Under the pieces are notes generated by a model. It worked only from the letters and a program-made list of their open reading frames with translations, did not search any database and was not told the DNA's origin. From Dehalococcoidia bacterium (lineage in GTDB: Bacteria > Chloroflexota > Dehalococcoidia > Lucifugimonadales > Lucifugimonadaceae), in NCBI GenBank assembly GCA_002723375.1, contig PBNX01000020.1:1-45382 (forward strand): a stretch of DNA of 45,382 nucleotides, in the 5' to 3' direction. Positions 1-45,382 of the stretch are shown here, one piece after another. Made by a program: the position numbers and the translations under genes. Each line of letters opens with the position of its first letter. Position 1 is the first letter of the stretch.

Positions 1-582
1 AGAATGGGTGAAAGGTTGTGTTCGAAGCCAGCAGGGAAATGTGGAGTTGAAAGAAGAAGGCTTAGAAGAAATGCATTTGTTCCAACCAGGAGAATGTCTG
101 ATTATGGTACTCAGCTTAAAGAAAAGCAAAAAGCTAGGCTAATATATGGAGTAATGGAAAGGCAATTTAGAAATTATGTTAATAAGGCCTCAAAAATGGA
201 TGGCGTAACAGGTGAAAATTTATTATCTTTACTTGAGAGTAGATTAGACAATGTAGTTTTTAGATTAGGTTTTGGGCGATCAAGAGCGCATTCCAGACAA
301 ATTGTCAGTCATGGGCATTTCCTTGTTAATGGGGTTAAAGTTGACGTACCTAGCTTTATGGTTAGGCAGGGAGACAAAGTTGAATTATCTGCTAAATCTA
401 AGAAAAGTGAAATGTACAAATTGATGCAAAGCGATGAAGAGCTATCAGAAAGATCTGTTCCTGACTGGGTAAAGTTAGATAAAAGTAATGGATTAGGAGA
501 TATAATAGCAAAGCCTGAAACTGATGATATGGAAATAGGCATTCAGACTAGATTAATTATTGAATATTATTCAAGGAGATAA
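1..582 (+). CDS. rpsD: 30S ribosomal protein S4, 5'-truncated by the window edge
   Basis: Protein GERLCSKPAGKCGVERRR...MSDYGTQLKEKQKARLIYGV...LESRLDNVVFRLGFGRSRAHSRQIVSHGHFLVNG is S4. The canonical N-terminal ~30 aa are absent, so the ATG at 4 is probably internal. Confidence 0.96.
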   Translation, partial: RMGERLCSKPAGKCGVERRRLRRNAFVPTRRMSDYGTQLKEKQKARLIYGVMERQFRNYVNKASKMDGVTGENLLSLLESRLDNVVFRLGFGRSRAHSRQIVSHGHFLVNGVKVDVPSFMVRQGDKVELSAKSKKSEMYKLMQSDEELSERSVPDWVKLDKSNGLGDIIAKPETDDMEIGIQTRLIIEYYSRR

Positions 583-584
583 AA

Positions 585-1598
585 ATGGGAATGGAAGAAA
601 TAGAAAAACAATTTGGAGTTACTAGTACTTCTGAATTTGAAGAGCAAATAAGTGAAAGAAAGCTCCCAGAGATGTCATTTGTTATTAATGAAGAAAGCGA
701 TAAATATGCAGAAATAATTGCAAGTCCTTTACCTAAAGGAATGGGAGATACAATAGGAAACTCTATGAGGAGAACATTACTTAATTCATTGCCAGGAGCT
801 GCAATAACTTGGGTTAGAATTGATGGCGTGCAACATGAATATTCATCTATAGATGGAATGTCGGAAGGCGTGATTGAACTGCTTCTTAATTTTAAAAAGA
901 TTAGGTTAAAGGCTATGTCCGAAAGATCGGGAAGAATGAGATTAGATGTAAAAGGAGAGGGTCAAATTGTTGCAGGAGATATTATGACTAGCGCAGACTT
1001 TGAAATAGTTAACCCTGAATTGTATTTAGCTACTATTGATAAGAGCTCTGGAAAACTTTCTGTAGAGTTTAATGTTGAGCAAGGAGTAGGATATATTCCT
1101 TCAGATCGTTTTGCCCAAGAAGATCTTGGCATTGGATTTTTGCCGGTAGATTCTATATTCAGTCCTGTTAGAAAAGTAAATTATGAAGTTGAAGATTTAA
1201 GAATTGGTAATGAAACTAATTTAGAAAAACTAATATTAGAAATTTGGACTGATGGATCAATTCTTCCTTCAGACTCTGTTAAAAAGGGTGCAGATTTATT
1301 AATGAAGAAATTTTTCCAGTTTGTTAATTTAGAAGAAGTCTCTACTGTTGCCGATAATATTGAATCAAAAGGAGTATCTGCTGAAGTTTATAACACTTTA
1401 GTTGAAAGCCTAGATCTTTCAAGCAGAACTTTTAACTGTCTAAAAAGAAGTGGTTTAAATCGTGTAGGAGATATTATTGAATTCCCAATTGGGCCTGAAA
1501 TGTTAAAACTGAAAAATTTTGGGCAAAAATCCTTAGATGAATTAGAAGAAAAACTTGAACCTTTTATTAAAAAAGTTCAAGAAGAAAGTAAGGCATAG
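585..1598 (+). CDS. rpoA: DNA-directed RNA polymerase subunit alpha
   Basis: IGNSMRRTLLNSLPGAAITWVRIDGVQHEYSSIDGMSEGV plus C-terminal alphaCTD (NCLKRSGLNRVGDI...LKNFGQKSLDELEEKL). Confidence 0.98.
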   Translation: MGMEEIEKQFGVTSTSEFEEQISERKLPEMSFVINEESDKYAEIIASPLPKGMGDTIGNSMRRTLLNSLPGAAITWVRIDGVQHEYSSIDGMSEGVIELLLNFKKIRLKAMSERSGRMRLDVKGEGQIVAGDIMTSADFEIVNPELYLATIDKSSGKLSVEFNVEQGVGYIPSDRFAQEDLGIGFLPVDSIFSPVRKVNYEVEDLRIGNETNLEKLILEIWTDGSILPSDSVKKGADLLMKKFFQFVNLEEVSTVADNIESKGVSAEVYNTLVESLDLSSRTFNCLKRSGLNRVGDIIEFPIGPEMLKLKNFGQKSLDELEEKLEPFIKKVQEESKA

Positions 1599-1605
1599 GT
1601 GACTT

Positions 1606-2001
1606 TTGAGACATCGAGTATCTGGGTATAAATTAGGCAGAAAAACTGGTAGCAGAAAAGCGCTATTCAGGAACTTAGTTGCTGAGTGCATAAAAAGAGG
1701 AAAAATTGTAACCACTTATGCAAAAGCTAAAGCTGTTCAACCTAAGGTAGAAAAAATTATCACCCTAGGTAGAAAAGGAACCTTGAATGATAGAAGAAAA
1801 GCCTATTCATATATAAATGATAACGCAATACTTGATGAATTATTTTCAGTCATAAGTAAGAAGTTTGAACAAAGAAGTAGTGGGTTTACTAGAATAACTA
1901 AACTTGGATACAGAAAAGGTGATTCTACGCATCTTGTTGAGTTAAGCATTTTGGGCGATTTAGATTTGCAGACAGAACTGGTGGAGGAATCTGATGAATA
2001 A
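1606..2001 (+). CDS. rplQ: 50S ribosomal protein L17
   Basis: MRHRVSGYKLGRKTGSRKALFRNLVAECIKRGKIVTTYAKAKAVQP; TTG start; directly follows rpoA. Confidence 0.97.
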   Translation: MRHRVSGYKLGRKTGSRKALFRNLVAECIKRGKIVTTYAKAKAVQPKVEKIITLGRKGTLNDRRKAYSYINDNAILDELFSVISKKFEQRSSGFTRITKLGYRKGDSTHLVELSILGDLDLQTELVEESDE

Positions 2002-2746
2002 ATACCTTGCTGTATTGACATACGACGGTACAGATTTCAAAGGATCGCAGAAGCAAACAAATTCCAGAACTGTCCAAGGTTCTTTAGAAAACGCCTTAAT
2101 GAGCATACATAAAGAATTTATTCCAACTGAGTTTGCAAGCAGGACAGATTCTGGTGTCCATGCAACAAATCAAGTTGCTAGTTTCAAATCAATTAAGGAA
2201 TTAAGTTCTGATTTATGGATATCCTCTTTAAATCATTATATGCCTAGAGATGCAAAAATATTGAAATGTATAAAAGTTGATCAAAATCTAGATGTAAGAA
2301 GAGATGCTCTAGAAAGAGAATATGTTTATAAGATAAATTTTGAAAAGAATATATCTCCTCTAGAAAATAGATATTATGAACATGTAAATTATCACATTGA
2401 AACAAAAAATCTACCTAAAGTTTATAAATTATTTTTAGGGGTTCATGATTTTCTATCATTTGCTGGAAGATTAGCCCCAAATAATGTTAATACTATGAGA
2501 GAAATTAAGCATATTTCACATATTAAAAATGAAAATAGTATAGAATTTAGAATAATTGGTAAGTCATTTTTATATCAGCAAGTTAGAAGAATGATTGGCT
2601 CTTTTCTGCTTTTGATGAAAGGAAAAATAACAATTAATCAACTCTCAGATGTTATTAATATACCTAAAAAAGGCTCAATTAATCTTTTGCCTTCTTCTAA
2701 AGGACTTTATTTGTCTAAAATAAAATATGATGGAGTAAAAATTTAA
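1994..2746 (+). CDS. truA: tRNA pseudouridine(38-40) synthase TruA
   Basis: YDGTDFKGSQKQTNSRTVQGSLE...ASRTDSGVHATNQVASF; typical location after rplQ; overlaps rplQ end by 8 nt. Confidence 0.95.
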   Translation: MNKYLAVLTYDGTDFKGSQKQTNSRTVQGSLENALMSIHKEFIPTEFASRTDSGVHATNQVASFKSIKELSSDLWISSLNHYMPRDAKILKCIKVDQNLDVRRDALEREYVYKINFEKNISPLENRYYEHVNYHIETKNLPKVYKLFLGVHDFLSFAGRLAPNNVNTMREIKHISHIKNENSIEFRIIGKSFLYQQVRRMIGSFLLLMKGKITINQLSDVINIPKKGSINLLPSSKGLYLSKIKYDGVKI

Positions 2747-2747
2747 A

Positions 2748-3182
2748 ATGCCAGGAAAAGATATAAATAAAATATCTATAAGTTCTAAGGAATTAGAAAA
2801 TTCATGGCATCTGATCGATGCTAAGGATAAAGTTTTAGGTAGATTAGCTTCAGAAGTGGCTAAGATACTAATGGGAAAAGACAAGATTAATTATGCACCT
2901 AATCTTGCTGGAGGAGACTTTGTAGTTGTAATTAATGCCTCTTCTATAAAAGTAACGGGCAGAAAAAGCGAACAAAAAGAATACTTCTCTCATTCAGGTT
3001 ATCCAGGTGGAGAAAAAATGACATCTTATGAAGATATGCTAAGCTCAAACCCTCAAAAAGTTATAGAAAATGCAGTTAAAGGAATGCTGCCAAAAAATAA
3101 ACTAAGGGATGTAATGTTGAAAAGATTGAAAGTTTTTCCAACTGAAGAGCATACTCATGAACAACAATTTTCAGCGAACTAG
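2748..3182 (+). CDS. rplM: 50S ribosomal protein L13
   Basis: WHLIDAKDKVLGRLASEVAKILMGKDKINYAPNLAGGDFVVVINASSIKVTGRK. Confidence 0.97.
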   Translation: MPGKDINKISISSKELENSWHLIDAKDKVLGRLASEVAKILMGKDKINYAPNLAGGDFVVVINASSIKVTGRKSEQKEYFSHSGYPGGEKMTSYEDMLSSNPQKVIENAVKGMLPKNKLRDVMLKRLKVFPTEEHTHEQQFSAN

Positions 3183-3192
3183 GAGTAAATAA

Positions 3193-3588
3193 TTGTCTTC
3201 AAAAAAATATTATTACGGTACAGGTAAAAGAAAAAGTGCTATTGCAAGAGTTAGAGTTTTTAATACTCCTGGCGAAATCACTATTAATGGAAAAGCATTG
3301 CAAGAAGCAATACCAGTTGAAATTTGGCAAAAATCAGCTACTAGACCATTAGATTTATTAGATTTGAAGAGTTCAGTTACCGTAATTGCCAAAACTCATG
3401 GTGGAGGAATATCAGGTCAAGCTGATGCTCTTTCTTTAGGTATTTCAAGAGCTCTAATTGAAATGGATTCAAATTTAAGACCAAAATTGAAATCCAAAGG
3501 TTTGCTTACTAGAGATTCTAGAATTAAAGAAAGTAAAAAGTATGGTCTTAAGAGAGCAAGAAAAGCTCAACAATTTACTAAGAGATAA
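3193..3588 (+). CDS. rpsI: 30S ribosomal protein S9
   Basis: YYGTGKRKSAIARVRVF...GGGISGQADALSLGISRALIE...LLTRDSRIKESKKYGLKRARKAQQFTKR. Confidence 0.98.
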   Translation: MSSKKYYYGTGKRKSAIARVRVFNTPGEITINGKALQEAIPVEIWQKSATRPLDLLDLKSSVTVIAKTHGGGISGQADALSLGISRALIEMDSNLRPKLKSKGLLTRDSRIKESKKYGLKRARKAQQFTKR

Positions 3589-3591
3589 AAG

Positions 3592-4464
3592 TTATATTAA
3601 ATTTAGCACAGCTACTCTATCTTGATCCTGAATATCTTTTATTAACTCTACATTGAATGTATCTCCGAGGTTATAAAAATATTCTGCCTGGGAAGGGTCT
3701 ATTTCAAATATTGCAATGCTATTATTATTGAGTATTCTTGGCAAAATATTTATTAACTCCCTGATAAATATCAATCCATCTTTACCTCCAAAAATAGATT
3801 CTTGAGGCTCATGCTTTACAGTATTTTCTATATTTGATTTGCTTGGAACATAAGGGAGATTAGCTGTAACTAAATCATATTTATTTATTTTCAATTTTTT
3901 AAATTGTTGAATTGATATTTTTTGAAATTCTATATGATCTAATTTGTTATACTTTTTTGCATTATTTAATGGTATTTCATTTAGATAAGGGTCTATGGCT
4001 ACCCATTTTATATTTTTTTCTATGTTTTGAAGTATTGAGATTGGTATGCACCCAGACCCTGTGCCAACATCTAGTGCGCTTTCTACTTTATTATTTAAAA
4101 TAAAATCAATAGATTTGTCTATGATTATTTCAGTTTCATTTCTAGGTATAAGAGTTTTCCTATATTTATCTATAAATACTTCGAATTTTAGATTATAGAA
4201 CCACGATTCATTAATTATATATTGAAGAGGCATTCCTGCTTTCCTATGTTTAATGGTTTGCAATATAAAGATGTGTGATTCTTGATTTACCTCAATATCG
4301 TGACTAGATCCATAAATCGATTCTTTTGATAGATTAAAGCTATTTAGGGCAGAGAATTTTTCTGAGATTAAAATTAATTCTGCCTCTGCCTCTGCCTCTT
4401 TTTTATTATTGCTAATTGATGTTAATTCTGCACATAAAAAGCGATATAGATCAATTATTTTCAT
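3592..4464 (-). CDS. prmC: peptide chain release factor N5-glutamine methyltransferase
   Basis: LIPRNETEIIID...ALDVGTGSGCIPISI...DLVTANLPYVPS (NPPY-type motif as NLPY); overlaps prfA by 14 nt. Confidence 0.93.
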   Translation of the reverse strand: MKIIDLYRFLCAELTSISNNKKEAEAEAELILISEKFSALNSFNLSKESIYGSSHDIEVNQESHIFILQTIKHRKAGMPLQYIINESWFYNLKFEVFIDKYRKTLIPRNETEIIIDKSIDFILNNKVESALDVGTGSGCIPISILQNIEKNIKWVAIDPYLNEIPLNNAKKYNKLDHIEFQKISIQQFKKLKINKYDLVTANLPYVPSKSNIENTVKHEPQESIFGGKDGLIFIRELINILPRILNNNSIAIFEIDPSQAEYFYNLGDTFNVELIKDIQDQDRVAVLNLI

Positions 4465-5536
4465 CTTCTGCTAGTTTTTTAATTTGTTCATTTCTAATTA
4501 ATTGATCTAATATTCCATCAATAGACCCATTTAAAAATTCATCTAGATTATGCATGGATACGTTTATTCTATGATCTGTTACTCTGCCTTGAGGGAAATT
4601 ATAAGTTCTTATTTTTTCTGATCTGTCGCCACTTCCTACCTGATCTTTCCTATTCTTGCTATGCTCACTTTGTTGTTTCTCATACTCTATGTCCCACAAT
4701 CTTACTTTTAATAAATCCATAGCGATTATTCTGTTTTGAGCTTGAGACCTTTCTCTTTGACAAGTTACAACAATACCAGAAGGGCTATGAGTCAACCTTA
4801 CTGCAGTCGCCACTTTATTCACATTTTGACCTCCAGCACCTCCAGAATGAAATATATCTGTACGTATATCTTCAGGATTTATAGTCACATCTATATCCTC
4901 AAGTTTGGGTAAAACAGCTACAGTTATTGCAGACGTATGTATCCTCCCTTGAGATTCTGTAGAAGGAACCCTTTGTACTCTATGTGTTCCTGCTTCATGT
5001 TTCATCTTCCTGTAAACTCCACTTCCATTAATCTCAAATGTAACTTCCTTAACTCCTCCTAGCCCATTATCATTTATATCAACCAAACTGAATTTCCAAT
5101 CTTGAAGTTCAGCATACCTTTGGTACATTCTATATATTTCTCCAGCAAATAAACTTGCTTCATCTCCTCCGGTACCTGCCCTAACTTCGATTATAGCGTC
5201 AGCCTTATCTCTTATATCTTTTGGAATCAGTTGGTCTTCTAGTTCAGCTGTGAGTTCGTCAATCTCAACCTTAATCTTTTCGTAATCAATTTTAGCCATT
5301 TCAACTAACTCAGGGTCACTTTCATCATCAAGCATTTTTTTTGTATCCCCGAGCTCAATATTTTTTGAATTTATATTTTTATACAATAAAACTACCTTTT
5401 TAAGTTCACTATGCTCTTTAGCAAGTTTGGTAATCTTTTGAACATTTGCGGCATTTTCAGGGTCAGCCATTAATTCTTCAACTTCGTTATAGCGTTTCTC
5501 GATACTATTTAATTTTTCCAGAGTTGCTTTATCCAT
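4451..5536 (-). CDS. prfA: peptide chain release factor 1
   Basis: RAGTGGDEASLFAGEIYRMYQRYAE; HSGGAGGQNVNKVATAVRLTHSPSGIVV (GGQ motif). Confidence 0.98.
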   Translation of the reverse strand: MDKATLEKLNSIEKRYNEVEELMADPENAANVQKITKLAKEHSELKKVVLLYKNINSKNIELGDTKKMLDDESDPELVEMAKIDYEKIKVEIDELTAELEDQLIPKDIRDKADAIIEVRAGTGGDEASLFAGEIYRMYQRYAELQDWKFSLVDINDNGLGGVKEVTFEINGSGVYRKMKHEAGTHRVQRVPSTESQGRIHTSAITVAVLPKLEDIDVTINPEDIRTDIFHSGGAGGQNVNKVATAVRLTHSPSGIVVTCQRERSQAQNRIIAMDLLKVRLWDIEYEKQQSEHSKNRKDQVGSGDRSEKIRTYNFPQGRVTDHRINVSMHNLDEFLNGSIDGILDQLIRNEQIKKLAEDENN

Positions 5537-6806
5537 TTGAATCTAGTGTCGATAAAATGTTTTCTAAAGTTAGATCAATCGTTTTTTCAATTTTTGAAGA
5601 TAAATTTTTTATGGAAATCTTATTACTTTCTACCTCTTTGTTACCTAAGACAATTACGTTTTTAGCATTTATTTGATTTGCATACCTCATTTGAGCTTTA
5701 AAGCTCCTATCAGATGAGCAGATGGAAGTAGATATTTTTTTATTTCTTAATTGCTGGGCTATTTTAATAGAAAGAATTAAGCCTTCTTCAGATGCCGGAA
5801 TAATTAATAATTGTGTAAAATCAAGATCTTCATATTCTTTCTCATTCATATTAAGTATTACTCTTTCTATTCCGCTTCCAAATCCTGCAGCAGGCGTATC
5901 AGGACCTCCAATATTTTCTACAAGATTGTCGTATCTTCCGCCTGAAAGAATACTAGATTGAGCTTTATTTGAATTCTTTGGTTGTATTTCAAATACAGTT
6001 TTAGAATAATAATCTAATCCTCTAACTAGCCCTTTATCTATTTCAAATTCTACCCCTTTGAACATTTTTATTGATTCTTCTAGTAGTATTACGAATTTTC
6101 CCCAGTGGTCTTTTGAATCTTCATCTAAGAAATCTATAGGTTTAGGTGAATCAGCAAGTAGATCTTGAGTAGCACTCTCTTTTGAATCTAATATCCTTAT
6201 TGGGTTGAGTTGATATTTTTTTTGATCCTTTTCAGAGAGCCTGCTGACTAAAGGGTTCATGTAATTTTCAAATGATTTTTTAAATTCAATTCTGGTTTTG
6301 CTTGTTCCTATAGAATTTACTTTTAATTTCAGATCTTTAATACCTAGGTTATCTAAATATGTTAATCCTAATAAAATAATTTCTAAGTCTGTTTCTGCAG
6401 ATTTATCTCCAAAAATTTCTACCCCAAATTGATGATGCTGTCTTAATCTGCCACTTTGAGGTCTTTCATGCCTAAACATTGGGGCTATATAAAATAACCT
6501 TACTGGATACGGTTTGTTATGCATTCCATGTTCAATGAAAGCTCTGCAAACAGAGGCTGTCCCTTCAGGCCTTAAGGTCAACTCATTTCCGCCAAGATCA
6601 TTGAAATTGTACATTTCTTTTTGCACAACATCAGTCCCCTCTCCAACTGCTCTTTTAAAAAGGGCAGTTTGTTCAAATATAGGAGTAGAAATTTCTTTAT
6701 AGCCGAACATTGCAGCAGTATTTCTAGCAACACTTTCTACAAAATTCCATGCAGCCATATCTTCTGGTATATGGTCATTGGTCCCTCTTATTGCCTTGAA
6801 ATTCAT
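5529..6806 (-). CDS. hisS: histidyl-tRNA synthetase
   Basis: FKAIRGTNDHIPEDMAAW...LTLRPEGTASVCRAFIEHGM...MFRHERPQSGRLRQHHQFGVEIFG...LVRGLDYYSKTVFEI. Confidence 0.98.
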   Translation of the reverse strand: MNFKAIRGTNDHIPEDMAAWNFVESVARNTAAMFGYKEISTPIFEQTALFKRAVGEGTDVVQKEMYNFNDLGGNELTLRPEGTASVCRAFIEHGMHNKPYPVRLFYIAPMFRHERPQSGRLRQHHQFGVEIFGDKSAETDLEIILLGLTYLDNLGIKDLKLKVNSIGTSKTRIEFKKSFENYMNPLVSRLSEKDQKKYQLNPIRILDSKESATQDLLADSPKPIDFLDEDSKDHWGKFVILLEESIKMFKGVEFEIDKGLVRGLDYYSKTVFEIQPKNSNKAQSSILSGGRYDNLVENIGGPDTPAAGFGSGIERVILNMNEKEYEDLDFTQLLIIPASEEGLILSIKIAQQLRNKKISTSICSSDRSFKAQMRYANQINAKNVIVLGNKEVESNKISIKNLSSKIEKTIDLTLENILSTLDSNG

Positions 6807-6896
6807 TAAAGTTCTTTATTTAGATTTAATTTAAGTTTTTAGGATATAGTAATTCAGATTAAACTTACATATAAATTTGGAGAAAAAATTACAAAA

Positions 6897-7754
6897 ATGA
6901 TAATTGTAGAGGCTATAGAAGAAATAAAGAAAATATGCAAATCATCACGCGATGGGAGAGTTATAGTTCCTACTATGGGAGCTTTGCATGAGGGTCACGT
7001 AGCATTATTAGATAAGGCAAGAGAATTTGACCAGATTTTCGCAACTTTATTTGTAAACCCTCTTCAGTTTAATAATTTAGATGATCTTAATTCTTACCCT
7101 AAAACATTAGAAGAGGATATTGATATTTTTGATAAAAACGGAGTAGATGTACTATTCATGCCTAGTAAAGAGGGTATTCTAAATCATGATCAAATTAAAA
7201 CGATTGATTCGGGACCCGCAGGTGATATTTGGGAGGGAAACTTCAGGCCTGGCCATTTTGACGGAGTTCTGACTATTGTTAATAGATTTTTTGAATTAAT
7301 AAGGCCTAGTAAAGCTATTTTTGGCTTGAAAGATATACAACAAATATGCTTAATACATAACAAGCTTTCATCTGCTCATAATGTTGAAATTATTCCAGTA
7401 GAAACTCAGAGGAACCCTTTAGGGCTCGCATATAGTAGTCGTAATTCATTGATGACTGAAGATGGCAAACGAAAAGCTTCAATTATGTTTAAGGCTCTTA
7501 AAGCCGGAAAAGAATACTGGAAGGTAAGCAGCAATCTTTTAGGTGTTAAAGAAAAGGTTAGTGAGGTTTTAAGCTCAGAGCCTGATTTTAAGTTGCAATA
7601 TATCGAGGTCAAACCTTTATCTGATATAGCCGAATCGGGCTTCTCAGATTTATTTAAAGAAGTAGATTTAAATCATAAAGTTATTATGATCGCTGGTAGT
7701 GTCGAGGGAATAAGATTAATAGACAATATTATAATTAATTCTAATAAATATTAA
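6897..7754 (+). CDS. panC: pantoate--beta-alanine ligase
   Basis: VPTMGALHEGHVALLDKARE...FATLFVNPLQFNNLDDLNSYPKTLEEDIDI...YSSRNSLM. Confidence 0.96.
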   Translation: MIIVEAIEEIKKICKSSRDGRVIVPTMGALHEGHVALLDKAREFDQIFATLFVNPLQFNNLDDLNSYPKTLEEDIDIFDKNGVDVLFMPSKEGILNHDQIKTIDSGPAGDIWEGNFRPGHFDGVLTIVNRFFELIRPSKAIFGLKDIQQICLIHNKLSSAHNVEIIPVETQRNPLGLAYSSRNSLMTEDGKRKASIMFKALKAGKEYWKVSSNLLGVKEKVSEVLSSEPDFKLQYIEVKPLSDIAESGFSDLFKEVDLNHKVIMIAGSVEGIRLIDNIIINSNKY

Positions 7755-8263
7755 TCGAATTTTTCTGAATCTTTATATAATTTTATTTTTTCAACGTATG
7801 TAGCAAAACTTAATTTAATAAGTTCCAAATGCCTTTCAGTTATATCACCTCTTATTCTTGCCGGGCTTCCCATAACAAGTGACCTAGGTGGAATCTTCAT
7901 ATTTTCTATAACTACTGAACCTGCAGCAATTAGAGAAAATTCTCCTACCTCTACCCCTTCATTTAATATTGATCCATTTCCTAAAAGGCAATTATCTCCA
8001 ACACTTTTTGCATGACAAACAACTCCATGCCCAAGAGTCACGTTATTTCCTATTTTTGAGCCTTCGTCTGAATGTACAACGCAGTTATCTTGAATATTAG
8101 TTCTTTCGCCTATCTCAATTTTCCCGTTGTCTGCCCTAATTACAGCTCCAAACCAAACACTAGAGAGAGGTGATAGCTCAACATCACCAATGAGAGTGGA
8201 AGAAGGTGCTACATAAGTATTCTCGCCTAAAGATGGAAATTTATTGTTTACTTTTATTAACAT
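7751..8263 (-). CDS. gamma-carbonic anhydrase family protein (left-handed beta-helix hexapeptide repeats)
   Basis: SSVWFGAVIRADNGKIEIGERTNIQDNCVVHSDEGSKIGNNVTLGHGVVCHAKSVGDNCLLGNG; three expected metal-ligand His retained. Confidence 0.9.
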   Translation of the reverse strand: MLIKVNNKFPSLGENTYVAPSSTLIGDVELSPLSSVWFGAVIRADNGKIEIGERTNIQDNCVVHSDEGSKIGNNVTLGHGVVCHAKSVGDNCLLGNGSILNEGVEVGEFSLIAAGSVVIENMKIPPRSLVMGSPARIRGDITERHLELIKLSFATYVEKIKLYKDSEKFD

Positions 8264-8658
8264 TATGGATAGGAGCTAAAATTAAGTTTTAGATTAACAA
8301 TCTCAGGTTCGGATACTTTTTTTAATTTATATGTCTCCTTTGCTTTAACCTCTCCTTCTTCTGTCTTCATATAGAAAGAGACTGTTAATTCAGTTTCTTT
8401 TGAATTTTTAGGAGCTACAAGAACATTTACATATCTTCCGCCACTTATGGATTCGCCAATTTGTGATAAAGATTCGCCAAATTTTCCATAGACTTCTACC
8501 CCTTGTTTTATTGGCTCACCGCCTACAAATGCATTTCCCATAAATATGTGAGGGAACTCAGGAGGCAGGCCAGGGTCAAAAGATTCTGGCTGAGCTTCTT
8601 CAGTGCAAGCAATAATTGAAATTAATATTGTTAAGCTCAATATGATTTTTTTTATCAT
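8263..8658 (-). CDS. putative lipoprotein of unknown function
   Basis: N-terminal MIKKIILSLTILISIIACTEEAQ (signal peptide with lipobox-like IIAC); ATG overlaps the gatA stop. Confidence 0.65.
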   Translation of the reverse strand: MIKKIILSLTILISIIACTEEAQPESFDPGLPPEFPHIFMGNAFVGGEPIKQGVEVYGKFGESLSQIGESISGGRYVNVLVAPKNSKETELTVSFYMKTEEGEVKAKETYKLKKVSEPEIVNLKLNFSSYP

Positions 8659-10106
8659 ACTTTTACTCCTTCTAAAATATTAAGATTCATGCTATTTTCT
8701 ATCAATTTTGCAACAGAGAATATTTTACTTTCTGAAAAATTTGGTCCCATTATTTGAAGCCCAACTGGAAGTTCATTGGAAAATCCGCAAGGGATAGAAA
8801 TTGCTGGTATTCCAGCAATATTAGCTGGCATGGTACATATATCATTTTGATACATCAATAAAGGATCATTAATTTGAGAACCTACCTCAAAAGCAGTTAT
8901 AGGAGATGTAGGAGATATTATTAAGTCAAATTTCTTAAAAGCTTCATTGAAAGAATTAATTATCAATCCTCTAATTTTTTGTGCTTTTCCATAGTATTCA
9001 TCATAGTAACCAGATGATAGGGCAAAAGTCCCAAGTAAAATTCTTCTTTTAACTTCTTCTCCAAAATTTGATCTTGTAAGACCTATTGTTTCCCATGAAG
9101 TTTTTCCATTTTGATCAGAAAATCCATATTTTATTCCATCATATCTATTGAGGTTAGATGATGCTTCTGATGGGGCAGTTAAGTAATAAACCGGAAGTGA
9201 TTCTTTTATGTAATCAATTGAAATTTCGCCAATGTCAGCACCCAAGCTTCTCATTGTATCTACAGAATTATTAAATGCTTTTTTGACTCCCTCAGAAATT
9301 CCTTGGTCACTAATGTCATTGCATATTCCAATTCTAATACCTTTTAAACTACTTAGATCATTGTGATTTTTGAGTTCTTTTTTTGATGACGTTAAGTCTT
9401 TTGGATCATGCCCAGCAATAGAATAAAATAATTTTTCACAATCATGAACATTTTTAGCAAAAGGTCCTATTTGATCTAGCGAGCTACCAAAAGCTATAAG
9501 TCCAGCTCTACTAACTGATCCATATGTTGGCTTCATACCTACAATTCCGCATAATGATGCCGGTTGCCTAATGCTTCCCCCTGTGTCAGAACCTATACTA
9601 ATAAGACTCTGAGAAGAAGCCACAGAAGCCGCTGATCCTCCACTGCTGCCACCTGGAACAGTATTTAAATCCCAGGGATTGAGGCAAGGACCAAAAAAAG
9701 ATGTCTCATTTGATGACCCCATAGCGAATTCATCACAATTGGATTTACTGATAATTATAGCTCCTGCATCTTTGAGTTTATCTACAACAAAAGCATTGTA
9801 TGGCGGTATGTAATTATTTAGTATTTTTGATCCGGCAGTTGTCTTAATATTTTTTGTAGATATAACATCTTTTACGGATATTGGGACTCCTAGCAAAGGC
9901 TTATTTCTATATTCCTCAAAGTTGCTGTCAATTTCTTTTGCTTGCTTAATTGCTGAATCTTCGCATACAGTAATTAGTGAATTAATTTTTAAATTTATTT
10001 CTTTTGATCTTTCCAAAAATAATTCAGTTATTTCAGTTACAGAAACTTCTTTATCTTGTATTAAATTAATACATTCTGTGACTGTGAGTTTTGAAGGTTC
10101 TATCAT
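8655..10106 (-). CDS. gatA: Asp-tRNA(Asn)/Glu-tRNA(Gln) amidotransferase subunit A
   Basis: GVPISVKDVISTKNIKTTAGSKIL...NPWDLNTVPGGSSGGSAASVASSQSLISIGSDTGGSIRQPASLCGIVGMKPTYGSVSRAGLIAFGSSLDQIGPFAKNV; preceded by gatC. Confidence 0.96.
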   Translation of the reverse strand: MIEPSKLTVTECINLIQDKEVSVTEITELFLERSKEINLKINSLITVCEDSAIKQAKEIDSNFEEYRNKPLLGVPISVKDVISTKNIKTTAGSKILNNYIPPYNAFVVDKLKDAGAIIISKSNCDEFAMGSSNETSFFGPCLNPWDLNTVPGGSSGGSAASVASSQSLISIGSDTGGSIRQPASLCGIVGMKPTYGSVSRAGLIAFGSSLDQIGPFAKNVHDCEKLFYSIAGHDPKDLTSSKKELKNHNDLSSLKGIRIGICNDISDQGISEGVKKAFNNSVDTMRSLGADIGEISIDYIKESLPVYYLTAPSEASSNLNRYDGIKYGFSDQNGKTSWETIGLTRSNFGEEVKRRILLGTFALSSGYYDEYYGKAQKIRGLIINSFNEAFKKFDLIISPTSPITAFEVGSQINDPLLMYQNDICTMPANIAGIPAISIPCGFSNELPVGLQIMGPNFSESKIFSVAKLIENSMNLNILEGVKV

Positions 10107-10108
10107 TT

Positions 10109-10420
10109 CTATCGATCTAATATTTTTTTGATTTTTATAAATTTACTTTCTTTAGCTGGGGTATTGCTAAATATTTCTTTTTCATTAAAACTATTAGATT
10201 TTTCATCATCTCTTAAGCCTGATACATCAGTAATTTTATTATCATCAATCTCCCAATAATTTAAATTAAAGTTGGAGGTATCAATCTTTTGCAATGAAGA
10301 GAAATGAGAGATTATATCTTGCATCTGGCTCTCAAATTTAGTTATCTCCTGAGAGGTTAAATTTAACTTTGCAAGTTCTGCAATTTTATTTATATCAAAA
10401 TGTTTATTTTCTGAACCCAT
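10109..10420 (-). CDS. gatC: Asp-tRNA(Asn)/Glu-tRNA(Gln) amidotransferase subunit C
   Basis: Small protein: FDINKIAELAKLNLTSQEITKFESQMQDIISHFSSLQKIDTSN; adjacent to gatA. Confidence 0.92.
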   Translation of the reverse strand: MGSENKHFDINKIAELAKLNLTSQEITKFESQMQDIISHFSSLQKIDTSNFNLNYWEIDDNKITDVSGLRDDEKSNSFNEKEIFSNTPAKESKFIKIKKILDR

Positions 10421-10521
10421 GACAAACCAAATTATAACAATAATTGACAGAGAATACCTTAAGTTCTTAGAATGCTTAATGTTAATGTTTGGATTCTAGG
10501 GATTACGAGGACAAGGAAGCA

Positions 10522-12150
10522 ATGACAAAGTATATCTTTGTGACAGGAGGAGTTGTTAGTTCCCTTGGGAAAGGGATTGTATCCGCATCTGTTGGAAGAA
10601 TCCTCAAGAACAAAAACATTAATGTTTCTATTATGAAACTAGACCCCTATCTCAATGTAGATCCTGGCACTATGTCTCCATTTCAGCATGGAGAGGTGTT
10701 TGTAACTTCAGATGGATCAGAAACTGACCTTGACTTAGGTCATTATGAAAGATTTATAAATGAAGAACTTAACAAATATTCTAGTACAACTGCAGGCGCA
10801 ATATATAGAGAGATAATTGAAAACGAAAGAGATGGAAAATATCTTGGGGGGACTATTCAAACTATCCCTCATGTAACAAACCTCATTAAAGAAAAGATAT
10901 TTCTAGCTGCAGAAAAAAGTAATTCTGAAGTTATGATTGTTGAAGTTGGAGGAACAATTGGTGACATTGAAGGGCAACCATTTATAGAAGCTATCAGACA
11001 AATAAGAAGTGAGTTTGGTCAGGAAAATTCTTTATTTTTACATTTGACACTTTTACCTAAATTGGGTGCTACTGGGGAGGTTAAAACAAAACCTACTCAA
11101 CATAGTGTGAATTCATTAAGAGGTATGGGTATTCAGCCAGATTTTTTAGTCTGCAGGAGTGACGATGAAATAGATAACGAAATTAAAGATAAACTTTCTC
11201 TTCATTGCGATGTTAAATTAGAAAGGGTTTTTTCTTTAGAAACTTTAGACACAATATATGCAGTTCCATTAGCTCTTGAAGCCCAGCAGTTAGGAGACAA
11301 GATTTCTGATTTCTTAAATTTAAATCCTGATAAATCTGACCTGAAAAGCTGGGAAGATATGGTAAATGCCATAAGATCTGAAAAAAAATTATTAAAAATT
11401 GGAATTATTGGAAAATATACATCATTAGAAGATTCCTACCTTTCGGTTAAAGAAGCTGTAATGCATTCAGGAATTAAACATCAGGTTAATGTTGAAATTG
11501 ATTGGATATTATCGGACGAGCTTGAAGAAGGAGATATTGAGACTAAGTTGAGTGGATTATCAGGTATTATCGTTCCGGGAGGTTTTGGTCCTAGAGGAAT
11601 TGATGGAATGGTAGCATGTGCTAATTTTGCAAGAGTAAATAATATTCCTTATTTAGGCCTCTGCCTTGGAATGCAAATAATGGTTATAGAATTTGCTAGA
11701 AATGTATTGAAATACGAAGATGCTAATTCTACAGAATTTGATCCAGAATCAAATTATCCGGTTATTAACTTTATTCCTGGACAAGAAGATTTAAAAGAGA
11801 CTGGAGCTAGTATGAGATTAGGAAATTATCCATGCATCATTAGCGAAGGCTCAAAAGTATCTGAACTCTACAGCTCTCCTGAAATAATTGAGAGGCATAG
11901 GCATAGATACGAAGTAAACAACGACTTTAAAGATCAATTTAAGACTAATGGGTTAATAGATAGTGGAATTTCTCCAGATGCTAAATTAGTAGAGATAATG
12001 GAAGTTGAAGGTCATCCATTTATGATTGGCAGCCAGTTTCATCCGGAGTTTTTATCTAGGCCTGACCAATCTCATCCTTTATTCAACGGATTTATATCAG
12101 CTTCTATTAATACAATTATTAAAGGTGATCAGATCAGACTTATTAATTAG
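10522..12150 (+). CDS. pyrG: CTP synthase
   Basis: MTKYIFVTGGVVSSLGKGIVSASVGRILKNKNINVSIMKLDPYLNVDPGTMSPFQHGEVFVTSDG... plus GATase domain YLGLCLGMQ. ATG at 10522 preferred over the upstream TTG at 10489 of the ORF track. Confidence 0.98.
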   Translation: MTKYIFVTGGVVSSLGKGIVSASVGRILKNKNINVSIMKLDPYLNVDPGTMSPFQHGEVFVTSDGSETDLDLGHYERFINEELNKYSSTTAGAIYREIIENERDGKYLGGTIQTIPHVTNLIKEKIFLAAEKSNSEVMIVEVGGTIGDIEGQPFIEAIRQIRSEFGQENSLFLHLTLLPKLGATGEVKTKPTQHSVNSLRGMGIQPDFLVCRSDDEIDNEIKDKLSLHCDVKLERVFSLETLDTIYAVPLALEAQQLGDKISDFLNLNPDKSDLKSWEDMVNAIRSEKKLLKIGIIGKYTSLEDSYLSVKEAVMHSGIKHQVNVEIDWILSDELEEGDIETKLSGLSGIIVPGGFGPRGIDGMVACANFARVNNIPYLGLCLGMQIMVIEFARNVLKYEDANSTEFDPESNYPVINFIPGQEDLKETGASMRLGNYPCIISEGSKVSELYSSPEIIERHRHRYEVNNDFKDQFKTNGLIDSGISPDAKLVEIMEVEGHPFMIGSQFHPEFLSRPDQSHPLFNGFISASINTIIKGDQIRLIN

Positions 12151-12307
12151 TATAAGAAATTTGCAACTCATATAAATTTATGTGAAGATAAATAAACCAA
12201 TTACAGAATTTCTTTCTTAATTTGGTTCCAATTTTTAAAAATCATGAAACCTAATCAAAAGAGATTCTTTCAATAAATTAAATCTATTCATTATAGGAAT
12301 AAATAAA

Positions 12308-13687
12308 TTGGCTACACCAAAATCAAAAAGTACAAAAAAATCTACGACCAAAAAAGAATCAACCAAAAAAGCTGAGTTAAATTCTGACATTGGAATTTTA
12401 AAGAGGCATGAGGTTGACGATATGGCCATAGATGAAGTTATTAAATTTGCTAAAAAATCTGGAGTCGACTATCCCGAGGATATAGATATGAATGATAGGG
12501 TTAGCATTGTTCTTCCTGTTCTTTCTCATTTTGCTCAAGAAGAGGAATTGCTTCTTGGATTCGGAATACTTGATATATTGAGTGACGGCTATGGATTCTT
12601 AAGAAATCCTGACACAGAAGATAATAAAGATGATATTTATGTTTCTCAATCTCAAGTAAGAAGATTCAATCTTCGAAAAGGAGATAAAGTTGCTGGGCAG
12701 GTTAGGCAACCTAAAGAAAAAGAAAGATATTACGGTTTAACAAAAGTAGAAATGGTAAATGGGTATGACCCAGAATCATCACAGATGAAGGAAAGGCCAA
12801 ATTTTGAAAAACTTACTCCAATTTATCCTAATGAAAGACTTACTTTAGAAACAGGTAATAAGCCTTTTTCTTCAAGACTCATAGATATATTTTCTCCAAT
12901 TGGTAAAGGTCAAAGAGCTTTAATTGTTGCTCCTCCAAAAGCTGGAAAAACAATTTTATTAAAAGAGATAGCTAGAGGAATAAGTGAAAATCATCCCGAA
13001 GTGGAACTTTTTGTTGCATTAATTGGAGAAAGACCTGAAGAGGTTACGGATATGAAAAGATCGGTAACAGGTAAAGTATTCAGTTCTACCTTTGATGAGC
13101 CTGTTGAAGATCATTGCAGAACTGCCGAAAGATCTATGGTTGAAGCTAAGCGTGCAGTTGAGGCAGGAAAAGACGTTGTTGTTCTTTTAGATAGTTTAAC
13201 CAGGCTTGCAAGAGCTCATAACTTGAACACACAAAGTAGCGGAAGAACTTTATCAGGTGGAATGGATCCTCTTGCTCTTTATCCTCCCAAACAATTTTTT
13301 GGTGCTGCTAGAAATTTTGAAGAACTTGGAAGTTTAACAATAATTGCCACATGCCTTGTTGATACTGGAAGTAGACTAGATGATTTAATTTATGAAGAAT
13401 TTAAAGGCACAGGAAATATGGAGCTTCACCTTGATAGAAGGTTATCTGAACAAAGAGTATGGCCGGCAATAGAAATTTCTAAAAGCGGCACAAGAAACGA
13501 AGACAATTTGCTTGATGAATTTACTATGAAGCAAGTTACCTTGCTTAGAAGAATGATTGCTTTGTCTAATTCTCATTCTGACGCATCTTCTGACCCAACA
13601 GCTCTGACCCAAAAGATACTTAATGCAATGGGGAAAACTCCAAGCAATAAAGAATTCTTAAAAGTAGAGAGCTGGATAAAAGACTAA
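12308..13687 (+). CDS. rho: transcription termination factor Rho
   Basis: [38 protein letters not shown]...[23 protein letters not shown]...[17 protein letters not shown] start. Confidence 0.97.
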
Positions 13688-13722
13688 ATTCTTTAAAAAA
13701 AATCACTTAATTAGTAAAAAAA

Positions 13723-13764
13723 GTAGTTTTTTGTAGTTTTTTGTGGTTTTTTGTGGTTTTTTTT
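13723..13764. repeat. Decameric tandem repeat GTRGTTTTTT (4 copies): T-tracts phased at 10 bp
   Basis: GTAGTTTTTT GTAGTTTTTT GTGGTTTTTT GTGGTTTTTT(TT), read directly. Confidence 0.9.
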
Positions 13765-13775
13765 AAGTTTTATCG

Positions 13776-13803
13776 TTGACAATTACTCAGGACAACTTAT
13801 ATT
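13776..13803 (+). promoter_or_regulatory. Candidate sigma70-type promoter for the S-layer-like gene
   Basis: TTGACA (13776-13781), 16-nt spacer, TATATT (13798-13803); directly downstream of the phased T-tracts. Confidence 0.65.
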
Positions 13804-13907
13804 CTTAACGTAATTTTAATTTAGAAGTGTTGCAAGGAATAGCTAACTTTGCTCACTTTAATTAAATTAAAACTAATAAAATAATATTAAATGTTAGTAA
13901 GGATTAC

Positions 13908-13937
13908 TTGACATACTATGTGTGTTATGAAATTATC
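13908..13937 (+). promoter_or_regulatory. Possible second, weaker promoter in the leader
   Basis: TTGACA at 13908-13913 followed about 17 nt later by AATTAT; -10 match is poor. Confidence 0.3.
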
Positions 13938-14152
13938 TGAACGATAAGCAGGCGTTTTGTCTGGTTTTTCTAGTTGCGACTAGGATTAACTAAGAAGCCT
14001 CTTATATAACATTAGGTCGCAAAATTAAATAAGACTTTTAATAAACAAAACCGTATCGTGTCCGGATTTTTAACTGGCACGTAGGGATAAAAAGGAGACT
14101 TTTAGACAACATGTCTATAATAATCCGGAAAAAGGTAAAGGGGGAAAACAGA

Positions 14153-17100
14153 GTGAAAAAGATCATCTCTGCAAGAGTCCTGGGTGGAATGGCTGTTATG
14201 ATGTTGGTAGTTGCGTCCATCGTTGGATTCAATCAACAAACCGATACGGCTCAAGCAGCAGCAACAGGTTCGATCAACTTGGTTAACAATTGGTCTAAAC
14301 TGTCAACTGCAACGAGCCCATCTAAGTTAGCCTCGTTATATGGTGGTAGTACACCTTCTTATGTTGGAAGCGGTAAGAGCCTATATGCTACTTACACTTC
14401 TTCAGGAAGGCACATCATGTCAGGGTCTAACCAATTAGTTATTGAGGTTGTCGATTCAGACCTTAACGCAGCTGTCGTTAAGAGTACTATCGTGCTCCTC
14501 AAGGGTGGACACTCTAACTCAAGTACACTGATTACCAGCTATGACGCTGAGCAAGCAAGTGGAGACAATGAGAAAGCCATCCCAATTATTGATACAAATA
14601 GTGACGGTGTAATTACTGGTGCTGACCTTACATTTGCATGTAGGTGGTTAGGATCTGGTTACTCTGAAGGCGCTGCAACTAGCAACGATGGTATTCCAAC
14701 TGCATTTTATGATGGAACATACGCACCTACTGCTAGGGCAACCGCTGACTCACTACTAGACGGAACTTCCATTAAGAATGGTCCAACTGGAGCTACATCA
14801 GCAAACGTTATAACTGATGCTACTGCAGGTACAACCGCACTTGGTAGAGACGGAGTTTTATCTGACATGACATTGAGCGACAAGACTCTTGCGCGAGATG
14901 TTGTAATGGGTAACTTCAACAAATCACCTAAGTGTTCAGCTGCTACAAGTTCGTTAATCGCACTTACTGTTTCTGACGCTGGTGACCCAGATGCTAATGG
15001 TGGTAACGGAAGATCAGCGATCTTCTCTATTATCACTGGTACTAATGCAATAGCTGATAACAGTACTAAAGGTTACATACCTGGCGGTGCTGTTGCTAAC
15101 GCTGATGATACAGATGGTACAACGCAAAACGTTGTTGCTGGATTAGTACAGTGGAAGACTTCAAGAGTTAATACAACAACTGCTTCTGTATGGAGTGGTG
15201 TTGTTTCATCTTCGAACGCTATAAACATTCTATTGACAGAGACTGGTAGAAACACCGGTGTATTCAATGGAATTGTTAACCTGTTTGATAATGAGAATAC
15301 TGAGATGCCTTTTGGTATGCAAGGAGACGTTGGTGTCGTAGTATCTGCGACTGGTGACCAGTCTGCTTGGCCAACAGGTTCTTTCGGTCAAAATGTTGGC
15401 GGAGCTACTTGTTCCGGTGACTGTGCTACTGGTTTAGGTAGAGGTGGACACTCAGTAACCTCTACATTGGCAGTAAAAGATGGTGGAACAGTTTATGCTA
15501 AGTACGTCGATGCTGCTGATGCTGATGGCAATACTAGCCAGAGCAGAGAGGTTACAGCAAAAATTGACGCGACTGTACCATCAGTTGCAATTAACTCTCC
15601 GGCACACGGATCTGAGAATCAGACAAGAACTCCTGCGTTTAGCGTGACAGCTACAGAAGCTGCCAGTGGTCTAGATGTAAGTGGAGCTCTTCTAATTGTT
15701 CAGGAAGGTGCTGAGACTGATAACGGTACTGGTGAGGACGGATCTGTTGGTGCTACCAATGGTATAGACGTTATGACTACTAGTACTATTCACAATGGAA
15801 ATACATGTACTGCTAGAGGTTCTGGAGTAGACTGTGCCGGTGGAGACTGGCTAGTTGCATCACTTCACGTTCTTACTGGTGGTGACATTACATTAAGTAC
15901 TTCAACTGACGAAGACGGAGTATCTCCAGCTACTAGAGTAGCTTCATCTGTTACTGTAAACAGAGGAACTGCTTCTGATGGAGTTTCATCATTAACTTAC
16001 ACTTACACTCCAAGTTCAGCACTACCTCTAGGAGCTAACACTCCTGTGGATCACTGGATTGACTTCCAGGGTGTTGCGACTGACTTGTCGGGTAACGTAG
16101 GTTATACTGACTCAAATTCGACAGCAAGTGCTGGTGTGCTAGCTAAATATGGTGCACACCACATTAAGATTGATCAAAAACTTCCTTCACTATCAGCTGC
16201 ATACACTGGTTGGTGGTGGGATACTAGTATTGATTCTGCTAATAAGACTCACAAACACACTTCAACTAAAGCTAACACTATGGTTGTAGAGTTTGACGGT
16301 AATATTACAGGTATCGATGCTACTGACTTCCAAATCACATTTGATGACGGAACAACACACACACCTACGGAAGCTGTAATTCATTCAGCCCTTCCTACCC
16401 AAGTGTTCTTGGCACTAGGTGCTTCAATGTCAGCTGACAACACTCCAAAAGTGTCGTTAGTTGGATCTGTTGCGGACATAGCAGGTAACTCTACGTCTAC
16501 AGGATCTCTTGCTGGAGCAACTGACAAGATTCACCCAACTGTTACTGCTACATTGAGTGGTGGAACAGGTACAGGTACAGGTGCGTTGGAAACTGCTGCT
16601 GACTTAACTAAGTCCTCAATGGTTCTAACAGTGACTTCTGACGAAGAATTAGTATCTAACCCTAAGGTTGATGTTTACGACCTAGGTATGGCTAAGGCTG
16701 GTCAGACAGGAAACGAGTACTCAGGTGCTTGTGGAGCTGTAAGCACTTGTGGATTTGGTGGATCAGCAATTGAGGTTACTAACTACAACGTTAGAACTCT
16801 TAACAAGTCACTAGGTACCCCAGTAGATACTTGGGATAAAGATGGTGACGGTGTTTCAAGATCTAACCCAGCCTCATCATCTACTGTTGACGGAAACTCT
16901 GCGGGTGTAATTTTGGATGCTTCCATGACTGCTCAAGGAACTAAGACATTCAAATACACTATTAACGCTGCATCTGGTACGCCAGGTACAGACGGAGATA
17001 AGACAGTAGTTGTTACTGCTAAAGATAAAGCTACAGCAGCTAACATAACAATCCATGGTTCTATATCATCATCGGCATCATACTTGGTGTTCAACTTAGA

Positions 17101-17980
17101 TGATACTGCTCCTGCATTGGCTATAACGCCAGCAGCGGGTAGCACTACTACTCAAACCAAGCCATACATTGTGCTTGACTACAGTACTGGTGAGGACAAC
17201 AAAGTAACTATTAATACTGCTACTTTGGATGGAACTAGCATTGCTGCTGACTTGTCTACTACAGACAATAAGAAGTTCTACTACGTACCGTCTACAGCAT
17301 TAGCAGCCGGCGTTCACAAAATTGTTGCGAAAGCCACTGACTATGCTGGAAACGCAAGTAGTGAATCAAGTAAAGAATTCACAGTTGCAGCCAGAAAAGA
17401 CTTCAAGTTGACGTTACTTGCTGGTTGGAACGCGAAATCAGTACCATCGGATCCAGTTGATCCGTCTATCGACTCAGTATTCTCGAATGCTGGTGTAGAT
17501 ATGGTTCTTACGTACAATGACCACCAGTGGTCAAGTGCAACTAAGGACTCTGGTTCTGGTAAATTCGTTGGATCATTGACTTCTATACACTCAGGACATG
17601 GTTACTGGGTACACAATAACAACTTTGCAAGCCAATCGGTTGCACTAGTAGGTCCAGTTGAACCTTCTGCAGGTTCCCCTCCAGCAGTGGTTACTATCCC
17701 TACAGTGGCTGGATGGAACTTTGTAGGTGTTACTGATGTAACCAGAGCTAATACTGAAGGTTCTGATGGCACAGCGATTAAAACTGCAAACCTATACTTT
17801 GGTAACTTAAAGGATAATGTAGCGGGCGGACACGACATCGTGTACAGCTACGATACTACTAACCTTAAGTTTGCTGAGGTTGCCCATGGTTCTAACGTAT
17901 CTACGGGTGAAGGATTGTGGATCTACATAGTTCCTGGTTCAGATGGATCGATCTTACCGATCGTACCACCTGCTCCGTAA
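14153..17980 (+). CDS. S-layer-like/giant secreted surface protein with Ig-like modules
   Basis: GTG at 14153 preceded by AAAGGTAAAGGGGG (Shine-Dalgarno-like) gives VKKIISARVLGGMAVMMLVVASIVGFNQQTDTAQAA, a clean signal peptide. Ig-like segments (DATVPSVAINSPAHGSENQTRTPAFSVTATE; DDTAPALAITPAAGSTTTQTKPYIVLDY). Tandem C-terminal GWN...GYWV / GWN...GLWIY modules. Visibly more C/G-rich third positions than the neighbours. Confidence 0.8.
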   Translation: MKKIISARVLGGMAVMMLVVASIVGFNQQTDTAQAAATGSINLVNNWSKLSTATSPSKLASLYGGSTPSYVGSGKSLYATYTSSGRHIMSGSNQLVIEVVDSDLNAAVVKSTIVLLKGGHSNSSTLITSYDAEQASGDNEKAIPIIDTNSDGVITGADLTFACRWLGSGYSEGAATSNDGIPTAFYDGTYAPTARATADSLLDGTSIKNGPTGATSANVITDATAGTTALGRDGVLSDMTLSDKTLARDVVMGNFNKSPKCSAATSSLIALTVSDAGDPDANGGNGRSAIFSIITGTNAIADNSTKGYIPGGAVANADDTDGTTQNVVAGLVQWKTSRVNTTTASVWSGVVSSSNAINILLTETGRNTGVFNGIVNLFDNENTEMPFGMQGDVGVVVSATGDQSAWPTGSFGQNVGGATCSGDCATGLGRGGHSVTSTLAVKDGGTVYAKYVDAADADGNTSQSREVTAKIDATVPSVAINSPAHGSENQTRTPAFSVTATEAASGLDVSGALLIVQEGAETDNGTGEDGSVGATNGIDVMTTSTIHNGNTCTARGSGVDCAGGDWLVASLHVLTGGDITLSTSTDEDGVSPATRVASSVTVNRGTASDGVSSLTYTYTPSSALPLGANTPVDHWIDFQGVATDLSGNVGYTDSNSTASAGVLAKYGAHHIKIDQKLPSLSAAYTGWWWDTSIDSANKTHKHTSTKANTMVVEFDGNITGIDATDFQITFDDGTTHTPTEAVIHSALPTQVFLALGASMSADNTPKVSLVGSVADIAGNSTSTGSLAGATDKIHPTVTATLSGGTGTGTGALETAADLTKSSMVLTVTSDEELVSNPKVDVYDLGMAKAGQTGNEYSGACGAVSTCGFGGSAIEVTNYNVRTLNKSLGTPVDTWDKDGDGVSRSNPASSSTVDGNSAGVILDASMTAQGTKTFKYTINAASGTPGTDGDKTVVVTAKDKATAANITIHGSISSSASYLVFNLDDTAPALAITPAAGSTTTQTKPYIVLDYSTGEDNKVTINTATLDGTSIAADLSTTDNKKFYYVPSTALAAGVHKIVAKATDYAGNASSESSKEFTVAARKDFKLTLLAGWNAKSVPSDPVDPSIDSVFSNAGVDMVLTYNDHQWSSATKDSGSGKFVGSLTSIHSGHGYWVHNNNFASQSVALVGPVEPSAGSPPAVVTIPTVAGWNFVGVTDVTRANTEGSDGTAIKTANLYFGNLKDNVAGGHDIVYSYDTTNLKFAEVAHGSNVSTGEGLWIYIVPGSDGSILPIVPPAP

Positions 17981-18010
17981 AGGATCTATAAATAGATAGA
18001 CTTTACAGAA

Positions 18011-18040
18011 AGAGCCCTCGTTTGAGGGCTCTTTCTTATT
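18011..18040 (+). terminator. Rho-independent terminator of the S-layer-like gene
   Basis: AGAGCCCTC-GTTT-GAGGGCTCT (18011-18032) followed by TTCTTATTTTG. Confidence 0.88.
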
Positions 18041-18088
18041 TTGTATTATGTGAGTGGGATAATATTAATGTTTGATATAATTATATTT

Positions 18089-19180
18089 ATGGATATAAAT
18101 ATTAAGAAATTTAAATATTCAATTTTTTTTCTGTCAGCAGCATTGTTTACTATGCTTTCTTTATCTGTAATTAAGGCTGATAGTCATAATGTTGCTAACT
18201 TAGATTTTGATTTCTTTCCTAAATTTGTACATTACCAGGGTACTGTAACAGTGGCTGGGCAAAAACTTGAAAATATTGATACTGGTATCTCTAATTTAAA
18301 GATTGAATTTATCAGTCAGGCACAAAATGTCCAAATCAAAGGTGTAGATACTCCAGTTCCGGAGGGAACTTTTAAATTTTCTACAATATTTGGGGCTGAT
18401 ATTCCAGGTAAATATCATATAGATATTGGACCTGGCGTTCCTGGAAAAGTTATTTTTGATGTATATGCTGGTGGAGTAAAAGCAAATGAATCATTAACTT
18501 TCTTGCCTACAGCTGCAGATGGATGTAGGTTGAGCAATTGCATGAATGCAGCTCTTGATTTGACCGTTCCTACTATTCCTAGGCCAACTCCAACTCCAAT
18601 ACCTCCAACCCCAACTCCGCTACCAACTGTAAATCCAAGTTTATATTCTGGTCAAATTGCAATAGGTTCTGGTTCAGTACCTGACGGGATAGAGGTATAT
18701 GCAAAAATTCAGGACTATATCTCTGAAACAGTGCTTACAGAGGACGGCGGTTATTCCATTACTGTAAACCCAGAAACTATAAATTATCTGAACCAACCAA
18801 TTAAACTAGTTATTCAAGGAAATGAAAGTATTACTTCAGTTGCTTTTCAGGAAAATCAATTTATGACTGGTGTAAATTTTCTTTTTGCCGATTTTGAGAT
18901 TAAAGCTTCTAAGCCAGACCCAACCCCAACCCCAGAACCACTACCGACTCCTAAGCCAGAGACTATTATAGTTGTTGCTACTCCAACTCCTTCAAAAGTT
19001 GATTCTATTGCTGTAACTAAAGTAGATGAAGAACCTGCTGCTCCTGTTGCAGAAGGTGGCGGTTGTTCTGATGGAGGTGGATCATCATCTGTATCATTGT
19101 TCTCTGCATTGATATTAGGATTGCTAATTATTCTATCCAGAAGGATTAGAAAGCCTATTTTAGCTCTTATAAGGCTATAA
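18089..19180 (+). CDS. Secreted protein with Pro/Thr-rich linkers and a candidate C-terminal sorting/anchor signal
   Basis: MDINIKKFKYSIFFLSAALFTMLSLSVIKADS signal peptide (ATG 18089). PTPTPIPPTPTPLPT and PTPTPEPLPTPKP linkers. C-term GGGCSDGGGSSSVSLFSALILGLLIILSRRIRK. Confidence 0.7.
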   Translation: MDINIKKFKYSIFFLSAALFTMLSLSVIKADSHNVANLDFDFFPKFVHYQGTVTVAGQKLENIDTGISNLKIEFISQAQNVQIKGVDTPVPEGTFKFSTIFGADIPGKYHIDIGPGVPGKVIFDVYAGGVKANESLTFLPTAADGCRLSNCMNAALDLTVPTIPRPTPTPIPPTPTPLPTVNPSLYSGQIAIGSGSVPDGIEVYAKIQDYISETVLTEDGGYSITVNPETINYLNQPIKLVIQGNESITSVAFQENQFMTGVNFLFADFEIKASKPDPTPTPEPLPTPKPETIIVVATPTPSKVDSIAVTKVDEEPAAPVAEGGGCSDGGGSSSVSLFSALILGLLIILSRRIRKPILALIRL

Positions 19181-19807
19181 AATAGTTTTTCTAAGGTTTA
19201 ACACCTTTAGAGTCTCTTGAAGCCCTGATTTTGTTATATTCGCTTTGCTTACTGCCTCTTCTGATTGATGACCCAGCTCTTTTATCAGTTTTTGATATAT
19301 TTCTGAATTTTCACTATCAGAATCATTTTCTATAGGAATTAGCACTTGAGGATCAAGAGCACTAACAATTGAATTAATTGATTCCACTGTATTTTCTGAA
19401 GACGGATTACATATAACTGCAAGAATATCCACTTTTCCGATTGCCTCTGACACAGATGCAGGTATTGTTATCTTATTAATGTCTTGAACTAAGCAAATAC
19501 ATAAATTTTCACTTATCACTGAATAAATTGTTGTTTTTTCATCAATATTCTCAGTATTTAGCTTTATAGCTTGGCCTTGTATAGGAACGCCATTAATTTC
19601 ATATTCACCAGGCTCAAAAATTACATCTGTTGAGTCTATTATTTTACTTCTTGATATATCTTTACTTTCCTCATTTTGAAATATAACAATAGTATTATCG
19701 TCTTTTTGAGTTTCCTTATTTAATGAGTTGGGGGCGTGATTATATAGGATTAAACCTTGGGAGGTTTCTATTCTTAAACCCGAGTCTGAAATCCAAGATA
19801 TTCTCAT
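19175..19807 (-). CDS. Metallo-beta-lactamase-fold-like protein lacking the metal-binding residues
   Basis: MRISWISDSGLRIETSQGLILYN...VIFEPGEYEINGVPIQGQAIKL...VDILAVICNPSSENTVESINSIVSALDPQVLIPI follows the UlaG/YtxG-like MBL pattern, but no HxHxDH motif is present. Confidence 0.6.
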   Translation of the reverse strand: MRISWISDSGLRIETSQGLILYNHAPNSLNKETQKDDNTIVIFQNEESKDISRSKIIDSTDVIFEPGEYEINGVPIQGQAIKLNTENIDEKTTIYSVISENLCICLVQDINKITIPASVSEAIGKVDILAVICNPSSENTVESINSIVSALDPQVLIPIENDSDSENSEIYQKLIKELGHQSEEAVSKANITKSGLQETLKVLNLRKTIL

Positions 19808-19909
19808 TTATCTCCTTATGTATTAATAAACTTAGTTTTTTTACTTTTGTACTTTATAATAATACTTAATCTATACTAGTTAATCTAATATGAATAATTC
19901 CAAAAAATA

Positions 19910-21016
19910 ATGAGTTCCAAAAGAGATTATTACGACATATTAGGTGTTGGGAAAAACGCAACACCAGAAGAAATAAAGAAGGCTTTTAGAAAGCTAGCAT
20001 TAGAATTTCATCCAGACAGAAATAAAGATAAGGGTGCAGAAGCTAGGTTTAAAGAAATCAATGAAGCATATCAAGTTCTTAGTGATCCTGAGAAAAAGCA
20101 ATCTTATGATCAATTTGGACATGACGGAGTTAAAGCCAACTTCCAGGATTTTGATTTTAATAACTTTGGAGGGTTTGGTGATATTTTTGATGCTTTTTTT
20201 GGGGGGAGCCAATCATCTAGGTCTTCGTCAAGAAGAAAAGGAAGAGATTTACACAAAGAGGTATCGATAACATTTCAAGAATCTGCATTTGGAGTTGAAA
20301 AAGATATTCATGTTGAGCGTATTGGAGAATGCAAGTCTTGCTCTGGATCAGGTGCAAAAGATCAATCAAATATAATTACCTGCAGTTCTTGTAAGGGTTC
20401 GGGGCAAATTAAGAGAGTTCAAAAGACAATATTTGGTCAATTTGCACAGTCGGGGATATGCTCGGATTGCTCTGGCTCAGGAAAAACTGTTAAAGAAAAA
20501 TGTTCAAGTTGTTCTGGCAAGGGGGCCACTCTAGAAAAAAGGGATATTTCAGTAAAAATTCCTAGAGGAGTTTCTTCAGGAGACACAATAAAGCTATCTG
20601 GCGAAGGTGAATTTGGTGGCATTGGTTCTGTGAAAGGAGATATTTTTATTAAAGTAAATGTTGCAGACCATGAATATTTTTCAAGAAGAGGGAAAGATGT
20701 ATTGCTGACATTAGAGTTAGATTTTACTCAGGCTATATTAGGGGATAATTTAGATGTTCCTACGCTGGACGGATTTCATAAAGTATCTATACCTTCAGGT
20801 ACACAAAATGGTGAAATAATACAGATTAAAGGTAGGGGCTTTACTGATATAGGCGGATCTTCTAGAGGCAATCAGATTAATGTAATAAAAGTGGCAATTC
20901 CTAAAGATCTCTCAAATGAAGAAAAGGATAAGATTCGTGAGTTTAAAGATTTATCTGAAAAAAGTGATGAAAAAAAGTCAAAAGGGATTTTTAGAAAATT
21001 TATAAGTGGAAATTAA
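19910..21016 (+). CDS. dnaJ: Chaperone DnaJ
   Basis: DYYDILGVGKNATPEEIKKAFRKLALEFHPDRNKD; four CxxCxGxG repeats. Confidence 0.97.
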   Translation: MSSKRDYYDILGVGKNATPEEIKKAFRKLALEFHPDRNKDKGAEARFKEINEAYQVLSDPEKKQSYDQFGHDGVKANFQDFDFNNFGGFGDIFDAFFGGSQSSRSSSRRKGRDLHKEVSITFQESAFGVEKDIHVERIGECKSCSGSGAKDQSNIITCSSCKGSGQIKRVQKTIFGQFAQSGICSDCSGSGKTVKEKCSSCSGKGATLEKRDISVKIPRGVSSGDTIKLSGEGEFGGIGSVKGDIFIKVNVADHEYFSRRGKDVLLTLELDFTQAILGDNLDVPTLDGFHKVSIPSGTQNGEIIQIKGRGFTDIGGSSRGNQINVIKVAIPKDLSNEEKDKIREFKDLSEKSDEKKSKGIFRKFISGN

Positions 21017-21029
21017 TTTGAGGCCTTAA

Positions 21030-21923
21030 TTGAATTCAAGTAAAAATAACTGGATTAAATACAGTGTTGTAGTGTCTGAAGAATTTGTAGAGCCTGTTGT
21101 CCAAATGTTTTCAAGATTTTTATATGGTAACGTGATTATTGAAAAAGAAGGGGATCCTGAAGATGGAATTATTAATGAGAGCATAGTTTCAGGATATATA
21201 CCTAAAAATAAAAATTCTGAAGAATTAGAAAAGAACTTAAATTCAGGTCTATCCCTATTTAGTGGAGTTTTTGATTTATCGGATCTTAAAATTACTGAAA
21301 TCAGCTCAGAAATTTGGGAAAAACAAAAATTCGATCCAATAATAATAGAAGATGTAGCAATACTTCCTTTCAAAGACCAAATAAATAATTTTAAAGATTA
21401 TATTTGGGTGATTATAGAGCCGTCTATGGCTTTTGGAACTGGGCATCATCCTACTACAAAAATGTGCATATCTTTAATAAAAAAATATTTAGTTAAAGAT
21501 AAAGAAATTATTGACTTGGGGTGTGGGTCTGGAATACTTGGATTAGTTGCATTGAAAATTGGAGCAAAAAGTTGCTTTAGTATAGACGTAGAAGAAGAGT
21601 CAGTGCGAGCATCAATTAAAAATGCTAATGATTCTGATTTATCTAATAAAATTAGGATAGAAAAACAAGATTTATTAAAAAGTATAGATATTGATTTTAA
21701 TCCAGATTTAGTAATAGCGAATCTAAATTCATTTTTGTTTAGAGACGGCCTAATTAATATAAGTGATATTGTTTTACCTGAAAAAAAAATTATAGCTTCA
21801 GGCATTCTAATTGAAAATTTAGATGAGATAGAATCAATATTTGATTCTTATAATTTTAAAATTATTGAGCGTTGTAAATCAGGAGATTGGGCTGCAATCG
21901 TTGCTCAAAAAAAAGATGCATAG
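21030..21923 (+). CDS. prmA: Ribosomal protein L11 methyltransferase
   Basis: PSMAFGTGHHPTTKMCISLIKKYLVKDKEIIDLGCGSGILGLVALKIGAKSCFSIDVEEESVRASIKNA...DLVIANL; TTG start. Confidence 0.94.
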   Translation: MNSSKNNWIKYSVVVSEEFVEPVVQMFSRFLYGNVIIEKEGDPEDGIINESIVSGYIPKNKNSEELEKNLNSGLSLFSGVFDLSDLKITEISSEIWEKQKFDPIIIEDVAILPFKDQINNFKDYIWVIIEPSMAFGTGHHPTTKMCISLIKKYLVKDKEIIDLGCGSGILGLVALKIGAKSCFSIDVEEESVRASIKNANDSDLSNKIRIEKQDLLKSIDIDFNPDLVIANLNSFLFRDGLINISDIVLPEKKIIASGILIENLDEIESIFDSYNFKIIERCKSGDWAAIVAQKKDA

Positions 21924-22653
21924 GTTTTATTTTGAAAGTTTTTATGAAGATTCAGAGTATATAGAATTTAGTAAAAATATTTCTCATCAGATTATCAATG
22001 TTCTTAGAATGAAAAATGGAGATTCTATAGAAGTTTTTAATGGAAAAGGCTTAAGTGGAGTTGCTCAAATAAATGTTATAACTGATATTGTTTCATCTGA
22101 AATAATATCAAAAAAAGATGTTTTTGATAGTTCGTTAAAAATTGATGTTTATCAATCTATAATTAAAAATTCAAAATTAGAGTTAATTATTGAAAAATTG
22201 GTTGAATTAGGCATATCTTCATTTACTCCCGTTATTACAGAGAGATCTCAAAAAAAAGATATTATTTCTTTGAGTGAAAATAAGATTAATAGATTAAAAA
22301 AAATATCTATAGAATCTGCAGAACAGTCAGGAAAATTTTTTATTCCAGAAATTAGAAGTAAAGAAAGATTTGTAGATTTGTTTAAAGAGAGAAAATTATA
22401 TAACCCTATAATATTTTATGAGAGTATTGATGGGGCTATAGGATTAAATAAAATTAATTTTGATTCATATAATAACTCTACAATGTCTATATTTATTGGC
22501 CCTGTAGGTGGATTTTCTAAAAATGAAATTAACTTATCCAAAAATTCAGGTGCTAAGATAGTTAATATAGGTGAAACAGTATTAAAATCTGATACTGCTG
22601 CAATTGTCTCTTGTGCTTTAATTAGGTATCTAATTGAAAATAATTTAAGCTAA
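21916..22653 (+). CDS. rsmE: 16S rRNA (uracil-1498-N3)-methyltransferase
   Basis: MHRFYFESFYEDSEYIEFSKNISHQIINVLRMKNGDSIEVFNGKG...IFIGPVGGFSKNEINL...LKSDTAAI; ATG 21916 overlaps the prmA end. Confidence 0.92.
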   Translation: MHRFYFESFYEDSEYIEFSKNISHQIINVLRMKNGDSIEVFNGKGLSGVAQINVITDIVSSEIISKKDVFDSSLKIDVYQSIIKNSKLELIIEKLVELGISSFTPVITERSQKKDIISLSENKINRLKKISIESAEQSGKFFIPEIRSKERFVDLFKERKLYNPIIFYESIDGAIGLNKINFDSYNNSTMSIFIGPVGGFSKNEINLSKNSGAKIVNIGETVLKSDTAAIVSCALIRYLIENNLS

Positions 22654-23645
22654 TTTCTCTCTTGAGAAAGGTCTCTACTCATGAATTCTTTTATAGCTAT
22701 TTCTGGATCATAATTTTCTTCTAAAACTTTATAGGTCATATTAGTTATAGGCATGTCTATGTTCTTTTTTTGAGAGATCATATTTACAATTTTAGTTGTA
22801 TTTGCTCCTTCAACAGTTAATTTTGTATTAGTCTTAAATTCATTGTATGTCATACCAGAGGCCAGATTATACCCCAGTTGCCAGTTTCTGCTAAGACTAC
22901 TTGAACAAGTAGTAAATAGATCTCCTATTCCTGATAATCCATAAAAAGTATATTCTTTTGCTCCATAATAAGTTCCGAATCTAGTAATTTCTCTCAAACC
23001 TCTTGTGATAAAAGCAGATTTTGCATTATCTCCAAGTTCCAATTTGTCTATTATTCCTGACCCTATAGCAATTATATTTTTTAATGCACCTCCAATTTCA
23101 GCTCCTACCACATCATCTCCACTATATACCCTGAAGTTTTTACTTGAAAAATTATCTCTAATTGAATTTGCTTTATTTAAATCATTAAATGACAAAAGTG
23201 TTGTAGCTGGCTTTCCGGCTAATATCTCAGTAGCTAAATTTGGACCAGTTATTACTCCTATTTGGGAGCTATCAATTTTTATTTCTGAGGCAATCATTTT
23301 GGTTAGAGTTTTGCCATCTTCTGATAAGCCTTTTGAAGCAGAAATTAATGTAATTTTATTATTTAATTTATTGTTAATTTGTTGCAAATTTTTCTTAATT
23401 TCCGAACTTGGTAATGCAATTAACAATAAATCTTTTTCATTAAAATTTAATTCTTCAAAATTTATAAAATTTATTTTATTTGGTTTATCTATTTTTTTAT
23501 TTGCAATAGAAAGCTTAGAGGAATTTTTGGATTCAATTAATTTGTCATTATTTCTAAAAATTAAATCCACTTCATTGCCAGCATTAGATAGAAGTAACCC
23601 TAATGTTGAGCCCCATATTGTATTCCCTAAAATTTTAATTTTCAT
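22650..23645 (-). CDS. gpsA: Glycerol-3-phosphate dehydrogenase [NAD(P)+]
   Basis: ILGNTIWGSTLGLLLSNAGNEVDL...SASKGLSEDGKTLTKMI...GVITGPNLATEILAGKPATTLL...GGALKNIIAIGSGIIDKLELGDNAKSAFITRGLREI. Confidence 0.95.
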   Translation of the reverse strand: MKIKILGNTIWGSTLGLLLSNAGNEVDLIFRNNDKLIESKNSSKLSIANKKIDKPNKINFINFEELNFNEKDLLLIALPSSEIKKNLQQINNKLNNKITLISASKGLSEDGKTLTKMIASEIKIDSSQIGVITGPNLATEILAGKPATTLLSFNDLNKANSIRDNFSSKNFRVYSGDDVVGAEIGGALKNIIAIGSGIIDKLELGDNAKSAFITRGLREITRFGTYYGAKEYTFYGLSGIGDLFTTCSSSLSRNWQLGYNLASGMTYNEFKTNTKLTVEGANTTKIVNMISQKKNIDMPITNMTYKVLEENYDPEIAIKEFMSRDLSQERN

Positions 23646-24270
23646 TTTTATTGAATGTTAATTTATTTTCTGTCCCAGAAATTATACGTTTTATATTTTC
23701 ATTGTGCTTATATATGATTATTGATATTGCAGGAACTAGATATATCAAGTCAATCCATGAATTTTCAAATAAATTCATTAAGTTGAAAATAATCATGAAA
23801 AGCAATGATACCAAGCACCCTAATATTGACCCTACCGATACCATTCTTGAAATTAATATAGCTATTACGAATGCTATTAAAGCAGACGTGGCTGCAGGCA
23901 TAAAAATAACAAATAATGGCCCTATGCCCGTTGCTACCCCTTTACCACCTTTAAAATTATGAAAGATAGGGTAGCAGTGACCTATTATTGCTGAAAGAGC
24001 AGCAATTTGGGTAGCGTAATTTATAGAGCTGAATTCATAATTTTCTATAATTAATACAGGAATTATTGACTTTAGCATATCTAAAAATAACACTAAGAGG
24101 CCATAAGATACTCCAATACTTCTTAAAACATTTGTTGCTCCTGTATTTCCGCTACCCTGAGAAGTAATATCAATGTTTTTGGATAATTTACTTATTATTC
24201 TTCCAAATGATATAGATCCTATTAGATAGCACGATAAAATTGATAATATGAATAAAAAAAGATCGTTCAT
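23635..24270 (-). CDS. plsY: Acyl-phosphate--glycerol-3-phosphate acyltransferase
   Basis: CYLIGSISFGRIISKLSKNIDITSQGSGNTGATNVLRSIG...GHCYPIFHNFKGGKGVATGIG. Confidence 0.95.
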   Translation of the reverse strand: MNDLFLFILSILSCYLIGSISFGRIISKLSKNIDITSQGSGNTGATNVLRSIGVSYGLLVLFLDMLKSIIPVLIIENYEFSSINYATQIAALSAIIGHCYPIFHNFKGGKGVATGIGPLFVIFMPAATSALIAFVIAILISRMVSVGSILGCLVSLLFMIIFNLMNLFENSWIDLIYLVPAISIIIYKHNENIKRIISGTENKLTFNKNEN

Positions 24271-25556
24271 TTTTCTGAAATTTCTAGTTGCAAAGGTACC
24301 CCCCTTAGATCAAAAATGCTTCTCAATTCGTTTTCAATGTATCTTTTATATGAAAAATGTATTAAATCTGCATTATGAAATTTTATTTGTACCTTAGGAG
24401 GATTAGATCCAATCTGTTTTGCTGAAGTAGGGTAGATCTTCCTTTTCCCTTTTGACGGGGGCATATTTGAACTTATTATATTTAATATATTTCTCCAAAT
24501 ATCATCATCATTAAAATTTTGCCTGTATCTTTTATTGACACTTATTAACTCTTTGAGCATTGCGTCCATTCCTAATTTTAATTTTGCTGATGTGTAAACC
24601 AAAGGCACACCAGGAAAGAATTTTAATTTTTCTATTATTTCATTTTCTTTGATTTTTCCTTTTTTTATTAGGTCTAATTTATTCATTACCAAAACGCAAC
24701 CATTGCCGCTTTCTCTAATTAATCCAGCAATGTGTTGATCTTGAGATGTAACATTTTCTGTGGAGTCTATGACTAATAGCGATATATGACTTTCTGATAT
24801 CGCTTTTATGGTTCTTAAAACACTAAAATATTCAATTTCTTTTCCAATTTTACCTTTCCTTCTTATTCCTGCAGTATCTACAACTGTGTAGTCATTATTC
24901 TCGTATTTGAACTTAGAATCAACCGAATCCCTTGTAGTGCCTGGAATTTCACTAACAATAGATTTTGCTTGACCTATTATGATATTGAAAAGAGTAGATT
25001 TTCCTACATTTGGTCTTCCTATAATGGAGAATTTTATTGATTCATCATCAGGCTCTAAAATTGAAAATAAGTGCTCCAATGAATGCATTAAGTCAAAAAT
25101 ACCATTGCCATGATATGCACTAATATTAATCCCTTCTCCGAGCCCCAGAGAAAAGAAACCATTAATATTTTCCTCACGCGATAAATTATCTACCTTATTT
25201 ATTACTAAAGTTATATTTTTATCAGCTTTCCTGATTAGTCTTAGTATTTCAGTGTCTTCATTAGTGATTCCTGATGTTGCATCTACCACAAACAATATGT
25301 GATCTGCTTCATTTATTGATTCATAACTTTTATCGATTACTTTTTTTGTTATCTGATCCTCTGAGTAAGTTTCAATCCCTCCAGAATCAACCAGAATAAA
25401 AGATTTATTGTTCCATAAGCAATTAGTTTGTATAGAATCCCTTGTAGTGCCTGGAATTTCACTTACAATTGATTTTCTTTTTCCGGTGAGCCTATTAAAA
25501 AGAGTAGATTTTCCTACGTTAGGCCTCCCGCAAATTGTAATTATTGGAGTATTCAC
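24267..25556 (-). CDS. der: Ribosome-associated GTPase Der (EngA), tandem G domains
   Basis: GRPNVGKSTLFNRLTGKRKSIVSEIPGTTRDS and GRPNVGKSTLFNIIIGQAKSIVSEIPGTTRDS. Confidence 0.97.
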   Translation of the reverse strand: MNTPIITICGRPNVGKSTLFNRLTGKRKSIVSEIPGTTRDSIQTNCLWNNKSFILVDSGGIETYSEDQITKKVIDKSYESINEADHILFVVDATSGITNEDTEILRLIRKADKNITLVINKVDNLSREENINGFFSLGLGEGINISAYHGNGIFDLMHSLEHLFSILEPDDESIKFSIIGRPNVGKSTLFNIIIGQAKSIVSEIPGTTRDSVDSKFKYENNDYTVVDTAGIRRKGKIGKEIEYFSVLRTIKAISESHISLLVIDSTENVTSQDQHIAGLIRESGNGCVLVMNKLDLIKKGKIKENEIIEKLKFFPGVPLVYTSAKLKLGMDAMLKELISVNKRYRQNFNDDDIWRNILNIISSNMPPSKGKRKIYPTSAKQIGSNPPKVQIKFHNADLIHFSYKRYIENELRSIFDLRGVPLQLEISEK

Positions 25557-26482
25557 TTTAAATTCATTAAATATTTAATTACGCCTACTTGCCCCCAAAT
25601 TCTATTTTCTGCCTGATCAAATACTATAGATTTTTTATGATCAACAAGACCTTCCGATATCTCTTCTCCATGATGTGCTGGCAAATCATGCATAAATATT
25701 GCATTAGAGTTTTCTAAAAGACTTTCATTGACTTGATATCCTTCGAACTTTCTCTTTCTCTCGTCTTCCTCTGATTCTTGACCCATGCTTGCCCATACAT
25801 CTGTATATATCACATCTGTATCTGCAGAAGCTTTTTTAGGATCTCTTTCAAGAACAAATTTACCTTTGCTTAATTTATTAAATTCATTAATTTTACTAAT
25901 GTGTTTACTCGGGATCTCAAAACCTTCTGGGCAAGAGTGAATAAATGTTCCTCCTAATAACGAAAAAGCCTTTGATAAACTAGTTGCTACATTGTTGCCG
26001 TCACCAATGAATGTTAATTTAGTTTTTTCTACTTCAAGATTAGTTTTTTCTAAAATAGAAATAATATCTCCTAAAGCTTGGCACGGATGCTCTTGATCAC
26101 TTAAGGCATTAATTACAGGCACAGAAGAATTAACAGAGAATTCTTCAATAGTTTCTTGCCTGAAAGTTCTTAAAATAACTAAGTCACACATTTTTGATAA
26201 TACTTTAGCCACATCAGATATCTTTTCTCTTCCACCCATGCCTACTTCTTTAGGATCAAAATATATTGGGTTTATGCCAAGATAATTTAAAGCTCTATAG
26301 AAGCTGAGTTTTGTCCTTAATGATGGTTTTTCAAAAAGTAGGACTCCAGTTTTATTTGAAAAATTCAGGTTATTTTCAATATTGTTTAAATAATTTACTT
26401 TTGAATATATACCAAAATTTAAAATTTTCTTTAAATCTTCTTTATTAATATTATCTAGATTTATAAAATCTTTTTTCATCAC
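25553..26482 (-). CDS. argF: Ornithine carbamoyltransferase
   Basis: LFEKPSLRTKLSFYRALNYLG...LVILRTFRQETIEEF...VPVINALSDQEHPCQALGDIISI...FMHDLPAHHGEEI. Confidence 0.92.
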   Translation of the reverse strand: MMKKDFINLDNINKEDLKKILNFGIYSKVNYLNNIENNLNFSNKTGVLLFEKPSLRTKLSFYRALNYLGINPIYFDPKEVGMGGREKISDVAKVLSKMCDLVILRTFRQETIEEFSVNSSVPVINALSDQEHPCQALGDIISILEKTNLEVEKTKLTFIGDGNNVATSLSKAFSLLGGTFIHSCPEGFEIPSKHISKINEFNKLSKGKFVLERDPKKASADTDVIYTDVWASMGQESEEDERKRKFEGYQVNESLLENSNAIFMHDLPAHHGEEISEGLVDHKKSIVFDQAENRIWGQVGVIKYLMNLK

Positions 26483-28152
26483 ATTTTCTCCGGAGATTCC
26501 ATGCCCATTAGGCTAAGGAGGTTACTTAGGATTATTTTAGATGCTTTTACGAGTAATAATCTACTTTTCGTTTGTTCAATATTTGCTAAGTCTTCATCAA
26601 TTACCCTATTTTTCTCATAAAACTTGTGAATTATTTGAGCAAGTTCCAAGGAATATGTTGAAAGTTCATGAACATTAAGATTTTCTGTAATTCTATTTAA
26701 TAACTCAGGGTACTCAATAAGTTTTTTAATTAGGTTAATTTCGTCAGGAGAAATTAACAGATTTATATCTGCATCATCAAATTTTATCTTGAAATATTCT
26801 GATGATCTTAATATAGAACTCAGTCTCGCATGAGCGTATTGAATATAAAATACAGGATTTTCCGAGGATTGTTTTTTAAAAATATCTATATCTATCTCCA
26901 TCTGGCTTTCTGGAGATCTGCTTATAAAGCTGAATCTGCATGCATCACTTCCTATCTCTCCTACAAGATCTTTTAATAAAATACTTGTGCCTTCTCTTTT
27001 ACTAAATTTTGATATTCCGGAGGAACTTTTCAAAGAAACAATTTGATTAAGAAGTACTATTAATTTTTTAGAGTCTATTCCTAATTTTTCTAATATTATT
27101 TCCATTCTTTTTATATGCCCATGGTGATCAGCCCCCCATAGATCAATAACCTTTTCAAAATTTCTTACTTCAAATTTATTTCTATGGTAAGCAATATCAG
27201 TAGCAAAATATGTTGGTTTTTTGTCACTGCTTTTTACTAATACATTATCCCTCTCGTCTCCAAGCTCTTCAGTTTTTATCCATAATGCATCATCCTTCTT
27301 GTAAGTCAGATTTAAATCATCAAGATTTTGTAGAGTATCACTAAAGTAGTTTGAGTCAATTAAAGAAGATTCATAAAACCAACTATCGTGTTTTATTTTG
27401 ATTAAGTTCAGATCATCTTTTATTTTTAATATACATTTGTCTTTTGCCTTATTCTTTATTTCATTAAAAGTGCTATCTTCAACATTTTCTAAATTATAAT
27501 TTTTATAGTTAGGAGCTAATTCTTTAGCAATTTCAATAATATCCTCTCCTTTATAATGATCTTCTGAAACATTGAAATCTGCTCCGTTTGCTTCCTTTAT
27601 TCTCTCAATTATTGAATTACCAAAAATTTGCATTTGGTTTCCAGCATCATTTACATAGTATTCTCTTTGTACATTAAACCTCTGATTTTCTAATAAATTT
27701 GCAATTGTACTTCCTATAACAGCCCCTCTCATATGCCCAAGATGAAGCCTTCCTGTTGGATTAACACTTACAAATTCAACTTGTATCTTGAAATTTTTAG
27801 CCTCCAATGGTCTTCCATAATCTTTTTCACTTACAAGAATCATTTTTATTTCATTATTTATCCAATTTTTACTTAGTGAAAAATTTATGAATCCAGGCTT
27901 AGCTATAGATAATTTTTCAATTTCTTTGCAATCTGGAAGTAAACTAACTAAATTTTCTGCAATTTCCATTGGGTTACTTGATAGTAATTTTGATAATTGG
28001 AGCGGCAAGCTAGTAGCAAAATCCCCAAAATCAGAATTTTTTGGTTTTTCTATAATAAAATCAGGTGAATTATTTGTGTCTATTCCTTTAGCTTTTAGAA
28101 GGTCTTCTAAAGCCTTGTTTGTAATGTTGTGTAAAAATTCTGAAATAAGCAT
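26479..28152 (-). CDS. argS: Arginyl-tRNA synthetase
   Basis: VEFVSVNPTGRLHLGHMRGAVIGSTIANLL...KFSKREGTSILLKDLVGEIGSDACRF. Confidence 0.96.
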   Translation of the reverse strand: MLISEFLHNITNKALEDLLKAKGIDTNNSPDFIIEKPKNSDFGDFATSLPLQLSKLLSSNPMEIAENLVSLLPDCKEIEKLSIAKPGFINFSLSKNWINNEIKMILVSEKDYGRPLEAKNFKIQVEFVSVNPTGRLHLGHMRGAVIGSTIANLLENQRFNVQREYYVNDAGNQMQIFGNSIIERIKEANGADFNVSEDHYKGEDIIEIAKELAPNYKNYNLENVEDSTFNEIKNKAKDKCILKIKDDLNLIKIKHDSWFYESSLIDSNYFSDTLQNLDDLNLTYKKDDALWIKTEELGDERDNVLVKSSDKKPTYFATDIAYHRNKFEVRNFEKVIDLWGADHHGHIKRMEIILEKLGIDSKKLIVLLNQIVSLKSSSGISKFSKREGTSILLKDLVGEIGSDACRFSFISRSPESQMEIDIDIFKKQSSENPVFYIQYAHARLSSILRSSEYFKIKFDDADINLLISPDEINLIKKLIEYPELLNRITENLNVHELSTYSLELAQIIHKFYEKNRVIDEDLANIEQTKSRLLLVKASKIILSNLLSLMGMESPEKM

Positions 28153-28212
28153 TAATATTAAGTATAAATTTATATTATGTTGACTTACAAGCTTTGATTT
28201 AATAAGGAAATA

Positions 28213-28386
28213 ATGAATACTGAAATAGTTAATTTATTAAAGAAGAAATATAATCTAGATGATCATGATTTAGAAATTGCCTTGACCAGAGTAAAAGAAC
28301 TTGAGGAGGCAATAAAAAAGATCAAGGGAGTTGAAGTAGTAGAAGATTTAGCCCAATTAAACCCCTTAAAATTTTCCAATGAGTAG
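28213..28386 (+). CDS. 57 aa GatC/AtzG-like small protein (not in the ORF track)
   Basis: ATG at 28213, AAGGAAAT Shine-Dalgarno-like; translation MNTEIVNLLKKKYNLDDHDLEIALTRVKELEEAIKKIKGVEVVEDLAQLNPLKFSNE*; overlaps the amidase start (ATGAGTAG). Confidence 0.7.
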   Translation: MNTEIVNLLKKKYNLDDHDLEIALTRVKELEEAIKKIKGVEVVEDLAQLNPLKFSNE

Positions 28387-29797
28387 TATTGCAAATCTTT
28401 CTGTATCAGAAATTTCTGATCTTATATTTAAAAAAGATTTATCCCCAGTTGATTTATTCTCTTTTTATAGTGAGCGTATTAATAAACTAGATAGCAATAT
28501 AAATTCATTTATAGAGATTTTTGATAATTGGGAAGAAAAGGCAAAGATTTGTCAGCAAGAAATATCTCGAGGGGAGTATAAAGGACCTCTTCACGGCATC
28601 CCAATAGCTGTTAAAGATTTAGTTGATGTAAGGTCAAAGGTAACAACAGCTGGATCCAAAATATTATCTTCAAATATTGCAAAAAGTTCTGCAGAAATTG
28701 TGAATGCTCTTGAATTATCAGGGGCAATCATTATTGGCAAGACAGAATTGGTTGAATTTGCTTTTGGCCCTCATGGTATTAATTCAAATTCAAAGCAAAC
28801 CAAGAACCCTTGGGATCTAAAAAAAATACCTGGAGGATCAAGTAGCGGGTCTGCAGCAGCAGTATCTGCAGATTTAGTTCCTATTGCAATAGGCAGTGAT
28901 ACTGGAGGCTCCATTCGTATGCCTGCTTCTTTTTGTGGAGTAACTGGATTTAAACCATCTTATAATAAGTTATCAACTAAAGGAGTCTTTCCTCTTTCTT
29001 GGACATTAGATACTGTTGGTCCATTAGGAAAAAATACTAAAGACTGCTCAATATTTGTTGAAGAAGTATGTAAACATCAAAACCCTAATAATAAAGAGCC
29101 TTATGGGGGTTTTACATCATCCATGCTAGATAATTTTGATAGCTTACTCCCAGTTAGATTAAAAGTTGGGGTTCCAAATGATAACTACTTCTCTGAAATG
29201 GATGATGAAGTTAAAAAAGTATTTAACGATTCTGTTGAACTCATGAAATCTAATGGAGCCGAAATTATTAATGTTGATTTATCTTGGCTATCTATCGCTA
29301 GACCAGTTAATGTTGTTATCACTCTTGCTGAAGCAATGAGTGTCCATAAAGATTACTTGATTTCAAATTATGAAGATTATACCTACGAGGTTATTAGCAG
29401 ACTAGTTTCTGCCGAGAGACTGTCAATTAATGATTATTTAAGCTCTCTGAGAGTTATGAGCTATATACAGAGTAAAATGAATGATGAATTTGATAATTTT
29501 GATATTCTTGCTTGCCCTACGACCCCTGTGCTACCAGGTCTAATAGAAGAATATTCAAAAAAGAATTTGTCGTCTTCAAAAGAAGTTGTAGGCGGAAGGA
29601 TTCCTAGCTTTACAAGTGTATTTAATGTTACTAGGCAACCATCTCTTAGCACATTGGCAGGATTCTCAGAATCAGGAATGCCTGTAGGGTTAATGTTTAC
29701 AGGTAGATTTAATAAAGATTTTGGTGTGTTGCAAGTAGGTAATTGGTTCGAGAAAATTAATCATAATAATAGGAATAATAAGCCAACTATTGGATAA
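28379..29797 (+). CDS. Amidase (amidase-signature family, GatA/AtzE-like)
   Basis: GPLHGIPIAVKDLVDVRSKVTTAGSKIL...IPGGSSSGSAAAVSADLVPIAIGSDTGGSIRMPASFCGVTGFKPSY. Confidence 0.9.
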   Translation: MSSIANLSVSEISDLIFKKDLSPVDLFSFYSERINKLDSNINSFIEIFDNWEEKAKICQQEISRGEYKGPLHGIPIAVKDLVDVRSKVTTAGSKILSSNIAKSSAEIVNALELSGAIIIGKTELVEFAFGPHGINSNSKQTKNPWDLKKIPGGSSSGSAAAVSADLVPIAIGSDTGGSIRMPASFCGVTGFKPSYNKLSTKGVFPLSWTLDTVGPLGKNTKDCSIFVEEVCKHQNPNNKEPYGGFTSSMLDNFDSLLPVRLKVGVPNDNYFSEMDDEVKKVFNDSVELMKSNGAEIINVDLSWLSIARPVNVVITLAEAMSVHKDYLISNYEDYTYEVISRLVSAERLSINDYLSSLRVMSYIQSKMNDEFDNFDILACPTTPVLPGLIEEYSKKNLSSSKEVVGGRIPSFTSVFNVTRQPSLSTLAGFSESGMPVGLMFTGRFNKDFGVLQVGNWFEKINHNNRNNKPTIG

Positions 29798-30323
29798 TCT
29801 TATTTATAAAATTTGTACACAATTTCTTTGACTCTTCTACGCTTAGTCCTTCGCATAGAATCACAGTGTTTCCGTAAATAATATAATGCAGATATTTTGC
29901 TTTAGCAGATCCTGGCCCAGATCCGGCCCCTCTCCTATTTACTCTCCTATCTGAATTTCCTTCTTTCCAAGTTACATCTCTTGATGCAAGAACTGCATTT
30001 TCCCCTATAACTTCTTCAATTAAATTTATAGATTTAGTTGCATTATAGTGAGTATCATAAAATCTTAATTCGTAATCATGCGTATTATTTAAATCATCTT
30101 TCATCCATCCAAAAAAAGCACTATCAGCATTTTCAAGTTCAGAAACATCATATTTTTTTGATACTTTAAATCCCTTATCTTCAAAATCAACAATACTAAA
30201 TTTTTTTGTATTGTCGCTAAACTGGTCTATTTCAATAAAATTTGTATTTTCTGATTCACAACCAATAATTATTAAAAAAATTACTAAATAGTGTTTAATT
30301 ATTCTCATTCTTTTTTTTTGCAA
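29787..30323 (-). CDS. Putative lipoprotein of unknown function
   Basis: MRIIKHYLVIFLIIIGCESENTN (signal peptide with lipobox-like IIGC). Confidence 0.6.
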   Translation of the reverse strand: MQKKRMRIIKHYLVIFLIIIGCESENTNFIEIDQFSDNTKKFSIVDFEDKGFKVSKKYDVSELENADSAFFGWMKDDLNNTHDYELRFYDTHYNATKSINLIEEVIGENAVLASRDVTWKEGNSDRRVNRRGAGSGPGSAKAKYLHYIIYGNTVILCEGLSVEESKKLCTNFINKIIQ

Positions 30324-31191
30324 AATAGTTTGTGAAATTGATTAAAAAATAAGCAATTAATAATCCTAAGATAAACATTAAATATATTGATAAATTTGAA
30401 TATGTATTTTTTGGAAGATCATATAGCAACCCAATACTTGCTCCAACAATAACCCCAGAAATAATTATTCTAAATTCATCTTTGTATTTGTCTAATAATA
30501 TTTTTATCAAAACTATTGATGCTGAAAAACCAATAATTCCTCCCAAAAAAAATAAGAATAAATATGGGAGGTTAATTTCATTAACCGAGTTAACTGTACT
30601 TTCATAAGTACCTAAAATTAAGAGTATTGATGATCCACTGATGCCTGGCAATATCATGAATCCGAAAGATAGCAGTCCTGACAAAATAATAATATAAAAA
30701 GCTGGGTCTGAATCGCCTATATTAGGAACAAATATTGAAAATAATCCAATAATCAATCCAAATAATAAATGAATTAAAAATTTTGAGTTTTTTCTTAATT
30801 TAATTAATAAATTAATACTATAAATAATCATTAGTGCTATCAAAAAAACTTTTGAATGATTTTCGTAATTTTCAAATAAATATGAAGCTAGTTTAGAAAA
30901 AACAAATACCGATATAAGTATCCCAATAAATAATGTTATAAGTAGATTATATTCAATTTTTATTGATGAAATTTCTTTCTTTCTAAAAATCTTTTTAATT
31001 ATTGAACTAAGAGAATATATTACATTGTTGTATTTTCCTGTTAGAAAAAGTACTGTCCCTCCGCTTATACCAGGGAATAAGTCTACGAAACCAACAACAA
31101 TTCCTGTGCAAATATTTATTAAGTTATGTTTAATTGGATTAATCAATTGAATTCTCTTCACCGGATCTATATGGCAAAACAAAATTAGCAT
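30295..31191 (-). CDS. DUF368 family membrane protein (PopT-type polyprenyl-phosphate transporter family)
   Basis: GIVVGFVDLFPGISGGTVLFLTGKYNNVIYSL...FGFMILPGISGSSILLILGTYESTVNSVNE; multi-TM. Start uncertain; a TTG near 31146 is an alternative. Confidence 0.82.
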   Translation of the reverse strand: MLILFCHIDPVKRIQLINPIKHNLINICTGIVVGFVDLFPGISGGTVLFLTGKYNNVIYSLSSIIKKIFRKKEISSIKIEYNLLITLFIGILISVFVFSKLASYLFENYENHSKVFLIALMIIYSINLLIKLRKNSKFLIHLLFGLIIGLFSIFVPNIGDSDPAFYIIILSGLLSFGFMILPGISGSSILLILGTYESTVNSVNEINLPYLFLFFLGGIIGFSASIVLIKILLDKYKDEFRIIISGVIVGASIGLLYDLPKNTYSNLSIYLMFILGLLIAYFLINFTNYFAKKKNENN

Positions 31192-31696
31192 CAGAAAATG
31201 CTTTTTTCATTTGGCTTAATACATTATTTAATTCATTAGTAGCTTCATCAGGAAGTAAGCAATTATCTACTGACATACAGGAACTCTCATATTTTTTTTG
31301 AATTTCTGATAAATCATAGCAAGCTTTCTGTATAGCTTCTTGGTATTTACTATTCCACTCTGTAAAACGTCTTGAAAAGCATCCTCTATCCCAAGGCACT
31401 GCTCTCCATTGGCTAGGACCTTGAGCATTTATCATATTTATTGCCCCAGTCCTTATCCAGCTATAAACCCAAGCCTCAACATCTATGTCTCCGCCAAATT
31501 CTCTATTATTTTTAATTCTGAATACTTCATCAAGACCTGTCTTACCTCTATCATAAATATATGGACCTAATGTTACTGAAAAAATTACAGTTAAAGATAT
31601 AAAAACAAAAAATAATTGTAAATTTGAGGGATTTCGTGAAAATTTCCTAATATATCCAATAGTTTTTCTAATTATATTTGTATTATTTTTTTTCAT
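31139..31696 (-). CDS. Hypothetical membrane-anchored protein
   Basis: One N-terminal TM (LQLFFVFISLTVIFSVTLGPYIY) and a Cys-containing C-terminal domain; no family recognised. Confidence 0.6.
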   Translation of the reverse strand: MKKNNTNIIRKTIGYIRKFSRNPSNLQLFFVFISLTVIFSVTLGPYIYDRGKTGLDEVFRIKNNREFGGDIDVEAWVYSWIRTGAINMINAQGPSQWRAVPWDRGCFSRRFTEWNSKYQEAIQKACYDLSEIQKKYESSCMSVDNCLLPDEATNELNNVLSQMKKAFSDANFVLPYRSGEENSID

Positions 31697-31745
31697 AGAA
31701 TGATAGTTTAATACCGTAGTAATATTAATTTAAAAGCAGGAAATA

Positions 31746-32651
31746 ATGAATATCCAAAATATAGAACCTCCAATTTTAGTTGCTCCAAGCCCTACTCCAT
31801 TTACGAGAGAAGGAAAAGTTAATTTTAATGCCATAGAAAATAATGCTGAAAAATGGCTCAGTACAGATCTTTCAGGATTTGTGTTGGGCACTGAAAATGG
31901 CGAAGAGCAACTTCTTAGTTTTCAAGAAAAAAAAGATATATGTAAGAGTGTTGTTTCAGTAGCAAAAGAAAAGAAATTAATAATTGCTGGAATAGATAAT
32001 CCTTCTGTAAAAGGTACCCTTGAAGATGCAGATGCTTATATTAATTTAGGAGTAGATGTTCTTAGAATAAGAATTCCTAGACGAAGAGACACTATAGATG
32101 AATATTTTAATGAAGTCCTTGAAAAAATTTCAGGGCCAGTTTTAATAATTCATCAAATGGCTCCAGGAGGGTTTGTTAATTCAATGACTACTGAAGGGGC
32201 AGACCCTGATCAGATTGGCAGATTTTGTTCCTATGATTCTGTAGTCGGGTATATAGCTAGTCATCTTGTTAGGTTTGAAATGATGACAAGAAAATTTATT
32301 TCAAAAGATAAACAATTTTGGGTCCCTAATGCAATGTTGATGGCTGCTCAAATATTAGAAGGTGCAAATGGAGCTTGTTTTATGCTTGGCAATATAGCAC
32401 CTAAGATTTGCAGGGAAATTATGAAATTAGGGATAGAAGGAAATTATTCTAAATCTAAAAAATTAAATGATTCCTTGGTTGATGCTGACTGGAATATTTT
32501 ATCAAGAGGCGCACCCGGGCTTAAATATGCAATGGATTTGATTGGTTTTGAGGGGGGAAATCCCAGAAGCCCATTAAATACCTTGGATGAGAATGCAAAA
32601 AATGAAATAAAAATTGCTTTAAAAAATTCTGGAATTTCAAAAGTAGAATAA
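31746..32651 (+). CDS. Dihydrodipicolinate synthase/N-acetylneuraminate lyase family-like protein, non-canonical active site
   Basis: PILVAPSPTPFTREGKVNFNAIENNAEKWLSTDLSGFVLGTENGEEQLLSFQEKKDICKSVV...GIDNPSVKGTLEDADAYINLGVDVLRIRIP. Confidence 0.75.
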   Translation: MNIQNIEPPILVAPSPTPFTREGKVNFNAIENNAEKWLSTDLSGFVLGTENGEEQLLSFQEKKDICKSVVSVAKEKKLIIAGIDNPSVKGTLEDADAYINLGVDVLRIRIPRRRDTIDEYFNEVLEKISGPVLIIHQMAPGGFVNSMTTEGADPDQIGRFCSYDSVVGYIASHLVRFEMMTRKFISKDKQFWVPNAMLMAAQILEGANGACFMLGNIAPKICREIMKLGIEGNYSKSKKLNDSLVDADWNILSRGAPGLKYAMDLIGFEGGNPRSPLNTLDENAKNEIKIALKNSGISKVE

Positions 32652-32673
32652 TTCATCTGTATAATAATCATTT

Positions 32674-33783
32674 ATGGTGTTTGATTTTAAAAGAAAAATT
32701 CAAGATTTAAGAGTTTCTATGACTGAAATTATTTCTATGGTAGACATGGATAAATTAAAAGATGAAATAAATTTATTAGAAGAAAAATCTCAATCTCCAG
32801 AATTATGGAAAAATGGAAAAAAGGGTTCAAAATTAATGGCAACCTTAGCCTCTAAAAAATCTTTTTTTAAAAATATTGATCAACTGAATTCTTCATTGGA
32901 AAGCTATTTTCAACTTTCTCAAGAGGCGAGTGTAGATGATATTAATATGCTTGAAAAAGATTCTGTTGATGACTTGAAATCTATAGAGAAAGGAATTGAA
33001 GATTTAAAGACTGAACTTCAATTTTCAGGCGAGTACGATAATCTTGATGCATTAATAACAATTAGCGGCGGTGCTGGGGGAGTTGATGCTCAGGATTGGG
33101 CATCCATGATTCTTAGAATGTATTTGAGATGGGCTGATAAGAGAAAATTTAATACGGAATTATTATCTACTTCTCCTGGAGAGGAAGCTGGAATAAAAAG
33201 TGCAATGTTAAGAATTAGTGGGGAAAAAGTTTTTGGTCTTTTGAAAGGAGAAAAAGGTGTGCATAGGCTAGTTAGATTATCACCATTTAATTCAGCAAAT
33301 TTAAGGCATACAAGTTTTGCATTAGTTGAGGTAATACCAGATTTTCAAGACTCAACTGATGTAGAAATTAATACTGACGACCTAAAAATCGAAGCTTTTA
33401 AAGCTAGTGGAGCAGGCGGCCAAAGTGTTCAAAAAAATTCATCTGCAATAAGATTAACTCACAAACCTTCTGCTATTGTAGTATCTGTTCAAAACGAAAG
33501 ATCTCAATCTCAAAATAAAAATATTGCAATGCAAATTCTTAAAACTAGATTAGTTGATCTCGAAATACAAAAAAATAAAGAAAAAGAAAATGAACTAAAA
33601 GGAGAATTTGTATCTGCCGAATGGGGTAATCAAGTGAGAAGTTATGTTTTACATCCCTATACACTTGTAAAGGATATTAGAACTGGATATGAAGTTGCAG
33701 ATGTAAATAGTGTTTTAGATGGAAACCTGGATCATATTTTGTTAGAATTTCTAAAATTTTCAATAAAGTCCCAAATTAATTAA
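32674..33783 (+). CDS. prfB: Peptide chain release factor 2
   Basis: GGAGGVDAQDWASMILRMYLRWADKR; VHRLVRLSPFNSANLRHTSFA (SPF motif); GAGGQSVQKNSSAIRLTHKP. One continuous frame, no internal stop. Confidence 0.95.
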   Translation: MVFDFKRKIQDLRVSMTEIISMVDMDKLKDEINLLEEKSQSPELWKNGKKGSKLMATLASKKSFFKNIDQLNSSLESYFQLSQEASVDDINMLEKDSVDDLKSIEKGIEDLKTELQFSGEYDNLDALITISGGAGGVDAQDWASMILRMYLRWADKRKFNTELLSTSPGEEAGIKSAMLRISGEKVFGLLKGEKGVHRLVRLSPFNSANLRHTSFALVEVIPDFQDSTDVEINTDDLKIEAFKASGAGGQSVQKNSSAIRLTHKPSAIVVSVQNERSQSQNKNIAMQILKTRLVDLEIQKNKEKENELKGEFVSAEWGNQVRSYVLHPYTLVKDIRTGYEVADVNSVLDGNLDHILLEFLKFSIKSQIN

Positions 33784-33824
33784 TTGAATATATAATTAAA
33801 AAATAAACTATCAAAATTTAAATT

Positions 33825-35477
33825 ATGAGAAAATTAACAATTGTATTAATTATTGCAACAATATCCTTGTTTGCTTGTTCAAGCGAGGCCGAACCTCAGA
33901 GTCTCAATGAAACTCAAAAGTCTATTGCTCCTTCTTTGCAAGGTTCTGATAATTCTGGAAGTTCTGAATCAGGAAAAGGGGGGACTTTAAAAAGATTGTG
34001 GTCAGATCCACCTACTCTTGATCCTCACCTTGTAACTGATACCACTTCAGCAGGATTAATTGTTGAAATGTTTTCAGGTTTAGTAACTTTAAATCCAGAT
34101 CTAGAGATAGTACCAGATTTAGCGGAAAGTTGGGATTTAAGTGAGAATGGAACTCTTTATACTTTTAAGTTAAGAGCAGATATAAAATTTTCTGATGGAT
34201 CTCCAATTACGGCTAATGATTTTTCCTACTCATTTAATAGAGCAGCAAATCCTGACACAGAATCTCCAGTTGCTGAATTATATTTAGGGGATATTGTTGG
34301 CGTTCAAGAAGTATTAGATGGCGAATCAAATGAGATTTCGGGTGTAAAAGTTATTGATGACAGAAATATACAAATAAAAATTGACTCTCCTAAAGCATAT
34401 TTTCTAGCTAAGCTTACTTATCCTACAGCCTATGTGCTTAAAGAGGCCAATGTAAGTCAAGGAGGAGATAATTGGACAGACTCTCCGGTTGTTACAGGAC
34501 CTTTCGCTTTAGAAAGATATGATTTAGGTCAAGTACTTATTCTCAAAAGGAATGATTTATATTGGGGAGAAAAAGCAAAGCTAGATAGGGTTGAGTTTAA
34601 TTTAGCTGGTGGTGTTCCAATGGCAATGTATGAAAATGGAGAAATAGATATTACTGGAGTAGGGCTTGCTGATCTAGAGAGAGTGCAAGATCAAAATGAC
34701 CCATTAAGCAAAGATTTAATTTCTGTGCCACCATCGTTTACTATTAATTACATTGGGTTTAATGTGTCTAAGCCACCATTTGATGATATAAAATTTAGAC
34801 AAGCGTTAAATCACGCCGTTGACAAACAACTAATTGCTACTCAAGTTTACTCCGAGTTAGTCAGGCCAGCATATGGAATACTCCCTCCTAATTTCCCCGG
34901 CTTTTCAAGTGATGTTAAAGGTTTAGAATATGATCCAGATAAAGCAGTTAAGTTATTGAGCGAGTCTAAATATGCTGATCCAGAAACTAGGCCTTTGATA
35001 GTTGTCACTATACCCGGAACTGGCGGATCTCCAAGTTTAGATATGGAAGTTGTAGCAGATATGTGGGATAGGGTTTTGGGAGTTCAAATAGAAATTCAGC
35101 AAGTTGAATGGGCAACATACTTACAAGATCTTCACAGAGAAAGACTTCAAGTATGGGGTGGATCTGGATGGCAAGCAGATTATCCTGACCCTCAAGATTT
35201 TATCGATATATTATTTCACTCCGAAAGCAAAGGTAATCATGGGAAATACAGTAACTCTCAAGTTGATGAAATACTAGAGGAAGCTAGAATTGACCAAGAT
35301 CCTCTAACTAGAATAAGCAAATATAATAAAGCTGAGCAATTGATAATTGATGATGCGCCTTGGTTACCTATGTGGTTTGATCAAGAAGGATTGGCCTTAA
35401 TAAAACCAAGAGTGAGAGGATTTGAGTTTACCCCTCTAATTGTTCCAAAGCTAAAAAACGTTTATATTCAAAACTAA
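33825..35477 (+). CDS. ABC transporter peptide/nickel-type substrate-binding lipoprotein
   Basis: MRKLTIVLIIATISLFACSSEAEP lipobox; GGTLKRLWSDPPTLDPHLVTDTTSAGLIVEMFSGLVTLNPDLEIVPDLAESWDLSENGTLYTFKLR (SBP_bac_5). Confidence 0.93.
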   Translation: MRKLTIVLIIATISLFACSSEAEPQSLNETQKSIAPSLQGSDNSGSSESGKGGTLKRLWSDPPTLDPHLVTDTTSAGLIVEMFSGLVTLNPDLEIVPDLAESWDLSENGTLYTFKLRADIKFSDGSPITANDFSYSFNRAANPDTESPVAELYLGDIVGVQEVLDGESNEISGVKVIDDRNIQIKIDSPKAYFLAKLTYPTAYVLKEANVSQGGDNWTDSPVVTGPFALERYDLGQVLILKRNDLYWGEKAKLDRVEFNLAGGVPMAMYENGEIDITGVGLADLERVQDQNDPLSKDLISVPPSFTINYIGFNVSKPPFDDIKFRQALNHAVDKQLIATQVYSELVRPAYGILPPNFPGFSSDVKGLEYDPDKAVKLLSESKYADPETRPLIVVTIPGTGGSPSLDMEVVADMWDRVLGVQIEIQQVEWATYLQDLHRERLQVWGGSGWQADYPDPQDFIDILFHSESKGNHGKYSNSQVDEILEEARIDQDPLTRISKYNKAEQLIIDDAPWLPMWFDQEGLALIKPRVRGFEFTPLIVPKLKNVYIQN

Positions 35478-35496
35478 ATAAACAAAAAAATACGTT

Positions 35497-36435
35497 TTGC
35501 TAATATACGCAATTAAACGAATACTATGGGTTCCACTAGTAATGCTAGTTATAGCATTAATGGTTTTTATTCTTGGAATATACGGTCCTGGAGATCCTGT
35601 AGAGGTTATTCTTGGTAATAACTATACTGAAGAGCTAGCAGATTCTTTAAGAGAAAAGAAAGGACTAAACGATCCTGTTTTTGTTCAATATTTTAGGTAT
35701 ATTGGTGATTCGGTAAAAGGTGATTTTGGTGAAAGTTATAAATATCCTGGAAAAACTGTTTCAGAACTTCTTGCGCCAAAATTGGCAGTGTCTGCAAAAT
35801 TATTCATTATATCTATACTAATTTCTACTATATTCGGGATTCCATTAGGTTTTTATGCAGCAATAAAACAAGGAACTCCCATTGATCCGCTTGTTGTATC
35901 TATGACTTTAATAATTTATGCAATGCCTGTTTTTTTAACTGCTCCATTTTTGATTATTATTTTTGCTTTGGAATTAGGATGGGTCCCGGTTTCTGGGTGG
36001 GGCGGTATTTTTGATTCAAGATCTATACTTCCTGCTATAACTGTGGGGCTACCTGGAATTGCTGTAATTGCAAGATTGATGAGAGCAAGCACTTTAGATG
36101 TTTTAGGTCAGGAATTTATCACTTTTGCAAAAGCTAAAGGGGTAAGTAGACGTGAAGTTATTTATAAACATGTTGGAAAAAATGCAATATTGCCTGTTGT
36201 TACTGTATTAGGATTGTCATTTTCTGGGATGTTGGGAGGTGCTCTGATTGTAGAGCTTATATTTGGAATACCAGGTGTTGCAAGATTTGCTTTAGACGCA
36301 ATTTTTTCTAGAGATTACCCAATAATTATGGCTTTAACTCTAATTGGAACCGCGACATTGGTGATTGCAAATTTAATTGTTGATCTTTTATATGTACTTC
36401 TTGATCCAAGGATTAGGTATAGTAATGACAATTAA
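35497..36435 (+). CDS. Peptide ABC transporter permease (DppB/OppB-like)
   Basis: GDPVEVILGNNYTEELADSLREKKGLNDPVFVQYFRYI..., ARLMRASTLDVLGQEFITFAKAKGVSRREVIYKHVGKNAILPVVTVLG; TTG start. Confidence 0.93.
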   Translation: MLIYAIKRILWVPLVMLVIALMVFILGIYGPGDPVEVILGNNYTEELADSLREKKGLNDPVFVQYFRYIGDSVKGDFGESYKYPGKTVSELLAPKLAVSAKLFIISILISTIFGIPLGFYAAIKQGTPIDPLVVSMTLIIYAMPVFLTAPFLIIIFALELGWVPVSGWGGIFDSRSILPAITVGLPGIAVIARLMRASTLDVLGQEFITFAKAKGVSRREVIYKHVGKNAILPVVTVLGLSFSGMLGGALIVELIFGIPGVARFALDAIFSRDYPIIMALTLIGTATLVIANLIVDLLYVLLDPRIRYSNDN

Positions 36436-37390
36436 TAATGAACAAAAAATCACTTCACTTAGCCCTTTTCGGCATGGCTTAAATAGTTTACTTAAAAAAA
36501 AGGTCGCCGTTTCAGTTATTTTAGTTTTAATAATAGTTTATATAGTTGGCCTCTTTGCTCCATTGATTGCCCCTTACTCTTATTCTGAAACAGATTTAAT
36601 GAATACTCAAAGTGGGCCAACTTTAGATCACATATTTGGAACTGATAGATTAGGAAGGGATATATTTACTAGGATAATTTGGGGTATACAAACCACAGTG
36701 ATTATCACTATAGTTGGCCTTGTAACAGGAAGCTTGATCCTTGGTGTTAGCCTTGGCTTAGTTGCTGGCTACTTTAGAGGAAAAGCAGATTCAATTATTA
36801 CAAGAACAGGAGAAGTTTTAGCTGCATTTCCTGATATTTTATTAATTATTATTTTAGCAGCCACTCTTAGGCCTAGGATTGTGGACTTTGCACGAACCAT
36901 AGAAGATATGTCAGGAATAAATGGAATAGTCTCTTCAGGCATAGTGGATTTTGCAGTAATTGGTATAGCTTTATTGCCACTTAGTTGGTTTGGAATGATG
37001 AGATTAGTTAGAGGGCAAGTTTTGTCTGTAGGACAAAGAGAATATGTTCAGGCTGCGAGAATTGCAGGGGCATCAAATACTAGAATTCTTTTTCGGCATA
37101 TCCTTCCTAATGTCATTGGTCCAATTATTGTTTCAGCTAGTTTTGGTTTAGGTGCTGTTGCCGGAACTGAAGTTTTCTTAAGTTTTTTGGGTCTAGGTGT
37201 TCAGCCTCCTCATCCAAGCCTAGGCATAATGATTGCTGACGTTACAGGAAGAGGAGCGTCCAGTGTTTCTGTTTTAAAAAACCATCCGGAGCAAATTTTA
37301 GCTCCAATAGCAGTTGTTTGGATATTAATTTTTTGCTGGAATTTACTTGGAGATGCTTTAACTGATATATTCAATCCTAGGTCAAAATAG
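36425..37390 (+). CDS. Peptide ABC transporter permease (DppC/OppC-like)
   Basis: HIFGTDRLGRDIFTRIIWGIQTTV...MMRLVRGQVLSVGQREYVQAARIAGASNTRILFRHILPNVIGPIIV; ATG 36425 overlaps dppB end. Confidence 0.93.
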   Translation: MTINNEQKITSLSPFRHGLNSLLKKKVAVSVILVLIIVYIVGLFAPLIAPYSYSETDLMNTQSGPTLDHIFGTDRLGRDIFTRIIWGIQTTVIITIVGLVTGSLILGVSLGLVAGYFRGKADSIITRTGEVLAAFPDILLIIILAATLRPRIVDFARTIEDMSGINGIVSSGIVDFAVIGIALLPLSWFGMMRLVRGQVLSVGQREYVQAARIAGASNTRILFRHILPNVIGPIIVSASFGLGAVAGTEVFLSFLGLGVQPPHPSLGIMIADVTGRGASSVSVLKNHPEQILAPIAVVWILIFCWNLLGDALTDIFNPRSK

Positions 37391-37428
37391 GCTTCATATA
37401 TTAACTTGATTATTGGTATTAAAAATTT

Positions 37429-39039
37429 ATGGAAATGTTTTCAATAAATGAATATACATCTCGGCGTTCAGATGTTTTAGGGCTTAATGGAATTGTTGCA
37501 ACTAGTAATCCGCTTGCTGCTAACGCAGGACTTGATATTTTAAAAAAAGGAGGCAACTGTGTTGATGCAGCTGTATGCGCTGCATCAGTATTGAATGTAG
37601 TTGAACCAATGTCAACAGGAATAGGTGGAGATGTATTCGCGCTTATTTATGATAAAAGCTCTTCTTCAGTGAAAGCTTTGAACGGAAGTGGGAGATCAGG
37701 TAGAAATTCAACTATTGAAGATTTTGCTAAATTTGGTCTTGATCATATCCCTCTTCAAGGTGAATTTTCTGGCATGTCTGTTAGTGTTCCTGGTGCAGTA
37801 GATGCTTGGCAAGAATTAGTAGATAAATTTGGAAAATTCTCTCTTGATACAGTATTATTGCCTGCAATTGATATTGCTAACAAAGGTTTTGGAGTATCAG
37901 AAATTACTGCGCATCTTTGGAAGATAAGTGAAAATAAATTATCAATAAATAATAATTGCGATTTCTTAGTAAGTAATAAATCTCCAAAATTTGGAGATAA
38001 ATTTTCGAATCCAAATTTAGCGAATATATTAAAAGGCATTTCAGATAATGGAAAATCTTATTTTTACCAAGGAGAAGTGCCCAATAAAATTTCAGATTAT
38101 ATTAAACAATTTCACGGATGGCTTTCTGAAGAAGATTTTTTAAATCATGAAAGCGAATGGGTGGAGCCTATAACTTCAAATTATAGAGGATATGATGTTT
38201 GGGAATGCCCTCCTAACGGGCAAGGTATAGCCGCGCTGATTGCATTAAACATATTTGAAAATTTTGATCAATTTGATTCCGAATTAATGAAGGTACATTA
38301 TCAAATTGAATCAATGAAAATAGCTTTTCGGGATGCTCTTTGGTACGTAGCTGACCCAGATAAATTCAAAGTTCCTATAGATCATTTACTTTCTAAAGAA
38401 TATGCTAAAAAAAGATTTAATGAAATTAATTCTTCTAAATCAAATTACGGTTACAGGAAAGGAAATTTTAAACAACAAGGAGACACAGTTTATATTTCAG
38501 TAATCGATGGAGAAGGGAATGCTTGCTCATTAATTAACAGCTTATATCAAGGTTTTGGTGCAGGGTTAGTGGTTCCTGAAACAGGAATAGCATTGCAAAA
38601 TAGAGGGGCATTATTTTCATTAAACCAAGACCATCCAAATATTTTTGAACCGTTAAAAAGGCCATTTAATACAATAATTCCAGCAATGATTACAAAGGAA
38701 AGTAAGTTAGTTAGTTCAATGGGTGTCATGGGAGGTTTTCAGCAACCCCAAGGTCACATGCAAGTAATTTCTAATATGGTTGATTATGACATGAGCCCTC
38801 AATCTGCTTTAGATAACAAAAGGTTTAGTGTAAGTATAGAAGAAGATTTAGTTTATTTAGAAAATTCATTTCCTAATGAAGTTATTCAAGAATTAAGGGG
38901 CAGAGGGCATAATGTAGATATAAAAAGTGGATACGAAAGAGGATTGTTTGGGGGAGGGCAAATTATAAATAATTATAAAAATAATGTATTAATAGGAGGC
39001 TCGGATTCCAGAAAAGATGGCCAGGCAGTAAGCTATTAG
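37429..39039 (+). CDS. Gamma-glutamyltransferase family protein
   Basis: GIVATSNPLAANAGLDILKKGGNCVDAAVCAASVLNVVEPMSTGIGGDVFALIYD...GDTVYISVIDGEGNACSLINSLYQGFGAGLVVPETGIALQNRG. Confidence 0.92.
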   Translation: MEMFSINEYTSRRSDVLGLNGIVATSNPLAANAGLDILKKGGNCVDAAVCAASVLNVVEPMSTGIGGDVFALIYDKSSSSVKALNGSGRSGRNSTIEDFAKFGLDHIPLQGEFSGMSVSVPGAVDAWQELVDKFGKFSLDTVLLPAIDIANKGFGVSEITAHLWKISENKLSINNNCDFLVSNKSPKFGDKFSNPNLANILKGISDNGKSYFYQGEVPNKISDYIKQFHGWLSEEDFLNHESEWVEPITSNYRGYDVWECPPNGQGIAALIALNIFENFDQFDSELMKVHYQIESMKIAFRDALWYVADPDKFKVPIDHLLSKEYAKKRFNEINSSKSNYGYRKGNFKQQGDTVYISVIDGEGNACSLINSLYQGFGAGLVVPETGIALQNRGALFSLNQDHPNIFEPLKRPFNTIIPAMITKESKLVSSMGVMGGFQQPQGHMQVISNMVDYDMSPQSALDNKRFSVSIEEDLVYLENSFPNEVIQELRGRGHNVDIKSGYERGLFGGGQIINNYKNNVLIGGSDSRKDGQAVSY

Positions 39040-39040
39040 A

Positions 39041-40135
39041 ATGAAAGTTGCGATAGTTTCGCCATATGATATATCTAAAACTGGTGGTGTAACCAATCAT
39101 GTTATTAATTTAGCCAAAGAACTAACTTATCAAGGAAATAAAGTTTCAATTATTGCACCCTCTTCAAATAAATTATTTAGAATTAAAAATATTAATTTTT
39201 TAAATGCTGGAAATCCAACTATAGTTAATTTTGGTTCAACAAAAGCGTCTATTTCTGTAAATTTTATCTCAATAATTAAAGTAAGAAATTTTATTAAAAA
39301 AAATTCCTTTGATTTAATGCATATTCATGAACCCCTAGTTCCCTTTGTATCATTATTTTCGTTAATTTTTTCAAAATCTCCGGTTGTATTAACTTTTCAC
39401 GCGACATTTAACTCAAGTTGGAAATTTAAATTTTGGGGTTTTTTATTCCGAGATTGGATAATAAGCTCTTTATCAAAAATTTGTGTTTCCAAGACAGCTG
39501 CTTTAACTTTAAAAAATTATGGATATGAATTCCCTTATGAACTAATTCCAAACGGAGTGGATTTAGAAAGATTTAATCATAATATAAACAAAGATCATAA
39601 AAAACGAAAAATATTATTTGTTGGTAGGAATGAAGATCGTAAAGGGATAAAAATACTTATTGAGGCTTTCAAGATTATTAACAAAAAATATAGCACTGTA
39701 GAATTAAATTTGGTCGGGGAAGGAGTTTCTCTTTTATCAAACAAGTATAAAAATATCCCTAATTGTAAATTTTATGATCATATGGAAGGTCAAGATTTGG
39801 TCGATATGTACCATAGCTCTCAGATTTTTTGCTCTCCTGCTCTTGAAAATGAAAGTTTTGGAATAGTACTTTTAGAAGCTATGGCTTCAGGATTGGCTGT
39901 TGTGGCTTCAGATATTGATGGTTATAGAGGTATAGTCAATAATTATGAGAATGGCATTCTTTTCAAAAATGGAGACGCTAGAAGTCTTTCAGGTGCTCTT
40001 ATTGAACTAATTGACAACAGAGAAATGATAAATAAGTTATCATTAAATGGGATTAATTTTTCAAAAAAATATTCTTGGCGAGAAGTTTCTAGAAATATAG
40101 TTTTTAATTATGAAAAGAGTTTAAAAATTGGCTGA
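39041..40135 (+). CDS. Glycosyltransferase family 4 (PimA-like)
   Basis: MKVAIVSPYDISKTGGVTNHVINLAKEL...MHIHEPLVPFVSL...LIPNGVDLERFN...LFVGRNEDRKGIKILIEAFKII...ENESFGIVLLEAMASGLAVVASDIDGYRGI. Confidence 0.9.
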   Translation: MKVAIVSPYDISKTGGVTNHVINLAKELTYQGNKVSIIAPSSNKLFRIKNINFLNAGNPTIVNFGSTKASISVNFISIIKVRNFIKKNSFDLMHIHEPLVPFVSLFSLIFSKSPVVLTFHATFNSSWKFKFWGFLFRDWIISSLSKICVSKTAALTLKNYGYEFPYELIPNGVDLERFNHNINKDHKKRKILFVGRNEDRKGIKILIEAFKIINKKYSTVELNLVGEGVSLLSNKYKNIPNCKFYDHMEGQDLVDMYHSSQIFCSPALENESFGIVLLEAMASGLAVVASDIDGYRGIVNNYENGILFKNGDARSLSGALIELIDNREMINKLSLNGINFSKKYSWREVSRNIVFNYEKSLKIG

Positions 40136-40727
40136 TTATTTTGAAAGATCTAGAGATAATTTAAGGTCAATGGCTGAAGGCGTGATAATTGACCCTGTTG
40201 TTAATATTCTTGTGAGACTTAGATGCACACCGAATTTTGTTACTATACTAGGATTTTTTACAGTTTTTGTTGCAACTTTTTTTGCTGCTCAAGGGAATTT
40301 TAGATTATCCGGAATGCTTGTTATGCTGTCCGGATTAATGGATGTATATGATGGAGCTCTAGCTAGAAAATTACAAAAAGATTCTGATAAAGGTGCTTTT
40401 TTAGATTCAACGCTAGATAGATTAGGCGAAGCAGTAATTTTAATTGGAGTTATTTATTATTATTCTTCAAAAAATGAAGAGATTATTGTACTTATGACAA
40501 GTATATCAATCGTTTTTTCATTAATGATAAGTTATTTAAGGGCAAGAATAGAAGGGTTGGGTTATAATTCAAAAAGTGGCATGTTCACAAGACCTGAGAG
40601 GATATTAATTGTTGGGCTTGGATTAATATTTTTTAGCCCAATAATAATGATATACGTTTTAACTTTAGCTGTTTCAGTAGGGCTAGTTCATAGATTTTTC
40701 TTGTTTTGGAAACTTCTGAGGAAATAG
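40128..40727 (+). CDS. CDP-alcohol phosphatidyltransferase family protein (PgsA-like)
   Basis: Motif DVYDGALARKLQKDSDKGAFLDSTLDR matches D-x2-DG-x2-AR-x8-G-x3-D-x3-D. Confidence 0.92.
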   Translation: MADYFERSRDNLRSMAEGVIIDPVVNILVRLRCTPNFVTILGFFTVFVATFFAAQGNFRLSGMLVMLSGLMDVYDGALARKLQKDSDKGAFLDSTLDRLGEAVILIGVIYYYSSKNEEIIVLMTSISIVFSLMISYLRARIEGLGYNSKSGMFTRPERILIVGLGLIFFSPIIMIYVLTLAVSVGLVHRFFLFWKLLRK

Positions 40728-40728
40728 A

Positions 40729-41980
40729 ATGAAAAAAAAAATATTTTTTTCTAATTAAATTTCATTATTTATTTATTTTATTATTAGCATTTACTATTAA
40801 TGCTAGTTATTTAAGCGCAGACCAAAGCATAGTGTTAAATGATTCAGCAAAATCTTTTATTCCTAAAGGGATTGAATTTAGTATTGATTTGTTAAGTAAA
40901 GAAAGCATCGATGATATTCAAATTAAATTCAAAGTTGATGGAAGAAAATCTTATCAGTATGAATATTTAAATTTGGATAATTTTCTAGAAAATGAATCTT
41001 TAAAATATTTTTTTTCAACAGAACGTTCATCTAGTTATATTCCGCCTGGAAGTAAATTAACTTATTTCTTTGAAATATTTTTTAAGGATGGAACCTCACA
41101 TGTTACTGAAAAAAAAGAACATATATTTTTAGATTCAAGGTTTGAGTGGGAAAAGGTAGAAGGAGAAATAGTAACAATTTATTATCATGGGCCAGTTTCT
41201 AGAAGAGCAAAAAAGATGCTTGAAGCATGCGAAGACTCTGTATATAAAATTTCAGACTTATTAGGTGTAGAAAAAAACGAAAATATATCAGTTATGATGT
41301 ACAACAATTATTCTGAAATGTTCGATGTTGTTGTAAAAAAGAGTGAAACTCAAGCAAATTCATTAATCACTGAAGGGCAAGCATTTGCAACAGAGAATGT
41401 TGTGTTAGTTGATGGGGGTTCTGGATCCGCATTAGGTGTAGCCACTCACGAAATTACTCATATTATAGTTGCAAGGGCTACCAAGTCTTCATATTTAGGG
41501 GTACCTTTATGGCTTAATGAAGGATTAGCTGAATTTGGAAATATAGAACAAGGCCAAGGATACGATAGATATTTAGAATGGGCTATTGATACAGGAAGGT
41601 TATTTCCATTTAGCTCATTAAATAGATTTCCAGGTAACCCCAATTTAACTTTAGTTGCTTACGGACAGTCAAAGTCTTTTGTTGAATTTTTAATTAATAA
41701 TTTTCCTGAAGGCTCCATGATTAAGTTAATGAAAGAAATTTCTAACAAGAAATCAATAGAAGATAGCTTTATTTCTTCTTTTGGGGTTTCTTTAGATGAT
41801 CTTGAAATTCAATGGAAAAAAGATCTTGGAATAATCGATAGAAAAAATGAAACTTCAACTTCTTCAGAATTAAATAATGGGGCATTGGGAAGTTGCAATG
41901 GTGGCTCAATGGGGTTCGAACTTAGTAGTATAATACTTCTTTTACTTGCTTATTTCGTAAAGAAAAAAGTAAATAATTAA
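40729..41980 (+). CDS. Secreted gluzincin-type (peptidase MA-like) metalloprotease; start region interrupted by an apparent homopolymer frameshift
   Basis: THEITHIIVARATKSSYLGVPLWLNEGLAEF (HExxH plus downstream E). GAGGA Shine-Dalgarno and ATG at 40729; the signal-peptide frame (YFFLIKFHYLFILLLAFTINASYLSA) is +1 after A10. ORF track start at 40832 is an internal GTG. Confidence 0.75.
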
Positions 41981-42006
41981 TATTTACGTTAAAAAATAAG
42001 ATTAAT

Positions 42007-42043
42007 GTAACATTTTAGTAACATATTTTTTATTTCAAGAAAC
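42007..42043 (+). promoter_or_regulatory. Direct repeats GTAAC-N6-GTAAC ... GAAAC upstream of amt (possible GlnR/OmpR-family site)
   Basis: GTAAC 42007-42011, GTAAC 42018-42022 (11-bp period), GAAAC 42039-42043. Confidence 0.4.
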
Positions 42044-42105
42044 ATTTTCTTTCTAAAAAACAATAAGTTATTCACTTAAGATAAATTTATAGAAAGGATA
42101 TTATT

Positions 42106-43344
42106 ATGCCTGAATTTGATTCTGGAGGTATGGCCTGGATGATGGTCGCTTCCGCTTTGGTGTTGCTTATGACACCAGGACTAGCTTTTTTTTACGGAGG
42201 ACTTGTAAGAGCTAAAAATGTTGTTAGCACTATGATGTACTCTTTTGCTGCAATGGCTCTTATGCCTGTTATATGGGTATTATGGGGCTATAGTCTTGCT
42301 TTTGGTGAAGGAAATGCTTTTATAGGGGATTTTAGTTATGTGCTGTTAAATGGCATTAACATGACTTCAACTGATCCTGCTGCAGATATTATGTTTGTGA
42401 TTTTCCAAGGTATGTTTGCAATAATTACACCTGCTTTAATTACTGGTGCATTTGTAGAACGATTTAAATTTTCTACTTATTTGATCTTTATAACTTTGTG
42501 GGTAACTTTAGTTTACGCTCCTATATGCCATTGGGTATGGGGTGGAGGCTGGATAAGCCAAGGAGTATTTGGGGATCAAGGAGCTCTAGATTTTGCTGGT
42601 GGAACAGTGGTGCATCTAAACGCAGGTGCAGCTGCATTAGTTGCAGCATGGATGGTAGGAAAAAGAAGAGGGGGAGCAGCAGGAACTATTGTTGCTCATA
42701 ACGTACCTTATGTTATTTTGGGGGCATCTTTACTATGGTTCGGATGGTTCGGATTTAACGCAGGTAGTGAATTAGCTGCAGATGGAGTAGCTGCAAACGC
42801 ATTTTTAACTACTAATACTGCTGCTGCAATGGCAGCTCTAACTTGGCTTGTAATTAGCGGGCTTCATACAGGAAAAATGAGTGCAGTAGGTGCAGCCACG
42901 GGTGCTGTAGCTGGGCTTGTAGCCATAACTCCTGCCTGTGGTTGGGTTGATGTTGGCGGAGCATTGATGATTGGTTTAACTGTCAGTATAGTTTGCTATT
43001 TATCTGCTATGGCAATGGAAAAATCTGGAATTGATGATGCTTTAGTTGTATTTGGTGTTCATGGAGTTGGTGGAGCTTGGGGGGCATTGATGACAGGAGT
43101 GTTCGCTGCAGAAGCAATTGGTGGAGTAAAAGGCTTGATTGAAGGAAATGGAGCAATTGTATTGGAGCAATTAGTAGGTATTTTAGCTACATTTGCTTAC
43201 TCAGCAGTTGTAACATTTATTATTCTTAAAATTCTAGATGTAATTCCTGGCTTAGGATTGCAAGAGATTGAAGAGACAGAATTGGGTGGACTAGACGTAA
43301 ATATTCATGGTGAACGTGGATATATTGCTGATGGGGCTGATTAA
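42106..43344 (+). CDS. amt: Ammonium transporter (Amt/MEP/Rh)
   Basis: GLAFFYGGLVRAKNVVSTMMYSF...APICHWVWGGGWISQGVFGDQGALDFAGGTVVHLNAGAAALVAAWMVGKR; followed by P-II gene. Confidence 0.97.
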   Translation: MPEFDSGGMAWMMVASALVLLMTPGLAFFYGGLVRAKNVVSTMMYSFAAMALMPVIWVLWGYSLAFGEGNAFIGDFSYVLLNGINMTSTDPAADIMFVIFQGMFAIITPALITGAFVERFKFSTYLIFITLWVTLVYAPICHWVWGGGWISQGVFGDQGALDFAGGTVVHLNAGAAALVAAWMVGKRRGGAAGTIVAHNVPYVILGASLLWFGWFGFNAGSELAADGVAANAFLTTNTAAAMAALTWLVISGLHTGKMSAVGAATGAVAGLVAITPACGWVDVGGALMIGLTVSIVCYLSAMAMEKSGIDDALVVFGVHGVGGAWGALMTGVFAAEAIGGVKGLIEGNGAIVLEQLVGILATFAYSAVVTFIILKILDVIPGLGLQEIEETELGGLDVNIHGERGYIADGAD

Positions 43345-43417
43345 GTAATAATATAAGAAATGAAATAAGTTTGATAATAATATCCATCTTATTAAAAACA
43401 AAATTTCTTTCTTGCAA

Positions 43418-43442
43418 TAGGGGCGGCGTAGTGTCGCCCCTA
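43418..43442 (+). other. Stem-loop in the amt-glnK intergenic region
   Basis: TAGGGGCG-GCGTAGTGT-CGCCCCTA perfect 8-bp stem; not followed by a T-tract. Confidence 0.6.
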
Positions 43443-43469
43443 GTATGAATAAAAAAAGGAGAACAAAAT

Positions 43470-43820
43470 ATGATAAAAATAGAAGCAGTAATAAGACCTG
43501 AAATGGCAAGTTCAATTGGCGAGCTTCTTGAGGAAGCTGGTGTTGGAGGTTATTACATGACAAATGTAACTGGCAAAGGAAATCAAAAAGGGGTTGAGGT
43601 TTTAACTGGTAGGGGGACTTCTGCTATAACTAGAGCAGCTATTCCTAAAACTTTGATTACTACAGTAGTCTCAGACGAACTTAAGGATAAGGTAGTAAAT
43701 ATATTAATTAGTGGCGCCAAATCTGGAGAAGGATCTATTGGTGATGGTAAAATTTTTATATCCAAAATTGAGGAAGCAGTAAGAATAAGAACAAATGAAA
43801 AGGGCAAAAAGGCTTTATAG
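43470..43820 (+). CDS. glnK: P-II family nitrogen regulatory protein
   Basis: MIKIEAVIRPEMASSIGELLEEAGVGGYYMTNVTGKGNQKG...SGEGSIGDGKIFISKIEEAVRIRT; directly downstream of amt. Confidence 0.92.
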   Translation: MIKIEAVIRPEMASSIGELLEEAGVGGYYMTNVTGKGNQKGVEVLTGRGTSAITRAAIPKTLITTVVSDELKDKVVNILISGAKSGEGSIGDGKIFISKIEEAVRIRTNEKGKKAL

Positions 43821-43836
43821 AAAATAATATAATTTT

Positions 43837-43869
43837 AAAGGAGCGGTTGAAGGCCGCTCCTTTTTTTTT
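43837..43869 (+). terminator. Rho-independent terminator after glnK
   Basis: AAAGGAGCGG-TTGAAGG-CCGCTCCTTT followed by a T-run. Confidence 0.93.
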
Positions 43870-43890
43870 GTTGATTATTATTTAATCAAG

Positions 43891-43919
43891 TTGATAGAAT
43901 ATCCTTTTCTATTTAAAGT
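43891..43919 (+). promoter_or_regulatory. Possible promoter for the tRNA-Trp/tRNA-Leu unit
   Basis: TTGATA (43891-43896), 17-nt spacer, TAAAGT (43914-43919). Confidence 0.35.
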
Positions 43920-43940
43920 TTATTAACACCGAATTAATTT

Positions 43941-44016
43941 AGGAGCGTAGCTCAGTTGGTAGAGCGAAGGTCTCCAAAACCTTAGGTCGGGGGTTCGAAT
44001 CCTCCCGCTCCTGCCA
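43941..44016 (+). tRNA. tRNA-Trp (anticodon CCA)
   Basis: AGGAGCG/CGCTCCT acceptor, AAGGT-CTCCAAA-ACCTT anticodon arm, GGGGG-TTCGAAT-CCTCC T-arm, encoded GCCA end. Confidence 0.95.
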
Positions 44017-44025
44017 CCTAAATTA

Positions 44026-44112
44026 GCCGAGGTGTTGGAATTGGTAGACAAGCAGCGTTGAGGGCGCTGTGCCAGAAATGGCGTGCGAGTTCGAGCCTCG
44101 CCCTCGGCACCA
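44026..44112 (+). tRNA. tRNA-Leu (anticodon GAG)
   Basis: GCCGAGG/CCTCGGC acceptor, CAGCG-TTGAGGG-CGCTG anticodon arm, long variable arm, CGAG-TTCGAGC-CTCG T-arm, encoded ACCA. Confidence 0.94.
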
Positions 44113-45162
44113 CTATAATTTTCCAATTAAGTGTTGGTAATTGTTTTCTAATACTCGCTTATCTTTTTTTATTCCTAATAACATTTTTATTATACTTTTA
44201 ATTATATTAACTTTAGATGTATTTGTTTGACTTAAATTTAATTCAGTGTAAGGAATTTTTAGGATATCAATTTTCTCTAAATTATATTTTTCAGAAATAT
44301 GATAACTGATTGGATTTTTAAGTCCTAAATTATTTTTATTTAAATTTCTATTTAATGAATATATGAATTTAGACCCCATGCCATGAAGAGTTTCTATGTA
44401 CTCTGATACTTGTTCAGATGTCATTTCTTGAAATGAGCATATATTTATAGCCCCATCTATAGTTCCTTTATAATTGTTAAATTCTGTATTAGGAATTAAT
44501 AGAAAATCACAATCTTCAATAGATTCTGATTCGTAATTAAACAGCTTTACTTTTTTGTTTGGAAAAGCTTCTGAAAGAAATAAATAAGAAAATATTAATG
44601 TGTTTGGTAAATCTGAAATTATATATTTTGTATTTGGAAAAATAGTACAAAAGCAATGTGCAAAACCTCCCCAGCCTGCTCCGATTTCACATATAACAGA
44701 TTTTTTTTCTTTATTATTAGCGTCAATGGCATTAGATTTTTGTAGAGCAATCATGCACTCATAAAATTTCAGTGTATCTTTATTTATAAATTTATCTTCA
44801 ATGTTAAATCCAAAGCCCCCTAATATTTCTGGCTCAGAAACTAATAAGTCTAAGTCTTTGTCTATTTTTTGGGATTCAGATCTAAGTAACTTGAGTTTTT
44901 GTAAAAATTGACCCGACCTAAATTCATGATGATTTCTATATGGGTAAGGAATTTCTCCAGTTATATGGTAACAATGGCTTCTTAAGTCATTAATAATTAA
45001 TGGAGATGAATCAAAAATATACTCAAATCCAGATACTTCTTCAGCCCAATATTTACTTATAGATGACTTCTTGGCGTAGACAAGATCTTTAAAAAATGGA
45101 AGCACTCTTAAGTAGTTTTCATACACCGGAGTATTCTTATTTGATTTGTCTAGGGGTATCAT
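44113..45162 (-). CDS. Putative sugar O-methyltransferase
   Basis: FEYIFDSSPLIINDLRSHCYHITGEIPYPYRNHHEFRSG...VICEIGAGWGGFAHCFCTIFPNTKYIISDLPNTLIFSYLFLSEAFP. Confidence 0.75.
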   Translation of the reverse strand: MIPLDKSNKNTPVYENYLRVLPFFKDLVYAKKSSISKYWAEEVSGFEYIFDSSPLIINDLRSHCYHITGEIPYPYRNHHEFRSGQFLQKLKLLRSESQKIDKDLDLLVSEPEILGGFGFNIEDKFINKDTLKFYECMIALQKSNAIDANNKEKKSVICEIGAGWGGFAHCFCTIFPNTKYIISDLPNTLIFSYLFLSEAFPNKKVKLFNYESESIEDCDFLLIPNTEFNNYKGTIDGAINICSFQEMTSEQVSEYIETLHGMGSKFIYSLNRNLNKNNLGLKNPISYHISEKYNLEKIDILKIPYTELNLSQTNTSKVNIIKSIIKMLLGIKKDKRVLENNYQHLIGKL

Positions 45163-45187
45163 AGATTTATTTTACGTTTTCTTTGCA

Positions 45188-45221
45188 ATAAATTAAACTA
45201 TCTTTTCTATAAATTAAACTA
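45188..45221. repeat. 13-bp direct repeat ATAAATTAAACTA, 21-bp period
   Basis: Copies at 45188-45200 and 45209-45221. Confidence 0.85.
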
Positions 45222-45234
45222 ATTATCTTTTAAT

Positions 45235-45311
45235 GGCGACGTAGCCAAGTGGTCTAAGGCCGAGGTCTGCAAAACCTCTATTCGGCGGTTCGAATCCGCC
45301 CGTCGCCTCCA
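45235..45311 (+). tRNA. tRNA-Cys (anticodon GCA)
   Basis: GGCGACG/CGTCGCC acceptor, GAGGT-CTGCAAA-ACCTC anticodon arm, GGCGG-TTCGAAT-CCGCC T-arm, encoded TCCA. Confidence 0.95.
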
Positions 45312-45339
45312 AATTATTAAAGTTTATATGGCGGTATAA

Positions 45340-45382
45340 ATGAAAAATCCCTTAGAAAATTTTCCTTTAGTTGAACCTGGCC
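45340..45382 (+). CDS. Start of an unidentified CDS, truncated by the window end
   Basis: ATG at 45340: MKNPLENFPLVEPG..., open to the window end; no clear Shine-Dalgarno. Confidence 0.4.
   Translation, partial: MKNPLENFPLVEPG

Follow-up and report, generated by a model that had tools for sequence, protein, structure and literature searches.

Why would a gene for an apparently secreted protease carry its start codon in one reading frame and its signal peptide in another? The question arises near the end of the window, a 45,382-nucleotide stretch of DNA that constitutes contig C20 of its genome (G000, an 855-kb draft with a stated completeness of 59%). On the forward strand, a pgsA-like gene encoding a CDP-alcohol phosphatidyltransferase (40128..40727; profile match to PF01066) lies directly upstream of the protease. 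The preliminary description had placed the protease start right after the stop of this gene, and the local layout agrees: the pgsA-like frame ends at 40727, its final codons contain GAGGA, which resembles a ribosome-binding site, and GAGGAAATAGA sits directly before an ATG at 40729..40731. This ATG is followed by a run of ten A's (A10, 40732..40741), then by TA, and then by seven T's (T7, 40744..40750). Translation of the printed sequence from this ATG gives MKKKIFFSN and a stop, a nine-residue product, exactly as had been described. The protease frame, also on the forward strand, is open from 40733 to 41980. As the description further stated, it offers no ATG, GTG, or TTG before the GTG at 40832..40834, which is the sole in-frame start available to an automatic gene caller.

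The product of the open frame belongs to a recognizable family. A profile search matched it to Peptidase_MA_2 (PF13485) at 89.2 bits, above the gathering cut-off of 32.4 (E = 4.1e-25), and both the HExxH zinc motif and the glutamate expected downstream of it are present, as HEITH and NEGLAE, in the translation and in relatives. The frame opens with a signal-peptide coding stretch, KKKYFFLIKFHYLFILLLAFTINASYLSADQ (40733..40825), whose hydropathy peaks at 2.17, and the translation ends in a hydrophobic segment, in agreement with the C-terminal membrane anchor proposed earlier. Judged by these features and by its relatives, the gene at 40729-41980 is predicted to encode an ordinary secreted metalloprotease of the Peptidase_MA_2 type, complete with signal peptide, in a Dehalococcoidia (Chloroflexota) genome that is AT-rich and streamlined.

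Which start is the real one can be read from the genus. Among a set of 10 genomes, six contain the protease gene, the present one included, which leaves five relatives for comparison. Two of these are the public Dehalococcoidia/Chloroflexi metagenome-assembled genomes G002 (JAAZYI010000025.1; 86% identical) and G008 (PBLC01000008.1; 81-82% identical). The protease gene follows pgsA closely on the 3' side in all five (for G006 this is inferred from the upstream end), and in all five it begins with an ATG, at the same place as the ATG at 40729, in frame with a signal peptide. The N-termini read MKKIYYFLFKVHFLFIFLLVFIINPNYLSADQ in G002, MRKSNYLFIFLIVFFVNINYLSADQ in G008, MKNLIKTFFLIFIFFFSISGNKYIYADQ in G001, with G004 almost identical, and MKILKTLLLICFFTLSFRSDIVLADK in G006; in the two nearest relatives the signal peptide ends in YLSADQ. 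The distance from the ATG to a shared CTA codon is 21 nt in G002 versus 22 nt in the window. The conserved start and signal peptide, together with this difference in spacing, indicate that the window has one surplus base. Thus, the ancestral protease start is the ATG at 40729, the signal peptide is that of the protease, and the printed sequence is one base away from a working gene, all of which the preliminary description had anticipated. For the protease frame to be read from this ATG, the A10 run has one base too many. The comparison with G002 does not separate this run from the T7 run at 40744..40750, and the extra base could equally sit there, a refinement of the preliminary description.

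The same comparison bears on the opposite reading, in which the protease starts at the GTG at 40832 as a cytoplasmic protein and the signal peptide upstream is a chance reading. This start has in its favor that it is the only in-frame ATG, GTG, or TTG of the printed sequence. At that codon, however, G002 has ATC and G008 has GTT, and the relatives encode their signal peptide upstream of it. The upstream stretch also evolves as a protein would: over its 30 codons, comparison with G002 gives dN = 0.142 and dS = 0.559, a dN/dS of about 0.25. We reject the GTG as the start and regard a cytoplasmic protein as wholly improbable. For the entire protease, dN is 0.078 and dS is 0.693 between the window and G002, and dN/dS for 41 other window genes ranges from 0.011 to 0.266. 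By these substitution rates, the protease frame is under normal purifying selection, with no sign of decay. Because the frame is open and constrained in this way, an old pseudogene is ruled out.

Could the surplus base belong to a switch? The preliminary description had raised slippage or phase variation, and the A run invites comparison with inlA of Listeria monocytogenes (Orsi et al., PMC2831843). There, a frameshift in a 5' poly-A tract leaves an 8-residue peptide, and tract variation is about 1000-fold above average. As in inlA, the run in the window lies just past the start codon, a stop follows after only a few residues (nine remain here), and the product, with its signal peptide and C-terminal anchor, is of the surface or secreted kind. 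This arrangement would suit a surface protease turned on and off by a hypermutable tract, the mechanism proposed for inlA. Unlike inlA, the long tract is absent from related species, and a single genome represents the species here. The A run after the protease ATG is A7, A3, or A5 in the four nearest relatives (G002, G008, G001, and G004) versus A10 in the window, and none of the five relatives has A8 or longer after the start. The proposed comparison with related genomes thus upheld a conserved working frame and not a conserved long tract, and a tract this short in the relatives is therefore not a conserved switch. We searched collections with one genome per species, the 10-genome genus set, and viral contigs (by pattern), and found no second sequence of the same species.

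In the window, which has a GC content of 33%, A/T runs of at least 10 number 1 against 3.0 expected from first-order Markov shuffles, and runs of at least 9 number 4 against 7.6. This again speaks against a switch, as runs of at least 10 are not enriched over the shuffles. Length alone does not make an A run remarkable in this window; what chance does not explain is that a conserved signal peptide is encoded in the alternative frame. The genome as a whole contains 45 A/T runs of at least 9, two of them of length ten, and the second A10 falls within a frame of 304 codons that is intact. One nine-base A/T run of the window, at 43861-43869, falls between a gene that ends at 43820 and a minus-strand gene that ends at 44113, with no intact frame. 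In the relative G002, an A12 on the coding strand (G002:C10 53724-53735) lies within an apparently intact 180-codon frame.

Further evidence comes from other genes of the same genome. We compared the window and contigs C13 and C7, about 157 kb in all, with the matching contigs of G002 and G008; the genome-wide survey covered these three contigs and the stretches around runs of A9 or longer. Besides the protease locus, no frameshift was found among the window genes relative to G002 and G008, which rules out a window riddled with sequencing indels. Pairs of overlapping ORFs near 21781 and 30311 had looked like split genes and show the same arrangement in the relatives. Three more apparent splits on C13 and C7 proved to be noncoding extensions of stop-to-stop frames; from their translations, we take two of these to be upstream stretches, one SufB-like and one dehydrogenase-like, and the third, at C7:44826, to resemble a structural RNA. 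The approximately 157 kb yielded just two further true frameshifts, each located in a run of nine A's that has one A too many. The first splits cysS, the gene for cysteinyl-tRNA synthetase, on the minus strand at G000:C13:12901-12909 (L061 532-1897). Both halves match TIGR00435, the relatives have an intact 455-codon frame, and the genome yielded no other copy of cysS. The other splits rex, which encodes a redox-sensing repressor, also on the minus strand, at G000:C7:36086-36094 (L049 1171-1861); both halves match Rex models, and the gene is whole in the relatives. At both split points, the run in the relatives is A8, is interrupted, or is shorter. None of the 81 A/T runs of eight in the compared sequence sits at a frameshift, although C13 and C7 were picked for holding split genes, which biases the rate by run length.

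Lesions of one extra A in protease, cysS, and rex make a protease-specific switch unnecessary and point to a general process of homopolymer indels. Switching would moreover be senseless for cysS. Together with the short runs in the relatives, this tells against the switch suggested in the preliminary description, and we now hold phase variation to be very unlikely.

The shared lesion is at the same time what favors another possibility, an A10 frameshift fixed in the species, with RNA polymerase slippage at the A run yielding the protein, as reported in Buchnera and Blochmannia. In Blochmannia vafer, eight genes, including dnaX and dnaG, have poly-A/T frameshifts for which rescue by slippage was proposed; the genome paper cites an earlier study in which 30% of transcripts were full-length (PMC3017870). 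The parallels are clear: an AT-rich reduced genome, and single indels in A runs of at least 9 within otherwise intact, constrained genes, essential ones included. Here, too, the essential gene cysS, and also rex, share the lesion in A9 runs, and the protease frame is still constrained. Against such rescue, the frameshift is not common to the relatives, all five of which are in frame, and the A run is not conserved in them. Rescue would also have to proceed in the −1 (or +2) direction, whereas homopolymer indels in transcripts are mostly insertions. In Buchnera transcripts, homopolymers accounted for 151 of 157 insertions but only 16 of 57 deletions, and no restored frame was seen (PMC5574713). 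The present case further differs from these endosymbionts in its −1 direction, in being known from DNA sequence alone, and in its lineage, which record titles and literature indicate is free-living and known solely from draft metagenome assemblies. We consider slippage rescue of the protease unlikely. The wider proposition is that RNA polymerase slippage at A runs of at least 9, reported to date in insect endosymbionts, allows a streamlined, free-living lineage of marine Chloroflexota to live with fixed poly-A frameshifts in constrained genes, those for a secreted protease, a redox regulator, and an aminoacyl-tRNA synthetase among them; this is decidedly a long shot.

By far the most probable explanation is a nonprogrammed homopolymer indel, either an assembly or consensus error or a recent or segregating variant. 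The A10 run would have gained one extra A, or the T7 run one extra T, by homopolymer slippage, which could have happened by two routes. First, slippage may have occurred while the consensus was made, during PCR or sequencing, or when a mixed population was assembled. Second, it may have occurred in DNA replication and given rise to a recent or segregating variant. By either route, a working allele would be present in cells, and a single process that adds an A in the longest A runs would have struck three genes unrelated to one another, of which one is essential. It is difficult to believe that a living cell truly carries cysS in two pieces. Homopolymer assembly error is the single most likely option, an artefact having about an even chance of being the cause; a real but unselected variant is a serious, if lesser, candidate. 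A mixed population is also suggested by isolated single N's, which occur in clusters at G000:C7 19795-20126 and 24951-25091, in L032 at 1603-1745, and in G004 (L075), and which were absent from the examined stretches of G002, G008, and G001. We infer that these scattered N's are masked strain polymorphism in a consensus over such a population.

The comparison with known assembly errors is close in some respects and not in others. As with the homopolymer indels that enter draft genomes and metagenome assemblies by error, only the longest A runs are affected, irrespective of gene function. Typical long-read error differs, since it would also affect shorter runs, and this was not seen. Two further observations weigh against the favored explanation. 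Most runs of A9 or longer lie in intact frames (34 of the 45, by an automatic test that counted the split cysS and rex in), so the process is not indiscriminate, and all three lesions add one A, a uniformity of direction that a purely random process would give one time in four.

For annotation, the consequence is that the protease should be described as a signal-peptide protein that starts at 40729. Gene callers that use the GTG, or that split cysS and rex, are misled by A runs of at least 9 in this draft genome. If the lesions were instead real and fixed, frameshifts tolerated through slippage would extend from endosymbionts to free-living ocean bacteria. Frame changes of another sort appear in one relative: the region G008:C6 41181-43294 has several of them relative to intact ORFs at C13 51945-54050 of the genome studied here and may hold decayed G008 genes.
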